Shown: positions 1 through 64,000 of the stretch, piece by piece
How the letters are laid out: each line of letters opens with the position of its first letter
Numbering within the stretch: position 1 is the stretch's first letter
From: Aggregatibacter kilianii
GTDB lineage: Bacteria > Pseudomonadota > Gammaproteobacteria > Enterobacterales > Pasteurellaceae
Assembly (NCBI RefSeq): GCF_003130255.1
Contig: NZ_NRCN01000002.1
Location: forward strand, 310,001 to 374,000
Length of the DNA stretch: 64,000 nt
Direction of reading: 5' to 3'
The notes under the pieces: generated by a model
The model's input: only the letters and a program-made list of their open reading frames with translations
What the model was told of the DNA's origin: nothing
Databases searched by the model: none
Made by a program: the position numbers and the translations under genes

Positions 1-359
<359 letters not shown>

Positions 360-401
360 GTAAAAAAGTAAGTCGTTCATTGAGCGAAGTTATGACATAA
401 A

Positions 402-2003
402 TTAATGACGGAAATGCCGCATTCCGGTCAATACCATCACCATATTATGCTCATCTGCCGCATCAATCACTTCCTGATCGCGCATTGAGCCGCCTGGATG
501 AATCACACATTGAATGCCTACTTTCGCCGCCGCATCAATGCCATCACGGAATGGGAAGAACGCATCGGATGCCATCACACAACCGGCCACTTCCAAGCCT
601 TCATCTTGCGCCTTAATGCCTGCAATTTTAGCCGAATACACACGGCTCATTTGGCCTGCGCCAATGCCAATGGTTTGGTTATCTTTGGCATAAACAATAG
701 CATTCGATTTCACGAATTTCGCCACTTTCCAGCAGAATAATAAATCTTTCAATTCTTGTTCGGTCGGTTGACGTTTGCTGACCACTTTTAAATCATCTAA
801 GCCCACCATGCCTAAATCCGCATCTTGTACTAACAATCCACCATTCACGCGTTTGAAATCTAAACGTTGGGTACGTGCTTGCCATTCTCCACATTCAAGC
901 AAACGGACATTTTTCTTACGTTTCACCACTTCAACAGCTTCCGCAGACACTTTCGGTGCGATAATCACTTCCACAAATTGACGTTCTACAATTTCATTTG
1001 CCGTTTTTTCGTCTAATTCACGGTTAAAAGCAATGATGCCGCCAAAGGCTGAGGTTGGGTCTGTTTGATAGGCACGGTTGTAGGCCTCTAAAATGTCTTT
1101 GCCTAAAGCCACACCACACGGATTGGCGTGTTTAACAATCACGCAGGCCGGTTCATCAAATTCTTTTACACATTCAAGGGCTGCGTCGGTATCCGCAATA
1201 TTGTTATAAGACAAAGCCTTACCTTGCAGTTGGTTTGCCGTTGCCACACTCGCTTCTTTTACATTGAGATCCACATAAAACGCGGCATTTTGGTGGGCAT
1301 TTTCGCCGTAACGCATAGTTTGTTTACGCACGAAGTTCAAATTTAAAGTCCGCGGGAATTGACCGCACTTCGCCTCCGCATCTTCTTCAGCAGCAACATG
1401 ATAAGGTTTCACCAACTGACCGAAATAGTTGGCGATCATGGAATCGTATTGCGCGGTGTGTTCAAATGCTTTGATGGCAAGATCAAAACGGGTTTCAAGC
1501 GTTAGGCTGTTGTGGTGTTGATCCATTTCGGCAAGAATGGCATCAAAATCCTGATTGTTCACGACAATCGCCACATCTTTATGGTTTTTCGCGGCAGAGC
1601 GCACCATGGTTGGGCCGCCGATATCAATATTTTCCACGGCATCTTCTAACGTGCAGTTTGGCTTAGCCACGGTTGCGGCGAAAGGATATAAATTCACCAC
1701 CACCATATCAATGCCTTCAATGCCGTGTTGCTGCATGATCGCATCATCCGTGCCACGACGACCTAAAATCCCGCCGTGCACTTTCGGGTGTAAGGTTTTC
1801 ACGCGACCGTCCATCATTTCCGGAAAACCGGTGTAATCGGACACTTCGGTTACCGGCAAGCCGTTTTGTTCTAAAAGTTTTGCCGTACCGCCGGTAGAAA
1901 GCAGTTTAACACCACGTTTTACAAGGCCTTGGGCGAATTCTACAATACCGGATTTATCGGACACGCTAAGCAATGCTTGGCGAATGGGGCGAGTTGATTG
2001 CAT
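402..2003 (-). CDS. purH: Bifunctional AICAR transformylase / IMP cyclohydrolase PurH
   Basis: PurH catalyses the last two steps of IMP synthesis: formylation of AICAR using 10-formyl-tetrahydrofolate, then ring closure to IMP. The 533-residue product has the MGS-like IMP cyclohydrolase domain at about residues 1-150 ([35 protein letters not shown]). The transformylase domain follows, with the catalytic KHANPCGVA motif near residue 291. The length matches the roughly 530 residues usual for the family. The ATG at 2003 has AAAGGAA upstream and aligns with the family N-terminus. A longer start at 2078 would run through the promoter and operator, so it is rejected. First gene of purHD; a PurR box overlaps its promoter. 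Confidence 0.97.
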
Positions 2004-2045
2004 GAATAATTTCCTTTGATTTATGAAGTAAATTTGAGGTGGCGT

Positions 2046-2074
2046 ATTATAACGCAAACGTTTGCGTTTATGTA
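2046..2074 (-). promoter_or_regulatory. purH promoter with embedded PurR operator
   Basis: A perfect 16-base palindrome ACGCAAACGTTTGCGT lies at 2052-2067 and matches the established gammaproteobacterial PurR box. It fills the space between a consensus -10 hexamer (TATAAT read on the minus strand, 2051-2046) and a weak -35 (TACATA, 2074-2069) 17 bases away. Hypoxanthine- or guanine-bound PurR would block RNA polymerase directly. Seen: the palindrome and the -10. Inferred: repression of purHD. Confidence 0.88.
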
Positions 2075-2111
2075 GCATTGATTGAAATACAATTACTTAG
2101 GGTTCAATAAT

Positions 2112-2131
2112 GAAGGGTGCCGAAGCACCCT
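2112..2131 (-). terminator. Stable UUCG-loop hairpin downstream of the TPR gene
   Basis: On the minus strand the sequence forms AAGGGTGC-TTCG-GCACCCTT, an 8-bp stem capped by an extra-stable UUCG tetraloop. It lies 30 bases after the stop of the TPR gene and before the purH promoter. No strong T-run follows on the minus strand, so it may be a weak or processed terminator. Confidence 0.5.
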
Positions 2132-2160
2132 TAAAAACAATTAAAAATCACACCGCACTT

Positions 2161-2922
2161 TTACTTATTATTATGCAGTAACTGTTTGCGTAACTGTTTT
2201 GCTTGTTTGATCCACTCTGCATTCAAGCGTTTAACATGAGGTGGTTGGCGTTTAATGTGTAACTCTGCCAAATCCAGTAATTGTTTCGCTTTCTGTGTCT
2301 CATTCCACTGCAATAAAATTTCAATGTAGCTGATATGCGCTTCAAGAGTCGGATAATACTCCACCAACGCATTAAACTCCCGCATGGCGCCTGTTCGATC
2401 ATCTAATTTAGTTAAAATTTTGGCATACAACAAATGCCCTTCATTAGATTGATAATCCGGATTTTCCGCACGTAAATAATCCAGTTGTTGCTTAGCCGAG
2501 GCCGCGTCATCTGCCAAATACAAGGCATAAGCGTATGCCAATAAAATATCAGGACTGGTTTTATATAAATCTAATGCCAATACCGCTTGATAATGAGATA
2601 AGGCCTCTGACACGCGGTTATTATCAAGCAAGGCCTTGGCAAAGGCTAAACGATTTGCCACGGTTTCCGACTGCTCAAAATTTTGTTCGGCTTCACGTAA
2701 CTCACGTTTCGGATCCAAGGCTTTGCGCAATTTGCTTTCAAGCATTTGACCGGAATAACCGCTACGGAAAGAAGGAAGAAAAATCGCAAAAAAATAGACC
2801 GCACTTCCAAGGAAAGGAAAACTAAACATAATGAATAGCCAATAACGGTCCTGCCCTGTTCTGACCGCATGAATAGCGAAATAGATAGCAATTAGGAAAC
2901 TTAAACCCAATAACAATGGCAT
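2161..2922 (-). CDS. Membrane-anchored tetratricopeptide-repeat protein
   Basis: The 253-residue protein begins with two hydrophobic segments (about residues 1-20 and 28-50), the second rich in Phe and Pro. A basic linker and a long soluble helical part follow, with spaced motifs such as NRLAFAKALLDNNRVSEALSH, and LAYAYALYLADDAASAKQQL in the next helix pair, typical of TPR repeats. It probably sits in the inner membrane with its repeats as a protein-docking surface. Its partners are unknown. It is separated from the upstream PTS gene by a strong terminator, so it is likely transcribed alone. It is a conserved-type Pasteurellaceae protein, but I cannot give it a function. Confidence 0.75.
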   Translation of the reverse strand: MPLLLGLSFLIAIYFAIHAVRTGQDRYWLFIMFSFPFLGSAVYFFAIFLPSFRSGYSGQMLESKLRKALDPKRELREAEQNFEQSETVANRLAFAKALLDNNRVSEALSHYQAVLALDLYKTSPDILLAYAYALYLADDAASAKQQLDYLRAENPDYQSNEGHLLYAKILTKLDDRTGAMREFNALVEYYPTLEAHISYIEILLQWNETQKAKQLLDLAELHIKRQPPHVKRLNAEWIKQAKQLRKQLLHNNK

Positions 2923-2990
2923 ATTTAATCCTTATTTTTTAATGTGTTATGGACGGAAAAATGTAGCACATTTTAAAAAAAAGGAAAATA

Positions 2991-3031
2991 AAAAAACACG
3001 AACCGACTTTCGCCGATTCGTGCTTTTTTTT
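2991..3031 (-). terminator. Strong bidirectional terminator after the PTS gene
   Basis: An 11-bp stem (2997-3007 with 3012-3022) carries a GAAA tetraloop when read on the minus strand. It is flanked by A6 on one side and T8 on the other, so it can terminate in both directions. It ends the PTS permease transcript. Confidence 0.88.
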
Positions 3032-3045
3032 CAAATGAAATAAAC

Positions 3046-4467
3046 TTAGGCCTTAGCCTGTGCGCGTTTCACTAAAACCGTGGAAAGGCTGAACGCCACA
3101 ATAAAGGAAATGGCCATACCGATGCTGTACATGGCAAGGCTGTCCGGTTTAATAGATGGAATACCTAAGAAACCTGCCGCACCAAGGGCGATGGCTTTTA
3201 CGTTAAAGAAGGCAATGAACGCACTCGCCAGACCGGAGCCAACCATGGCTGCGATAAAGGCTTGGCGATAACGCAAGTTCACCCCGAACATGGCCGGCTC
3301 AGTAATACCAAGCAACGCAGAAATGCCGGAAGGAATGGCCAAGCCGCGTACTTTCGGATCTTTTAAGGCAAATGCCACGCCCAAACAGGCGGCGCCCTGC
3401 GCAATGTTAGACATTGCCGCAATTGGGAAAATAAAGGTACCGCCGGTGCGTGCCATTTCCGCCAATAATTGGGTTTCCACCGCAATGAAGGTTTGGTGCA
3501 TACCGGTAATCACGATTGGTGCGTAGAAGGTACCGAAAATCGCACCGCCGATGAAACCTAATGTGTCATATAACCAGGTTAACCCTGCCGCGATTAATGA
3601 ACCTGCTTCACGTCCGATTGGGCCGATGATGGTAAACGCCAAGAAGCCGGCGATAAACAAAGAAAATAACGGTGTGACCAAATTATCTAAATAAGACGGC
3701 ACAAATTTACGAAACGTTTTTTCTAACGTTGCCAACACCCAAGCGGAAATTAAGGTTGGGATCACAGTGCCTTGATAGCCTACACGTTCAATTTCCAAAC
3801 CAAACACATTCCAATATTGGATTTTGCCTTCTGCCAAAGTTAAAGCATAGTTCCAACCGTCAGCCAGTGCCGGGTGAACCAATAACATCCCTAATGCGGC
3901 CCCAAGGAATGGGTTACCACCAAACTTACGGGTGGCAGAGAAACCAAGCAATACCGGCAAGAACACAAACGGTGCGTTCGCAATGGTATTAATGAAATCC
4001 ACTAAATCTTTGAGTTCAGGATGCATGTCAATGACGCTGAGTTCATCCACAAAGAACCCTTTGGCGGTGAGCATGCTGTAAATACCCATCAACAAACCGC
4101 CTGCCACAATGGCCGGAATGATCGGTACGAAGATATCCGCTAAACCTTTCACCAAACGTTGCAATAAACCTTGGTTACCGCTCGCGGCTTCTGCCACTTC
4201 CGCTTTGCTCACATCGCCGATACCGAGTAATTTAGTTAATTCGGCGTGGACTTTATTCACTGTGCCGGAACCAAAAATAATTTGATATTGTCCTGCCACG
4301 GCAAACTGACCTTTAACACCTTCAATGTTATCAACACCTTCCTTGTCCACTTTGCTTTCGTCGTGCAATACAATACGCAAACGTGTAGCGCAATGTGCGG
4401 CGGTTGCAATATTCTCTTTTCCACCAAGTTTCTCAATGACTTGCTGCGCAATTTTAGGAAAGTTCAT
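3046..4467 (-). CDS. PTS EIIBC permease, sucrose/trehalose type
   Basis: The 473-residue protein has an N-terminal EIIB domain (about 1-80) with the phosphorylated cysteine in AAHCATRLR. A linker leads to an EIIC membrane domain with many hydrophobic segments and the signature motifs ADIFVPIIPAIVAGGLLMG, ATRKFGGNPFLGAALGML, VGYQGTVIP and TEPAMFGVNLRYR. This is the glucose-superfamily branch that includes ScrA (sucrose) and TreB/TreP (trehalose). Motifs fit both, so the sugar cannot be fixed from sequence alone. It takes phosphate from a separate EIIA (Crr type) and imports the disaccharide as its 6-phosphate. Unusually, no hydrolase or repressor gene adjoins it. Start ATG 4467 has GGGAGAAG upstream. 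Confidence 0.88.
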   Translation of the reverse strand: MNFPKIAQQVIEKLGGKENIATAAHCATRLRIVLHDESKVDKEGVDNIEGVKGQFAVAGQYQIIFGSGTVNKVHAELTKLLGIGDVSKAEVAEAASGNQGLLQRLVKGLADIFVPIIPAIVAGGLLMGIYSMLTAKGFFVDELSVIDMHPELKDLVDFINTIANAPFVFLPVLLGFSATRKFGGNPFLGAALGMLLVHPALADGWNYALTLAEGKIQYWNVFGLEIERVGYQGTVIPTLISAWVLATLEKTFRKFVPSYLDNLVTPLFSLFIAGFLAFTIIGPIGREAGSLIAAGLTWLYDTLGFIGGAIFGTFYAPIVITGMHQTFIAVETQLLAEMARTGGTFIFPIAAMSNIAQGAACLGVAFALKDPKVRGLAIPSGISALLGITEPAMFGVNLRYRQAFIAAMVGSGLASAFIAFFNVKAIALGAAGFLGIPSIKPDSLAMYSIGMAISFIVAFSLSTVLVKRAQAKA

Positions 4468-4552
4468 AGTCTTCTCCCGAAGTAGTAAATAATAGGTAGA
4501 ATTCTAGCTAAAAGGTTTTTGCTAAGCCAGTAGAATTTACTGCGTCATTCAC

Positions 4553-5557
4553 TCATCCGCGCACTGAATACACCTTAAACTTATTATTTTTCGCCAATAC
4601 CTCATGGCCGCCGAAATGTTGATCCAACCAATCTGCATAAGGCAAAAAGGCATTCGCCACAATGCGCAATTCACCACCGGACTTAAGATGCCATTTTGCT
4701 TGTTTAATCAACTCATTAACGGCGGTATAGGCGGTATCAATGCCGTCATGAAACGGCGGGTTGGAAATGATCAGGTCAAATTTACCTTCCACATGAGAAA
4801 ACACATCGCTTGCCAGCACCGTGCCTTGCAACTGATTTTCTCGCAACGTTCGCTGTGCCGATTCAAGCGCCATGGCGTGAATATCCGTCATTACAAGCTT
4901 GGTTTTCGGATGATGTTTTTGAATGTAACTGCCAATCACGCCTGCGCCACAACCGATATCCAGTACATCGCCCGACACATTTTTTAACGTTGACAACAAT
5001 AATGCGGTGCCGCCATCCAGTTCGGCGGCGCTGAATACGCCCGGTAACGCATACACGGTTAAATCGGCAAGTTGTGGTGATTGGTAGGATTTCCAGAAGG
5101 AATTCAGCTCAAAGTGCGGTGGATTTTCTAGCTGAAAATGATAAAGACTACAACGGCGGGCAGAGTCGATTTTGTGAATATCGCCGAAGTCCGCAAGCAT
5201 ATTTTCGACAGAACGTACGCCGCTACGATTTTCGCCGACAATGAGTATTTCTTGCCCCACCGGGCTTTTGGCGAGAATTTGCATTAATTGGAAATGGCAT
5301 TCCTGCTTGTTCTTCGTCCAATAAAACAGGATCAAATCGGCTTGGCGTTGAAATTCGAGGGAAAAATCCACCGCACTTTGTTGCTTTTGATTTTCTCGGT
5401 TGGCGTAATCAAAATACCAACTCCAAGCACGGGCGTTAAAACCTTGGCGTCGTAAATCGGAAAGAAAATCATCGTTCACGGCTCCCGTAAGCAACAGCGA
5501 CTTCCCAGTTAAAAAATCTAAATGCCGTTCCAACACTTCGCTTTCTGCACAAATCAC
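4553..5557 (-). CDS. rsmC: 16S rRNA (guanine1207-N2)-methyltransferase RsmC
   Basis: The 334-residue protein has two tandem methyltransferase-like halves, as in E. coli RsmC. The C-terminal half is the active one: a SAM-binding loop VLDIGCGAGVIG near residue 200 and the catalytic IISNPPFHDG motif near 260. It methylates G1207 of 16S rRNA in the assembled 30S subunit. The N-terminal half is degenerate and serves as an RNA/chaperone domain in the family. It is divergent from holD, with about 60 bases between the two starts. Single gene, no obvious operon partner. Confidence 0.95.
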   Translation of the reverse strand: MICAESEVLERHLDFLTGKSLLLTGAVNDDFLSDLRRQGFNARAWSWYFDYANRENQKQQSAVDFSLEFQRQADLILFYWTKNKQECHFQLMQILAKSPVGQEILIVGENRSGVRSVENMLADFGDIHKIDSARRCSLYHFQLENPPHFELNSFWKSYQSPQLADLTVYALPGVFSAAELDGGTALLLSTLKNVSGDVLDIGCGAGVIGSYIQKHHPKTKLVMTDIHAMALESAQRTLRENQLQGTVLASDVFSHVEGKFDLIISNPPFHDGIDTAYTAVNELIKQAKWHLKSGGELRIVANAFLPYADWLDQHFGGHEVLAKNNKFKVYSVRG

Positions 5558-5624
5558 GCTATTAATCCTCTGCCTTATTGGTTAAAATGGGCGCCCATTA
5601 TACTGGATTGAATTGATTTTAGAT

Positions 5625-6065
5625 ATGCAAGAAACGCGCCAACCATACTCCCGTCGAGATGTATTACTGCAACAAATGGGCATCAGCCAATGGCAGCTCC
5701 ATCGTCCTGATGTGTTGCTGGGCGCTATCAATATTGCCGTGCCGGAGCATATTCGTTTGATTATCGTCAGTCAGCAAAATCTGTTGCAACAGGCTGTTGT
5801 GCAGGATGTGTTACGCAGCTTGACGCTTAATAGCGAGCAAGTATTAAACATCACGTTTGAGCAGCTTACTTATTTGCAAGTCAACCACGAAGTCAGTTAT
5901 TGGTTGCTTTCTAAAAACACATCGAAAAACGACCGCACTTTACCTCTCCAACAACCGTTAAATGTCTGGCAGTCTGATGATCTTGAGGAATTTAAACAAA
6001 ATCCGCAGGCAAAACGTCAATTTTGGCAAACCATTCAACAATCCCCTTCCATCAATGCCGAATAA
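5625..6065 (+). CDS. holD: DNA polymerase III psi subunit HolD
   Basis: A 146-residue protein with the family's conserved N-terminus (SRRDVLLQQMGISQWQLHRPDVL), which binds the chi subunit, followed by the alpha/beta domain that contacts the clamp loader. Psi links chi, and through it SSB, to the DnaX clamp loader complex. An in-frame TTG at 5613 would add four residues; the ATG at 5625 is preferred. It is followed 12 bases later by rimI, the conserved holD-rimI pair of gammaproteobacteria. A -10-like TATACT lies at 5599-5604. A USS lies inside the gene near 5932. Confidence 0.9.
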   Translation: MQETRQPYSRRDVLLQQMGISQWQLHRPDVLLGAINIAVPEHIRLIIVSQQNLLQQAVVQDVLRSLTLNSEQVLNITFEQLTYLQVNHEVSYWLLSKNTSKNDRTLPLQQPLNVWQSDDLEEFKQNPQAKRQFWQTIQQSPSINAE

Positions 6066-6077
6066 CAAGGATCTGTC

Positions 6078-6521
6078 GTGATAACCATTTCGCTGATTGA
6101 AGAACAAGACTTTGACGAACTTTATGCCATTGAGCAGGCGGCTCACGCCGTGCCTTGGAGTTTAGGCACGTTGAAAAATAACCAAGGCGAGCGTTATCTC
6201 AATTTAAAGATCCTCGAAGAAAATAAGATTTACGGGTTTGCTATTTGTCAGACCGTACTAGATGAGGCCACCCTATTTAATATTGCTATCGATCCGCAAA
6301 AACAAGGTTTGGGACTCGGACGACAACTCTTAAACGAACTCATCACCCAACTCAGACAAAAAGGCATTTTGACATTGTGGCTAGAAGTGCGCGAATCCAA
6401 TAAAAAAGCCCTAGCGCTTTATGATTCGCTGGGCTTTAATCAAGTGGACATCCGCAAAAACTATTACCCGACGCCCGATGGCAAACGGGAGAATGCCGTG
6501 GTCATGGCGGCCTATTTATAA
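6078..6521 (+). CDS. rimI: Ribosomal protein S18-alanine N-acetyltransferase RimI
   Basis: A 147-residue GNAT-fold protein. The acetyl-CoA pyrophosphate-binding motif QGLGLGRQLL lies near residue 75-84. The C-terminal motif ALALYDSLGFNQVDIRKNYY has the tyrosines and sequence typical of RimI. It acetylates the N-terminal alanine of S18. The start is GTG at 6078, preceded by AACAAGGA, and it directly follows holD, so the two are probably co-transcribed. Convergent with recC, whose stop is 3 bases away; no terminator fits between them. Confidence 0.95.
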   Translation: MITISLIEEQDFDELYAIEQAAHAVPWSLGTLKNNQGERYLNLKILEENKIYGFAICQTVLDEATLFNIAIDPQKQGLGLGRQLLNELITQLRQKGILTLWLEVRESNKKALALYDSLGFNQVDIRKNYYPTPDGKRENAVVMAAYL

Positions 6522-6523
6522 GA

Positions 6524-9500
6524 CTATCTTTCCCTCTTAATTGCTTGCAACATCGGTGCAAACCACGCTTTCACCTGCTGATTTATCCAATTCAAATCTA
6601 ATTCCTGCGTTTGCACCAACACGCGTTGCCAATATAAATCGCCACAGGAATAATCATCACCTTCGGCAATTTTGGTTAGCCGCGCAAAACATTGTTCAAA
6701 ATCGACCGCACTTTCATTGGAAATCAGTTCCAAATACGCGTCAATGCCTGTTGTCGGAATCAGCTGTAATTGTGCGTATCCGGCTAAATAGCTTTCGACA
6801 TAAATTTGCAGTTGCGCAACGGCCTCCGGTTGAGGCACCACATGAAAAATCTCGCGTTTGTCCTTGCCTTGAAAAATGGATTCCGTCGGCTGTGGCTGCG
6901 TGGCGCATAACAATAGATGATACAGCCATGCCTCAATGCGATCTTTGTCTTTCACTGTCGCCATACGCCAAGTTACCCGCTGTGAAGGTTCGCCATACAG
7001 GCGATCCACATTACCTGCCAAGGTAATTTCACCGTTTTTGGTCGGCACCGCCAATTGAGCAAAAAGGCTATGCGGAGTTTGTGACACATAATCGATAATT
7101 TTCTCTTTAAACGCGTTCGTTTCCGCCAATAATTGATTGGCATACAAGGTAGCAAACTCACCGCGTGGCAGCACACCTTTCACTTTTTGGCGGGCAAAAA
7201 ACGCATTTGTTTGGTCGCCATCAAACTCCACCAATTCCGCATGAATAGCGTATTTTTCCAAGGCGTTATCCAAGGCAAAATTTTCGCTATCGGCAATGCT
7301 TTCTTCCTGTTCGGAAAAATTCACGCCAAGACGACGCTCAAAGAAAAATTTCACCGGATTTTTTACAAAAGCCACCAAACGGGAAAATTCAATGTCGCGC
7401 TCTTCTTCCCAAGCATCGAAATCCATGGGTTGAATAAAATCTTGCAAGATTCGATCGGCTTGTGAATTGGCCAACGGTAGCCATTGTTGCGCAAAAGATT
7501 GACTAAAAGTGCGGTCGTTTTTTTCAAAGTTTTTTCGACTGAATGCCGTCATGCCATGTTGTTGCACCAGTAATGCACGACAATCTTTGCCTCCATCCGG
7601 CAGATTTTCCACGATGTAATCCAATAACTGGCTCACCAATACGGAGGGCTCACGTTCTTGATTATCAGAAATGGAACGCCCAATGTAACTGATGTACAAA
7701 TATTCCTGCGCAGACAGCAGTGCTTCAAGGAACAAATAACGATCGTCATCACGGCGTGCACGATCGCCTTTGATGCGATGATATTGCATTAAATCAAAAC
7801 TATTGGCTTGTTGTTGGCGAGGATACTCACCATCATTCATCCCTAACAAACACACCACTTTGAACGGAATAGAACGCATGGGTAATAAGGTGCAAAAATT
7901 CACTTTGCCCGCCAAAAAGCGATAGTGATTTGGGTTTTCTTCCAAAGCACTATTCATCACATCTGCCACAACATCCATGACTAAAGGTTGCTCAAAATGC
8001 ACGTCCTGCAACTGTTCGGCAAATTGTTGAATCACGTCTTTTATATAAAACAAGGTTTCATTGGTTTCGATTGTGACCGCAAAAAAATCATCTGCCAATG
8101 CCGTTAAATACTGTTGCCACTGCTTGATGTTGAAGGAATGCTGTAAAGTTTGATACCACGCAAACAAGCGTTCTATAAATTCCGACAATCGCCCGACTAA
8201 CTGTCCTTTCAACCCAAAACTGTTATCTAACCCAAGGCTATCCTGCCAAATGCCGTTTTCCTCACGCAACGCATAACCAAGCAACATTCGCTCTAAGCCC
8301 GCCTGCCATGAATTATAATTGGTTTCGCCGTCGGCATTTTTCTCCAACCCGAAACGCACGCCCGCATTTTTTACCCAATCACGAATTTGAGCAAGATCCT
8401 GCAATTCAATGGCAAAACGTTCACGAATTGCCGGAATATCCAAAAACGCCAATACATCTTCCGCGCTGAATGTGCTTTCTTTTAGCTGTAGCAATGCCAA
8501 GAACCCGGCAATCAGCACATCATTTTCCGATAATTTGTTATCGGAAATAGAAAACGGAATGGCGCTGTTCGGTGCACTGTTTTGCCCAAAGATCGCCTGA
8601 ATATACGGCGTATATTTGTCAATATCCGCCACCATCACGATAATATCTTTCGGCGTAAGGTTTGGATCCATTTGGAACAAATGCAATAAATAATCTTGTA
8701 AGGTTTCCACCTCGCGCATCACGCTATGGCAAGAATGGAAGGTTAAAGAGCGGTCATTTTCCACATAATTTAACGGTTCGGTGCCACTTGGCATTAAATG
8801 CAGAATCTGATGTTGTAATTGCGATAATAAATTACGCGGTGCAATCTCTACATAAGCTGAAATTTCCTGCGGTTCCAACTGTGTCAATAAATAAGAAAAA
8901 TCCCGTCCCAATTTTCCCCATGAAGCTAATAAGGGGTTCCCTACCTGTAATTTTTCCTGATCGTAAGTCACGTCCCATTGTTGCTGCACAAGCTCAACTT
9001 GCTCCGCCGACAGTAACGGTTTTTCCTGTTGATTGCGATAGTCGGTGCGCCGACGTAACGCTAATTTTTCTATAAATGTCGGATCCACAATATAGCCCCA
9101 ATATTCCTCGCAAGGATTATTGAAGAACAAATGCACATCACAATATTGGCTAATCGCCTGAAAAATTTCCAAATAGACTTTTGGCAAGGCAGGAATACCG
9201 AAAATGAATAAGCGTTCGGGTAAAAAGAGCGGTCGATTTTCGCGGAGTTTTTCTAACAGTAACCGGTGTAAATGGGCGCGGTGTTGTACCAAATCCAACC
9301 CGGTATCGGTTTTTACCATTTGCACCAAAGCGCGCCACAATACGCCCTGCCATGCAATGTTCTGTTGAATCTGCGCCAGTAAACGATCATTATCAACGCT
9401 TAATTGGCTTTCGATTTGTTGGCAAATTTCAACGTCCCGATGTTCTTCCCAAGCGCTAATCCAATCGGGGCGGTAAACTAAATATTGGTCGAATAAATCG

Positions 9501-9901
9501 GCGACTTTCCCTGCCAATTGGTAGAGTTTAAACTGTTCCGACTGCGCGGAATGCGCCAAATAATGCCGTAGTGGTTGGAAATCAGGTTGATGTAAATAGG
9601 CGGGAATCAAGCGAATTAAGCGCCACATCATGGCATTTTTGTTGAATTGGTTGCTTTGAGAGACATCAGGTAAATTGTCGGCATAAAGCTGCCAAATAAA
9701 ACTGGCGGGCATCGGGAAAGCAAAATTCGCCGCAATGCCTTTTTGCTCGGCTATTTGCAATTGTAACCATTGCGCCATGCCCGGGCTTTGCACTAAAACG
9801 ATTTCCGATTGGAGCGAATTACTCAGCGGTTGACGTTGAATTAACTCAACCAGAATGCTTTTTTGCACCTCAAGCTGATTGGAATGATAAACGGTAAACA
9901 C
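6524..9901 (-). CDS. recC: Exodeoxyribonuclease V gamma chain RecC
   Basis: A 1125-residue protein, close to the 1122 of E. coli RecC, with matching N-terminus (VYHSN, ILVELI, VQSPGMAQWLQLQIAE). RecC is the non-catalytic scaffold of RecBCD, which unwinds and degrades duplex ends and loads RecA at Chi. It carries two inactive helicase-like domains, a C-terminal nuclease-like fold and the Chi-scanning tunnel. The GTG at 9901 is chosen because GGAGG lies just upstream and the reading aligns with E. coli. A longer ATG start at 9955 would overlap comQ. It follows the comNOPQ genes at 37 bases, so competence induction may read into recC. recB and recD are not in this window. Confidence 0.95.
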   Translation of the reverse strand: MFTVYHSNQLEVQKSILVELIQRQPLSNSLQSEIVLVQSPGMAQWLQLQIAEQKGIAANFAFPMPASFIWQLYADNLPDVSQSNQFNKNAMMWRLIRLIPAYLHQPDFQPLRHYLAHSAQSEQFKLYQLAGKVADLFDQYLVYRPDWISAWEEHRDVEICQQIESQLSVDNDRLLAQIQQNIAWQGVLWRALVQMVKTDTGLDLVQHRAHLHRLLLEKLRENRPLFLPERLFIFGIPALPKVYLEIFQAISQYCDVHLFFNNPCEEYWGYIVDPTFIEKLALRRRTDYRNQQEKPLLSAEQVELVQQQWDVTYDQEKLQVGNPLLASWGKLGRDFSYLLTQLEPQEISAYVEIAPRNLLSQLQHQILHLMPSGTEPLNYVENDRSLTFHSCHSVMREVETLQDYLLHLFQMDPNLTPKDIIVMVADIDKYTPYIQAIFGQNSAPNSAIPFSISDNKLSENDVLIAGFLALLQLKESTFSAEDVLAFLDIPAIRERFAIELQDLAQIRDWVKNAGVRFGLEKNADGETNYNSWQAGLERMLLGYALREENGIWQDSLGLDNSFGLKGQLVGRLSEFIERLFAWYQTLQHSFNIKQWQQYLTALADDFFAVTIETNETLFYIKDVIQQFAEQLQDVHFEQPLVMDVVADVMNSALEENPNHYRFLAGKVNFCTLLPMRSIPFKVVCLLGMNDGEYPRQQQANSFDLMQYHRIKGDRARRDDDRYLFLEALLSAQEYLYISYIGRSISDNQEREPSVLVSQLLDYIVENLPDGGKDCRALLVQQHGMTAFSRKNFEKNDRTFSQSFAQQWLPLANSQADRILQDFIQPMDFDAWEEERDIEFSRLVAFVKNPVKFFFERRLGVNFSEQEESIADSENFALDNALEKYAIHAELVEFDGDQTNAFFARQKVKGVLPRGEFATLYANQLLAETNAFKEKIIDYVSQTPHSLFAQLAVPTKNGEITLAGNVDRLYGEPSQRVTWRMATVKDKDRIEAWLYHLLLCATQPQPTESIFQGKDKREIFHVVPQPEAVAQLQIYVESYLAGYAQLQLIPTTGIDAYLELISNESAVDFEQCFARLTKIAEGDDYSCGDLYWQRVLVQTQELDLNWINQQVKAWFAPMLQAIKRER

Positions 9902-9938
9902 ACAACCTCCGGGAATTCGCCAAATATAAGTTGCGCTA

Positions 9939-10241
9939 TTATAAACTAATTTCACCGCGAGGATATTTCACCGTCACCTGATTTTGCCGACAAACCACCT
10001 GAAAACGAATATGATTTTGGTAAATCTCACTTTCACAAGACAAACCAAGAAACTGGCGTTGCCGTTGATTTTCGGCAATTTGGATCCCTTGAAAACGTTG
10101 GTAAATTTCCACCGCACTTTTACGTTGTGCATTACCCCATTGGTTAAACGTGAGAAAAATGCCGCTAAATAAACTTAATGCCACCAACAACGACAGCAAG
10201 CTCATGCCTTTCTGTCGAATAAAATTAAGGCGTGAAATCAT
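9939..10241 (-). CDS. comQ: Competence type IV pseudopilin ComQ (PpdC-like)
   Basis: A 100-residue protein with a type IV prepilin leader ending KG, then the hydrophobic helix MSLLSLLVALSLFSGIFLTF (residues 13-32) and a short soluble part with two cysteines. It is the fourth of four minor pseudopilin genes ahead of recC, the position of comQ in H. influenzae. Minor pseudopilins prime the competence pilus that draws DNA through the outer membrane. It overlaps comP by 17 bases, suggesting translational coupling. A USS lies inside the coding sequence near 10111. Confidence 0.85.
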   Translation of the reverse strand: MISRLNFIRQKGMSLLSLLVALSLFSGIFLTFNQWGNAQRKSAVEIYQRFQGIQIAENQRQRQFLGLSCESEIYQNHIRFQVVCRQNQVTVKYPRGEISL

Positions 10242-10911
10242 ACCAACTCTTCTCCGCTAAACGCCAACGGCTGTATTGTTGCACAATCTGTGTTGCAACG
10301 GATTTTGAATAAGTCACCTTGATATTTTCATCTAAAGTTAATCGCCCTTTCGTAATAATCGAACCGCTAATTTTGCCTTGACCGCGAATATGTAAATCGC
10401 CTTCAGCGACAATCACCGCATTCACGTTTTTGTCAATCTCCCATTCAGTTTCACCTACACCGAACCAATACAATGCCACAGAGGGAGACTTAGCTAAGAT
10501 TAACGGTGGCGACTGCAGTTGTTGACGAAAAAGTACAAGCCCCGCTTCGGAAATAAACTGATCAAACAATTTTTCATGATTGTTTCGCACCGGCTGTTTT
10601 TGAAACAATTTATCCCGGCGGCACCACACATAATGCCTCACACCATCAACGAATCGATTGTTATCCAAGCGGAATGTCAATAAAAATGTATCGCCGCTTT
10701 CCTGCGTGGAAAGCTGTTCGCAACGCGCATTTTTCTCCGTAAAGCTGAGATGTTGCAAGGTTAGGTGTTGTTCCACATATAAATGTCGCTGAGAGACAAT
10801 GGATGAATACAAACGAAGTAAATCATCGTTAAATAGCATGGCAAGAAGCAAAACACCACTGAGCAACACCAACAAGGTGATTGTCATCATGCCCCGTTGA
10901 GCCTTTATCAT
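10225..10911 (-). CDS. comP: Competence pseudopilin-like protein ComP
   Basis: A 228-residue protein with a short basic leader ending in RG, followed by a hydrophobic stretch (MMTITLLVLLSGVLLLAMLF, residues 8-27) like a type IV prepilin helix but lacking the glutamate at mature position 5. The rest is soluble. Its C-terminal part (GEGDLHIRGQGKISGSII-like region near 165-195) looks like a beta-helical or polymer-forming segment. Position and size fit H. influenzae comP, between comO and comQ. The start overlaps the comO stop by four bases (ATGA). Assigned mainly by gene order. Confidence 0.8.
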   Translation of the reverse strand: MIKAQRGMMTITLLVLLSGVLLLAMLFNDDLLRLYSSIVSQRHLYVEQHLTLQHLSFTEKNARCEQLSTQESGDTFLLTFRLDNNRFVDGVRHYVWCRRDKLFQKQPVRNNHEKLFDQFISEAGLVLFRQQLQSPPLILAKSPSVALYWFGVGETEWEIDKNVNAVIVAEGDLHIRGQGKISGSIITKGRLTLDENIKVTYSKSVATQIVQQYSRWRLAEKSWYDFTP

Positions 10912-11651
10912 GGCACTTCCCCGTTTAATAACGGCACAACGATGGCGGTTTCGTAGGAAATTTTTTTATTCTGCTTTAAATTCCCAATTAAACGCACTTC
11001 AATGCCTTTTTGTTCCGCCAGCCAATCAAAGGTTAAATGAGAGATTTCATATTCTTTTTTATCTAACAAATCCACCCAACCACCATGATTACAGGCAGAT
11101 TGTTGGGTATATCGTTGGCAATCTTCTAAACTGCAATTTTGTTTCACCGCACTTTTATACGTTAAACGGGTTTCCAGCATTTTTTTATTGAGCCGATAAC
11201 CGAATAATTCGCGTTCAATTTCTTTGGTTGCATTTCGCCCATTCGCCAGACAAGTATCGCCTTTATATTGCCCTCCCACACAACCGTTAGCATCAAGATC
11301 ATAAAAAAATACAACACAACTGTTGTTTTTCTCTGCATTCATTTGAGCGATAGTGATTGCTGAGGGCTGATTTGGTTGTTCAAATAAGGACAAGTTATCT
11401 TTTGTTAACTTATCGCTTACTGCCCGAAAACCGGTACGCGCCAAATCTTTTCCCATAAGCTGAACAACGCGTTGTAACTCCGTTTGTAACTGCAAACGTA
11501 AAAGAATCTCCTGATTCTGTTGCTGATGTTGACTATAAAACTGCAAAATTACCAAGAGTAAAAACGAAGAAAGCGACACCGAAAGCATTAAGCTCACCAA
11601 ACTTTGTCCCGAATGGTATTTTTGTTTTAACCTAATTCTATTCTTCATCAT
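10908..11651 (-). CDS. comO: Competence pseudopilin-like protein ComO (PpdB-type)
   Basis: A 247-residue protein with a prepilin-type leader (basic, ending HSG) and hydrophobic helix LVSLMLSVSLSSFLLLVILQ near residues 17-36. The soluble part contains several cysteines that could form disulphides. It is the second gene of the comNOPQ set. In H. influenzae these genes are needed for DNA uptake. ATG at 11651 is used; ATG 11648 and GTG 11657 are alternatives. It overlaps the comN stop. A USS lies inside near 11147. Confidence 0.82.
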   Translation of the reverse strand: MMKNRIRLKQKYHSGQSLVSLMLSVSLSSFLLLVILQFYSQHQQQNQEILLRLQLQTELQRVVQLMGKDLARTGFRAVSDKLTKDNLSLFEQPNQPSAITIAQMNAEKNNSCVVFFYDLDANGCVGGQYKGDTCLANGRNATKEIERELFGYRLNKKMLETRLTYKSAVKQNCSLEDCQRYTQQSACNHGGWVDLLDKKEYEISHLTFDWLAEQKGIEVRLIGNLKQNKKISYETAIVVPLLNGEVP

Positions 11652-12159
11652 TAACACAGGCGCTTAAGGATTGGTTATCTTTTAACTTCAAACTACCCAC
11701 ATTAAAAAATGAAAATAGGGTTTGTTGATGATTCGCTTGTAACACAAAACAAGCTGTTGACGCCGTGTTCCGAATACCACTCAAGCGAGTAAATTCAAAA
11801 GGATAGTAACGCTTGCTGATTAACATGGTGTCTTCAAATGTAGGGTAGTAAAAATGTGCGGAAACCTCTTGCGGGCAATGTTGCGGGTTGAGACAATCAC
11901 ATAATTTGTCACTCTTAATTTGCGCAGTGAGGCACCAACGTTGCGTCATTTGATGGCGGTTGGCAATTAAAAACCAAATGTCAGATGAATTTTCCACTCG
12001 AGCCTGAATTTGACGCAAAAAGATATACAGCTTTTGTTGTTCTTTCTGCAAAATATTTTGCTGACGATACTGCTGCCATGCGGGAAGCGACAATGTGAGC
12101 AATACACTTATTATCAGCAGAGCGATCAAGATTTCTAACAGGGTAAATCCCTTTTGCAT
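11638..12159 (-). CDS. comN: Competence type IV prepilin-like protein ComN (PpdA-type)
   Basis: A 173-residue protein with a textbook type IV prepilin signal: MQKG followed by FTLLEILIALLIISVLLTL, with cleavage after the glycine and Glu at mature position 5. The ATG at 12159 is used because it puts the short leader in place; an upstream in-frame start at 12183 is not supported. Four later cysteines are spaced for disulphides. It is the first gene of comNOPQ. A CRP-S site lies about 76 bases upstream, so the operon should be switched on by Sxy (TfoX) with CRP and cAMP. Confidence 0.9.
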   Translation of the reverse strand: MQKGFTLLEILIALLIISVLLTLSLPAWQQYRQQNILQKEQQKLYIFLRQIQARVENSSDIWFLIANRHQMTQRWCLTAQIKSDKLCDCLNPQHCPQEVSAHFYYPTFEDTMLISKRYYPFEFTRLSGIRNTASTACFVLQANHQQTLFSFFNVGSLKLKDNQSLSACVNDEE

Positions 12160-12223
12160 AAACGTTCCTTTTTTTGACCGCACTTTAATCAGGCGGATAA
12201 AGAAAAGAAATGCTCAAGGAGAG

Positions 12224-12246
12224 TTTTCGCGATCCGGATCGCAAAA
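12224..12246 (-). promoter_or_regulatory. CRP-S (Sxy-dependent CRP) site of the competence pseudopilin operon
   Basis: Read on the minus strand the site is TTTTGCGATCCGGATCGCG followed by AAAA, with a perfect GCGATCCGGATCGC palindrome at 12229-12242. It has the C at position 6-type core (TGCGA) that marks CRP-S rather than ordinary CRP-N sites in Pasteurellaceae. It lies about 76 bases upstream of comN and explains coordinated competence control. The match to the published CRP-S consensus is from memory. Confidence 0.88.
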
Positions 12247-12340
12247 CATAAAAATTTGTAAGAGAAATAAATTAGAAGGAATACGAAATTACAACATAAA
12301 GATATTGAAATTGATTAATTAGACAGTAGAGATAAGAAGT

Positions 12341-12417
12341 TGGTGGGTCGTATAGGATTCGAACCTATGACCAATGGATTAAGAGTCCACTGCTCTACCA
12401 GACTAAGCTAACGACCC
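12341..12417 (-). tRNA. tRNA-Lys(CUU)
   Basis: A 77-nt cloverleaf with CCA encoded. The acceptor stem GGGTCGT pairs with ACGACCC. The anticodon stem GTGGA/TCCAT carries loop CTCTTAA, giving anticodon CUU, which reads AAG. The T-arm carries GTTCGAATC. It is near-identical in its acceptor stem to the neighbouring tRNA-Lys(UUU), suggesting duplication followed by anticodon change. Same transcript as that tRNA. Confidence 0.92.
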
Positions 12418-12440
12418 ATTTGGGAAATACAGCTTTAAAT

Positions 12441-12516
12441 TGGTGGGTCGTGAAGGATTCGAACCTTCGACCAACGGATTAAAAGTCCGCTGCTCTACCG
12501 ACTGAGCTAACGACCC
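12441..12516 (-). tRNA. tRNA-Lys(UUU)
   Basis: A 76-nt cloverleaf with CCA encoded, acceptor GGGTCGT/ACGACCC, anticodon stem GCGGA/TCCGT and loop CTTTTAA (anticodon UUU, reads AAA and AAG). It lies 23 bases upstream of tRNA-Lys(CUU) in the direction of transcription. A promoter with TTGATT, a 16-base spacer and TATTAT lies at 12569-12542. Confidence 0.95.
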
Positions 12517-12541
12517 AAGTAATATTTAACAACGAGCGCCT

Positions 12542-12569
12542 ATAATACTGATTTTAATTTAATAATCAA
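12542..12569 (-). promoter_or_regulatory. Promoter of the tRNA-Lys pair
   Basis: On the minus strand TTGATT (12569-12564) is 16 bases from TATTAT (12547-12542), followed by a GC-rich discriminator GGCGC. Such discriminators are typical of stringently controlled stable-RNA promoters. The first tRNA begins about 26 bases downstream of the -10. Confidence 0.65.
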
Positions 12570-12748
12570 TAAAAAATTTTATTTTTTTACTTATTTGTCT
12601 GAATACTCACCAAGAACTATAGATATTGTATCAATAAAGTGCGGTCAAAAAATTCATCAAATTTTTAGTATTGATTTTCTCTGCAGACCGATGAGAAGAA
12701 GCCGTTAAGGCAGTATTTCTCAAAAATAACATTTACATACATAAAAAC

Positions 12749-12777
12749 AAAAAACCGGGATACTACCCGGTTTTTTT
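12749..12777 (-). terminator. Terminator of the tol-pal operon
   Basis: CCGGG pairs with CCCGG around a six-base loop. The stem is extended by an A-run on one side and a T-run on the other, about 15 bases after the pal stop. Functional on the minus strand and possibly in both directions. The rest of the 12517-12792 gap holds one USS (near 12639) and the tRNA promoter. Confidence 0.82.
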
Positions 12778-12792
12778 GTACGATACAATAAA

Positions 12793-13254
12793 TTAGTATG
12801 CTAACACTGCACGACGGTTTTTAGAGTATGCAGCTTCGTCATGACCTAACTCAGCCGGTTTTTCTTCACCGTAAGAAACGGTAGAAACTTGACCTGCTTG
12901 AACACCTTTAGAAGTTAGGTAGTTTTGTACTGCGTGTGCACGACGCTCACCTAATGCCATGTTATATTCCGGTGTACCACGTTCATCAGTATGACCTTCA
13001 ACACGTACACTTGTTGCCGGAGTTGCGTTTAAGTATGCAGCGTGAGCATCTAAGATTTGAACATATTCACCTTGAATATCGTATTTATCAAAACCGAATA
13101 ATACGGTGTTATAACGTTGTTGCAAATCTTGAACGGAATAGCCACCAAAAGTTTGGTTGCTACCATTACCGTTTTCAGTTTTGTTAGAAGATCCACAAGC
13201 TGCTAATACAGCTACTGAACCGGCAACTAATAATGCTTTAGTCAATTTATTCAT
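12793..13254 (-). CDS. pal: Peptidoglycan-associated lipoprotein Pal (P6-like)
   Basis: A 153-residue lipoprotein. The signal peptide ends in the lipobox LAAC with Cys20 as the lipidated residue. An OmpA-like peptidoglycan-binding domain (about 50-153) follows, with [16 protein letters not shown] and LGERRA, including the Asp and Arg that hold diaminopimelate. It anchors the outer membrane to the cell wall and binds TolB. The H. influenzae orthologue is the P6 outer-membrane antigen. Last gene of the tol-pal operon, 15 bases after tolB. Confidence 0.97.
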
Positions 13255-13268
13255 TGATTTCTCCTTAT

Positions 13269-14549
13269 TTATTTAGTTAAGTATGGTGACCAAGCTGGAA
13301 ATTTCACTTGTCCATCATTTCCAGGTAAACGTGCTTTAAAGCGTCCATCGGCGGATACTAATTGTAGCACCTTTCCTAAGCCTTGGGTAGAACTATAAAT
13401 AATCATAATACCATTCGGTGAAATGCTCGGGCTTTCGTCTAAGAAAGTTGAGCTTAGTACTTCGGCACTACCTGATGCCAAATCTTTTTTCACAATGTTA
13501 TTACTTCCATCGATCATTACTAAGGTACTACCATCTGAGCTGATTTGACCACTACCGCGTCCACCGACCAAAGACGCACCACCACCGGATGCACTCATAC
13601 GATAAACTTGCGGAGAGCCGCCTCTATCGGATGTGAACACGATTGATTGGCCATCAGGCGACCAAGATGGCTCGGTATTATTACCGGCACCGCTGGTTAA
13701 CTGAGAAACCTGTCCACTACCCAAATTTGTTACATAAATATTCAATACACCATCTTTTGAAGAAGCGAATGCTAATCTTGAACCGTCCGGAGAAAATGCC
13801 GGTGCACCATTATGTCCCGGGAATGAAGCAACAACTTTACGCGCCATAGATCCAAGATCTTGCAAAATAATTTGTGCTTTTTTGTTTTCAAAAGAAACAT
13901 AAGCCAATTTTTTACCATCCGGAGACCATGACGGAGACATAAACGGTTGAGAGCTTCTGTTTACGATAAATTGGTTGAAACCATCATAATCGGACACGCG
14001 TACTTCATAAGGTTGAGAACCTCCATTTTTTTGTACAACGTACGCAATACGGGTTCTAAACGCCCCCTTGATCCCGGTTAGCTTTTCAAAAGCCTCATCA
14101 CTTACGGTATGAGCACCATAGCGAAGCCATTTTTGTGTTACGGTATATTGGTTTTGGGAAAGAATTGAACCCGCACTTCCCATCGTGTCAACGAGCTGAT
14201 AGGCGATATCAAAACCACCGTTTGATGGTGTTACTTGCCCCACAATAACAGCTTCAATACCTTGCGCAGACCAAACTTGAGGATTCACTTCCGCGGCTGA
14301 GGTTGGTTGTTGAGGCATTTTGCCGACTTCTAACGGATTAAATTTTCCACTATTACGCAAATCATCAGAAATAATCTTTGCAATATCTGCCGGTGCGCTA
14401 CCCGGACCATTCCACTTAAACGGTACGACTGCGATTGGACGAGCAGAATCCATCACCTCATCAATCACAATACGAACTTCCGCTCGGGAAACCGAGGTTA
14501 GCCCTAATAGCATAATAAATAAGCTAAAAATTTGAATAACTACTTTCAT
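13269..14549 (-). CDS. tolB: Tol-Pal system periplasmic protein TolB
   Basis: A 426-residue periplasmic protein with a signal peptide (about 1-23, ending SRA). An N-terminal alpha/beta domain comes first, then a six-bladed beta-propeller with repeated motifs such as [28 protein letters not shown] and [14 protein letters not shown]. TolB binds Pal through the propeller and TolA through its N-terminus, and recruits Pal to constriction sites. It sits between tolA and pal in the canonical order. Confidence 0.97.
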
Positions 14550-14584
14550 TTGTTCTCCTATTGTTTAAAAAATACGACAAAAAA

Positions 14585-15805
14585 CTACCGCACTTTTCTT
14601 GGGTCAAAACCTAAAGTAAAACTCTTAAACATTTCATATTCTTCCGGTGTTGGTGCTCTACGCATTTTCTTCGTTTGTTCAATCGCATTCAATGCGGCAG
14701 CACATAAATCATTCGGGCCGGATTTTTTCGTATAAGATAAAATGGTTCCGTCACTGGCAAGTTCCATTCTAATATCGCAAACTTTACCGATGAAACGAGT
14801 ATCTCCACGGAAATACGGTTTAACGGAGGAATAAATCACGCCGGCATAAGCCGATCCTGTTTTACCTCCATCACCTGCTCCCATTGAAGCACCGGAGCCT
14901 TGGCTTCCTTGTTTATTAGCATTGCCACCTTGCGTTGCACTACCGCCACCAACATCACCGCCATTAAAGAAATCATCTAAGGCATTTTGATCTGCTTTAC
15001 GTTGAGCGTCAGCTTTAGCCTTCGCTTCTGCATCCGCTTTGGCTTTCGCGTCAGCTTTCGCTTTAGCATCCGCTTTTGCTTTTGCATCAGCCTTAGCTTT
15101 CGCTTCTGCATCCGCTTTGGCTTTAGCCTCTGCGTCAGCTTTTGCTTTGGCCTCTGCGTCAGCTTTTGCTTTGGCCTCTGCGTCAGCTTTTGCTTTGGCG
15201 TCTTGTTTTGCCTTCTCAATAGCGGCGGCTTTCGCTTTAGCTTCTTCCTCCGCCTGTTTAGCCGCTGCGGCTAAACGTTTTGCTTCAGCCTCCGCTTTTA
15301 ATTTAGCCGCTTCAGCGGCTTGTTTGGCCTTCGCTTCCTCTGCCTGTTTTTGTTTCTCGAGCGCCTCTAAGCGGGACTTTTCTTCCTGCTGTTTTTTCTG
15401 CTCAGCTAACAACTTTTGCTTTTCCTGCTCTTTTTGCTGTTCTTTTTTCTGCTCTAATTCTTTTTGTCGGGCAATTTCTTCTTGGCGCTGTTGCTCTTTT
15501 AGGGCTTCTTGTTGTTTTTGTTCTTCCTGCTTTTGTTCTTCCCGTTTTTTATCTTCTAGCGCTTGTTTTTTCTGTTTTTCAGCTTGGCCTTTTTTCTGTT
15601 GTTGAATTCGGCCCCATTCTTGCGCTGCAGAGCCGGTATCAACCATCACTGCACCAATCACTTCGCCGTTGTCACCTTCACCGCCCCCCATAATATCAAT
15701 ATTATGATAGAACGAACTCAAGATTAATAATCCAAACAAAGCCACGTGCATTATGATCGAAATCACAACTGCATCAACATCACCTTTCTGTCGCTTATTC
15801 TGCAC
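14585..15805 (-). CDS. tolA: Tol-Pal system inner-membrane protein TolA
   Basis: A 406-residue protein with one N-terminal transmembrane helix (about 14-36). A very long Lys/Ala/Glu/Gln-rich helical domain follows (about 75-275), and then a globular C-terminal domain (about 310-406) that reaches Pal and TolB. The second half of the helical domain is built from KADAEAKA-type repeats. At DNA level a 24-base unit is repeated perfectly three times (15126-15197), so length may vary between strains. TolA uses the proton motive force, through TolQR, to pull on the outer membrane during division. Confidence 0.96.
   Translation of the reverse strand: MQNKRQKGDVDAVVISIIMHVALFGLLILSSFYHNIDIMGGGEGDNGEVIGAVMVDTGSAAQEWGRIQQQKKGQAEKQKKQALEDKKREEQKQEEQKQQEALKEQQRQEEIARQKELEQKKEQQKEQEKQKLLAEQKKQQEEKSRLEALEKQKQAEEAKAKQAAEAAKLKAEAEAKRLAAAAKQAEEEAKAKAAAIEKAKQDAKAKADAEAKAKADAEAKAKADAEAKAKADAEAKAKADAKAKADAKAKADAKAKADAEAKAKADAQRKADQNALDDFFNGGDVGGGSATQGGNANKQGSQGSGASMGAGDGGKTGSAYAGVIYSSVKPYFRGDTRFIGKVCDIRMELASDGTILSYTKKSGPNDLCAAALNAIEQTKKMRRAPTPEEYEMFKSFTLGFDPRKVR
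15126..15197. repeat. Three perfect 24-bp tandem repeats inside tolA
   Basis: Units at 15126-15149, 15150-15173 and 15174-15197 are identical and start GCCTCTGCGTCAGC on the plus strand. They encode eight-residue AEAKAKAD-type repeats, so gain or loss of units keeps the frame. Further degenerate copies extend the repeat on the side of higher TolA residue numbers (15000-15125). Confidence 0.9.
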
Positions 15806-15822
15806 AATGGTTACCTATTTTA

Positions 15823-16245
15823 TTAAATTGGATTCGTCATTAACCCAACTGACTTAATTCCGGCAAGATGAAGCAAATTAAGCGCTTTAATCACCTCTTC
15901 ATAAGGCACTTCTTTGGCACCGCCGACTAAGAACATTGTATTGTTATCTTTATCAAACTCTTGTTTTGATAATTGGGTAACCATATCTTCGGTTAAATTT
16001 TCCGTACGATTGCCACCAATTGAAATGGCATATTGACCAACACCCGACACCTCTAAAATAACCGGCGTTTTGTCTTCGGTAGAAACGTTTTGACTTTGCA
16101 CTGCATCAGGCAGCTCAACTTCTACACTTTGACTGATAATAGGCGCAGTAGCCATAAAAATTAAAACCAATACCAAAAGCACATCCAAAAATGGAACAAT
16201 ATTAATTTCAGATTTTATATCACGACGCTGGCGACGATAAGACAT
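15823..16245 (-). CDS. tolR: Tol-Pal system protein TolR
   Basis: A 140-residue protein of the ExbD/TolR family. A short cytoplasmic N-terminus (MSYRRQRRD, then KSEINIVPFLDVLLVLVLIF) leads into a single transmembrane helix holding the conserved Asp of the proton path. A periplasmic domain follows. With TolQ it forms the proton-driven motor for TolA. ATG 16245 is preferred because AAGG lies just upstream; a GTG two codons earlier is possible. It follows tolQ after 125 bases, a gap that holds a USS and a USS-like inverted copy (16329-16353). Confidence 0.95.
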   Translation of the reverse strand: MSYRRQRRDIKSEINIVPFLDVLLVLVLIFMATAPIISQSVEVELPDAVQSQNVSTEDKTPVILEVSGVGQYAISIGGNRTENLTEDMVTQLSKQEFDKDNNTMFLVGGAKEVPYEEVIKALNLLHLAGIKSVGLMTNPI

Positions 16246-16370
16246 ATCCACCTTCTAAATTTACAAAACTTCTTAAAATACTATTCGTTGATTGGCAACA
16301 CCAATCTTTAAAATCTACTAGATTTTGTGACCACACTTTTTACATAAAGTGCGGTTAAAAAATTTGGCGT

Positions 16371-17060
16371 TTAGTTATGATGATTTTTACCGAATACTTG
16401 ACGATGCAAGATGGTCGTAAATTCATCAATAAAATTACCGTAATTTTGTTCAAGTTTATTCACCCGCAAACTTAAACGGTTATAAGCCATTACAGCAGGA
16501 ATTGCTGCGAACAAACCAATTGCAGTTGCAATCAACGCTTCGGCGATACCCGGCGCCACCATTTGTAATGTGGCTTGTTTCGCGCCACTTAACGACATAA
16601 ATGCATGCATGATCCCCCATACGGTACCGAATAAGCCGATATAAGGGCTAATAGAAGCTACGGTCGCCAAGAATGGAACACGGGTTTCAATATCTTCAAT
16701 TTCACGGTTCATGGAAAGATTCATCGCGCGAGTGCTACCTTTAATAATCGCTTCCGGCGCATCAGGATTGGCTTGTTTCAAACGGGAAAATTCTTTGAAC
16801 CCCACATAGAAAATCTGTTCGCTACCGCTTAAACCATCACGGCGGTTAGATAAGCCTTCGTACAATTTATTTAAATCCTCACCGGACCAAAAGCGATCTT
16901 CAAACGCCATTGATTCTTTTAATGCTTTAGTCAACACACGGCTACGTTGGATAATGATTGCCCAAGATGTGATTGAAAAAATAATTAAAATCAAAATCAC
17001 CAATTGAACAACGATACTGGCTTTTAGAAACAAATCTAAAAAGTTTAATTCTGCAGTCAT
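16371..17060 (-). CDS. tolQ: Tol-Pal system protein TolQ
   Basis: A 229-residue inner-membrane protein of the ExbB/MotA family. There are three transmembrane helices, at about 15-38 and two in the region 130-205 with the conserved motifs [13 protein letters not shown] and [19 protein letters not shown]. It forms the pentameric channel around TolR. ATG 17060 is chosen over an in-frame start six codons upstream because CGGAG sits at the right distance. It is separated from ybgC by about 30 bases, as in the usual ybgC-tolQRAB-pal order. Confidence 0.96.
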
Positions 17061-17089
17061 TACATACTCCGAAAACAACTTATTTATAG

Positions 17090-17494
17090 TTAACTGACAA
17101 GGGTTGTCTTGATTACCTGTGGAATTGCAACAGGTTTCATTTTTCCAAGATCAACATAGGCTACCTTCACGGTAGCCTGACATAACGTTAATTCATCCCG
17201 ATTAATTGTTTGGGAGAAAATAATCGAGGCACCTTTTATTTCCGTAACAATGGTTTCAATGTGTAATAAATCATCCAATTTGGCCGGAATGCGGTAATCA
17301 ATGTTCATTGATTTCACCACAAAAGCTCCCTTTTCTTCCCTTAACAATTCCTGTTGGGAAAAATTAAATGTTCTTAAATATTCCGTTCTAGCACGCTCTA
17401 AAAAATGCAAATAGCGTGCGTGGTAAACTACTCCGCCTGCATCCGTATCTTCATAATAAACGCGGGCAGAATAATGAAAAATATGCTGTCCCAA
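17090..17494 (-). CDS. ybgC: Tol-Pal-associated acyl-CoA thioesterase YbgC
   Basis: A 134-residue hot-dog-fold thioesterase. The N-terminal motif [26 protein letters not shown] holds the catalytic Asp and the conserved Tyr/His. It hydrolyses acyl-CoA thioesters, and in E. coli is linked to phospholipid-synthesis proteins. First gene of the tol-pal operon. The 116 bases between it and ybgE hold no clear terminator. Confidence 0.95.
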
Positions 17495-17610
17495 ATTAAC
17501 TTCCTTACCTTTCGGGAATTAAGAATAGAGGAAGTTGGCTATTTTAGAGCGCCTCAAAATGATTAGCAAGCCTGAAATAGCACTTATTAAAAAATAATAA
17601 CCTATTGATT

Positions 17611-17898
17611 TTATGTCAATAGATTATTGAGTAAACTAATTACACCGGCAACATACCCCACCCACGGCATGAAAACAGCCCGCCAAATAACGGCACGAAT
17701 ATCAAAGCCGATGCCATGAATCCATAAAACAACAGTTCCCCAGATTAGTGCAAAAACATAATAAAATTCGACCGCTCTTAATTGGGTTGCAAACTGATTC
17801 ACGTTAAAAAAGAAAAAAATCGTTAACGTTAAAGCCAAAATAAATGAAAGGGTTCGTAACGAACCCTTATTTGCTAATTGATACAATGAGTTAATCAT
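17611..17898 (-). CDS. ybgE: Cyd operon protein YbgE
   Basis: A 95-residue inner-membrane protein with about three transmembrane helices (residues 15-35, 45-62 and 70-92) and the family signature LWIHGIGFDIR near residue 58-68. It is encoded immediately after cydX and is found with cytochrome bd operons. Its biochemical role is not established. It starts four bases after the cydX stop, so it is translationally linked. A USS-like variant, GACCGCTCTT, lies inside at 17770. Confidence 0.9.
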   Translation of the reverse strand: MINSLYQLANKGSLRTLSFILALTLTIFFFFNVNQFATQLRAVEFYYVFALIWGTVVLWIHGIGFDIRAVIWRAVFMPWVGYVAGVISLLNNLLT

Positions 17899-17902
17899 TC
17901 AA

Positions 17903-18001
17903 TTACTCGTCAAATTTACCCGTTTTTTCGATACTGATAGTGACAACTACACTTAGCATAATTGCTAACAAAACACCCAATACCCAGACTACATAAAACA
18001 T
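17903..18001 (-). CDS. cydX: Cytochrome bd small subunit CydX
   Basis: A 32-residue single-pass membrane peptide, MFYVVWVLGVLLAIMLSVVV followed by TISIEKTGKFDE. CydX stabilises the haem groups of the CydAB oxidase; the N-terminal hydrophobic helix with W6 and a Glu is typical. It lies nine bases after the cydB stop and just before ybgE. The gene is too short for routine gene finding but is unmistakable by sequence and context. Confidence 0.94.
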   Translation of the reverse strand: MFYVVWVLGVLLAIMLSVVVTISIEKTGKFDE

Positions 18002-18010
18002 ACTATCTCC

Positions 18011-19147
18011 TTAATATAATGAGTTTTTGTTTTCTTCGATGAAGCTACTATCAATTCGACCAAACATTTTATAGTAAGCCCAAATTGTGTAAGAAAGCAA
18101 AATGACTACAAAGAATAATGCTAAGAAGAACATCAAGTTTAAGGTTAATTTACTTGACGTAGCGTCCCACATTAACAAGCTCATTCCCGGATTGGAAATT
18201 GAAGGCAAAACAAATGGGAACATCGCAATAGTTGCCGTTAAAATAACACCTGCCATAGTTAATGCTGAGAATAAGAAGGCAAAGCCACAACGATTTGTCT
18301 TAGAGAAGACAATATTAAGCAAAGCACTACCTACCGCTAACGCAGGGAATAACCATAAAATTGGCATTTCTTTATAGTTGTTAAACCAAGCGCCTGCTTG
18401 TATCGCCACTTCTTTACCAATTGGGTTAGACGGGGCATTATGATCAATAACACTGGTCACTACAAAACCATCTTTGAAAGATAACCATACACCGGCAAGA
18501 ACAAACATGATTAATGTCGCCAATGCGCCTACTTGAGAAATCGTACGAGCACGCTCACGCAACTCTGCTGTTGTCTTCATTTGTAGCCAGTTGGCCCCAT
18601 GCGTTGTTAACATCGTAAAACTGATAACACCGCAAAGTAAGGCAAACGGATTTAATAACTCAAAGAATGTACCGGTATATTGCGGTTGCTGTAACTCATT
18701 AAACTCAAATGGAACACCTTGTAACAGATTACCAAATGCCACACCGAAAACTAAAGACGGTACAAACCCACCGATAAATAAGCCCCAATCCCAAGCCTTA
18801 CGCCAAGTTGGGCTATCAATTTTAGCGCGATACTCAAACCCCACCGGGCGGAAGAATAACGCAGCCAAGACTAAAATCATCGCGATGAAAAAGCCGGAGA
18901 ATGATGTTGCATAAACCGTTGGCCATGCAGCAAACATCGCACCGCCGGCAGTAAGCAACCAAACTTGGTTACCATCCCAGTGTGGAGCGATAGTATTGAT
19001 CATAATGCGTTTTTCCACTTCTTTTTTACCGGTAAATGGTAATAAGTTTAAAACACCCATATCAAAACCATCAGTTACGGCGAATCCGATAAGCAGTACG
19101 CAAACTAAGATCCACCATGCAAAACGTAGAAATTCATAATCCATCAT
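18011..19147 (-). CDS. cydB: Cytochrome bd ubiquinol oxidase subunit II CydB
   Basis: A 378-residue polytopic membrane protein with the CydB signatures WWILVCVLLIGFAVTDGFDMG near the N-terminus and WDGNQVWLLTAGGAMFAAWP near residue 57. With CydA and CydX it forms the high-affinity quinol oxidase used at low oxygen. It starts 14 bases after cydA, in the order cydA-cydB-cydX-ybgE. Confidence 0.97.
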   Translation of the reverse strand: MMDYEFLRFAWWILVCVLLIGFAVTDGFDMGVLNLLPFTGKKEVEKRIMINTIAPHWDGNQVWLLTAGGAMFAAWPTVYATSFSGFFIAMILVLAALFFRPVGFEYRAKIDSPTWRKAWDWGLFIGGFVPSLVFGVAFGNLLQGVPFEFNELQQPQYTGTFFELLNPFALLCGVISFTMLTTHGANWLQMKTTAELRERARTISQVGALATLIMFVLAGVWLSFKDGFVVTSVIDHNAPSNPIGKEVAIQAGAWFNNYKEMPILWLFPALAVGSALLNIVFSKTNRCGFAFLFSALTMAGVILTATIAMFPFVLPSISNPGMSLLMWDATSSKLTLNLMFFLALFFVVILLSYTIWAYYKMFGRIDSSFIEENKNSLY

Positions 19148-19161
19148 AGTTAAGCTCCTGC

Positions 19162-20727
19162 TTATTTAGAAGATTGCTCGAAATAATAACGACCGGTTTT
19201 TAATGCGCTTGGACCAAGTCGGCTGTATTTATACATTAAGTACATTTCAACCACGAGGAACAAGGTATATAAAGCGCAAATTAAACCAATGGAGAACCAA
19301 AGATCGCCCGGCGCTAATTTAGATGCAGATACACCGACCGGTAATGCTTCATAAATTGCCCATGGTTGACGACCATATTCAGCCAAGAACCAACCACACT
19401 CAATCCCAATCCAAGGCAATGGTAAGCCCCATAGAATGGCTTTTAACAATAATGGACTACGACCAACGGTTTTACGCACGTTTTGTGCAAAAGCAAGAAG
19501 CATTAATAACAAAATTGCCCCACCGGCAGCCATCATGGCACGGAATGACCAGAAAGTCGGTGCGACTTTAGGAATCGTATCCGCTGCTGCTTGTTTGATT
19601 TGCTCTTCTGTGGCATCAACTACATTATCGGTGTAGCGTTTTAGTAACAATCCGAAACCTAAATCTTTTTGAACTTCATTAAATTTCGCTTTTGTTTCTC
19701 CGCTAGCCTGACCGTTTGCCTTTTTCTCCGCTCTAAGTTGTTGTAACAACGCATAGGCCTGAATACCGCTACGCACACGATCAACATTACGCGCTTGCAA
19801 ATCCGTTAAGCCACTGAATTGTTTATCAATAGAACGGGTAACAATCATCCCCGCCATATACGGAATCTGGATTTCAAAATCATTTTTCTGTTCCGCTTGA
19901 TTTGGAATTACAACCATATTCCAAGCTGCCGGAGCAGGCTGTGTATGCCACTCACCTTCCATTGCCGCTAATTTTGTCGGTTGCGCATGTCCAATCTCAT
20001 AGCCGGATTCATCTCCCATAATCAACACGGAAATGACAGAAATAATACCGAAGGTAGAGGCAACAGAGAAAGAACGTTTAGCAAAACCAATATCACGTCC
20101 TTTCAATAAGTAATATGAACTAATTGCCAATACAAAGAAGGCACCTGAAACATAACCTGCAGATAATGTATGTAAGAATTTACTCTGCGCAATCGGATTT
20201 AACCATAGATCCATAAAGCTGGTCATTTCCATACGCATAGTTTCAAAGTTAAACTCAGAGCCAACCGGTGCCTGCATCCAACCGTTTGCCACCAAAATCC
20301 ACATGGCGGAAAGGTTAGAACCGAAAGCCACACAGTAAGTAGCTAATAAGTGTTTACCTTTACTTAAACGATCCCAACCAAAGAAAAATAACCCCACAAA
20401 GGTTGATTCTAAGAAGAAGGCTAACAATGCTTCAATGGCAAGAGGCGCACCAAAAATGTCGCCTACGTAGTGAGAATAATATGACCAGTTGGTACCGAAT
20501 TGGAATTCCATAGTAATCCCGGTAGTAACTCCTAATGCAAAGTTAATACCAAATAGCTTACCCCAGAACTTCGTCATATCTTTATAAACTTCTTTACCTG
20601 TCACCACATAAAGGGTTTCCATAATCACGAGGACAAATGACATACCCAATGTTAGTGGCACAAATATGAAGTGATATAGTGCAGTTAAAGCAAACTGCAG
20701 TCTTGAGAGTTCAACAACGTCTAACAT
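19162..20727 (-). CDS. cydA: Cytochrome bd ubiquinol oxidase subunit I CydA
   Basis: A 521-residue subunit carrying haems b558, b595 and d. Visible landmarks are His19 in [16 protein letters not shown], the [15 protein letters not shown] segment, the quinol-binding Q-loop region (about 240-330) with charged insert, and the GRQPW motif near residue 447. It reduces oxygen to water using ubiquinol. First gene of the cyd operon. The region in front has a perfect palindrome and an FNR-like site, fitting oxygen control by ArcA/FNR. Confidence 0.97.
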
Positions 20728-21168
20728 CTCGACTCCTTGTAAATGCTACAAGTTCTTAAATTTTATGATTACTGAGTAATCACCCCATAAACTCAAAAAT
20801 GTTTTGAATTTGTATATAGAATTATCTTTATAATGACCGCTAATTGCAGTTGTTTGAGTCGATTATTACATAGATAACCCAAGTAAAGCGCATATTCTAC
20901 TACTAAATATAGGGATAAAGAATAGTAAAATATGCCGTACAGCTCACATTTTTGGAACTAAATCAAAAATAACTAAAAATGAATAATTCAGAATAAATTG
21001 ATCTAGGTCAAATTATATGCTTTATTAACGGGGTTGCAACATTTATTCATTTTTATTGCACGAAAATCACAAAATACGAAAAAGGCGCTAGACATAAAGA
21101 AAAGATTCTGATAACTTCACGTACAACTTATGTGCTGATTACAACTTGAACAATTGAAAGGCTTTCTA
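20728..21168. promoter_or_regulatory. Divergent control region between cydA and a small secreted protein
   Basis: About 440 bases without a gene and AT-rich. Near cydA a perfect palindrome GATTACTGAGTAATC lies at 20767-20781, about 40 bases from the start codon and probably within the 5' leader or core promoter. Further out, TTGATCTAGGTCAA (20998-21011) resembles an FNR box (TTGAT-N4-ATCAA with one mismatch). No ORF with a ribosome-binding site is visible. Confidence 0.55.
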
Positions 21169-21504
21169 ATGACAAAAAAAATAACTCAAATTCTAACCGC
21201 ACTTTTCGCAACAATGGCGGTTACGAGTTTTTCTAATGTGGCCGGTGCCACAGAAACCGTCAAAGAAAAAAGCGTAAAAGCAACGGTTGAGATGCCACAA
21301 CAATGCAAAGATTTATTCAGTGAGACCGAAAGTTTAATTGCCGAAGCAGAAAAACAACCGGGAACACATCCACAAGTAAATAAAATCAGAAGTAAACTCA
21401 ACCAAAGTAAAAAGCAGATTCTAGAAATGGAGCTAGCAACACAGATTAAAAGTTGTGATGTTGCCTTGGCAAAATTAAATAGCATGAAGCAACAAACACA
21501 ATAA
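21169..21504 (+). CDS. Small secreted helical protein (DUF5339-like)
   Basis: A 111-residue protein with a cleavable signal peptide (about 1-26, ending AGA), followed by a small Lys/Glu-rich helical domain with two cysteines (MPQQCKDLF and IKSCDVALA). The layout of signal peptide, CKxLF and a later KxCxxAL resembles the DUF5339 family common in Pasteurellaceae. The function is unknown; it is probably periplasmic. ATG 21169 with GAAAGG upstream is preferred over a TTG 15 bases earlier. A USS lies in the signal-peptide coding region. It ends at a bidirectional terminator shared with ruvB. Confidence 0.75.
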   Translation: MTKKITQILTALFATMAVTSFSNVAGATETVKEKSVKATVEMPQQCKDLFSETESLIAEAEKQPGTHPQVNKIRSKLNQSKKQILEMELATQIKSCDVALAKLNSMKQQTQ

Positions 21505-21520
21505 TCAGATAATTTCTAAC

Positions 21521-21551
21521 AAAAGGCTTATTGAATCTCAATAAGCCTTTT
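21521..21551. terminator. Bidirectional terminator between the small secreted protein gene and ruvB
   Basis: A perfect 14-bp stem (AAAAGGCTTATTGA with TCAATAAGCCTTTT) closes on a three-base loop. A and T runs at its base let it work in both directions for these convergent genes. Confidence 0.9.
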
Positions 21552-21553
21552 GT

Positions 21554-22567
21554 TTATCCATCTCGAGTAATCTTTTCAACGCCAAAATGGCGATACGTTG
21601 TCAATGTCGCAATCCTCCCTCTTGGGGTTCTTTGCAAAAAACCTTGCTGAATTAAATAAGGCTCCAACACATCTTCAATAGTATCTCTCTCTTCACCAAT
21701 GGCCGCGGCTAAATTATCCAATCCAACCGGTCCACCATCAAAGCGCTCCAACACAGCCATTAATAATTTTCTATCCAAATAGTCAAACCCTGCGTCATCA
21801 ATATCCAACATTGATAATGCGGCTTTGGCAATTGCTTCGGTGATTATGCCATTGTTGCGCACATCAGCATAATCTCGCACACGGCGTAATAACCGATTAG
21901 CAATACGCGGCGTACCACGAGATCGGCGGGCAATTTCATAAGCGGCGGCATCATCAATTTTAAGCTGTAAACAGGCCGCACTTCTAGACACGATTAAAGT
22001 TAAATCCGGCACAGAATAAAATTCTAAACGCTGCACAATACCAAAACGATCGCGCAATGGCGATGTTAAAGAACCTGCCCGAGTTGTTGCACCGATTAAT
22101 GTGAACGGTGGTAAATCTAACTTAATAGAACGAGCAGCCGGGCCTTCACCAATCATAATATCCAATTGATAGTCTTCCATTGCAGGATAAAGAACCTCCT
22201 CAATCGCAGGCGAAAGACGATGAATTTCATCAATGAACAACACATCATGCGGCTCAAGATTTGTTAGCATTGCCGCTAAATCGCCGGCTTTTTCCAGCAC
22301 TGGGCCCGAGGTTGTACGAATATTGACTCCCATTTCATTGGCGACAATATTAGCTAAAGTGGTTTTTCCCAGCCCCGGTGGACCAAAAATTAATAAATGA
22401 TCTAAAGCGTCCTGACGCAATTTAGCCGCTTCAATAAAAATTTCCATTTGTTCACAAACTTGTGGCTGCCCCACATAATCCGCCAACAATTTCGGACGAA
22501 TGGCACGATCAATGACATCTTCGTCTAATTTCGCAGTAGCACTGATAATTCTGTCTGTTTCAATCAT
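21554..22567 (-). CDS. ruvB: Holliday junction branch migration helicase RuvB
   Basis: A 337-residue AAA+ ATPase with Walker [12 protein letters not shown] near residue 62, Walker [11 protein letters not shown] near 110, sensor motif GATTRAG near 158 and a C-terminal winged-helix domain. Two hexamers drive branch migration at Holliday junctions bound by RuvA. It sits 15 bases after ruvA in the conserved ruvC-ruvA-ruvB order. Confidence 0.98.
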
Positions 22568-22582
22568 CTTGACTATCTCTAA

Positions 22583-23197
22583 TTACAATGCGGCTTTCAA
22601 TGCTTCGCGAATTAATTGTTCACTGGAAAGATCCGGTCTGGAGACTTTTTTCACCATCTTTTCGGCATCCAATGGTTTATAACCCAAGGCTATCAATGCA
22701 GCTACCGCTTCATTTGAAGGTTCAATTGTCGCCACGGTTTCAGCATTAACACTTGGCAAGTGGTCGGCCTGTACAAAGAAATCATGGGTTTTCACTTCTT
22801 TAAATTTACCTTTTAATTCAACCAACAAACGTTCTGCTGTTTTCTTGCCAATCCCCGGAATTTTAACCAAACGGGATAATTCCTCGCGCTCAATAGCATA
22901 GGCAAACTCATCCACTGACATCGCGGACAAAATCGCCAACGCCAGCTTCGGTCCTACGCCATTGGTTTTGATGAGTTCACGAAATAAAGTGCGGTCAGTT
23001 TTTTGTGAGAATCCAAAAAGCAAATGGGCGTCTTCTCGCACCACCAAATGTGTAAATAGACTGGTTTGCTTGCCCACTTCCGGCAAGTTATAGAAACTGG
23101 TCATAGGCAATAAAAGTTCATACCCCACGCCTTGCACATCCAATAAAATTTCCGGTGGCTGTTTTTCCATTAAAATGCCGGTTAAATGGCCGATCAT
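22583..23197 (-). CDS. ruvA: Holliday junction DNA-binding protein RuvA
   Basis: A 204-residue protein with the N-terminal OB domain [20 protein letters not shown], two helix-hairpin-helix motifs ([16 protein letters not shown] and [16 protein letters not shown], near 70-125), and a flexible linker to the C-terminal domain that contacts RuvB. The tetramer holds the four-way junction in square form. It is 64 bases after ruvC. A USS lies inside at about 22987. Confidence 0.98.
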
Positions 23198-23261
23198 AAG
23201 TATCCTGATGACTGAGTAAAAAATTGAACTTAGGATAAAATAAAACTGGATAAATATCCAG

Positions 23262-23834
23262 TTAAATTTTTAATCGAAATCGCCCTCGGCTATATCTTGT
23301 CCGCAAAAGTGCGGTCACTTTTTCTTGCATTTTATGCTGTTCTGCCGCACCGGCGACATAGAAAGAATGCTGTATGGAATGGGCATGCGTAATGGCAATG
23401 GCCAAAGCGTCTGCGGCATCTGCCTGGGGTTTATCGGAAAGGTTGAGAATACGGGTCACCATATCCTGTACTTGAATTTTATCTGCTGACCCAATCCCCA
23501 CAACAGTTTGCTTAATTAATCGTGCGGCATATTCAAATACCGGCAAATCATGATTTACCGCCGCAACAATGGCAGTACCACGCGCCTGCCCCAGTTTCAA
23601 TGCCGAGTCGGCATTTTTTGCCATAAATACTTGCTCAATGGCAAACATATCCGGCTGAAATTGCGTGATAATTTCCGTTACCCCTGCATAAATACGCTTT
23701 AAACGGGTTGGCAAATCATCCGCTTGAGTGCGAATAGCGCCGCTACCTAAATATTCCAATTGGCGGCCATGTTGTCGAATCACCCCATATCCCGTCACGC
23801 GCGAACCGGGGTCAATACCTAAAATAATCGTCAT
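23262..23834 (-). CDS. ruvC: Crossover junction endodeoxyribonuclease RuvC
   Basis: A 190-residue RNase H-fold resolvase. The four acidic catalytic residues are visible: Asp7 in [12 protein letters not shown], Glu near 68 in AIEQVF, and the two Asp in [14 protein letters not shown] near 140. It cuts Holliday junctions symmetrically, with RuvAB. It heads ruvCAB here. In H. influenzae yebC lies directly upstream; in this genome a lipoprotein gene is interposed. Confidence 0.97.
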
Positions 23835-23892
23835 AATCTATGAAATAAAAGAAACGGCTAGAACATCTAGCCGTTTTACTTTAAGTGAGATT

Positions 23893-24324
23893 TTATTGAT
23901 TTGCTTTTGCAGTAGCTTTAGCGTTTACATCACAGTTTTTCACAATGATTCTGTCTGATTTTTTGCCTTTTTCTAAAAGGTTTACCGGTAATACGGAATC
24001 AAATTTATTCAACGTTAAATCACTATCCACATTCCACACATAATTGCCGGAAGTAAATACAGTGAAGTCTTTTTGCGTCGTATCACGAACAAAGTCTTTT
24101 GCAATCACTTTATTGCCGACCATCACCATTGCACCTGTCGGTTCTTGGCCTTCGAATTGATATACGGCAGTCACCGGTTTCTTGTTACAAGAATACACTA
24201 CCGTTTTATCGGTAATCGGTGCCACTGCTTCGACTGCTTTTTCTTCCACATTTGCTGTTGCATTAGAACATGCGCTCAAAATGGCAACTGCTGCGATAGC
24301 TGATAATGTTTTAACTAATTTCAT
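23893..24324 (-). CDS. Lipoprotein of unknown function between yebC and ruvC
   Basis: A 143-residue lipoprotein. The signal peptide MKLVKTLSAIAAVAILSAC has its lipobox cysteine at 19. A low-complexity linker is followed by a compact domain starting VVYSCNKKPVTAVYQF and ending IIVKNC, so two cysteines bracket the domain and may form a disulphide. Size and layout recall MliC-type lysozyme inhibitor lipoproteins, but the match is too loose to name it. The ATG at 24324 is preceded by AAAGGAG. A longer reading frame from 24417 would run into yebC and is rejected. It is probably co-transcribed with yebC and ruvCAB. Confidence 0.8.
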   Translation of the reverse strand: MKLVKTLSAIAAVAILSACSNATANVEEKAVEAVAPITDKTVVYSCNKKPVTAVYQFEGQEPTGAMVMVGNKVIAKDFVRDTTQKDFTVFTSGNYVWNVDSDLTLNKFDSVLPVNLLEKGKKSDRIIVKNCDVNAKATAKANQ

Positions 24325-24334
24325 AAATGCTCCT

Positions 24335-25075
24335 TTATAGAATTGCAGCGACTTCATCGCTAATTTCACCATTGTGATAGACGTTTTGGACGTCATCACA
24401 GTCTTCCAACATATCAATTAACCGAAGTAGTTTCGGCGCGGTTTCCGCATCTAAATCCACGGTTGTTGATGGAATCATTGTGACTTCTGCACTTTCGATT
24501 TTAAAGCCCGCCGCCTCAATGGCATCACGCACGGAACTCAAATCTTCCCAAGCAGTATAAATTTCAAAAGAACCGTCATCTTGTGGCTGCACATCATCCG
24601 CACCGCCTTCAATAGCAGATTCCATTAATGCGTCTTCATCGGCTTGATTCACCAGAATTAATCCTTTTTTACTGAAAAGATAACCGACGGAACCTTCCGT
24701 TCCTAAATTTCCGCCACATTTAGTAAAACTTGGACGAACCTGAGAAATCGTACGGTTGGCATTATCACTTAAACATTCTACCATAACGGCCGTACCGCCC
24801 GGACCATAGCCCTCATAAACACGGGTTTCCATATTGGTGTCATCACCACCGCCAACACCACGCTCAATGGCACGGTTAATCGTATCGCGGGTCATGTTAC
24901 TACTTAAAGCTTTATCTACCGCCGCGCGTAAACGAGGGTTAGCACCAACATCGCCACCACCAATTTTTGCTGCAGTAACTAATTCACGGATTAATTTTGT
25001 AAAGATTTTGCCGCGCTGTGCATCTTGTGCTGCTTTACGGTGTTTAATATTTGCCCATTTACTGTGGCCTGCCAT
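24335..25075 (-). CDS. yebC: YebC/PmpR-family transcription or translation factor
   Basis: A 246-residue protein with the family start [25 protein letters not shown] and a three-domain layout: N-terminal helical bundle, then two alpha/beta domains. Members have been described as DNA-binding regulators and, more recently, as factors that relieve ribosome stalling. It lies upstream of the ruv genes, as in H. influenzae and E. coli. Confidence 0.95.
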
Positions 25076-25152
25076 GTTGTTTTCCTTCTAACGTAGAGTG
25101 CAACTTTTTGCACCTTAATTTATATAATAAGAATGGACGAATAAATGGTGTC

Positions 25153-25587
25153 CTATAATAAATACTTTCGGATTGCTTCCGAATTATTTGGAGATTTTGT
25201 CATTTGAATCGCCCGAGTCGGCGAAACCCATTGGAAAGCGAGATGTTCGGTCAATTCAGGCGTAAACTCCTGTTCCACTGCCAACAAAAACCAGTGCTCC
25301 CGGCAATGGGTGACGTTCGGTGCATATTTATAGCGGAAATGCGGAAAAATTTCAAATTCTATGCTTTCATTACAATCAAGAAGTGCGGTTGATTTTGCTT
25401 CTATTTTTAACCGCACTTCTTCCCATAATTCACGAATAGCTGTTTCATTTGGTGTTTCATCAGCTTCTAAAGAACCGGTCACCGATTGCCAAAAACCAGG
25501 GTCATCCCGTCGTTGTAACATCAGTACCCGTCGGGTACTTTCCGCATAGATAACAACAAGAACGGATTGGTTATTTTTATATTTCAA
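25153..25587 (-). CDS. nudB: Dihydroneopterin triphosphate pyrophosphatase NudB
   Basis: A 144-residue Nudix hydrolase. The Nudix box is read in GSLEADETPNETAIRELWEE near residues 38-57. It removes pyrophosphate from dihydroneopterin triphosphate in folate synthesis. It sits between aspS and yebC, as in related genomes (aspS-nudB-yebC-ruvC). A USS lies inside near 25380 and another near 25411. Confidence 0.92.
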   Translation of the reverse strand: MKYKNNQSVLVVIYAESTRRVLMLQRRDDPGFWQSVTGSLEADETPNETAIRELWEEVRLKIEAKSTALLDCNESIEFEIFPHFRYKYAPNVTHCREHWFLLAVEQEFTPELTEHLAFQWVSPTRAIQMTKSPNNSEAIRKYLL

Positions 25588-25618
25588 TTGAGCCTGCTAT
25601 TAAAATTCCCATCAGCCG

Positions 25619-25987
25619 TTAAGCATCCTTTCGAACAAAAAAACGATTGGCAGAAGAGTGATACAAACAAATAATATTAGCAATGGAAAATACAATACTG
25701 ACTAGCGTAACTTGTATGTCCTCAAAAAGAACATGCCCCAATATATTAAGAACAATACACCAAGCGATAAAAATCTCTCTTGCCCAACGTCGCCCACAGA
25801 GAATCATCTTATTCAAGTAAATCACTAAAATAAGGTTGAGATAAGGCAAAATTAACGCCAAATAATACTCCATGTTAATAAAAGATATCCCAACCGCCAA
25901 AATTACTAAGGTAAGAACCAACGCAATAAGATAATTAATGGCAATGTTTGCCCAACAAATGATAGGAATAGATATCGGTCTTTTCAT
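25619..25987 (-). CDS. Small four-helix membrane protein, unknown
   Basis: A 122-residue, strongly hydrophobic protein with four predicted transmembrane helices (about 8-32, 38-60, 68-88 and 90-112) and a basic C-terminus FFVRKDA. The reading frame is clean, has plausible spacing to nudB (31 bases) and follows aspS on the same strand. I recognise no family motif. It could assist a membrane or transport process, but nothing in the sequence shows which. Confidence 0.6.
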   Translation of the reverse strand: MKRPISIPIICWANIAINYLIALVLTLVILAVGISFINMEYYLALILPYLNLILVIYLNKMILCGRRWAREIFIAWCIVLNILGHVLFEDIQVTLVSIVFSIANIICLYHSSANRFFVRKDA

Positions 25988-26106
25988 ATATTATTCTTAT
26001 TCTAATTAACCACTGACTGATGCCGTGTCGTAAACAAAACGATTTGTAACATCAGAAGGTACAAATCTACCCAATCCATTTCATGAGTAGATTTGTTGCT
26101 ATTAAT

Positions 26107-27885
26107 CTATTCATCTTCCTTAACTGTTTTAACAACTTGAATACTCAACTCAGCCAAGGCTTGCGGATTTGCAAAACTTGGCGCTTCGGTCATTAAGCAC
26201 GCTGCAGCCGTCGTTTTAGGGAACGCAATCACATCACGGATATTTTCAGTGCCGGTTAAAAGCATGGTTAAACGGTCTAAACCAAACGCCAAACCTGCGT
26301 GTGGCGGCGTGCCGAATTTCAATGCATCCAACAAGAAACCAAATTTCTCGCGTTGTTCTTGTTCGTTGATGCCAAGAATGTGGAATACCGTTTGTTGCAT
26401 TTTCGGATCGAAAATACGTACAGAACCGCCACCTACTTCGTAGCCGTTGATGACCATATCGTAAGCATTCGCCACCGCAGTTGTTGGATCCGCCTCCAAT
26501 TGTTCCGGTGTGAAATCACGTGGCGATGTGAATGGGTGGTGCATTGCCGCCAAATTGCCTTCATCATCACGCTCAAACATAGGGAAATCAATGACCCAAA
26601 GCGGTTGCCATTCGTCTAAACGGGTTAAGCCGAGGTCACGGCCGAGTTTCAAACGCAATGCGCCCATGGCATCTGTGGTGGTTTGCCATTTGTCTGCGCC
26701 GAAGAACAAGATATCGCCGTTTTGTGCTTTTACACGTTCTGCTAACGCTTTCCATACATCTTCAGTTAAGAATTTCGCAATCGGGCTTTGAACGCCTTCA
26801 AGTCCCGCATTGATATCATTCACTTTCGCCCAAGCCAAACCTTTCGCACCGTAGATACCAACAAATTGGGTGTATTCATCAATTTGTTTACGGGTAATTT
26901 CGCTGCCATTTGGTACGCGAATGACCGCCACACGACCGTTCGGATCATTGGCCGGGCCTTGGAACACTTTGAAATCTACCTCTTTAACGATGTCTGCAAC
27001 GTCCACTAGTTCCAGTGGGTTACGTAAATCCGGTTTGTCGGAACCAAAACGATTCATCGCTTCGTGCCAAGTCATCACCGGGAATTTGCCTAAATCCACA
27101 CCAATGATGTTTTGCCATAAACCGTGCACCATGCGTTCCATAATCTCACGCACTTCAGGCGCTGTCAGGAAAGAGGTTTCCACATCGATTTGGGTAAATT
27201 CCGGTTGACGATCCGCACGCAAATCTTCATCACGGAAACATTTCACGATTTGATAATAACGATCAAAACCAGACATCATTAGAAGCTGTTTGAAAAGCTG
27301 TGGGGACTGTGGCAATGCATAGAATTTGCCTTTATGCACACGGCTTGGCACTAAATAGTCGCGCGCACCTTCCGGTGTAGCTTTGGTTAGCATTGGGGTT
27401 TCAATATCTAAGAAACCGTTGTCATCCATGAAACGACGTACAAAGCTGGTGATTTTCGCACGGGTTTTCAAACGTTGCGCCATCTCAGGACGACGTAAAT
27501 CCAAATAACGGTATTTTAAGCGTTGTTCTTCCGTGTTGTTTTGGTTGAAGTCTAACGGCAACACATCGGAGGCATTGTAAATTTTCAATGCTTTTGCCAA
27601 GACTTCCACTTCACCGGTCGCCATGTTTTTATTGATTTGGTTGTCCGGGCGGGCGATCACTTCACCTTTGATTTGAATACAAAATTCGTTACGCAAAGCG
27701 GCAGCTGCAGTTAAGGCTTCTTGGAATTTCGGATCAAAACAAACCTGCACAACACCATCACGATCACGCATATCAATAAAAATCAAACCACCTAAATCAC
27801 GACGGCGATGAACCCAACCGCTTAACGTCACTTCCTGACCAATATTTGTACGGTTTAATGCACCGCAATAGTGTGAACGCATCAT
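26107..27885 (-). CDS. aspS: Aspartyl-tRNA synthetase AspS
   Basis: A 592-residue class II synthetase. An N-terminal OB-fold anticodon-binding domain (about 1-110) includes [20 protein letters not shown]. Then come motif 2 ([18 protein letters not shown], near 217-234), the bacterial GAD insertion domain (about 290-410) and motif 3 (GLAFGLDRL, near 535). It charges tRNA-Asp. AAGGA lies upstream of the chosen ATG; an ATG one codon later is equally possible. Confidence 0.98.
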
Positions 27886-28035
27886 TTTTTATTCCTTATC
27901 TTCTAATCTTCTGTAAATATTATAAAAAATTGCGCTAATTATAGCTGAAAATTGCAAACGATAAAGAGGGAAACACCTATGGATCCGTAATGCATAACAA
28001 TTATTTGAGATAAAAAAAAACTTCTTCTAAAATGA

Positions 28036-28809
<774 letters not shown>

Positions 28810-28820
28810 TCGACTAAAAT

Positions 28821-28873
28821 AAAAAGTGCGGTGGGTTTTTAATTCGTTTTTAAACGACACCTACCGCACTTTT
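28821..28873. terminator. Inverted USS pair acting as terminator between cmoA and the GDYXXLXY gene
   Basis: AAAAGTGCGGT at 28822 faces ACCGCACTTTT at 28863, giving an 11-bp stem with a loop of about 30 bases and a T-run. It serves the convergent ends of cmoA and the next gene. Confidence 0.75.
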
Positions 28874-28887
28874 CTTTTCCATTTTTT

Positions 28888-31437
28888 CTATAACGCCTTC
28901 AAATCCTTATCCAACAAGCGAGCCAACAACAAAATACCATTCTTAAAACGGTATTCGGCGTATTCTGCTTGAGCATAATGTTGTCCTTTACCTTCAGCAA
29001 AGAAATATTCTTGGCTTGGTAATTCAGGCAACCATTTGAAATTATTCACCGGCAAATACACATCGGCGGCGCAATCTTTAAAATCGTTCGGCAGACTATC
29101 TTCCACCCGACATAAGGTAGCAACGCCTTGTTCGTCTTGATGAATCAGCGCATAAACTTTACTTGGACGTTTTTTCTCTGTCTCAATAGTGAATACGCCA
29201 TCTTCAGATTCATTCAAATTAGCACGAATGTCATTTAAAATCGAATAACTCAATGCCATGTAATCTCCTTGCATCAAGGAGCGCGGATCCACCGGCGCAA
29301 TTTTTAACACTACCGGTTTCCCTGTCGCCAACACATCTTCAAACTGTTGCACTTTGTAATTCAGCGGAATCAGTATCAGCAAAACTACTGCCAATGCCAC
29401 CAGTGGCTTCACTTTAGAAACATTGGCAAAACCGACCGCACTTTGGGTTTGCGGTTTATATTTTCGCAATAGATAAATAGCCATACCGCTAAATATGAAG
29501 GCAAAGAGAAGCAATAACAATGCTTTATAAAGTAATGGAATGGTCAAGGAATAATAATATAAGCCTAAATTCACCGTTAAAAAGAAAACGGCGATAAAAA
29601 ATAACATTCGGCTATCCATCAAATATGCCAGTAACAATAATGTCACGAGAAATAAAATTGACGGTTGAGAAATAAATCCAATGATAAATAAGGAAAAAAC
29701 CAACCCTATCAAGATAGTTTCAGCTTTATCTAACACAAAGAAACGACGAATAGCCAAAAAAACAATCAACGGGGTAAGACCGACTAAAAACGGAATAATC
29801 CAACCTGGCACGAAATCAGCTTGGGTAAATACGCCCGCAGTCACCACATCAAAGAGTTCGGCAAAAGTCATGACTTTCGGTAATTCATCGGCCATTTGAC
29901 TAAAACGAAACAAAATATAGATCGAATTCAGTAAAGAAGCACCGATACTAAACAGCAAAAACGCCCAAGCAAAAGGCACAATCTGTGCACTAAGCTTTTC
30001 ATTTTCAAGGTAAATCTTTTGTATTAAAAATGCTACTACGCAACCAAGCATGGTCACAATGTAGAAAGGCACATAGTGATATTCCACTTGGTTAGCATAA
30101 TCGAGGCCAATGAGATGGAAATCGCTAAAATAGATATGCCACATCACCAACACGGTTATGATGGTTAATGTACGTAGCCAAATTTCTTTACGTAAAAAAT
30201 AAAATATCCCCACCACAACAGTAAATAATAACGGCGTGGTTATCTTTAATACATCGTTATCGTATCCATCAAATATACCGGAAAGAAAATAACCGCCCAA
30301 CAAGCAATAGCCCATTAAGAAGAAAATACCGATGATAATTGATATATGATTTTCCGCATCAGGATTACCAAAATGCATCCCCAAGGCAATAAACAACACG
30401 ATAACGCTTAGCACCAATAAGTTAATGCGTGGATCAGATACATTTAATGCGAAGAAAATCCAAATAAGACAGGTAACGATACCGATAAAAATGGCGAAAA
30501 TAAGTAAAATAGATAACGCCCAAGAAATGCTTTTCCGTTGTGGATAATGACGTTTATACCAACCGTGTAATTGCATAACCGCACTGATGGTAATAATAAA
30601 TAAGACTAAACCGCTTAGTACGGCAAAATCAGCAGAATTCACATGGGAAAAGAGAAAAAAACCAAAGGCAGTAATTAAGCTCACGGTGGCAGTAATTAAA
30701 TTCATAAAGTCAACGCGATACTGTTTATAAAAACAAATACACGCCAAAGACGGGAACGCCACTTGCAAGAAAAGAATAAAGAAATAAACGCTGGAATCAA
30801 CGTCATTACCTAGAAAATCTGTCAAAATCCTGACAAAAAACAGATTCACTAGCACTAAGAATACAAGGAACTTAGGCAGAAGTCGCCAGTTCGCATCATG
30901 CAATCGATGAATAAATAATTCACTTAACAGCAAGAAAATAAAATTTAAACTTACCGCAGAAAGCGCGACATCATTTTCATAGTTGTTGTTATTAAATAGA
31001 AATAAGGCAATATTGGTAGTTGCGACCAACAATAACGCTGAAGCCACATTAGGTAACAGTAATAACAACGGCAATTGACATACCGACCAAATAGCAAATA
31101 ATTCCCATGCGTTGGCCCCCGTTTGATAGGTTTGTCCCACCAAGGCGAACACTGCACCGATAAGAACAGAGGTAATAAAAAAGAAAGTGACGGACAGTAG
31201 TTTTAATTTGTCTTTTTCCAATTTACGGCTTTCACGCAGAAAAAAATAAAAACCCAATGCAATAGAAAGTAGCAACACAGCTTGCAAGCCATAAATTTTT
31301 GCAAGATCGGAAAAATAATCCAAATTGGCGGCAATTAAAGTCACAATGCCGCTAGTAAGAAACCCGGAACTTAATAATAAGAAAAGTAAATTAAGATAAC
31401 GAGGCCAAGATAAATTGAACAAAGATGAAGTATTCAT
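28888..31437 (-). CDS. Large membrane protein: DUF2157 + DUF4401 + GDYXXLXY domains fused
   Basis: An 849-residue protein. The first roughly 680 residues are almost entirely hydrophobic, with about 20 predicted transmembrane helices, in two blocks that resemble DUF2157 (about 1-330) and DUF4401 (about 350-680). The last roughly 160 residues form a soluble periplasmic-type domain with the signature QGDYMALSYSI (the GDYXXLXY family) and two cysteines. In many bacteria these parts are encoded by two adjacent genes; here they are one chain. Function unknown. It is convergent with cmoA. A USS lies inside near 29434. Confidence 0.85.
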   Translation of the reverse strand: MNTSSLFNLSWPRYLNLLFLLLSSGFLTSGIVTLIAANLDYFSDLAKIYGLQAVLLLSIALGFYFFLRESRKLEKDKLKLLSVTFFFITSVLIGAVFALVGQTYQTGANAWELFAIWSVCQLPLLLLLPNVASALLLVATTNIALFLFNNNNYENDVALSAVSLNFIFLLLSELFIHRLHDANWRLLPKFLVFLVLVNLFFVRILTDFLGNDVDSSVYFFILFLQVAFPSLACICFYKQYRVDFMNLITATVSLITAFGFFLFSHVNSADFAVLSGLVLFIITISAVMQLHGWYKRHYPQRKSISWALSILLIFAIFIGIVTCLIWIFFALNVSDPRINLLVLSVIVLFIALGMHFGNPDAENHISIIIGIFFLMGYCLLGGYFLSGIFDGYDNDVLKITTPLLFTVVVGIFYFLRKEIWLRTLTIITVLVMWHIYFSDFHLIGLDYANQVEYHYVPFYIVTMLGCVVAFLIQKIYLENEKLSAQIVPFAWAFLLFSIGASLLNSIYILFRFSQMADELPKVMTFAELFDVVTAGVFTQADFVPGWIIPFLVGLTPLIVFLAIRRFFVLDKAETILIGLVFSLFIIGFISQPSILFLVTLLLLAYLMDSRMLFFIAVFFLTVNLGLYYYSLTIPLLYKALLLLLFAFIFSGMAIYLLRKYKPQTQSAVGFANVSKVKPLVALAVVLLILIPLNYKVQQFEDVLATGKPVVLKIAPVDPRSLMQGDYMALSYSILNDIRANLNESEDGVFTIETEKKRPSKVYALIHQDEQGVATLCRVEDSLPNDFKDCAADVYLPVNNFKWLPELPSQEYFFAEGKGQHYAQAEYAEYRFKNGILLLARLLDKDLKAL

Positions 31438-31502
31438 ACGCTTTCCTTTTAATTTTTAATTAAAAATCAAATGTATTCTGCCAATTTTTAAATTAAAAAG
31501 AA

Positions 31503-31550
31503 AGCAAAAGTGCGGTCGGTTTTCGTAATGAATTTTGACCGCACTTTATT
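31503..31550. terminator. Inverted USS pair between pseudogene and GDYXXLXY gene
   Basis: AAAAGTGCGGTC (31506-31517) and GACCGCACTTT (31537-31547) form an 11-bp stem with a T-rich flank. On the minus strand it would end the transporter pseudogene transcript upstream of the 849-residue protein gene. Confidence 0.75.
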
Positions 31551-31568
31551 ATTTAAAGCAACTAAACA

Positions 31569-32070
31569 TTATTTCGTCGCATTAGGTTTATGGAATAAAG
31601 TGACGGCAATAAAGCCAAAACCTAAGAAGCAGGAAACAATCAGCACATAGAAACCGCCGTCCCAACCGAATAAATCTACTAATTTACCCATCACATAACC
31701 CGCACTAGCGGAACCGAGCAAATAACCGAATAATCCGGTTAACCCTGTTGCGGTGCCGGTTGATAATGCCGTAACGAATGAAATAAACAAAAACATTGGC
31801 AATGGCAATTGCCCATAAGAATTTGTTATTTAAGATATATTTCATAAAGATATCTTTGGATGAAAGGGTGGGGGCAGATTCAACCTTCTGTACCACCTTT
31901 TCGCCTTTCCATTCATCCACCGGCGGCAAATCTTCAGATTCCGCCGTATCATGCATTAAATAGAACATGATGAAAGCTAACACAATGGCGATTAACGCCG
32001 GCAAATAGAATGAAGATTGCTATGAAAGACCTTCAATAACAACATTTTTTACAAAATATCAAAGATCATT
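31569..32070 (-). pseudogene. Remnant of an organophosphate:phosphate antiporter-type transporter (GlpT/UhpT family)
   Basis: Two fragments of an OPA-family major facilitator are recognisable. One has the cytoplasmic-loop sequence (PPVDEWKGEKVV, then KDIFMKYILNNKFLWAIAIANVF). The other has the C-terminal part (TATGLTGLFGYLLGSASAG, WDGGFYVL). About 150 residues between them are deleted, and the join near 31760 shifts the frame. Upstream, EGLS*QSSFYLPALIA has a stop codon (TAG) where a tryptophan is expected (near 32012). The first half of the gene is missing altogether. The substrate cannot be told. It is clearly dead: deletion, frameshift, nonsense codon and 5' truncation. Confidence 0.85.
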
Positions 32071-32550
32071 TTTAGGAAAAAACCATAAAATAAATGGGAG
32101 TTTTGGGAAAGCTGGCACAACCTTTTTATAGCATCTGATAAATAAAGGTATTTTTATTCTTCCAAGTTAATAAAAAACAGGTTAGACCAGAAGTCAATCA
32201 ACAACTTCGCAAGATAAATTAACCGCTTATATACATTTAATTTACCCTATTCAATAGATTATTTAATATATCTACATGAAGCCTTCAAATTAGCATAAAA
32301 GATCATTGTCCTGTTATTTCCGGCGTAGTTCATGCTAAAAATCAAATAACAAGCAACAAAATAATCTATTGACACCCCCCTTATTTTCAGCCGAAAACTC
32401 CATTTTTAAACAAAATCAAACTATCCAAAAATCACCAAACAATCGTTTTCTCCGCTTATTTTTAAAGGTTTTCCCTGTTGTTTGCATGCAAACTTAATGA
32501 TAGCATTTCGGCCTTTTTTCCATGATCTATAACCTATTAGGAAGGCAAAT
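32071..32550. other. AT-rich gene-free stretch upstream of the MHS transporter
   Basis: About 480 bases with no supportable ORF, probably containing decayed 5' sequence of the transporter pseudogene and the promoter of the next gene. TTGACA occurs at 32369-32374, but I see no good -10 at the right distance. No hairpin or repeat stands out. Confidence 0.5.
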
Positions 32551-33936
32551 ATGTCAACTAACAGCATTGCGGCAGATATCGTAGATATTGAAAATGCCGA
32601 AACCATTGAACAAACTCATCAACAAACGCATTTGCGTAACGATCCTCGCAAGGTCGCTATCGCCTCAATGATCGGCACGGCAATTGAGTTTTTCGATTAT
32701 TACATTTATGCGGCTGCGGCCGTTTTAGTGTTTAACACACAATTCTTTAACGCTGACAATCCGGTTTCCAATCAATTACTCTCTCTTTCCACTTTGGCGT
32801 TAGCTTTTTTCGTGCGCCCTATCGGCTCGGCATTATTCGGCCATTTCGGCGATAAAATCGGGCGTAAAAAAACCTTGGTCGCCTCCTTGTTATTAATGGG
32901 TATTTCCACCATGGTGATCGGCATATTACCAACCTATGCCGACATTGGCATTTGGGCTCCAATTTTGCTTTGCCTATGTCGTATCGGTCAGGGCTTAGGA
33001 CTTGGCGGAGAATGGGGGGGCGCAGCATTGGTTGCCACCGAAAATGCCCCGGAAGGCAAACGCGCTTGGTATGGCACTTTCCCACAGTTAGGCGCACCGA
33101 TCGGTTTATTCTTAGCCAACGGCGCATTCTTCTTGGTGAGCTATTATTTCGGTAAAGAAGCCTTGGTTGAATGGGCATGGCGCATTCCATTCCTTTCTTC
33201 CGTAGCGTTAGTTATAGTAGGTTTATATGTACGCTTAACCTTGCACGAAAGCCATGTATTCCGCGAAGCGGAAGCCAAAGGTAAAAAAGTGGAAACCCCG
33301 GTTAGTGCCGTATTCCGTAACCATATGAAACCGTTAATTTTAGGCACGTTCGTGATGACTACGACCTATGTGTTGTTCTACATCATGACGGCATTCGCAC
33401 AAGTCTATTCCAAGAGTCCGGTGACGCTTTCCGAGCAAGGTCATGCAATGGGTTTAGGTATTCAACCAAATACTTTTACCGGCTTCTTGCTTATCAGTGC
33501 CATCGTTTTTGGGATTTTCATCAGTATTTCCGGTATCTATGCCGATAAAATTGGACGTCGCAAATGGTTATTAGGTACCACTATCGGTATTGCGTTGTTA
33601 GGTTTATGCATGCCGTTATTCCTAACCGGCGGTACTCCGACCAGCGTGTTCTTATTCCTTATTATTGGAATGGCTTTTATGGGTATGACTTTCGGTCCAA
33701 TGGCGGCTTTATTACCGGAATTTTTCCCTACGGAAGTACGCTACTCAGGCGCCTCTTTGGCCTATAACATTTCCTCTATTATTGGTGCAACTGTCGCCAC
33801 TATGGTGACCTTAAAAATCAACGCCTACTATGGCATCATCGGCGTAGGAATTTACCTCGCTGTTAACGCCGTCTTAACAATGATTGCCTTGTGGCTTTCT
33901 AAGGAAACCAAAAATATCGATTTAACCAAAATCTAA
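32551..33936 (+). CDS. MHS-family metabolite:H+ symporter (major facilitator)
   Basis: A 461-residue, 12-helix transporter. Motifs are MIGTAIEFFDYYIYAAAA near the first helix, GHFGDKIGRKKTLV in the loop 2-3 (MFS motif), RIGQGLGLGGEWGGAAL in helix 4 and LPEFFPTEVRYSGASLAYN late in the protein. These place it in the metabolite:proton symporter family (YhjE/ShiA/ProP relatives), like HI1104 of H. influenzae. The substrate is probably a small carboxylate or similar compound; not determined. Start ATG 32551 has AGGAAGG upstream. Confidence 0.88.
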   Translation: MSTNSIAADIVDIENAETIEQTHQQTHLRNDPRKVAIASMIGTAIEFFDYYIYAAAAVLVFNTQFFNADNPVSNQLLSLSTLALAFFVRPIGSALFGHFGDKIGRKKTLVASLLLMGISTMVIGILPTYADIGIWAPILLCLCRIGQGLGLGGEWGGAALVATENAPEGKRAWYGTFPQLGAPIGLFLANGAFFLVSYYFGKEALVEWAWRIPFLSSVALVIVGLYVRLTLHESHVFREAEAKGKKVETPVSAVFRNHMKPLILGTFVMTTTYVLFYIMTAFAQVYSKSPVTLSEQGHAMGLGIQPNTFTGFLLISAIVFGIFISISGIYADKIGRRKWLLGTTIGIALLGLCMPLFLTGGTPTSVFLFLIIGMAFMGMTFGPMAALLPEFFPTEVRYSGASLAYNISSIIGATVATMVTLKINAYYGIIGVGIYLAVNAVLTMIALWLSKETKNIDLTKI

Positions 33937-33958
33937 TATTGCCTAATTTATCTCCCTT

Positions 33959-33990
33959 AAAAGCCATCTTTTGATGGCTTTTGTTTTTTT
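33959..33990 (+). terminator. Terminator of the MHS transporter
   Basis: AAAAGCCATC pairs with GATGGCTTTT around a TTTT loop (10-bp stem), followed by a T-run. It is 22 bases after the stop codon. Confidence 0.9.
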
Positions 33991-34063
33991 AAACACCGTA
34001 AAAATCCACCGCACTTTTTTTGCTTAAAGAACAAATACCGCGTTCGTTATATCAAAATAAATA

Positions 34064-34078
34064 CAATAATAATTATCA
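34064..34078 (+). promoter_or_regulatory. Fur box upstream of the TonB-dependent receptor
   Basis: CAATAATAATTATCA fits the 7-1-7 Fur consensus TGATAATnATTATCA at 12 of 14 positions, with the right half perfect. It lies about 75 bases ahead of the receptor start, in an AT-rich promoter region. It implies repression by iron-loaded Fur. Confidence 0.75.
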
Positions 34079-34152
34079 TTTGCAAAAATTTAACAAATAG
34101 GCTAAATTCTCCCGCAGTTTATTTATCGTTATTAACTTCCATAGGAGCATTT

Positions 34153-36105
34153 ATGCGCAAACATTTTTCATTGCTTCCCCTCGCAATGTTAGTTACCACC
34201 GCAGTTTATGCGGAAAATTTAGAGATCATTAACGTGGTGTCTGAAAATACCGGTGCCAAAAGTAAAACCAATGTGATTACAACTGAATCGATTAATCGCA
34301 GCACGGAAACCGAATTAAAAGGTTTATTAAAAGATGAACCGGCGATTAACTTCGGTGGTGGTCGCGGTACATCACAATGGTTTACCATTCGCGGGATGGG
34401 GCAAGATCAAGTGGATGTAAAAGTGGATGATGCTTATACCGATGCCCAACTTTTCCACCACCAAGGCCGTTTCATGTTTGATCCGGCACTATTCAAGAAA
34501 GTGAGCGTGCAAAAAGGGACAGGATCAGCCAGTGCCGGCATTGGTGCAACCAGCGGAGCTATCGTTGCGGAAACCGTGAGTGCAAAAGATCTTCTGAAAG
34601 AAGGTCAAGACATTGGTTTTAAGGTAAATGCCGGTGTTAGCTCAAACAAAGGTTGGAGCAAAGGTGCAACCGTTTATTCACGTGCCCAAGCGATGGATGT
34701 ATTACTTTCCGGCAATTGGGTAAATGAAAGCGACTATAAAGCAGGCAATGGCTACAAAATCAAAAATAGTGCATTGGGTCAACGTGGTTTATTAGCGAAA
34801 GTCGGTGTGGATTTAAACGAAGATCACCGAATTGAATTAAGTCATCGCCAAGAACGCCACTATGGTGTTCGAGCATTACGCGAGGAGTTCGATTTTGCTC
34901 AAGACAATAATGAGACTAATAATTCCCCACGTTATCGCATCACTACTAACGACACCAGCAAAATTGAATGGACCAGCAAAAACATGGGCTTTATTAGCAA
35001 TGCTAAGGCTAATGTATGGCGCAGTGTAATTAGCCGTGAAGAGCCAAGCGAACGTTCCAGAACCCGTTTAATTGCCAATGGTGCAAACTTAAACTTGGAT
35101 TCTCCAATTGGTGAATCTCACTTAATCAAATACGGTATCAATTACCGCGATCAAGAAGGTAAGCCTAACTCACTTACCGTTCAAAACGGCGTCCAAATGA
35201 AGACCCAAAAGAAACGTGATGTGGGTGTTTATGCCGAGGGCATTTGGGGCTTAGGGGCGTTTACATTAACGACCGGCTTGCGTTATGACCACTTCAATTT
35301 CCATGCAATGGACGGTTCAAAATCCAATAAAGGCAGCGTGAATCCAAGCGTTGGCTTGATTTATGAAGTCACCAATGATCTCAGTTTTAATACCAGCTTA
35401 AACTACGCTACCCGAAGTCCTCGTTTCTTTGAAGTCATGCTTTCTTCAGGATCGACTCGAGGAAAACCTGCAGTGTATTCCATTGCCAATAACATTAAAC
35501 CGGAAAGATCGCGCAACGCGGAAGTAGGCTTCAACTATAAATTAGCCGACAGCCTTTCTTTGAACGGAAGTTATTTCTGGCAAACAATCCAAGATACGCA
35601 CGCCTTTACGCAAATCAGACCGGGTTATTATGAAATCCAAAATGCAGGCAAATTAAGAAATCATGGTTATGAATTAGGTGCAGCCTATAAATACGAAGGC
35701 TTAACCTTACGTGCCGGCGTGGCTTACAGCAAACCGGAATTAAACGGCAGAACCGTGGATAGCACTGTAACCGCCATTCCGATCGGTCGTACTTGGACCA
35801 CCGGTGTGTCTTACCACTTCGAACAACCTGACGTTGAAATCGGTTGGAAAGGCCGCTTTGTACAACATACCAGCTATGATTCTACCACCCAAAACCGTGG
35901 CGGTGGTGCAACCACCACAAAACGTCCGGGCTATGGCGTCAACGATTTCTATATCACATGGAAACCGGTTGAAAGCGTAAATATCAACCTTGCGTTAAAC
36001 AATGCATTCAACAAATACTATCGCAGCCACAGCCAACGCGCAGGCGTATCCACCTTGCCTGAGCCGGGTCGTGACGTTCGTTTAAGTGTAAACTACACGT
36101 TCTAA
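34153..36105 (+). CDS. TonB-dependent outer-membrane receptor, iron-regulated
   Basis: A 650-residue protein with signal peptide (about 1-20, ending VYA), a TonB-box-like segment (EIINVVSE, 24-31), a plug domain (about 40-155; WFTIRGMGQDQVDVKVDD, QKGTGSASAGIGATSGAIV) and a 22-strand-type beta-barrel ending in the C-terminal phenylalanine (VNYTF). This is the layout of siderophore, haem or related iron-compound receptors. A Fur box lies upstream, supporting iron import. The ligand is not evident, although haem or haem-protein receptors of Pasteurellaceae are similar. No ABC importer is next to it. RBS AGGAG is correctly spaced. Confidence 0.88.
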   Translation: MRKHFSLLPLAMLVTTAVYAENLEIINVVSENTGAKSKTNVITTESINRSTETELKGLLKDEPAINFGGGRGTSQWFTIRGMGQDQVDVKVDDAYTDAQLFHHQGRFMFDPALFKKVSVQKGTGSASAGIGATSGAIVAETVSAKDLLKEGQDIGFKVNAGVSSNKGWSKGATVYSRAQAMDVLLSGNWVNESDYKAGNGYKIKNSALGQRGLLAKVGVDLNEDHRIELSHRQERHYGVRALREEFDFAQDNNETNNSPRYRITTNDTSKIEWTSKNMGFISNAKANVWRSVISREEPSERSRTRLIANGANLNLDSPIGESHLIKYGINYRDQEGKPNSLTVQNGVQMKTQKKRDVGVYAEGIWGLGAFTLTTGLRYDHFNFHAMDGSKSNKGSVNPSVGLIYEVTNDLSFNTSLNYATRSPRFFEVMLSSGSTRGKPAVYSIANNIKPERSRNAEVGFNYKLADSLSLNGSYFWQTIQDTHAFTQIRPGYYEIQNAGKLRNHGYELGAAYKYEGLTLRAGVAYSKPELNGRTVDSTVTAIPIGRTWTTGVSYHFEQPDVEIGWKGRFVQHTSYDSTTQNRGGGATTTKRPGYGVNDFYITWKPVESVNINLALNNAFNKYYRSHSQRAGVSTLPEPGRDVRLSVNYTF

Positions 36106-36153
36106 ACCTGAAAAGTGCGGTGAGATTTTACTGCGTTTTTTAAATTTATTTTG

Positions 36154-36187
36154 AAGGATTAAGTTCAACTGGGCTTAATCCTTTTTA
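36154..36187 (+). terminator. Terminator after the receptor gene
   Basis: AAGGATTAAG pairs with CTTAATCCTT (10-bp stem, 10-base loop), followed by T5. It is about 50 bases after the stop; a USS lies between. Confidence 0.85.
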
Positions 36188-36252
36188 TTTTCCAAAGAAA
36201 AGCCCATGATTCTGTGGCATAATTGCCGAGATTTTATTTAATGGAGAATATC

Positions 36253-36660
36253 ATGCGAATTTTACATACCATGTTGCGCGTCGGCGATTTACAACGTTCT
36301 ATTCAGTTTTATCAAGATGTATTGGGCATGCGTTTATTGCGTACCAGTGAAAATCCGGAATACCAATATTCTCTGGCATTTTTAGGTTACGATGATGAAA
36401 ACAAAGCGTCCGTATTGGAATTAACCTATAACTGGGGCGTGGATAAATACGATTTGGGCAATGCCTACGGTCACATCGCCATTGGCGTGGACGATATTTA
36501 CGCCACTTGTGAAGCGGTGCGCAAGGCGGGCGGCAATGTTACGCGCGAACCGGGCCCGGTGAAAGGCGGTAAAACCGTGATCGCTTTCGTAGAAGATCCG
36601 AACGGTTACAAAATCGAATTCATCGAAAATCAAAGCGCACAGGCCGGCTTAGGCAACTAA
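36253..36660 (+). CDS. gloA: Lactoylglutathione lyase (glyoxalase I) GloA
   Basis: A 135-residue, metal-dependent lyase that converts the methylglyoxal-glutathione adduct to S-lactoylglutathione. The metal ligands are visible: His5 (MRILHTML), Glu in [11 protein letters not shown], His in [10 protein letters not shown] and Glu in YKIEFIE. The short (Ni-type) form lacks the insertions of eukaryotic enzymes. ATG 36253 with GGAG upstream is preferred over the longer frame from 36223. Upstream of rnt, as in H. influenzae. Confidence 0.96.
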
Positions 36661-36701
36661 ATTTGCTATGTAAAGTGCGGTTAAAAAAAGCAACGTTTTT
36701 T

Positions 36702-36740
36702 AACGTGGATTATGAACGATAATCCACGTTTTATTTTTAG
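36702..36740 (+). terminator. Terminator between gloA and rnt
   Basis: A 12-bp stem (AACGTGGATTAT with ATAATCCACGTT) around a five-base loop, followed by a T-rich run. It lies only a few bases before the rnt ribosome-binding site, so it may attenuate rather than fully stop transcription. Confidence 0.8.
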
Positions 36741-36748
36741 GAAAATGT

Positions 36749-37402
36749 ATGTCTGAAACACAAGAAACCATAAACTATAATCTCTTAAAACATCGTTTCC
36801 GTGGCTATTTACCGGTAATTATTGATGTGGAAACCGCAGGCTTGAATGCTAAAACCGATGCATTGTTAGAAGTGGCAGCAATTACGGTAAAAATGGATGA
36901 CAATGGTCATTTGGTACCGGATCAAAAATGCCATTTCCACATTCAACCTTTTGAAGGCGCAAATATCGATCCTGAATCCATTAAATTTAACGGCATTGAC
37001 ATTGACAACCCGCTGCGCGGTGCCATCAGTGAAAACATTGCCATCAGCGAAATGTTTAAAATGGTACGCCGCGCACAGAAAGACGCCGAGTGCCAACGCT
37101 CGATTATTGTGGCGCATAATGCAGCCTTTGATCAGGGCTTTATTATGGCAGCAGCCCAACGTACCAACGCCAAACGCAACCCATTTCACCCTTTTTCCAC
37201 CTTTGATACGGCAACCCTAAGCGGTTTTATGTTTGGTCAAACGGTGTTAGTTAAAGCCTGCCAAGCGGCCAAAATCCCTTTTGATGGTTCACAAGCACAC
37301 TCTGCCCTTTACGACACGGAACGTACTGCAGAATTATTTTGTTATATGGTGAATCACTTAAAAACACTGGGTGGATTTCCACATATCGTGGCGGAAGATT
37401 AA
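36749..37402 (+). CDS. rnt: Ribonuclease T
   Basis: A 217-residue DEDDh 3'-5' exoribonuclease. Motifs are ExoI (IIDVETAGL near 20-28), ExoII ([11 protein letters not shown] near 118) and ExoIII ([14 protein letters not shown] near 180). It trims the 3' ends of tRNA and other stable RNAs. The ATG at 36749 has TAGGAAAATGT ahead of it. It is followed by the histidine attenuator region. Confidence 0.96.
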
Positions 37403-37452
37403 AAAACACCACAAATATTGACCGCACTTTGCTAATTTTTTTGAAAAAACAC

Positions 37453-37481
37453 TTGCGACCAAAAACATTTTCCAGTAGTTT
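37453..37481 (+). promoter_or_regulatory. Candidate promoter of the histidine-attenuated transporter
   Basis: TTGCGA (37453-37458) and TAGTTT (37476-37481) are separated by 17 bases. Transcription would start near 37488, just ahead of the leader-peptide ribosome-binding site (AGGAG at 37498). The -10 is a weak match, so moderate confidence. Confidence 0.5.
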
Positions 37482-37509
37482 AAAAGGCAATTCACACAGG
37501 AGATTTAAA

Positions 37510-37551
37510 ATGAACTTTATTCGTCACCATCACCACCATGTAACTGAATGA
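37510..37551 (+). CDS. Histidine leader peptide
   Basis: A 13-codon reading frame, MNFIRHHHHHVTE, with AGGAG six bases ahead of the start. Five consecutive His codons (CAC and CAT) make ribosomes stall when charged tRNA-His is short. It has the hallmark of his-operon leaders but lies in front of a transporter gene. It is followed by the hairpins of an attenuator. Confidence 0.93.
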   Translation: MNFIRHHHHHVTE

Positions 37552-37574
37552 TCTTTCAGGTATTTGGTGTGCTT

Positions 37575-37657
37575 GGAAGATAACTTCCGAGCAGGTACGA
37601 ATAAATCATTGCATATCGCCCCCTCGGAAGTCTGCTTTCGAGGGGGTTTCTTTTTTT
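37575..37657 (+). promoter_or_regulatory. Histidine transcription attenuator
   Basis: The three mutually exclusive structures of a classical attenuator can be read. The pause hairpin pairs GGAAG (37575-37579) with CTTCC (37584-37588). The antiterminator pairs CTTCCGAG (37584-37591) with CTCGGAAG (37623-37630). The terminator is a 12-bp stem (37619-37630 with 37635-37646) plus T-run to 37657. With histidine scarce, a ribosome stalled at the His codons frees the antiterminator and the transporter is made. Confidence 0.92.
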
Positions 37658-37755
37658 ACATCAAATTAATCCCCACAAAATAAAATGGCAATTTTATTAG
37701 ACAAATTTTGTATTTCGAGTAAATTATCAATAACTTAACTTATAAGGATAAACAC

Positions 37756-39108
37756 ATGTTAACCAACCCCGTCGTTATTTCGATCATCGTTTTGCTGGCA
37801 CTGAGCTTGTTACGCATTAACGTGATCATTGCACTGGTTATGTCAGCCTTAACCGCCGGTTTAGTCGGAAATTTAGGTTTAACCAAAACCATCGAAGCCT
37901 TTACGGGCGGACTTGGTGGCGGTGCCGAAGTCGCCATGAACTACGCAATGCTCGGTGCTTTTGCCATTGCGATTTCCAAATCGGGTATTACGGATTTAAT
38001 CGCTTACAAAATCATCACCCGCATGAATAAAGTGCCGACTGCAAATAGCCTCGCCATGTTCAAATATGCCATGCTCGGTATCTTAACGCTGTTCGCCATT
38101 TCCTCACAAAACCTATTGCCGGTGCACATTGCCTTTATTCCTATCGTTATTCCGCCGATGCTTGCCATCTTCAATAAACTGAAAATTGACCGTCGTGCTG
38201 TGGCTTGTGTCCTCACATTCGGTTTAACCGCCACTTATATGCTATTGCCTGTAGGGTTCGGGAAAATCTTTATTGAGAGCATTTTGGTGAAAAATATTAA
38301 TACCGTAGGCGGAGCGTTAGGATTGCAAACCAGTGTAGGGGAAGTTTCGTTGGCAATGACTATTCCGGTTATCGGCATGATTTTAGGATTACTCACCGCC
38401 ATCTTTATCACCTATCGCAAACCGCGAGAATATGTGGTGCTAACAGCCGAACCGACAAGTGAGGAGATCAAACAACAGGTCGCCAATATTACACCAAAAC
38501 AAATCACGGCCAGTTTAATCGCTATTGTTGCCACCTTCACCGTGCAATTAGTGACCAGTTCCACCATTATCGGAGGCTTGGTAGGTTTGATCATCTTTGC
38601 CGCCTTTGGCATTTTCAAACTCAAAGAAAGCAACGATATTTTCCAACAAGGCTTACGTTTAATGGCCATGATCGGTTTCGTGATGATCGCCGCTTCCGGC
38701 TTTGCCAATGTGATTAATACTACGAGCGGTGTAAAAGAATTGGTCGATGTATTAAGCACCGGTATCATTCAAAGCAAAGGTGTCGCCGCGTTCCTGATGT
38801 TGCTCGTCGGTTTACTTATCACTATGGGGATCGGTTCTTCCTTCTCTACCGTGCCGATTATTACTTCCATTTATGTGCCGCTTTGTTTATCTTTCGGCTT
38901 CTCCCCGCTTGCTACCGTGTCTATTGTCGGTGTTGCGGCAGCCTTGGGTGATGCAGGTTCGCCGGCATCTGACTCCACATTAGGGCCGACATCCGGTTTG
39001 AATATGGATGGTAAACACGACCACATTTGGGATTCCGTTGTGCCGACCTTTATTCACTACAACATTCCGTTGTTAGTCTTCGGTTGGATTGCCGCCATGT
39101 ATTTGTAA
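37756..39108 (+). CDS. NhaC/YuiF-like membrane transporter, probable histidine permease
   Basis: A 450-residue protein with 11-12 hydrophobic helices, including the motifs GGLGGGAEVAMNYAMLGAFAIA (near 52-73) and VAAALGDAGSPASDSTLGPTSGLN (near 393-416), typical of the Na+/H+ antiporter-like ArsB/NhaC superfamily (YuiF group). It is annotated as a sodium:proton antiporter in relatives. The histidine attenuator in front strongly suggests the real substrate is histidine, and comparative-genomic studies have proposed this for the family. RBS AAGGA at the right distance. It is followed by an inverted USS pair. Confidence 0.85.
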   Translation: MLTNPVVISIIVLLALSLLRINVIIALVMSALTAGLVGNLGLTKTIEAFTGGLGGGAEVAMNYAMLGAFAIAISKSGITDLIAYKIITRMNKVPTANSLAMFKYAMLGILTLFAISSQNLLPVHIAFIPIVIPPMLAIFNKLKIDRRAVACVLTFGLTATYMLLPVGFGKIFIESILVKNINTVGGALGLQTSVGEVSLAMTIPVIGMILGLLTAIFITYRKPREYVVLTAEPTSEEIKQQVANITPKQITASLIAIVATFTVQLVTSSTIIGGLVGLIIFAAFGIFKLKESNDIFQQGLRLMAMIGFVMIAASGFANVINTTSGVKELVDVLSTGIIQSKGVAAFLMLLVGLLITMGIGSSFSTVPIITSIYVPLCLSFGFSPLATVSIVGVAAALGDAGSPASDSTLGPTSGLNMDGKHDHIWDSVVPTFIHYNIPLLVFGWIAAMYL

Positions 39109-39112
39109 GTCT

Positions 39113-39156
39113 AAAAGTGCGGTTGAAAAAACACGTAAATTTTTCACCGCACTTTT
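39113..39156 (+). terminator. Inverted USS pair after the histidine-transporter gene
   Basis: AAAAGTGCGGT (39113-39123) and ACCGCACTTTT (39146-39156) form the stem, with extra A/T pairs inside (GAAAAA/TTTTTC). It ends the transporter transcript; priC begins 25 bases later. Confidence 0.75.
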
Positions 39157-39180
39157 ATTTTCTATACCCTATGAACAATA

Positions 39181-39747
39181 ATGAACAACATTTCTATCCA
39201 ACGTTTAAAACAAAGCCTTCAGCATTTCTTCGCGCGTTATGACACGCAGAAAGAAGAAACGGTTTACGCCAAATTTTCAGAAAATTTATTCACGGAAAAC
39301 TGGCGAAAAACAGCGTTTTATTTTGAGCAGATTGAACAAACATTCTCTCAGATTGAGCAGATTAAAGGTGAGAATCTTGAAGCCTTGCAGTTCTACACGC
39401 AAAAACTATCGGCACAATGTACCGCACTTTCGGATGCGTTAACCCGTCAACAGCAAAATGCGCAACTCTTTCCCATTAAAGCGCAAGAAGAAAGCAAACC
39501 GGCGGATAAACGCCATCATCCCGTTCACACCCTACCACCACGAGAACGCTTGGCGAAATACTATGAATATTTAGCCTCTTTTAATGAGAAAATTCAGTGT
39601 GAACAAGATGATTTAAGCAAAACGCAAAGAGAAGGATTGCCGTTGAATCGACAAAAATTGGAACAGCTGGAACAACGCCGCGCCCGTTGTTTAGAAGCCA
39701 TTGAAATGTTGGAAGAATATTTAGTTTTCCTGGAAAAACAGAAATAA
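39181..39747 (+). CDS. priC: Primosomal replication protein PriC
   Basis: A 188-residue, highly helical protein rich in Gln, Glu and Lys, with the PriC pattern of an N-terminal helix bundle (RLKQSLQHFFARYD), a conserved PPRERLAKYYEYLASFNEKI segment near 120-139 and a C-terminal coiled part. PriC loads DnaB helicase at stalled forks by binding SSB-coated DNA. The first ATG at 39171 is in another frame; ATG 39181 is used. Same position as in H. influenzae, after rnt and the transporter. Confidence 0.85.
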   Translation: MNNISIQRLKQSLQHFFARYDTQKEETVYAKFSENLFTENWRKTAFYFEQIEQTFSQIEQIKGENLEALQFYTQKLSAQCTALSDALTRQQQNAQLFPIKAQEESKPADKRHHPVHTLPPRERLAKYYEYLASFNEKIQCEQDDLSKTQREGLPLNRQKLEQLEQRRARCLEAIEMLEEYLVFLEKQK

Positions 39748-39754
39748 CCGCAAT

Positions 39755-39786
39755 AAAAAACCTCGCAATACATTGCGAGGTTTTTT
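39755..39786. terminator. Bidirectional terminator between priC and miaB
   Basis: CCTCGCAAT pairs with ATTGCGAGG (9 bp), flanked by A6 and T6, so it serves both convergent genes. Confidence 0.92.
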
Positions 39787-39803
39787 ATTTTGATGCGTTC
39801 TAA

Positions 39804-41228
39804 TTAGCCAACGTAGCGCCCTACGCCAAGCTCATCTTCTTTACGGGTACGGTTAATCACTGCTTGTGGCGATTGCAATACACGCAAGCCCATTTCATCT
39901 TCCGTGCGCACTACCTCACCGCGGAGGGAGTTAGTGAACACGTCCGTGATTTTAATGTCCACAAATTTACCGATCATATCCGGCGAACCTTGGAAGTTGA
40001 CGATACGGTTATTCTCCGTACGTCCGGTCAATTCCATAATGTCTTTTTTGGACGGGCCTTCGACCAACACGCGTTGCTCGCTGCCTAACATCGCACGACT
40101 GAATTGTGCCGCTTGGTTGTTAATGCGTTGCTGCAACAAATATAAACGCTGTTTTTTCTCGTCTTCGGTCACATCATCAGGGTAATCCGCCGCCGGCGTA
40201 CCGGGACGCGCGGAATAAATGAAGCTGAAACTCATGTCAAAATTCACTTGTGCGATTAAATTCATGGTTTGCTCGAAATCCTCTTTCGTTTCACCCGGGA
40301 AACCGACAATAAAGTCTGAGCTGATTTGAATATGTGGACGCACCGCTTTCAGTTTGCGAATAATGGATTTGTATTCAATCGCCGTATGACCGCGTTTCAT
40401 CATCGTTAAAATTCGGTCAGAACCGGATTGCACCGGCAAATGTAAGAAACTCACCAATTCCGGCGTGTCACGATATACATCGATAATGTCGTCAGTGAAT
40501 TCAATCGGATGGCTGGTGGTAAAACGCAAACGGTCAATGCCGTCAATGGCTGCCACTAAACGCAATAACTCCGCAAAAGTGCAGATTTCACCGTCAAATG
40601 TTGGTCCGCGATAAGCGTTCACGTTCTGACCAAGTAAATTCACTTCACGTACACCCTGCTCTGCTAACTGCGCAATTTCAAACAGAATATCATCCACCGG
40701 ACGGCTCACTTCCTCACCGCGCGTATAAGGCACTACGCAGTAAGTACAATATTTATTACAACCTTCCATAATAGAAACGAACGCTGTCGGACCTTCCGCA
40801 CGCGGTTCCGGCAGACGGTCAAATTTTTCGATTTCCGGGAAACTAATGTCCACGACGGAGCTTTTGCCGCCACGGATTTGGTTAATCATTTCCGGCAGGC
40901 GATGCAACGTTTGCGGCCCAAAAACAATGTCCACATAAGGTGCGCGGGTGCGGATATGCTCGCCTTCTTGCGATGCTACGCAACCACCTACACCGATTAA
41001 TAATTTAGGATTGCTTTTCTTTAATTCTTTCCAACGGCCTAACTGATGAAATACTTTTTCCTGCGCTTTTTCACGAATGGAACAAGTGTTTAATAACAAT
41101 ACATCCGCTTCTTCCGGCACATCCGTTAATTCTAGTCCATGCGTGCTATGCAACAAATCCGCCATTTTGGATGAATCGTATTCATTCATCTGGCAGCCCC
41201 AGGTTTTAATATGTAATTTTTGCGTCAT
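39804..41228 (-). CDS. miaB: tRNA-2-methylthio-N6-dimethylallyladenosine synthase MiaB
   Basis: A 474-residue radical-SAM methylthiotransferase. An N-terminal UPF0004 domain has cluster cysteines ([34 protein letters not shown]). The radical-SAM triad [15 protein letters not shown] lies near residue 157, and a C-terminal TRAM domain (about 378-440) follows. It adds the methylthio group to i6A37 in tRNA. It is divergent from ubiF; the 155 bases between them hold the promoters of both. Confidence 0.97.
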
Positions 41229-41383
41229 ATGGGTTGAAATTCACTCTAATTAATCATAAAAATTGACTGGCTATTCTACAGTTTTGCGCTTTTACTGACT
41301 AGCCAAAAAGCAGATTTTCTTTAGAATTTTACCTATTGGAGGTAGAATAAAGCCCGTTTGAAACAGGAGGAGAAACGGGAAAA

Positions 41384-42559
41384 ATGGCAAATATTCAAAA
41401 AGATGTTATTGTCTTCGGTGGTGGCATGATCGGTGCAGCATGCGCCTTAGGATTGGCACAATTAGGCTTACAAACTCAAGTGATTGAACGTGCTCCTCTA
41501 CCACAATTTTCGCCCGATTCCCCTTATAATTTACGCATTTCCGCCATCAGTGCCACCTCCGTGAAATTATTACAACAACTGAATGCGTGGCAACACATCG
41601 AAAAAATGCGTCTTAATCCCTACCGCACTTTAGAAACCTGGGAAATCGAAGGCTTTTCCACCCGTTTCGAGAGCCGGGATCTTAATCTGCCCGAACTGGG
41701 GTTTATGATCGAAAACAATCTGATTCAGCTTGGGTTATGGCAAGCTTTTGACGTCTATCCGAATCTCCAAACATGCACCAATATTGCCATTCAATCCGTA
41801 CAAAAGTGCGGTCAACATTGGCAGTGTTTTTTAACGAACGGTGAATGCTACGAGGCTCCGTTAGTTATCGCTGCCGATGGTGCCAATTCACAGTTACGCG
41901 ACATCGCCGGTATTGGTTTAACGGGTTGGCAATATCGTCAAAGCTGTATGCTGATTTTGGTGGAAACGGAACTGGGCGAGCAGGATATTACTTGGCAACA
42001 CTTTATGCCTTCCGGTCCGAAGGCCTTTTTGCCATTATTAGGCAATGAAGCCTGCTTGGTGTGGTATGACGCACCACAACGCATTCGTGCATTAAAACAA
42101 ATGAGCAAAGAAAAACTGGCAGAACAAATTGCGCTGACATTTCCGTCCCGCTTGGGCAAGATAACGGTACAAAACGCCAACAGTTTTGAGCTCACCCGCC
42201 GCCATGCACAACGTTACTTTAACCAAGGTATTGTGCTAGTAGGCGATGCGGCACACACGATTAATCCGCTGGCGGGGCAAGGTGTAAATTTAGGTTTTAA
42301 AGATGTGAAAGCCTTGATTGAGGTGATTCATTCGGCACTAGCGCAACAGGAAAATATCGCCGATGATAAGGTACTGGCGCGTTACCAACAAAAACGCAAG
42401 GCTGATAATTTACTGATGCAATCAGGTATGGATCTGTTTTATAAGGCCTTTAAGGAAGATATTTTGCCATTGAAGGTGTTACGTAATTTGGCGTTGGTAG
42501 CGGCAGATAAAACCCCGATATTGAAAAAACAGGCATTGCGTTACGCCTTGGGCTTATAA
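41384..42559 (+). CDS. ubiF: 3-demethoxyubiquinol 3-hydroxylase UbiF
   Basis: A 391-residue flavin monooxygenase of the UbiH/VisC family. The FAD-binding GGGMIGAACALGLAQLG motif is near residue 12, the DG motif (VIAADGANSQLRDIAGIG) near 160 and GDAAHTINPLAGQGVNLGFKD near 287. The C-terminal QALRYALGL matches E. coli UbiF closely. It hydroxylates ring carbon 6 (the last hydroxylation) in ubiquinone synthesis. An AGGAGG-type ribosome-binding site lies 13 bases upstream. A USS lies in the coding sequence near 41805. Confidence 0.93.
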   Translation: MANIQKDVIVFGGGMIGAACALGLAQLGLQTQVIERAPLPQFSPDSPYNLRISAISATSVKLLQQLNAWQHIEKMRLNPYRTLETWEIEGFSTRFESRDLNLPELGFMIENNLIQLGLWQAFDVYPNLQTCTNIAIQSVQKCGQHWQCFLTNGECYEAPLVIAADGANSQLRDIAGIGLTGWQYRQSCMLILVETELGEQDITWQHFMPSGPKAFLPLLGNEACLVWYDAPQRIRALKQMSKEKLAEQIALTFPSRLGKITVQNANSFELTRRHAQRYFNQGIVLVGDAAHTINPLAGQGVNLGFKDVKALIEVIHSALAQQENIADDKVLARYQQKRKADNLLMQSGMDLFYKAFKEDILPLKVLRNLALVAADKTPILKKQALRYALGL

Positions 42560-42587
42560 TCTGCCGTTGATGAATACATTGAATAAC

Positions 42588-43316
42588 TTATTGATTCGGC
42601 GAATAATAAAGTTTACCGATTTCAATTTTTTGACGACCGGTTTGTTCGCGCCATTTATTACTATCACGCAAAGAATAAACGCAACCGCAATATTCTTGCT
42701 GATAAAAACGCTCACGTTTACTGATTTCAATCATCCGTTGTGAGCCACCTTCTTTACGCCAGTTATAATCCCAATAGATCACATCGTCATATTTTTCTGC
42801 CGCACGATGACCGCAACCGTTAATTTGCTCCATGTCTTTCCAGCGGGAAATGCCAAGGCAACTGGTGAACACCGGGAAACCGTGCTCATGTGCGTATTCA
42901 GCCGCTTTTTCAAAACGCATATCAAAACACATGGTACAACGAATGCCGCGCTCCGGCTCCCATTCCATGCCTTTAGCACGATCAAACCATTCTTGACGAT
43001 CATAGTCGGCATCAATAAACGGAATACCAAATTTCTGTGCAAAACGAATATTTTCTTCCTTGCGGATCAAATATTCTTTTAACGGATGGATATTCGGGTT
43101 GTAGAAATAAATCGTAAATTCAATACCGGACGCCAAAATGGCTTCCATCACCTCACCCGAGCAAGGCGCGCAACAGGAATGCAAAAGCAGTTTATTGTGC
43201 CCTTCGGGCAATTCCAGTTTTTCACGAATAAAAGGTGCGTTCGGATCTTTGCGCAGTTTTTGTTTGCGCGTTTTATGTTGAAAACTGACCGCACTTTGAG
43301 ATTGTTGTTCTGTCAT
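42588..43316 (-). CDS. queH: Epoxyqueuosine reductase QueH
   Basis: A 242-residue protein of the DUF208/QueH family. Four cysteine motifs are visible: HSCCAPCSG near 47, CTMCFDMR near 127, CLGIS near 153, and YCGCVYS near 209, arranged for an iron-sulphur cluster and a second metal site. It reduces epoxyqueuosine to queuosine in tRNA by a route distinct from QueG. It is followed by a short secreted-protein gene. Confidence 0.9.
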
Positions 43317-43318
43317 GA

Positions 43319-43657
43319 CTATTTAGCTTGAAGAATTTCGATACATTTATAAACAAATATTGTTGAACCTTTTGGATTATAAAGTGAAAACACAAAAAAC
43401 TTTGGCGTATCGGCAGACTTTACTTCAAGTACAGCCTTTGTATTCGCCTTATTTGTATATTCCCACATCTGTGAATTATCGGTTCGAACGAGTTTTTCGT
43501 TGGGCGGTAGCAAACCGCTTTCCATGTGATGCTTATCAATTTGGTTGAAAAACGTCACCATTTTAGATGCGCCATTTGGTTCTACGCAGGAAAAATCGGC
43601 TGATAAAACTGACTGGTTAAAAAAGCACAACAAACATGTTAGGAGTCGCTTTTTCAT
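43319..43657 (-). CDS. Small secreted protein of unknown function
   Basis: A 112-residue protein with a signal peptide (about 1-20, [20 protein letters not shown]), then a small beta-rich domain with two cysteines (DFSCVEPN and VYKCIEIL). Its start overlaps the ispB stop by one base (TAATG), and its stop is two bases from the queH start codon, so it is probably translated from the same message as ispB and queH. I do not recognise a family. Confidence 0.75.
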
Positions 43658-44646
43658 TAATATGCTCTATCCACGGATAAATACGCTAAGGAAATCAACG
43701 CTTGTTTATACTCGCTTTCCGGCAGAATCTGAATCGCATCAACGGCTTTTTGTGCTTCTTGTTTAGCGCGATCCATCGCGTAATCAAGGGATTTATGTTC
43801 TGCCATAATAGCTAACACCTCATCAATGGCCTCACGTTTCCCACCTTGTTCGATGGCTTCGCGAATTAACGCGGCTTGTTCTGCATTACCGTGGTGCATC
43901 GCATGTAATAAAGGAAGGGTCGGTTTGCCTTCGGCTAAATCATCGCCCACATTTTTCCCTAAGGCCTTGGCATTGGCGCTGTAATCCAACACATCATCCA
44001 CTAACTGGAATGCCGTGCCGAGATAACGGCCATAACTTTGCAACGCCTGTTCCTGCGCCTCACTGCCGCCGGCAATAATTGCCGCTGCCTGGGCCGCCAC
44101 TTCAAATAAACGGGCGGTTTTGCTGTAAATCACCCGCATATAATTCTCTTCACTGGTTTGCGGATCATTAACGTTCATTAGCTGTTGCACTTCGCCTTCT
44201 GCCAACACATTGGTGGCATCCGCCATAATGCGCAAAATTTTTAAGGATTCCAACTGAGCAACCAATTGGAAGGCGCGGGTATAAATAAAATCCCCCACCA
44301 ACACACTAGCCGCATTACCAAATTCCGCGTTCGCCGTAGCACGTCCGCGTCGCATATCGGACTCATCTACGACATCATCATGCAGTAAGGACGCGGTGTG
44401 AATAAATTCCACAAAGGTTGCACAGGTAATCGCCTGCGGTCCTTCAAAACCCAAGGCTCTTGCCGCCAACACGGCAATTAACGGACGAATGCGCTTACCA
44501 CCGCCTTGCACGATATAAAAGCCTAATTGGTTAATTAAAACAACGTCTGAGTTGAGTTGGGCTAAAATTGATTCGTTCACTTTTTGCATATCCGTGTGGC
44601 TTAGCGCCTGGATTGCATTCATATCCATTAAATTTGTTGTATTCAT
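43657..44646 (-). CDS. ispB: Octaprenyl diphosphate synthase IspB
   Basis: A 329-residue trans-polyprenyl synthase. The first Asp-rich motif LLHDDVVDESDMRRG is near 90 and the second, LVDDVLDY, near 217; GGGKRIRPLIAVLAAR near 49 binds pyrophosphate. It builds the C40 side chain of ubiquinone. ATG at 44646 or 44628 are both possible. Divergent from rplU, as in E. coli. Confidence 0.95.
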   Translation of the reverse strand: MNTTNLMDMNAIQALSHTDMQKVNESILAQLNSDVVLINQLGFYIVQGGGKRIRPLIAVLAARALGFEGPQAITCATFVEFIHTASLLHDDVVDESDMRRGRATANAEFGNAASVLVGDFIYTRAFQLVAQLESLKILRIMADATNVLAEGEVQQLMNVNDPQTSEENYMRVIYSKTARLFEVAAQAAAIIAGGSEAQEQALQSYGRYLGTAFQLVDDVLDYSANAKALGKNVGDDLAEGKPTLPLLHAMHHGNAEQAALIREAIEQGGKREAIDEVLAIMAEHKSLDYAMDRAKQEAQKAVDAIQILPESEYKQALISLAYLSVDRAY

Positions 44647-44785
44647 TTCATCTAATTTTGACTAACTGAGACTGGTTAGGTTAAACCGGGAACATAAAGT
44701 GCGGTCGATTTTACCTGATTTTTTAGGCTTTCTGAAATCAATCCGCCGAAATTCCGAAATTTTTTATTTTCTTTCAAATAAACCC

Positions 44786-44814
44786 TTGCCATGGGGTAAA
44801 TTTTTCCGTAGAAT
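44786..44814 (+). promoter_or_regulatory. Promoter of rplU-rpmA
   Basis: TTGCCA (44786-44791), exactly 17 bases, then TAGAAT (44809-44814), one of the best sigma-70 matches in the window. The transcript would begin about 65 bases ahead of rplU, leaving a leader able to hold regulation by L21; none is proven. Confidence 0.8.
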
Positions 44815-44885
44815 TTGCGCCCTATTTATATGAATTTCATGTGCGAAATGAAACAACATTAGAGCACAATTATAGCGGAGTATTT

Positions 44886-45197
44886 ATGTACGCAGTTTTC
44901 CAAAGTGGCGGTAAACAACACCGAGTAAGCGAAGGTCAAGTAGTTCGTTTAGAGAAACTTGAACTTGCAACTGGCGCAACAGTTGAATTCGATTCAGTGT
45001 TGATGGTCGTTAATGGTGAAGATGTTAAAATCGGCGCACCGGTCGTTGCCGGCGCGAAAGTAGTGGCTGAAGTAGTTACACAAGGTCGTGGCGATAAAGT
45101 TAAAATCGTTAAGTTCCGTCGTCGCAAACACAGCCGTAAGCAACAAGGTCATCGTCAGTGGTTCACAGAAGTGAAAATCACTGGGATTCAAGCATAA
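44886..45197 (+). CDS. rplU: 50S ribosomal protein L21
   Basis: A 103-residue ribosomal protein, [20 protein letters not shown] through [20 protein letters not shown], binding 23S rRNA. ATG 44886 with GCGGAG upstream is chosen over a longer frame starting at 44841. Co-transcribed with rpmA 20 bases later. Confidence 0.98.
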
Positions 45198-45217
45198 TTT
45201 CAGAGGAGATCAAGTAG

Positions 45218-45475
45218 ATGGCAACTAAAAAAGCTGGTGGTTCAACTCGTAACGGTCGTGATTCTGAAGCTAAACGTCTTGGTGTAAAACGTTTCGGTGG
45301 TGAATCTGTATTAGCAGGCAGCATCATCGTTCGTCAACGTGGTACTAAATTCCACGCAGGCAACAACGTTGGAATGGGACGTGACCACACCTTATTCGCA
45401 ACTGCCGATGGTAAAGTAAAATTTGAAGTGAAAGGCGAAAAAAATCGTAAATACGTAAGTATCGTAACTGAATAA
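45218..45475 (+). CDS. rpmA: 50S ribosomal protein L27
   Basis: An 85-residue protein starting [20 protein letters not shown]; the flexible basic N-terminus reaches the peptidyl transferase centre. AGGAGA lies upstream. Second gene of the rplU-rpmA pair, followed by a terminator. Confidence 0.98.
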
Positions 45476-45496
45476 TTTTACTCACAGAATAAAAAT

Positions 45497-45525
45497 AAAA
45501 AGCCCTGCAAAAGCAGGGTTTTTTT
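45497..45525 (+). terminator. Terminator of rplU-rpmA
   Basis: CCCTGC pairs with GCAGGG around an AAAA loop, extended by A/T pairs and ending in a T-run; 27 bases after the rpmA stop. The next gene starts shortly after, so it may also partly attenuate. Confidence 0.88.
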
Positions 45526-45538
45526 ATAGGTAATTTTA

Positions 45539-46456
45539 ATGAAACAACAGCCTGTCTTGGGTTTTCTCTTTGCATTAATCACCGCCATGGCATGGGGGTC
45601 TTTACCTGTTGCGTTGAAACAAGTGCTTTCCAGTATGAGCGTGCAAACCATTGTGTGGTATCGCTTCGTCACCGCCAGCCTCGTCTTATTTATTTTGCTC
45701 GGATATAAAAACAAACTGCCGCAAATAGCCAAGCTCGGGTATTACGGTTGGTTGGTTGTCGTCGGCGTTATTGGCTTAGCCGGTAACTTTTTCTTATTCA
45801 ACAGCTCGCTTAATTACATCGAGCCTTCCGTTGCGCAAATTTTTATTCACGTATCTTCTTTCGGAATGTTGATTTGTGGCATATTCGTTTTTAAAGAAAA
45901 GCTCGGCATGCATCAAAAAATCGGCTTAGTTTTATTGCTTATCGGTTTAGGATTATTTTTCAACGATCGGTTAGATATTTTTACCGGGTTAAACGCCTAT
46001 TCTACCGGCGTTCTGATCAGTATTAGCGCCTCTTTAGTTTGGGTAGCCTATGGCATGGCACAAAAATTAATGCTACGTAAATTTAGCTCGCAGCAAATCC
46101 TGTTAATGATCTATTTGGGTTGCGCCCTTGTATTCACGCCTTTTGCTGAATTTTCCAAAGTGGAAAATCTAACCCCATTTGCCCTAGGTTGCTTTATTTA
46201 TTGTTGCCTCAACACGCTTTTCGGCTATGGCGCCTATGCGGAAGCCCTAAACCGATGGGATGTGTCGAAAGTGAGCGTGGTTATCACCTTAGTGCCGTTA
46301 TTTACCATTTTATTTGCTCATATCGCTCACTACATCGACCCGACAGATTTTACCGCACCGGAACTAAATACTATTAGCTATATCGGTGCGTTTATTGTAG
46401 TATGCGGAGCAATTTTATCCGCCATCGGGCACAAGTTATTCCCTGCCCGCCAATAA
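45539..46456 (+). CDS. DMT-family (EamA) membrane transporter
   Basis: A 305-residue protein with ten transmembrane helices in two EamA repeats (about 5-140 and 155-300). The motifs MAWGSLPVALKQVLSSM and SASLVWVAYGMAQKLML mark each repeat. DMT members export or import small metabolites; the substrate is unknown. Between rpmA and obgE, as in H. influenzae. Confidence 0.88.
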   Translation: MKQQPVLGFLFALITAMAWGSLPVALKQVLSSMSVQTIVWYRFVTASLVLFILLGYKNKLPQIAKLGYYGWLVVVGVIGLAGNFFLFNSSLNYIEPSVAQIFIHVSSFGMLICGIFVFKEKLGMHQKIGLVLLLIGLGLFFNDRLDIFTGLNAYSTGVLISISASLVWVAYGMAQKLMLRKFSSQQILLMIYLGCALVFTPFAEFSKVENLTPFALGCFIYCCLNTLFGYGAYAEALNRWDVSKVSVVITLVPLFTILFAHIAHYIDPTDFTAPELNTISYIGAFIVVCGAILSAIGHKLFPARQ

Positions 46457-46468
46457 GTGCGGTGATAA

Positions 46469-47665
<1,197 letters not shown>

Positions 47666-47679
47666 CCTTCCCTAGAAAC

Positions 47680-47726
47680 AAAAAAGTGCGGTCGAAATTC
47701 ACAGAGAATTTTGACCGCACTTTTTT
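47680..47726. terminator. Long inverted USS pair between obgE and smpB
   Basis: Two USS cores in opposite directions, AAAAAAGTGCGGTC and GACCGCACTTTTTT, are extended by GAAATTC/GAATTTT. The two 21-base arms match at 20 positions. It gives a very stable hairpin with A and T tails, suited to both convergent genes. Confidence 0.9.
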
Positions 47727-47736
47727 AGCTTTAAGC

Positions 47737-48219
47737 CTATCCACGCGCCGCGTTTTTCATAATACGATCTTTCGCCACTTTCCATTCCCGTTCTTTAATA
47801 TCGTCGCGTTTATCATGTTGTTTTTTCCCTTTCGCCAAACCGATTTTCACTTTTGCCCATGCGCCTTTCCAATAAAGCGAAAGGGCAACCAATGTGAACC
47901 CGTCACGGTTTGCTTTGCCGAATAAAGAATCCAATTCGCGCTGTTTTAATAACAGTTTACGGGTACGGGTCGGATCACAGACCACATGCGTAGAGGCAAC
48001 ACTCAATGGCTGTACTGTAGCGCCAAAGAGGAAAGCCTCCCCGTTTTTGAAAATAACATAACTGTCACTAATATTGGCCTTACCCGCACGCATGGATTTC
48101 ACTTCCCAACCTTGCAATTCAAGGCCGGCTTCGATTTCGTCTTCAATAAAATAGTCATGGCGGGCACGTTTATTCAATGCGATGGTGTTAGACGCCACTT
48201 TTGCTTTTTTCTTCGTCAT
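47737..48219 (-). CDS. smpB: SsrA-binding protein SmpB
   Basis: A 160-residue beta-barrel RNA-binding protein: [22 protein letters not shown] at the start, [19 protein letters not shown] near 54, and a basic C-terminal tail ([19 protein letters not shown]). It brings tmRNA to stalled ribosomes. The ssrA gene is not in the window. Confidence 0.96.
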
Positions 48220-48344
48220 AATCTGTTTGATATTTAAAATAAATTGGCGCTCATTCTACCGAATCCGCTCAAAGATAGCAAAACGCATCAGATTACTATA
48301 ACATAACCGAAATGCTTACCCTCCTATAAATTCAGGCTAACAAA

Positions 48345-49811
48345 ATGAAATATAAAGATTTACGCGATTTTCTCGCTCTTTTGGAAAGCAAAGGCGAGCT
48401 TAAACGCATTTCCCAAGAAATCGACCCTTATTTAGAAATGACTGAAATTTCCGACCGCACTTTACGCGCCGGTGGCCCTGCCCTGCTGTTTGAGAATCCG
48501 AAAGGCTTTGATATTCCGGTGCTGTGCAATTTATTCGGCACCCCGAAACGGGTCGCGTTAGGTATGGGGCAAGAAGAGGTATCTGCGTTACGTGAAGTCG
48601 GAAAATTATTGGCGTTTTTAAAGGAACCCGAACCGCCAAAAGGATTTAAAGAATTATGGCAAACATTGCCACAATATAAACAAGTGTTGAATATGCCAAC
48701 CAAGGTTCTGAGCAAGGCGGATTGCCAGCAAATTGTGTTAAGCGGCGATGAAGTGGATTTATATCAATTACCGATTATGCAATGTTGGAAAGACGATGTT
48801 GCGCCGTTAATCACCTGGGGGCTAACCATCACGAAAGGGCCAAATAAAAAACGCCAAAATTTAGGCATTTACCGTCAACAGTTAATTGGCAAAAATAAAT
48901 TGATTATGCGTTGGCTTTCCCATCGTGGCGGTGCATTAGATTTTCAGGAATGGCAGCAAGCTCATCCGAATGAGCCATTTCCGGTTTCCGTGGCATTGGG
49001 GGCAGATCCCGCAACCATTTTAGCGGCAGTAACACCGGTGCCGGACAGTTTATCGGAGTATGCCTTCGCAGGCTTATTGCGTGGCACGAAAACAGAAGTG
49101 GTGAAATCAATCAGCAACGAATTAGAAGTGCCTGCCGGTGCGGAAATCGTCTTGGAGGGTTATATTGATCCAAAAGAGACCGCACTTGAAGGCCCTTATG
49201 GCGATCACACGGGCTACTACAACGAACAGGAATATTTCCCTGTATTCACCGTCACCCATATCACTATGCGCCATAAGCCGATTTATCATTCGACATACAC
49301 AGGTCGCCCGCCTGATGAACCGGCTGTACTGGGCGAAGCGTTAAATGAAGTGTTTATCCCGATTCTACAAAAGCAATTTCCTGAAATCGTCGATTTCTAT
49401 TTACCGCCGGAAGGCTGTTCTTACCGCCTCGCAGTGGTTTCCATGAAAAAACAATATGCCGGCCATGCCAAGCGGGTGATGATGGGAGTTTGGTCATTTT
49501 TACGACAGTTTATGTACACCAAATTTGTCATCGTATGTGATGACGACATTAATATCCGCGATTGGAAAGATGTAATTTGGGCGATGACGACTCGTTGTGA
49601 TCCTGGCCGCGACACCACAATGATTGAACATACACCAATTGATTATTTGGATTTTGCTTCCCCAATTGCAGGGCTCGGTTCCAAAATGGGCATTGATGCC
49701 ACCAACAAGTGGACAGGTGAAACTACGCGGGAATGGGGAACGCCGATCAAAAAAGATCCTGAGATAGTAAAACGTATTGATGATATTTGGCAGAGTTTGG
49801 GTATTCTTTAA
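48345..49811 (+). CDS. ubiD: 3-octaprenyl-4-hydroxybenzoate carboxy-lyase UbiD
   Basis: A 488-residue decarboxylase of the UbiD family. It uses prenylated FMN, supplied by UbiX, to decarboxylate the ubiquinone precursor. Motifs include the [19 protein letters not shown] start, [19 protein letters not shown] near 171 and [12 protein letters not shown] near 277, which holds the catalytic Glu-Arg-Glu region. The third ubiquinone gene in the window. USS lie near 48452 and 49177. Confidence 0.96.
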
Positions 49812-49968
49812 GCTTATTTCATTTTTCGTGATTTCGACTTAATTTTTTTAATAAAAAATGAATAAAGAGATGTTTTTTATTAATTAATCTTTACAAACTT
49901 ATTTTTTTACGATAAACAATTTTTCTAGAAACAAACAACAATTAATTGTTAATAACAAGGAGATTCAG

Positions 49969-51594
49969 ATGCAACATAAACTACTTCTCACGGCTCTCGC
50001 CATTGCATTATCCGGTAGCGTTTATGCCGTCAAAGTACCTGAAGGAACACAGTTGGCCGAAACACAAAATATTGTGATTAATAACGGCTCCGAACCACAA
50101 AGTTTTGACCCTCATAAAACCGAAGGTGTGCCGGAATCTGCTGTTGCTTATCAATTATTTGAAGGGTTGATCAGCATGGATTCCGACGGAAACTTAATCC
50201 CCGGCGTGGCTGAACGCTGGGAAAATACGCCGGACTATAAAACCTGGACGTTCCATTTACGTAAAGATGCCAAATGGTCAAATGGCGATCCTGTTACCGC
50301 TAATGATTTTGTATTCTCATGGCGTCGTTTAGTCACCCCTGCAACCGCCTCACCTTATGCTAGTTTTTTGGATTATTTACAAGTACAAAATGCCCAAGAC
50401 ATTATTGACGGCAAGAAAAAACCTGAAGAACTCGGCGTTGAAGCCAAAGATGACTACACCTTTGTAGTGCACACCGACAATCCTGTACCTTATGCTGTCG
50501 GATTAACCACTCACCAATCTTTACTACCATTGCCACAAAAAGTCGTAGAAAAATTTGGTGACGCTTGGGTAAAAAAAGGCAATATCGTAGGCAATGGCGC
50601 GTATAAATTAAAAAATCATGTAATTAATGAAAAAATTGAATTTGAACGTAACCCGCTTTATTGGAACGATAAAGAAACCGTGATTAATTCAGCAACATTT
50701 TTAGCGATTGAAAACGCAAGCACAGACGTAGCGCGTTACCGCGCCGGTGATTTGGATATTACAAGTTACGCACTGCCACCTGAACAGTTTGCCAAATTGA
50801 AAAAAGAATTGCCGGAGGAAGTGTTTATCACCAGAACCTTGGCCACTTATTCTTATGAAATCAATCACACTAAAGCGCCATTTAATGATGTTCGGGTCAG
50901 AAAAGCCTTGAACTTGGCATTGGATCGTAATGTTATCACCGACAAAGTGCTTGCCCAAGGTCAAACACCAACCTATGTGTTTACCCCAACCTATATTGCG
51001 GAAGGTGAATTGATTCAACAACCTGCCTATTCTAAAGAACCAATGGCACAACGAAATGAAGAAGCCATCAAATTGTTGGAAGAAGCCGGTTTTAGCAAAG
51101 CCAACCCGTTGAAATTCACTATCCTTTACAACACCAACGAAAATCACAAAAAAGTCGCAATTGCGACAGCCTCCATGTGGAAAGCCAACACCAAAGGCTT
51201 GGTGGACGTAAAACTGGAAAACCAAGAATGGAAAACCTATATTGATAACCGCCGCGGACAACGCTACGATGTAGCCCGCGCAGGTTGGAATGCGGACTAT
51301 AACCAAGCGACCACGTTCGGTAACTATTTCTTGTCTAACTCCAGCAATAACACGGCAAAATACAAAAATCCGGAGTACGATAAAGCTATCGCGGCATCTT
51401 ACCTTGCCGCAGATGCAAAAGGACGTGCTGAGGCCTATGCCAAAGCAGAAGAAATTTTAGCGAATGATTTTGCTATCGTGCCGATTTTTAACTATGTCAA
51501 TCCGCGTTTAGTAAAATCTTATGTAAAAGGTTATTCCGGCAAAGATCCGCAAGATCACATCTTATTACGTAACCTTTATATTATTAAACACTAA
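49969..51594 (+). CDS. oppA: Oligopeptide ABC transporter, substrate-binding protein OppA
   Basis: A 541-residue periplasmic binding protein with a signal peptide (about 1-20, ending VYA) and the SBP family-5 pattern: NNGSEPQSFDPHKTEGVPES, ENTPDYKTWTFHLRKDAKWSN, GNGAYKL and VRKALNLALDRNVI. It binds peptides without strong sequence preference. First gene of oppABCDF. AAGGAG lies at the start. The gap of 87 bases to oppB holds a hairpin from an inverted pair of USS-like sequences. Confidence 0.97.
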   Translation: MQHKLLLTALAIALSGSVYAVKVPEGTQLAETQNIVINNGSEPQSFDPHKTEGVPESAVAYQLFEGLISMDSDGNLIPGVAERWENTPDYKTWTFHLRKDAKWSNGDPVTANDFVFSWRRLVTPATASPYASFLDYLQVQNAQDIIDGKKKPEELGVEAKDDYTFVVHTDNPVPYAVGLTTHQSLLPLPQKVVEKFGDAWVKKGNIVGNGAYKLKNHVINEKIEFERNPLYWNDKETVINSATFLAIENASTDVARYRAGDLDITSYALPPEQFAKLKKELPEEVFITRTLATYSYEINHTKAPFNDVRVRKALNLALDRNVITDKVLAQGQTPTYVFTPTYIAEGELIQQPAYSKEPMAQRNEEAIKLLEEAGFSKANPLKFTILYNTNENHKKVAIATASMWKANTKGLVDVKLENQEWKTYIDNRRGQRYDVARAGWNADYNQATTFGNYFLSNSSNNTAKYKNPEYDKAIAASYLAADAKGRAEAYAKAEEILANDFAIVPIFNYVNPRLVKSYVKGYSGKDPQDHILLRNLYIIKH

Positions 51595-51610
51595 CCTTGT
51601 GTTAGCCTTT

Positions 51611-51653
51611 TTAGAGCGGCTCGAAAAACGCTAAAAATTTCGACCGCTCTTTT
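51611..51653 (+). repeat. Inverted USS-variant pair between oppA and oppB
   Basis: AGAGCGG near 51613 and CCGCTCT near 51644 form a stem, with TCGAAAA/TTTTCGA-type extension. The sequence AAGAGCGGTC differs from the USS core by one base (T to A). It sits between oppA and oppB, where it could reduce read-through and so make more OppA than the membrane parts. Confidence 0.65.
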
Positions 51654-51681
51654 TCCCTGTTTTAGGTCTGTTGGGGCAATT

Positions 51682-52602
51682 ATGTTCAAGTTTATCCTTA
51701 AACGGGTGTTGGAAGCCTTGCCAACCCTGTTTATTTTAATCACCTTTTCGTTCTTTCTAATGCGATTGGCGCCGGGTAGTCCGTTTACCTCGGAACGCGC
51801 TTATCCGCCTGAAGTTATGGCCAATATAGAAGCCAAATATCACCTGAATGAACCCTTACATAAACAATACATCCTGTATTTAAAAAATCTGGCTCAAGGA
51901 GATTTTGGTCCGTCTTTTAAATATAAAGATCAATCAGTGAATGATTTGATCGCCTCTGCTTTTCCTGTTTCGTTTAAATTAGGGATGACCGCCTTTGCTT
52001 TTGCCGTGCTTATCGGCATATTCGCCGGCAGCTTGGCCGCACTAAACCAAAATAGTCGATGGGATTACATTCTCATGAGCTTTTCCATGATCGGCGTAGT
52101 CATGCCGAGTTTTGTGTTTGCTCCGTTATTGGTCTTGCTATTCGCCATAACCCTAGGCTGGTTGCCTGCGGGCGGATGGAACGGTGGCGCCGCCCTGTAT
52201 ATGATTTTGCCCGTAGCCTCGCTAACGATTGGCTATGTAGCAGGCATTGCACGGATTATGCGCGGTTCTATGATTGAAGTACTTCATTCTAATTTTATCC
52301 GCACAGCTAAAGCCAAAGGGCTATCTACCGCCCGCATTATTTTAAAACACGCATTACGCCCTGCTCTGTTGCCGGTTATTACCTATTTAGGCCCCGCGTT
52401 TGTCGGCATCATTACCGGTTCTATGGTCATTGAAAGTGTATTCGGTTTGCCCGGCATGGGCCAATTATTCGTCAATGGCGCATTAAACCGTGACTATTCT
52501 TTGGTGCTAAGCCTAACCATTTTAGTCGGTACATTAACCATTTTATTTAACGCTATCGTCGATATTCTATATGCGGTGATTGATCCGAAAATTCGTTACT
52601 AA
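51682..52602 (+). CDS. oppB: Oligopeptide ABC transporter permease OppB
   Basis: A 306-residue permease with six transmembrane helices and the EAA loop MIEVLHSNFIRTAKAKGLSTARIILKHAL near 190-218, which docks on the ATPases. Pairs with OppC. Starts at ATG 51682, ends ten bases before oppC. Confidence 0.97.
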   Translation: MFKFILKRVLEALPTLFILITFSFFLMRLAPGSPFTSERAYPPEVMANIEAKYHLNEPLHKQYILYLKNLAQGDFGPSFKYKDQSVNDLIASAFPVSFKLGMTAFAFAVLIGIFAGSLAALNQNSRWDYILMSFSMIGVVMPSFVFAPLLVLLFAITLGWLPAGGWNGGAALYMILPVASLTIGYVAGIARIMRGSMIEVLHSNFIRTAKAKGLSTARIILKHALRPALLPVITYLGPAFVGIITGSMVIESVFGLPGMGQLFVNGALNRDYSLVLSLTILVGTLTILFNAIVDILYAVIDPKIRY

Positions 52603-52611
52603 GGATGCAGT

Positions 52612-53550
52612 ATGACAACAATTAAACGTAGTAAACCGATCAATCAAAAAAATGCGGATTTTATGGAACAGGTTGCCGATCGTATGGAAGATATGCAACT
52701 GGAAGGTCGTAGCTTATGGCAAGATGCTAAACGCCGTTTTTTCCGCAATAAAGCGGCGGTTGCCAGTTTGGTGATTTTATTTCTCATCTTGTTATTTATT
52801 TCGTTCGCACCGTTATTCTTCCCTTTTACTTACGAAGATACGGATTGGAATATGATGAGCACCGCCCCAACGTTGGAAGGATACCATTTCTTTGGCACAG
52901 ACGCTTCAGGTCGTGATTTATTGGTACGCACCGCTATTGGCGGCCGTATTTCGTTAATGGTGGGTATTGCCGGCGCATTGATTTCCGTGTGTATCGGTAC
53001 AATTTACGGCGCCATTTCCGGCTATTTCGGTGGCAAAATCGATATGGTAATGATGCGTTTTCTGGAAATTTTAAGTTCATTCCCGTTCATGTTTTTCGTT
53101 ATCTTATTAGTGACCTTATTCGGACAAAATATTCTCCTGATTTTCGTCGCTATCGGCGCTATTGCCTGGCTTGGTCTTGCACGTATTGTGCGCGGGCAAA
53201 CCCTCAGTCTAAAAAATAAAGAATTCGTGGAAGCCGCGATCGTTTGCGGTGTGCCACGTCGGCAAATTATCTTCAAACATATTATTCCGAATGTATTGGG
53301 ACTGGTGGCGGTATATGCTTCACTGGAAGTGCCCGGATTTATTCTGTTTGAATCGTTCCTAAGTTTCTTAGGTCTAGGCACGCAAGAACCGATGAGTAGT
53401 TGGGGCGCTTTATTAAGCGACGGTGCGGCACAAATGGAGGTCTCACCTTGGTTGCTAATTTTTCCGGCATTCTTTTTATGTTTAACATTATTTTGTTTTA
53501 ACTTTATCGGCGACGGGCTACGCGATGCTCTTGACCCGAAAGACCGATAG
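52612..53550 (+). CDS. oppC: Oligopeptide ABC transporter permease OppC
   Basis: A 312-residue permease, N-terminal cytoplasmic tail of about 45 residues, six helices, and the EAA motif KNKEFVEAAIVCGVPRRQIIFKHIIPN near 200-226. Partner of OppB. Ten-base gaps on both sides show a tight operon. Confidence 0.97.
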   Translation: MTTIKRSKPINQKNADFMEQVADRMEDMQLEGRSLWQDAKRRFFRNKAAVASLVILFLILLFISFAPLFFPFTYEDTDWNMMSTAPTLEGYHFFGTDASGRDLLVRTAIGGRISLMVGIAGALISVCIGTIYGAISGYFGGKIDMVMMRFLEILSSFPFMFFVILLVTLFGQNILLIFVAIGAIAWLGLARIVRGQTLSLKNKEFVEAAIVCGVPRRQIIFKHIIPNVLGLVAVYASLEVPGFILFESFLSFLGLGTQEPMSSWGALLSDGAAQMEVSPWLLIFPAFFLCLTLFCFNFIGDGLRDALDPKDR

Positions 53551-53559
53551 GAGCTGTTC

Positions 53560-54543
53560 ATGACAAACTCAACGCACTTATTGGATGTGCAAAATTTGCA
53601 TGTCAGTTTTAAAACACCGGACGGCATTGTCACGGCAGTAAACGATCTAAACTTTACCCTAGACGCAGGCCACACGCTAGGTATCGTAGGAGAATCCGGT
53701 TCGGGGAAATCTCAAACGGCATTCGCCTTAATGGGCTTGTTAGCAGCAAATGGAATTGTTTCCGGTTCAGCCTTGTTTGACGGTATTCAATTAGTCAATT
53801 TACCGACATCCAAACTGAATAAAATCCGTGCGGAAAAAATTTCTATGATTTTCCAAGATCCGATGACATCGTTAAATCCTTACATGAAAATCGGCGAACA
53901 GCTCATGGAAGTGTTAATGTTGCACAAAGGTTATGACAAACAAACCGCCTTTAATGAATCGGTAAAAATGCTCGATGCGGTAAAAATGCCCGAAGCGAAA
54001 AAGCGCATGGGTATGTATCCGCACGAGTTTTCCGGTGGCATGCGCCAACGGGTGATGATTGCCATGGCCTTGTTATGTCGTCCTAAATTATTAATCGCCG
54101 ATGAACCGACCACCGCCTTGGACGTCACCGTGCAAGCGCAGATCATGACCTTATTAAATGAACTGAAACATGAATTTAATACGGCGATTATTATGATTAC
54201 TCACGATCTCGGCGTAGTCGCCGGCATTTGTGATCATGTTTTGGTGATGTATGCCGGACGTACGATGGAATACGGCAACGCGGAACAAATTTTCTATCAC
54301 CCGACCCATCCGTATTCTATCGGCTTAATGGACGCCATTCCGCGCCTCGATGTTGATGAAGAACATTTGGTGACCATTCCCGGCAATCCACCGAATTTAT
54401 TACATTTGCCACAAGGTTGTCCGTTCTCACCTCGTTGTCAATTTGCATCCGAGCAATGCAAAAAAACACCGCCAAAACTCACCGCACTTTCCAATGGACA
54501 TTTGCGTAATTGCTGGTTCACGCCGGAGGAATTATCACTATGA
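53560..54543 (+). CDS. oppD: Oligopeptide ABC transporter ATPase OppD
   Basis: A 327-residue ATPase: Walker A GESGSGKSQTAFA near 46, signature EFSGGMRQRVMIAMAL near 160, Walker B LLIADEPTTALDVT near 181. The C-terminal oligopeptide-transport extension holds clustered cysteines (CPFSPRCQFASEQC) that in relatives bind an iron-sulphur cluster. It overlaps oppF by four bases. Confidence 0.97.
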   Translation: MTNSTHLLDVQNLHVSFKTPDGIVTAVNDLNFTLDAGHTLGIVGESGSGKSQTAFALMGLLAANGIVSGSALFDGIQLVNLPTSKLNKIRAEKISMIFQDPMTSLNPYMKIGEQLMEVLMLHKGYDKQTAFNESVKMLDAVKMPEAKKRMGMYPHEFSGGMRQRVMIAMALLCRPKLLIADEPTTALDVTVQAQIMTLLNELKHEFNTAIIMITHDLGVVAGICDHVLVMYAGRTMEYGNAEQIFYHPTHPYSIGLMDAIPRLDVDEEHLVTIPGNPPNLLHLPQGCPFSPRCQFASEQCKKTPPKLTALSNGHLRNCWFTPEELSL

Positions 54544-55538
54544 GCGATAAATTAGAAAAAAAATTACTGTTAGAAGTAAACAATCTCGGCGTGAACTTCA
54601 AAATTAAGAACGATAAATCCTTCTTTTTTGCCAAACCGCAAACCCTAAAAGCAGTGAAAGACGTGTCTTTTAAACTTTATGAGGGAGAAACACTTGGCGT
54701 AGTGGGCGAATCAGGCTGTGGCAAATCAACCCTTGCGCGCGCCATTATCGGCTTAGTAGAAGCCTCAGAGGGCGAAATTGTGTGGCTTGGTAAAGATTTA
54801 CGGAAGCAATCGCAAAAACAGTGGCGACACACCCGTAAAGATATTCAGATGATTTTCCAAGATCCCTTGGCTTCACTAAATCCACGCATGAATATCGGTG
54901 AGATTATCGCCGAGCCGCTAAAAATTTATCAACCGCATTTAACGGCAGCGCAAGTCAAAGAAAAAGTGCAGGCAATGATGTTAAAAGTCGGTTTATTGCC
55001 AAACTTGATTAACCGCTATCCGCACGAGTTTTCCGGAGGACAATGTCAACGTATCGGCATTGCTCGTGCTTTAATCATTGAACCGAAAATGATTATTTGT
55101 GATGAACCGGTATCTGCACTGGATGTGTCAATTCAGGCACAGGTAGTGAATTTATTAAAATCATTACAAAAAGAAATGGGCTTGTCGTTGATTTTTATTG
55201 CCCACGATTTGGCGATCGTAAAACACATTTCCGACCGCGTATTGGTGATGTATCTCGGCAACGCTGTAGAGCTTGGCACCGATGAGGAAGTGTATAAAGA
55301 TACTAAACATCCTTATACCAAAGCCCTCATGTCCGCCGTACCGATTCCCGATCCTAAATTAGAACGCAATAAGTCCATCCAGCTACTGGAAGGCGAGTTG
55401 CCTTCACCGATTAATCCGCCATCAGGCTGTGTGTTTCGTACCCGTTGCGTGCTTGCCGATGAGTGTTGTGCCCAACAGAAACCGGCATTTAATAGCGAGA
55501 ATAACAGCCATTTTGTAGCCTGTTTGAAAGTGACATAA
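54540..55538 (+). CDS. oppF: Oligopeptide ABC transporter ATPase OppF
   Basis: A 332-residue ATPase: Walker A GESGCGKSTLARAI near 63, signature EFSGGQCQRIGIARAL near 172, Walker B MIICDEPVSALDVS near 193, and C-terminal cysteines (CVFRTRCVLADECC). Its ATG overlaps the oppD stop (ATGA), so the longer frame from 54510 is rejected. Pairs with OppD to drive peptide import. Confidence 0.97.
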   Translation: MSDKLEKKLLLEVNNLGVNFKIKNDKSFFFAKPQTLKAVKDVSFKLYEGETLGVVGESGCGKSTLARAIIGLVEASEGEIVWLGKDLRKQSQKQWRHTRKDIQMIFQDPLASLNPRMNIGEIIAEPLKIYQPHLTAAQVKEKVQAMMLKVGLLPNLINRYPHEFSGGQCQRIGIARALIIEPKMIICDEPVSALDVSIQAQVVNLLKSLQKEMGLSLIFIAHDLAIVKHISDRVLVMYLGNAVELGTDEEVYKDTKHPYTKALMSAVPIPDPKLERNKSIQLLEGELPSPINPPSGCVFRTRCVLADECCAQQKPAFNSENNSHFVACLKVT

Positions 55539-55541
55539 AAC

Positions 55542-55584
55542 TAAAGTGCGGTCGATTTTTAAAGTAAATTTTGACCGCACTTTA
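55542..55584 (+). terminator. Inverted USS pair ending the opp operon
   Basis: AAAGTGCGGTC (55543-55553) and GACCGCACTTT (55573-55583) form an 11-bp stem, with T-rich sequence around it, right after oppF. Confidence 0.75.
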
Positions 55585-55596
55585 AGCTTCAAGAGA

Positions 55597-55631
55597 TAAA
55601 AAAATCAGCGCCAAAACGCTGATTTTTTTTT
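55597..55631 (-). terminator. Terminator of arcA
   Basis: AAAATCAGCG pairs with CGCTGATTTT (10 bp) around CCAAAA. A-run on one side and T-run on the other; it lies between the opp hairpin and the arcA stop and can work in both directions. Confidence 0.88.
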
Positions 55632-55634
55632 TAT

Positions 55635-56339
55635 TTATTCCAAATCACCACAGAAACGATAACCTTCGCCGTGAATAGTCGCAATAATTTCCGGCGTATC
55701 ATGATGATCTTCAAAATGTTTACGAATACGACGAATTGTCACATCCACAGTACGATCTTGCGGTTTCAGTTCACGACCGGTCATTTTCTTCAATAACTCT
55801 TCACGGCTTTGAATTTTGCCCGGATTTTCACAGAAATGTAACATAGCACGAAATTCACTGCGCGGCAGCTTGCGTTCTTCACCTTCCGGGGTAATCAATG
55901 CACGACTATTTAAATCTAGCGTCCAACCGTTAAATTTATATTGTTCTACATGATGCGTGCGTTGATTTTCCTGCATGGTGCGTTGTAGCAAGTTGCGTGC
56001 ACGGATAGTTAATTCACGAGGGTTAAATGGCTTGGTGATGTAATCATCGGCACCGATTTCCAATCCGAGGATTTTATCGACTTCGTTATCACGACCGGTG
56101 AGGAACATTAACGCAATGTCGGCATTTTCACGCAGTTCACGGGCTAACATTAAACCGTTTTTTCCCGGTAGATTAATATCCATGATCACCAAATGAATAA
56201 TTTCCGTATCCAAAATTTGGTGCATTTGAGAACCATCGGAAGCTTCAAATACATCATATCCTTCCGCTTCAAAAATGCTTTTTAACGTGTTTCTGGTGAT
56301 AGTTTCGTCTTCAACAATTAAAATTTGTGGTGTTTGCAT
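55635..56339 (-). CDS. arcA: Aerobic respiration control response regulator ArcA
   Basis: A 234-residue OmpR-type regulator. A receiver domain (1-120) has the phosphate-accepting Asp54 in [12 protein letters not shown] and switch Lys in [10 protein letters not shown] winged-helix DNA-binding domain (about 135-230) follows. Phosphorylated by ArcB when quinones are reduced, it controls respiration genes, likely including the cyd operon in this window. ATG 56339 has AAGGA upstream; TTG two codons earlier is an alternative. A possible FNR-like palindrome lies 140 bases ahead. Confidence 0.97.
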
Positions 56340-56345
56340 TGGCAA

Positions 56346-56605
56346 ATCCTTAATTTTCTTAGTTATTCCTTTATTATAGGGCTGTTAGATTTTTAATAAG
56401 TTCCATTTTATAGTTGCAACATTATTGTAACAATAAAAAAATACAACATTATGGGTATTAGCGTTGAGTTTTATGATCTAGGTCATAAAATTAACCGGGT
56501 TTAAACCGCTTTTGACAAAATAAAAAATCCTCCGATGATCTGAGTACCGTCGGAGGATAAATTGAGCAATCGCTCAAAATTTACACACAAAACAATAATA
56601 TTATT
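56346..56605. promoter_or_regulatory. arcA upstream region with FNR-like palindrome
   Basis: AT-rich and without a gene. TTATGATCTAGGTCATAA at 56471-56488 has perfect six-base arms. It contains the same 12-mer (TGATCTAGGTCA, 56474-56485) seen ahead of the small secreted protein at 20999-21010. It looks like an FNR/CRP-family half-site pair. The terminator of the L31/L36 genes follows at 56522-56558. Confidence 0.55.
56522..56558 (-). terminator. Terminator after the type-B L36 gene
   Basis: ATCCTCCGA pairs with TCGGAGGAT (9 bp), with six T on the minus strand immediately after the stem. It ends the rpmE2-rpmJ2 message about 50 bases after the stop. Confidence 0.85.
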
Positions 56606-56746
56606 TTAACGTTTCTTTTTTCCGCCTTGGCGGGCTTTAAAACGAGGATTTTCTTTACAAATCACATACACCACGCCATGGCGACGCACGACTTTACAAC
56701 CTGGATGACGCGTTTTTGCGCTTTTTAATGAAGATAACACTTGCAT
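56606..56746 (-). CDS. rpmJ2: 50S ribosomal protein L36, type B (YkgO-like)
   Basis: A 46-residue protein, [20 protein letters not shown] followed by [16 protein letters not shown] and a Lys/Arg-rich tail. It is the longer, zinc-independent L36 paralogue: the classic short L36 has four zinc ligands (Cys3-His), here only two cysteines remain. It is encoded just after rpmE2, an arrangement found where zinc-free copies replace the zinc forms during zinc shortage. Confidence 0.92.
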
Positions 56747-56756
56747 TTTCGCTTCC

Positions 56757-57023
56757 TTATTTTGATTTTAACGAACCGAATTTTCCGTAACGAGACGCAA
56801 ATTCGCTCGCACGACCTTCGCTGGCAATTTGTCTTGTTTTACCGGTATAAAATGGATGTGACGCAGAAGATGTATCGCACATAAACACCGGATACTCGTT
56901 GCCATCTTCCCATTTCATGGTATTGGTAGTTCGGGCACAAGAACGAATCAAAAAGCCTTGCTTGGCGTTGGAATCATAAAAAAGCACTGTTCGATAATTT
57001 TCAGGGTGAATACCTTTTTTCAT
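56757..57023 (-). CDS. rpmE2: 50S ribosomal protein L31, type B (YkgM-like)
   Basis: An 88-residue L31 paralogue, [20 protein letters not shown] with [13 protein letters not shown]; the CxxC zinc ligands of the ordinary L31 are missing, so it works without zinc. Ten bases ahead of rpmJ2, almost certainly the same message. I see no convincing Zur box upstream; an ATAAC...GTTAT inverted repeat at 57053-57069 is in the wrong orientation for the known consensus. Confidence 0.93.
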
Positions 57024-57234
57024 TTGCTTGCAACCTTATTTCTTAGTGAAAAATAACAATGCGCGTTATCCTACACCAAAACATTTTTTCACGCAAACTT
57101 ATTTTTAATTAAAAAATAAGAACCCTAACCCACATATCTTTAGATGAAAAATCACGCAAAAAAATAAACCATTAACAATAGATTTGAGATAACTTAATTC
57201 ATAATGGAAAAATGAGAAAATTTTTGACCGCACT

Positions 57235-57789
57235 TTAGTAAGTCCGGATTTCTGGTGGCTGATATTCGGCGATAAAGCGTTCAATTTCCGTGAAGTTATC
57301 ACTGAATAGCAATTTTTTGAAATAGGTTTCGGTCAGAAAATTTGTCTCGACCATACGTTGATACATTGCTCTTAACGGTTCATAAAATCCGTTGGTGTTG
57401 AATAAAATGCAAGGATGTGGGTTTTTACCAAGTCTTGTCCAAGAATAAACCTCAGTGATTTCTTCTAATGTGCCGGGCCCGCCGGGCAAAGCAATACAGG
57501 CATCGGTTAATTTGAGCATGCAACCTTTTCGTTCTGCCATAGAGTCCACCACAATCAACTCGGTACAGTCTGAGTGTGTCAACTCCCGCGCTTGCAGAAA
57601 GGCAGGAATAATACCGATAACCTTTCCGCCGTTGGCTAATACCGTATCAGCTAATACCCCCATCAATCCGACTCTGCCACCACCATAAATTAAGGTATGT
57701 TGTTTTTGTACAATCCATTGTCCTAAGGCTACAGCGGCCTGTTGATATTCAGGCTGATTGCCTAAACTTGCGCCGCAATAAACGGTAAT
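57235..57789 (-). CDS. LOG-family (lysine decarboxylase-like) protein, start codon lost or ATT
   Basis: The reading frame gives about 184 residues with the LOG signatures GGGRVGLMGVL and PGGPGTLEEITEVYSW. It is a probable cytokinin-type nucleotide phosphoribohydrolase (nucleotide N-glycosidase, releasing free base). The frame extends to ITVYCGASLGNQPEYQQAA, the usual N-terminus, but has no ATG, GTG or TTG there; the codons before it are GTA GGA CAT AAA GAT GAT and then a stop (57808). An ATG with AGGA upstream lies at 57794 but in a frame that stops after ten codons. A one-base loss after that ATG, a sequencing error, or a rare ATT start would explain this. Starting at the internal ATG (57666) would lose the GGGR motif. 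Confidence 0.7.
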   Translation of the reverse strand: MTVYCGASLGNQPEYQQAAVALGQWIVQKQHTLIYGGGRVGLMGVLADTVLANGGKVIGIIPAFLQARELTHSDCTELIVVDSMAERKGCMLKLTDACIALPGGPGTLEEITEVYSWTRLGKNPHPCILFNTNGFYEPLRAMYQRMVETNFLTETYFKKLLFSDNFTEIERFIAEYQPPEIRTY

Positions 57790-57945
57790 ATCATCTTTAT
57801 GTCCTACTTATGTCTTTAATGCCGATTCAACAATACATTTTATAAATCATAGTGATAAATTTTAAAAATGATATTTTACAGCAAAATTCTTGCTCTAATG
57901 CTAGAATGTGTGCCATTTTTATTTAGGATTACACACAATTTTATG

Positions 57946-59736
57946 ATGAAAAGACTATTTATTTTACTGGTTTGTTTCTTTACCGCCTTGGCCGCACAAG
58001 CAGATTTATTTAATAATAAGCCTAAATTCTTGCCCGTGGATCAAGCCTTCCAACTTCAAGTGCAAAGAGCTGATAATGAACTCTCAATGCATTGGCAAAT
58101 GGTAGAAAATTACTATTTATATCAAGATAAACTTGAGTTTGCCGTGAATGGTAAACCTGTTGAAAGCACGCCTAAATTTCTCTCGCAAGCAGAACACTAT
58201 AAAGATCCTTACTTTGGTTTAGTCAGTATCTTTAAACATGAACTTAACCTGAGTTTACCGCTGAAAAACGCACAACCGCAGGACCTGCTTGAAGTGACTT
58301 ATCAAGGGTGCACTCAGGGCTTTTGTTATCCGCCGGAAACCAAACAATTCAAAATTGGCGACATCTCACCCAACACCTCAACTGCCGATATGAAACAAAA
58401 CACGGCCGTTTCCCATCAGGAATCCCAAAGTGCGGTAGAAAATTCCAACGTTTTTTCATCACAGCAAAATCAACTGGCAGATAGTCTGTCACAAAGTAAA
58501 TATGCCATGTTGTGGTTTTTTGTATTAGGTATCGGATTGGCCTTTACGCCTTGCGTGCTACCGATGTTGCCGTTGCTTTCCGCTATTGTTATTGGCGGTA
58601 GAAAAGAAGATGCCAGCAACTGGCGCGCACTTGCGCTAAGTTTTGTATACGTGCAAGGCATGGCCTTAACCTATACGTTGCTCGGATTAATTGTCGTGTT
58701 GATCGGCCTACCGTTCCAGATTGCCTTGCAAAGCCCTTATGTCTTGATTGGACTTTCTATCATCTTCGTATTGTTGGCACTATCCATGTTCGGCTTATTC
58801 ACCTTGCAATTGCCATCATCTTTACAAACCAAACTCACTCAATTTAGCCAACAACAGAAAAGCGGCGCTTTTTTCGGTGTCTTTGCCATGGGAGCGATTG
58901 CCGGCTTAGTGGCCTCCCCTTGCACCTCTGCGCCGTTATCTGGTGCCCTACTTTATGTCGCACAATCCGGCGATTTCGTCATCGGCGCATTAACCCTTTA
59001 TTTATTGGCATTAGGCATGGGCCTACCGTTAATATTAATCACCGTATTTGGCAATAGAATCTTACCGAAATCCGGAGCTTGGATGGAAAACGTGAAAACA
59101 GCCTTTGGCTTTGTTATGCTGGCCCTACCGATTTTCCTGATTTCGCGCATTATTCCAAGCATTTGGGAGCCTCGTTTATGGGCATTACTCGGCGTGAGTT
59201 TCTTTATTTGGTTAGCAACACAAATGCGCTCAAACGGCATCGGTTTATTCTTCCGTATTTTGTTCTTTGTTGCTGCCATTGCTTTAGCACAACCATTACA
59301 AAACTGGGTGTGGCAAGACAATGCCGTTACCTCACAAACCGCGAATACACAAAGTGCGGTCAAAAATTCGCTCGTTTTTCAACAAATTTCAAACTATGAC
59401 GAATTACAAACTGTGCTAAAACAGCATCCGAATAAAATTGCCATGTTAGATTTATATGCGGATTGGTGCGTTGCCTGTAAAGAATTTGAACATAAAACCT
59501 TTGTAGACCCACAAGTACAAACGGCCTTGAAAGAAGTTTTATTATTAAGAGTTGATATGACAAATAACAGCGAATCTAACCGCACTTTGATGAAAGCACT
59601 GGCCGTGACCGGCTTGCCTACCATCATTTTCTTTAATAAACAAGGAGAAGAAATTCAATCGCAACGTATTACCGGTTTTTTACCTGCGGATGAATTTGTC
59701 GCAACACTAAACGCCGCCAAAAGCGCTAATTATTAA
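57946..59736 (+). CDS. dsbD: Thiol:disulfide interchange protein DsbD
   Basis: A 596-residue three-part protein. A signal peptide (about 1-20) and N-terminal periplasmic domain carry the cysteine pair GCTQGFCYPP. The membrane domain (about 180-430) has eight helices with the cysteines in TPCVLPMLP and ASPCTSAPLSG. The C-terminal thioredoxin-like domain has DWCVACKEFEH near 510. It passes electrons from cytoplasmic thioredoxin to periplasmic DsbC and others. The first ATG (57943) is next to it. USS lie inside near 58431 and 59351. Confidence 0.96.
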   Translation: MKRLFILLVCFFTALAAQADLFNNKPKFLPVDQAFQLQVQRADNELSMHWQMVENYYLYQDKLEFAVNGKPVESTPKFLSQAEHYKDPYFGLVSIFKHELNLSLPLKNAQPQDLLEVTYQGCTQGFCYPPETKQFKIGDISPNTSTADMKQNTAVSHQESQSAVENSNVFSSQQNQLADSLSQSKYAMLWFFVLGIGLAFTPCVLPMLPLLSAIVIGGRKEDASNWRALALSFVYVQGMALTYTLLGLIVVLIGLPFQIALQSPYVLIGLSIIFVLLALSMFGLFTLQLPSSLQTKLTQFSQQQKSGAFFGVFAMGAIAGLVASPCTSAPLSGALLYVAQSGDFVIGALTLYLLALGMGLPLILITVFGNRILPKSGAWMENVKTAFGFVMLALPIFLISRIIPSIWEPRLWALLGVSFFIWLATQMRSNGIGLFFRILFFVAAIALAQPLQNWVWQDNAVTSQTANTQSAVKNSLVFQQISNYDELQTVLKQHPNKIAMLDLYADWCVACKEFEHKTFVDPQVQTALKEVLLLRVDMTNNSESNRTLMKALAVTGLPTIIFFNKQGEEIQSQRITGFLPADEFVATLNAAKSANY

Positions 59737-59842
59737 CAAAAAGTAAAAAATCATTTTCTGTTTTTGATATTTTTGTTCCTTAAATTTTATATTAGTATAC
59801 GCCATATAATTCATTCATGATGGTTTTATTTAAGGAAAATTT

Positions 59843-60241
59843 ATGTTTTTAAACAAATACAGTAATTACTTTTTGGGCTTATTACGCATTGTTTCAGGTT
59901 ACGCCTTCGTGTTACACGCCACCGCAAAATTCTGGGAATTCCCGATGTCGATGACAGGCGGTAACGGTTCCGTAGAGCTCACTTCTTTAATGGGCATTGG
60001 TGGTGTGATCGAATTAGTCTTCGGCATCTTGTTAACGCTAGGTTTATTTACCCGCGTATCCGCCTTCTTATTAAGTGGTCAAATGGCTGTAGCCTACTTT
60101 ATGTTCCATGCCCCTAAAGGCTTTTTCTTCCCACTTATGAATGGCGGTGAGCCGGCAATTTTATACTGTTTTATCTTCTTATACTTTGTTTTTGCAGGAG
60201 CCGGAGCATTTGCATTAGATAACAAAATAGCAAAGAAATAA
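59843..60241 (+). CDS. DoxX-family membrane protein
   Basis: A 132-residue protein with four transmembrane helices (about 8-28, 48-68, 75-95 and 105-125) and the DoxX pattern LRIVSGYAFVLHATAKF near the start and TLGLFTRVSAFLLSGQMAVAYF in the middle. DoxX proteins are linked to redox or sulphur metabolism; no substrate is known for this one. It has its own terminator. It is not obviously co-transcribed with dsbD, about 105 bases away. Confidence 0.88.
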   Translation: MFLNKYSNYFLGLLRIVSGYAFVLHATAKFWEFPMSMTGGNGSVELTSLMGIGGVIELVFGILLTLGLFTRVSAFLLSGQMAVAYFMFHAPKGFFFPLMNGGEPAILYCFIFLYFVFAGAGAFALDNKIAKK

Positions 60242-60262
60242 TTTAAGACATGATAAAAAAAT

Positions 60263-60294
60263 AAAGGATTAGGTTTAGCACCTAATCCTTTTTT
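60263..60294 (+). terminator. Terminator of the DoxX gene
   Basis: A 12-bp stem AAAGGATTAGGT / ACCTAATCCTTT with a five-base loop, then T-run. 21 bases after the stop codon. Confidence 0.92.
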
Positions 60295-60490
60295 GTATTT
60301 ATAAAAAAGAAATCGACACAAAGTGCGGTGGATTATTCAGATGTTTTTTTAACTTAATCGGCTTATGGAATAAGCTCTCCATTCTGATAAGTCTGTGGTA
60401 ATTTCAGCAAATCAGTAACATTAAAAATTCATACTACAAATTTAATTAATCATCATTTTAGTACACAAAAACCACAGATAACGGAAAACA

Positions 60491-60524
60491 AAAAGCGCTA
60501 AGTTATAAACTTAGCGCTTTTTTT
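60491..60524 (-). terminator. Terminator of tRNA-Ser
   Basis: A 14-bp near-perfect stem (AAAAGCGCTAAGTT with AACTTAGCGCTTTT) around a three-base loop, with A and T runs. It is 7 bases past the 3' end of the tRNA on the minus strand; it can work both ways. The stretch before it (60295-60490) holds a USS and nothing else I can name. Confidence 0.88.
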
Positions 60525-60530
60525 GAAATA

Positions 60531-60620
60531 TGGCGGAGGAACTGGGATTCGAACCCAGGGAGGGCGCAAACCCTCGCCGGTTTTCAAGACCGGTGCCTTC
60601 AACCGCTCGACCATTCCTCC
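60531..60620 (-). tRNA. tRNA-Ser(UGA)
   Basis: A 90-nt class II tRNA with CCA encoded. Acceptor GGAGGAA pairs with TTCCTCC. The anticodon loop CTTGAAA gives anticodon UGA (reads UCA and others). The long variable arm (GAGGGTTTGCGCCCTC) is typical of serine tRNAs. Confidence 0.95.
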
Positions 60621-60639
60621 GTGGTTTTGAGCGAGGTGA

Positions 60640-60668
60640 ATAATACGGACTTTACCCACCTAAGTCAA
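60640..60668 (-). promoter_or_regulatory. Promoter of tRNA-Ser
   Basis: On the minus strand TTGACT (60668-60663), 17 bases, TATTAT (60645-60640). An almost ideal sigma-70 promoter, located in the 93-base gap to rne, about 20 bases ahead of the tRNA. Confidence 0.85.
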
Positions 60669-60713
60669 GCAGTTAAATAAAAGAAATTATTTAACTGCTT
60701 TATTTTCCAACGA

Positions 60714-63602
60714 TTATGCTTTTGTCGGTTCGGAATACACATGACTAATTGCCATATGATGCCCTGCTGCCCCTTTACCATAAAAATAGTAACGGGATTC
60801 TTTCCATTCTTGAATAGGATACGCAGTGATCGGTTCTTCCGAGGCTTTGGCACAAGTCATTTCAGCCTTGGTATGGGTTACGGAAGAAAATGTGCCTAAA
60901 CGACCGCTAAAGCTAAAAGTGCGGTCAGTTTCCGGCATACATTTTACAGCATCGGCAATAGGTGCAGAAACGCTCTCTTCAACTTTGGTTGCGGTTGGTT
61001 CAGAAACCACATTATTGAGATTCAAACGCTGTAAAGAAGCCTGTACTTTTTTCTCAACGGAATCATTTGCCGGTTGGGTAATAAACTCCGTCAAAGGTTG
61101 TACATCGCTTTTACTTTTCTCAACAATCATGTCTAATGCCGGAACCGTAATTTCCGGTTCATTCGACACACGTTGGTTTTGTTGTTCTAATAGCTCATCA
61201 ACAGACAAAAATGTATTTTCTTTAGGTTGATTAAGCTGATTCATATCAATCCAAACTTTACCGCTTGCCAATTCAGGAGAAGCTACTGCCGCAAATAATG
61301 GCATCGGTGACTTCTCTTGAGCATTACTACGGCGGCGACGCTGATTATTCACGCGCAGATGACGTGGCAAACGGCGTTGGCGTGAATTATCACGGGATTT
61401 TTCAGCTTCGTTTTCAACGTCTACCACTTCAACGGATTCTGCTACAACAACATTTTCATCAACTTGTTGCACTGCAGGTTTTGATTCTACGCTTTTTTGT
61501 TCTGCGAACGCGATAGTCTCTGCATCTACAACATTCGTTTCTGCAACCTCTTCATTAACGCGCACTTTCTTACGTAAATCACGACGTTGACGACGTTGCG
61601 TTACCTGTTCCGATTTGGTTTCATTCGTTGCTGATTCAATAACATTCTGATTAATAACCTCTTCAATCACTTCTGCTTTACGATTACGTTTTGCATTACG
61701 CTCTTGATTACGGTTTTTGGTCTCAGATTTTTCCGTTCTTTCCGTTACCTGTACATCAACATTATCGGCGTTATCATTACGCTGACGACGGCTATTGCGG
61801 CGTTCTTGATTACGGCGATTACGATTATTGCTATTGCGATTATTGTTACGTGCTTTCTTAGTCTGTTCTTCTTGTTTCGGTTCAGAAGCAAACAAGCCTT
61901 TTAGCGCAGACAGTATGCGAGAGAGCAAAGATGGGCGGCTTTTTTCTTTATGTTCCACCGGTTCAGGCGCAGGCATTGTAATGGCCAAAGATACTGCCGC
62001 ACTTTCAACTGCCGGTGTTTCAGTTTCTGCACTATCCATATTGCGGAAAACTAAAGATTCTTCTGCAGCAAAAGTTTCATTTTGATCTTGATGTAATTTT
62101 GCCAAATTGTAGCTTAACTCATTCACCTCTTCGCCATCACGAACGCGGAACACACTGAAGTTTGGGGTTTCCATTGCTTCGTTTGGTACCACGATGATAT
62201 CAACATCATGGCGTTTCTCGATGCTATGAATAGCTTTACGTTTTTCGTTTAATAAGTAAGACGCGATTTTTACCGGAACGATTGTGTGAACCTGTTTGGT
62301 ATTTTCTTTTAACGCTTCTTCTTCTAACAAGCGAAGAATAGAAAGAGACAGAGATTCATTATCACGGATTTTGCCGGTGCCTTGGCAACGCGGACAGACG
62401 TGATGAGAGGATTCACCTAATGACGGACTCAAACGTTGACGTGACATTTCCAACAAACCGAAGCGGGAAATGCGGCTAATTTGAATACGCGCGCGATCTT
62501 GTCGCACCGCATCACGAATGCGGTTTTCCACTTCACGTTGATGGCGCACCGGCGTCATGTCGATAAAGTCGATCACAATTAAACCGCCCAAGTCACGTAA
62601 ACGTAATTGACGCGCAATTTCATCTGCGGCTTCAAGGTTAGTGTTTAAAGCGGTTTCTTCGATATCGCCACCACGGGTAGAACGTGCGGAGTTAATATCA
62701 ATGGCTGTCAACGCTTCAGTGGCGTCAATGACGATAGAACCGCCGGAAGGTAAACGCACTTCACGTTGGAAAGCAGATTCAATTTGTGATTCTATTTGAT
62801 AATGGCTGAACAGCGGCACTTCGCCTTGATAAAGTTTTACCCGATTAATGAAATCCGGACGCACTAATTTAATATGTGCTTTCGCTTTTTCATAGACTTT
62901 CGGGCTATCAATCAGAATTTCGCCGATATCACGACGCAAATAGTCGCGAATCGCACGCACGATAACATCACTTTCTTGGTGAATTAAGAACGGCGCAGGG
63001 CGGCTTTCTGAGGCTTGTTTGATTGCCTCCCAATGGTGCAAGAGCACTTTTAAGTCCCATTGCAATTCTTCCGGCGATTTACCTACACCGGCGGTGCGCA
63101 CGATTAAGCCGACACCTTCAGGCACATCCAAAGAACTCAAGGCATCTTTTAATTCCAAACGCTCATCACCTTCAATGCGACGAGAAATGCCACCCGCACG
63201 AGGGTTGTTTGGCATGATCACCAAATAACTTCCTGCTAAGGAAACAAAGGTTGTTAACGCAGCACCTTTATTGCCACGCTCTTCTTTGTTCACTTGAACG
63301 ATAACTTCTTGTCCTTCAGAAATAATATCGCGAATATTTGGGCGACCTTGATAGACATAGTCAGCCGGGAAATATTCACGAGCAATTTCTTTTAACGGTA
63401 AAAAACCGTGACGTTCTGCGCCATAATCCACAAAAGCGGCTTCTAAACTCGGCTCAACGCGAGTGATTTTCCCTTTGTAAATATTGGCTTTTTTCTGTTC
63501 GTGACCAGGACTTTCAATGTCCAGGTCGAATAAGCGTTGTCCATCGACTAACGCAACGCGCAACTCTTCTTTTTGAGTTGCGTTGATTAACATTCTTTTC
63601 AT
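60714..63602 (-). CDS. rne: Ribonuclease E
   Basis: A 962-residue endoribonuclease that starts mRNA decay and processes rRNA and tRNA. The N-terminal catalytic half (1 to about 520) includes the S1 domain ([21 protein letters not shown] near 40), the catalytic aspartates ([18 protein letters not shown] near 303 and [11 protein letters not shown] near 346) and the zinc-link CPRCQGTG near 404. The C-terminal half is long, disordered and rich in Arg/Asn/Glu, with RNA-binding Arg-rich blocks ([18 protein letters not shown] region) and scaffold segments for the degradosome. Start [14 protein letters not shown] matches E. coli. A 5' leader able to carry feedback control precedes it. Confidence 0.97.
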
Positions 63603-63915
63603 TCGTTTTCTCTTTTATCGAAAGGGGGTTATGCCCTAAAAATATGTCATCAAAAATGACCGCACTTTGCTTAGTCGCCGACCTCGTGTCTGTCGCAGAA
63701 TGTCCGTCTTCCCGACTGTCATCTGCTGGGTGCATTGGCAACCTTATTCACACTCATATCATCTTTTTATGTGAATAAAAACAAAACCGGTTAAAAAATG
63801 GTTTGCAAGCTGTCGCTCATATTGATGGTTAAAAATCATTGCAATAACAACGTCTTATGCCGAATGCTGCATTGTATTCTATCAATGATAACCTGTTTAT
63901 TTTAAAGCCTTTTTT
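63603..63915 (-). promoter_or_regulatory. 5' leader and promoter region of rne
   Basis: More than 300 bases without a supportable gene upstream of rne. RNase E messages in gammaproteobacteria have a long 5' leader with stem-loops through which the enzyme degrades its own mRNA, described for H. influenzae as well. Here the region 63665-63745 is GC-richer than its surroundings and contains short inverted repeats (for example CGAC/GTCG around 63677-63695). I infer, but cannot show, the conserved sensor hairpin. One USS lies at 63658-63667. Confidence 0.5.
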
Positions 63916-64000
63916 ATGACTCAAAAAGGCGCATTATTATCGCTTGAATGGGGATTTTTAGCAAGGCGTTTCAGCCTTTGGGGACGATTCTTTGCAACAT
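63916..64000 (+). CDS. Possible start of an unidentified gene, running off the window
   Basis: An open frame starts at ATG 63916 (MTQKGALLSLEWGFLARRFS) and remains open to the window end, 28 codons. No strong ribosome-binding site is seen and I recognise no family. It does not resemble RluC, which lies upstream of rne in other genomes. It could be real or chance. Confidence 0.25.
   Translation, partial: MTQKGALLSLEWGFLARRFSLWGRFFAT

Follow-up and report, generated by a model that had tools for sequence, protein, structure and literature searches.

The yuiF gene of the oral bacterium Aggregatibacter kilianii is preceded by a complete histidine attenuator, which is very probably a classical ribosome-mediated switch of the his-operon type placed before a histidine permease gene. 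In the window, that is, the whole stretch of DNA that was analysed (64,000 nucleotides), the region 37510-37657 was found from sequence and folding to hold a leader peptide, a pause hairpin, both antiterminator helices and a terminator (Table 1). The mechanism is an ordinary one, in which we infer ribosome stalling, read-through and histidine uptake at yuiF. Under a shortage of charged tRNA-His, the ribosome would stall on the five His codons of the leader and cover strand A; B:C and D:E would then pair, E:F would be blocked, and the permease would be made. When histidine is ample, the ribosome would reach the stop codon, C:D and E:F would form, and transcription would end before yuiF.

Table 1. 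Features of the yuiF locus, with positions in the window.
Feature	Position	Strand	Basis or remark
rnt (RNase T)	36749-37402		Upstream neighbour of yuiF
Candidate leader promoter P1, TTGCGA-N17-TAGTTT	37453-37481	+	By eye
Shine-Dalgarno AGGAG of the leader peptide	37498-37502	+	Sequence
Leader peptide MNFIRHHHHHVTE, 13 residues	ATG 37510 to TGA 37551	+	Sequence
A:B pause hairpin	37534-37569	+	Minimum free energy fold; pairs counted
B:C antiterminator helix, 9 pairs	37552-37560/37572-37580	+	Alignment pair count
C:D hairpin, 9 pairs, termination conformation	37571-37579/37584-37592	+	Fold and alignment pair count
D:E antiterminator helix CTTCCGAG / CTCGGAAG, 8 pairs	37584-37591/37623-37630	+	Alignment pair count
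E:F intrinsic terminator, 12-pair stem	37619-37630/37635-37646, T-rich run to 37657	+	Fold, scan and pair count
Promoter-like element P2, TAGACA-N16-TAAATT	37698-37725	+	Promoter scan
yuiF, 450-aa NhaC/YuiF-type permease, probable histidine importer	37756-39108	+	Pfam
Inverted repeat AAAAGTGCGGT...ACCGCACTTTT, uptake-signal-like	39113-39156	+	Sequence
priC	39181-39747		Downstream neighbour of yuiF

The preliminary description of this DNA had named a 13-residue leader with five consecutive His codons, a pause hairpin, the D:E antiterminator, a 12-bp terminator and overlapping switch strands, and all of these were confirmed to the base, so that the observation of a complete histidine attenuator stands. 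Its account of the strands was exact but omitted B:C and C:D. The five His codons occupy 37525-37539, and strand A covers the fourth and fifth of them, as control by a ribosome requires. The termination fold consists of A:B, C:D and E:F, and the antitermination fold of B:C and D:E. The two are mutually exclusive, as strand E is common to D:E and E:F, and B:C competes with both A:B and C:D. Rfam model RF00514 (His_leader) was found to match 37527-37653 at 67.0 bits (E 2e-8), the gathering score being 49. Folding of the leader region, which had been proposed as a check, gave a minimum free energy of -68.2 kcal/mol, far more stable than shuffled sequences (mean -34.25, sd 4.03; z -8.42), and 0 of 200 shuffles folded as well.

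The leader is found at some orthologues of the gene and is lacking at others. A scan for orthologues returned 130 relatives, from which 80 named loci were retained; in a tree with these, the yuiF product falls inside Aggregatibacter, and it is 96% identical to the A. kilianii transporter. A His-rich leader was found at 33 of the 80 named orthologues, leaving 47 without one. At 26 of the 33, an upstream ORF carries at least three consecutive His codons, and the remaining seven, all from Rodentibacter, have shorter runs such as HHRHH. A lack of His codons in orthologous leaders had been named as an observation that would count against the attenuator, and what was found is a mild form of this, in that some Rodentibacter leaders have three His codons that are not all consecutive. 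Because the His codons themselves defined a leader in this count, a leader without them would escape it, and Rfam scans served as a check: in none of the 47 leaderless named loci did any part of the fetched sequence reach the His_leader gathering score, and all 10 of the 33 leadered loci that were scanned were over it. In the Pasteurellaceae genome set, which overlaps the named loci, yuiF was found in 119 of 121 genomes, and a His_leader lies just upstream of it in at least 41 of the 119.

Outside the family, the pairing was not encountered. In a sample taken across the order, a homologue was found in 89 of 148 genomes, nine of which belong to the same family. Some His_leader is present in 75 of the 80 homologue-bearing genomes outside the family, yet among the matches listed, obtained with stricter filters by which weak matches are lost, none lies at 5 kb or less from the homologue in any of the 80 genomes. 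Three consecutive His codons were found upstream at 0 of 21 fetched loci outside the family, and Rfam His_leader in none of 11 scanned loci there. The 47 leaderless orthologues and the absence of such a neighbour in the 80 genomes, among the matches listed, indicate that the link between attenuator and yuiF is lineage-specific.

In the gene tree, the leadered genes of Haemophilus, Aggregatibacter and Rodentibacter form one clade (28 rows, SH-aLRT 100), which includes two leaderless Rodentibacter genes, and a second leadered set, around Glaesserella, Ursidibacter, Bibersteinia and Otariodibacter, stands amid leaderless genes. Five changes of leader state are needed by parsimony on the 53-row tree, at least four of them forced by starred branches, and parsimony does not distinguish gain from loss. 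The two leaderless Rodentibacter loci nested in the leadered clade (L074 and L076) have an rnt-like coding sequence close to yuiF. An rnt gene within 1.5 kb upstream was seen at 24 of 25 leadered loci of the first clade, at none of the eight of the second set and at 37 of the 47 leaderless loci. Two database titles look wrong: L083, titled "Pseudomonas stutzeri" (NCTC11607), clusters with Rodentibacter and Haemophilus, and L123, titled "Rodentibacter caecimuris", with Bisgaardia.

An alignment of orthologous leaders had also been suggested as a check, and one was made from 26 of the 34 yuiF leaders (that of the window and 25 of the 33, with eight close copies omitted) plus the leader that precedes hisG in the same genome. 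In all 27 sequences, the nine pairs of B:C, the eight of D:E and the nine of C:D are kept. The E:F stem has 12 of 12 pairs in 25 of the 27 and, as aligned, nine of 12 in the other two (L120 and L122), and A:B keeps eight to 10 of 10 pairs throughout. In the termination fold, 97.6% of cells are paired and five pairs are changed on both sides; its covariation score of 0.136 compares with 0.115 for shuffled alignments, was reached in 0 of 500 of them and is far above that of slid versions, while its pair types were equalled by 53 of the 500. In the antitermination fold, 100% of cells are paired and the score is 0.120 against 0.092 shuffled (0 of 500 as high), with one B:C pair changed on both sides, jointly from A-U to G-C, in nine sequences. 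The number of pairs changed on both sides in this fold was equalled by 492 of 500 shuffles and the pair types by all 500. Since the nine sequences are the eight of the second leadered set and the hisG leader, this B:C change may be a single event. The covariation support for the switch is thus real but modest, and the conservation of both alternative folds is the stronger point. Together with the Rfam match, these data uphold the identification of the element as a histidine attenuator.

The candidate promoter P1 in front of the leader was not among the sites returned by a consensus promoter scan. A TTGC..TAG[TC]TT block recurs in most Haemophilus, Aggregatibacter and Rodentibacter leaders and is absent from five rows of the H. 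parainfluenzae type, and the second leadered set has TTGC..TATATT.

A further element bears on how much of yuiF expression the attenuator commands. P2 lies between the E:F terminator and yuiF and was picked up by the promoter scan with a 9/12 consensus match, as one of three sites of that quality against 1.6 expected. Its 27-bp core was found upstream of yuiF at 20 of the 47 leaderless named loci, against 0.07 expected from resampled sequence, at all five named Aggregatibacter loci as well as in the window, and, in altered form, at two of the 28 other leadered loci (H. haemolyticus and H. quentini); the remaining 27 leaderless loci are without the pattern. The pattern was widened after the alignment had been inspected; the strict pattern, which was used first, occurs at 16 of 47 leaderless, three of five Aggregatibacter and 0 of 28 other leadered named loci. 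In the whole genome, the strict pattern has a single match, at yuiF, and the wider one has two forward matches and one reverse match in the 64-kb window, only one of them at yuiF. Among 20 loci of the wider genome set, P2 was found at 0 of eight leadered and six of 12 leaderless loci; at least seven of these 20 (G001, G008, G037, G054, G063, G066 and G092) repeat named loci according to the 53-row tree, and without the repeats the counts are 0 of six and five of seven.

The simplest reading of this pattern is that P2 would be the ancestral yuiF promoter, kept behind the attenuator in Aggregatibacter and lost in most other leadered lineages, although it could also be an operator or a remnant. 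As an older promoter past the terminator, it may supply part of yuiF expression in Aggregatibacter independently of histidine. In the preliminary description, the attenuator controls the gene; that this control is full is unsure for Aggregatibacter, because an element common to leaderless relatives lies past the terminator. The possibility then arises that the attenuator works but is minor in this genus, with most yuiF mRNA starting at P2, inherited from a leaderless ancestor, and histidine barely affecting the transporter level. The distribution of the P2 core, its uniqueness in the genome in the strict form and its detection by the promoter scan all speak for such an arrangement, whereas the 9/12 match is of a quality expected more than once by chance, more than half of the leaderless loci lack the pattern, and the aligned Aggregatibacter loci have an intact leader. 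On balance, we consider a minor role of the attenuator a serious possibility, but the less probable one.

As a separate observation, a second small upstream ORF that begins M-(R/Q), with a His soon after and in most cases a GGAG-type site in front, was seen between the terminator and yuiF at 12 of 20 leadered Haemophilus and Rodentibacter loci (L069, L070, L072, L073, L075, L077, L080, L083, L084, L087, L089 and L143); nothing alike was found at the five Aggregatibacter loci.

The product of the gene had been described as an NhaC/YuiF-like protein, and its matches to PF03553 (Na_H_antiporter, 254.8 bits) and PF13726 (Na_H_antiport_2, 107.2 bits), both over the cut-off, agree with this; B. subtilis YuiF has both domains. 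Each of the two control genomes, E. coli and B. subtilis, also has a match to PF13726, which in one of them exceeds the cut-off. No NCBIfam model matched the product, and a search for sequence relatives with a solved structure gave no matches at E up to 1. An AlphaFold model built from 25 aligned orthologues (mean pLDDT 75.6, pTM 0.74) gave only broad structural matches, to DASS/INDY, TRAP SiaQM, AbgT-type and ArsB proteins and an integrative model of MleN, which we take to be an NhaC-family malate/lactate antiporter. TM scores for the 27 best matches with E up to 0.001 were 0.33-0.50. The inverted repeat behind the gene is probably its terminator. A paralogue at G000:C1:1520342 (25% identity) was considered as a second YuiF and rejected, as its best match is the GntP permease model (PF02447) and PF03553 is below the cut-off. 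In this GntP-like permease (G000:C1:1520342-1521484, L005), PF13726 matches two stretches, which suggests that PF13726 marks a repeated half of the permease fold.

By family and regulation, the best reading is that the yuiF product probably imports histidine. The preliminary description had proposed this substrate while noting little direct proof of it, a statement that is outdated for the family: passages of PMC10817146 present SAUSA300_0846, of the YuiF type, as the main histidine transporter of Staphylococcus aureus on the basis of radiolabel uptake, with 3H-histidine uptake compared in the wild type, mutant and complement. In Firmicutes, yuiF is placed in HisR regulons and, in two auxotrophs, under a His T-box, according to the relevant passages of PMC9413887. 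The family uptake data and the histidine-linked regulation together carry the assignment. We regard it as unlikely that Na+(K+)/H+ antiport is the main activity of the product, its control by histidine tying pH or ion homeostasis, rather than uptake, to histidine metabolism. In annotations, members of the family are called Na+/H+ antiporters, and the Pfam names agree; K+:H+ antiport is attributed to SAUSA300_0846 in a preprint, as mentioned in the consulted part of PMC10817146; and H. influenzae HI0325, taken here as the orthologue by gene order (it is listed next to the primosomal protein HI0326), carries the annotation sodium:proton antiporter in PMC3877243. Against antiport as the main activity stand the S. 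aureus uptake data, the link to histidine through three unrelated devices (the attenuator here, and HisR and T-box as described in passages of PMC9413887), and, as weak support because TM is at most 0.50, a model that resembles organic-anion carriers, with no NhaA-type antiporter among the best 50 of 300 structure matches.

In the 2.46-Mb genome, two sites pass the His_leader cut-off, namely the yuiF leader and the leader of the hisG operon, which encodes MYLTNALHHHHRLPE and lies ahead of a 299-aa ORF that we read as hisG, a name given from sequence. Since the second leader stands ahead of hisG, the synthesis genes and the candidate uptake gene share one kind of switch, and because the his operon has a leader of its own, uptake and synthesis of histidine would be co-regulated. 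In a tree of leaders (74 rows), the leader of the window falls in a group of 11 rows (92/89, not starred) with the other yuiF leaders of its clade, and this group is separate from the leaders that those genomes have at hisG; the deep forks are weak and unresolved, and the bootstrap had not settled. That the yuiF leader is a decaying, functionless copy of the hisG leader is accordingly very hard to credit: the two leaderless Rodentibacter species and the fewer His codons of some relatives (for example, MNIIHPHHRFTE) lean that way, but both antiterminator helices are intact in every aligned leader, with some compensatory change, and the window copy does not join the hisG leader of its own genome.

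Other matches were also encountered. A third match to His_leader in the window (39672-39790, 36.6 bits) lies across the priC 3' end and the terminator that follows; being below the cut-off and having no His run, it was set aside as chance. A borderline Rfam match to the CpoB/ybgF thermometer (12753-12892, minus strand, 52.5 bits against a gathering score of 51) lies near two tRNA genes at 12344-12516. In 15 Pasteurellaceae genomes, 32 leaders at genes other than yuiF were read, and six of these, His-rich and with a His_leader match, precede genes for DppA-like peptide-binding proteins (L148, L160, L164, L168, L172 and L175); for the four of these six proteins that were scanned, the best model was DppA, under its cut-off. 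At L145, L151, L153 and L155, a separate His leader stands directly before an ORF that looks like hisC, in addition to the leader which that genome has at hisG. Similar leaders at L149, L157, L161, L162, L165, L169 and L173 are followed by ORFs that are of another kind or not listed.

Returning to the attenuator at yuiF, its recruitment to the gene was patchy and probably repeated; the reading as repeated gain rests on the occurrence of P2 in leaderless genes related to each of the two leadered sets. A wider proposal, made tentatively and at slightly less than even chances, is that the his attenuator is a mobile Pasteurellaceae cassette that was joined independently to yuiF in at least two lineages, where it displaced an ancestral promoter. 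In Aggregatibacter, an intermediate stage would survive in which the leader stands beside the old promoter, and further copies would sit on split hisC operons and before a gene for a DppA-like peptide-binding protein.

In kind, the yuiF leader is a further instance of attenuators already known. hisL of E. coli and Salmonella (RF00514) likewise has a His-rich leader peptide, a terminator and a T-run, and its strands are laid out from A to F in the same way; unlike hisL, the yuiF leader precedes a transporter gene and not the his biosynthetic operon. Vitreschak et al. (FEMS Microbiol Lett, 2004) reportedly described his attenuators before yuiF orthologues and predicted these to be histidine transporters, predictions from which the present leader shows no difference in kind. 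SAUSA300_0846 is likened to the present protein by description, being called a potential YuiF-type histidine permease in passages of PMC10817146; according to the same passages, it differs in its Gram-positive host and in a predicted HisR site in place of an attenuator. In Alloiococcus and Dolosigranulum, the same gene family is also under RNA control by tRNA-His charging, through a T-box(His) (PMC9413887, in the part consulted), which, unlike the attenuator here, senses uncharged tRNA directly and has no leader peptide. A survey of His leaders that includes Pasteurellales lists histidine transporters as a class, and the name yuiF does not occur in its main text (PMC3766115). The his-operon leader of Actinobacillus pleuropneumoniae is treated in passages of PMC4809551 and PMC4986893. 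A literature search, with most subscription journals outside its scope, found no paper joining yuiF and Haemophilus, and one that brings together histidine, dppA, an attenuator and a leader peptide. The patchy, probably repeated recruitment and the downstream promoter-like element were not found stated in the passages of the cited papers; they and the Aggregatibacter case are described here.

Overall, the yuiF attenuator supports reading a family labelled as Na+/H+ antiporters as histidine permeases, with one signal tying histidine uptake to histidine synthesis. If P2 is active, histidine governs only part of yuiF expression in A. kilianii. If the leader is indeed a mobile cassette with copies at DppA-like genes, histidine supply would also govern peptide import. 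The attenuator is informative for evolution, and the Aggregatibacter leader with its old promoter offers a testable case of an attenuator taking over an existing gene.
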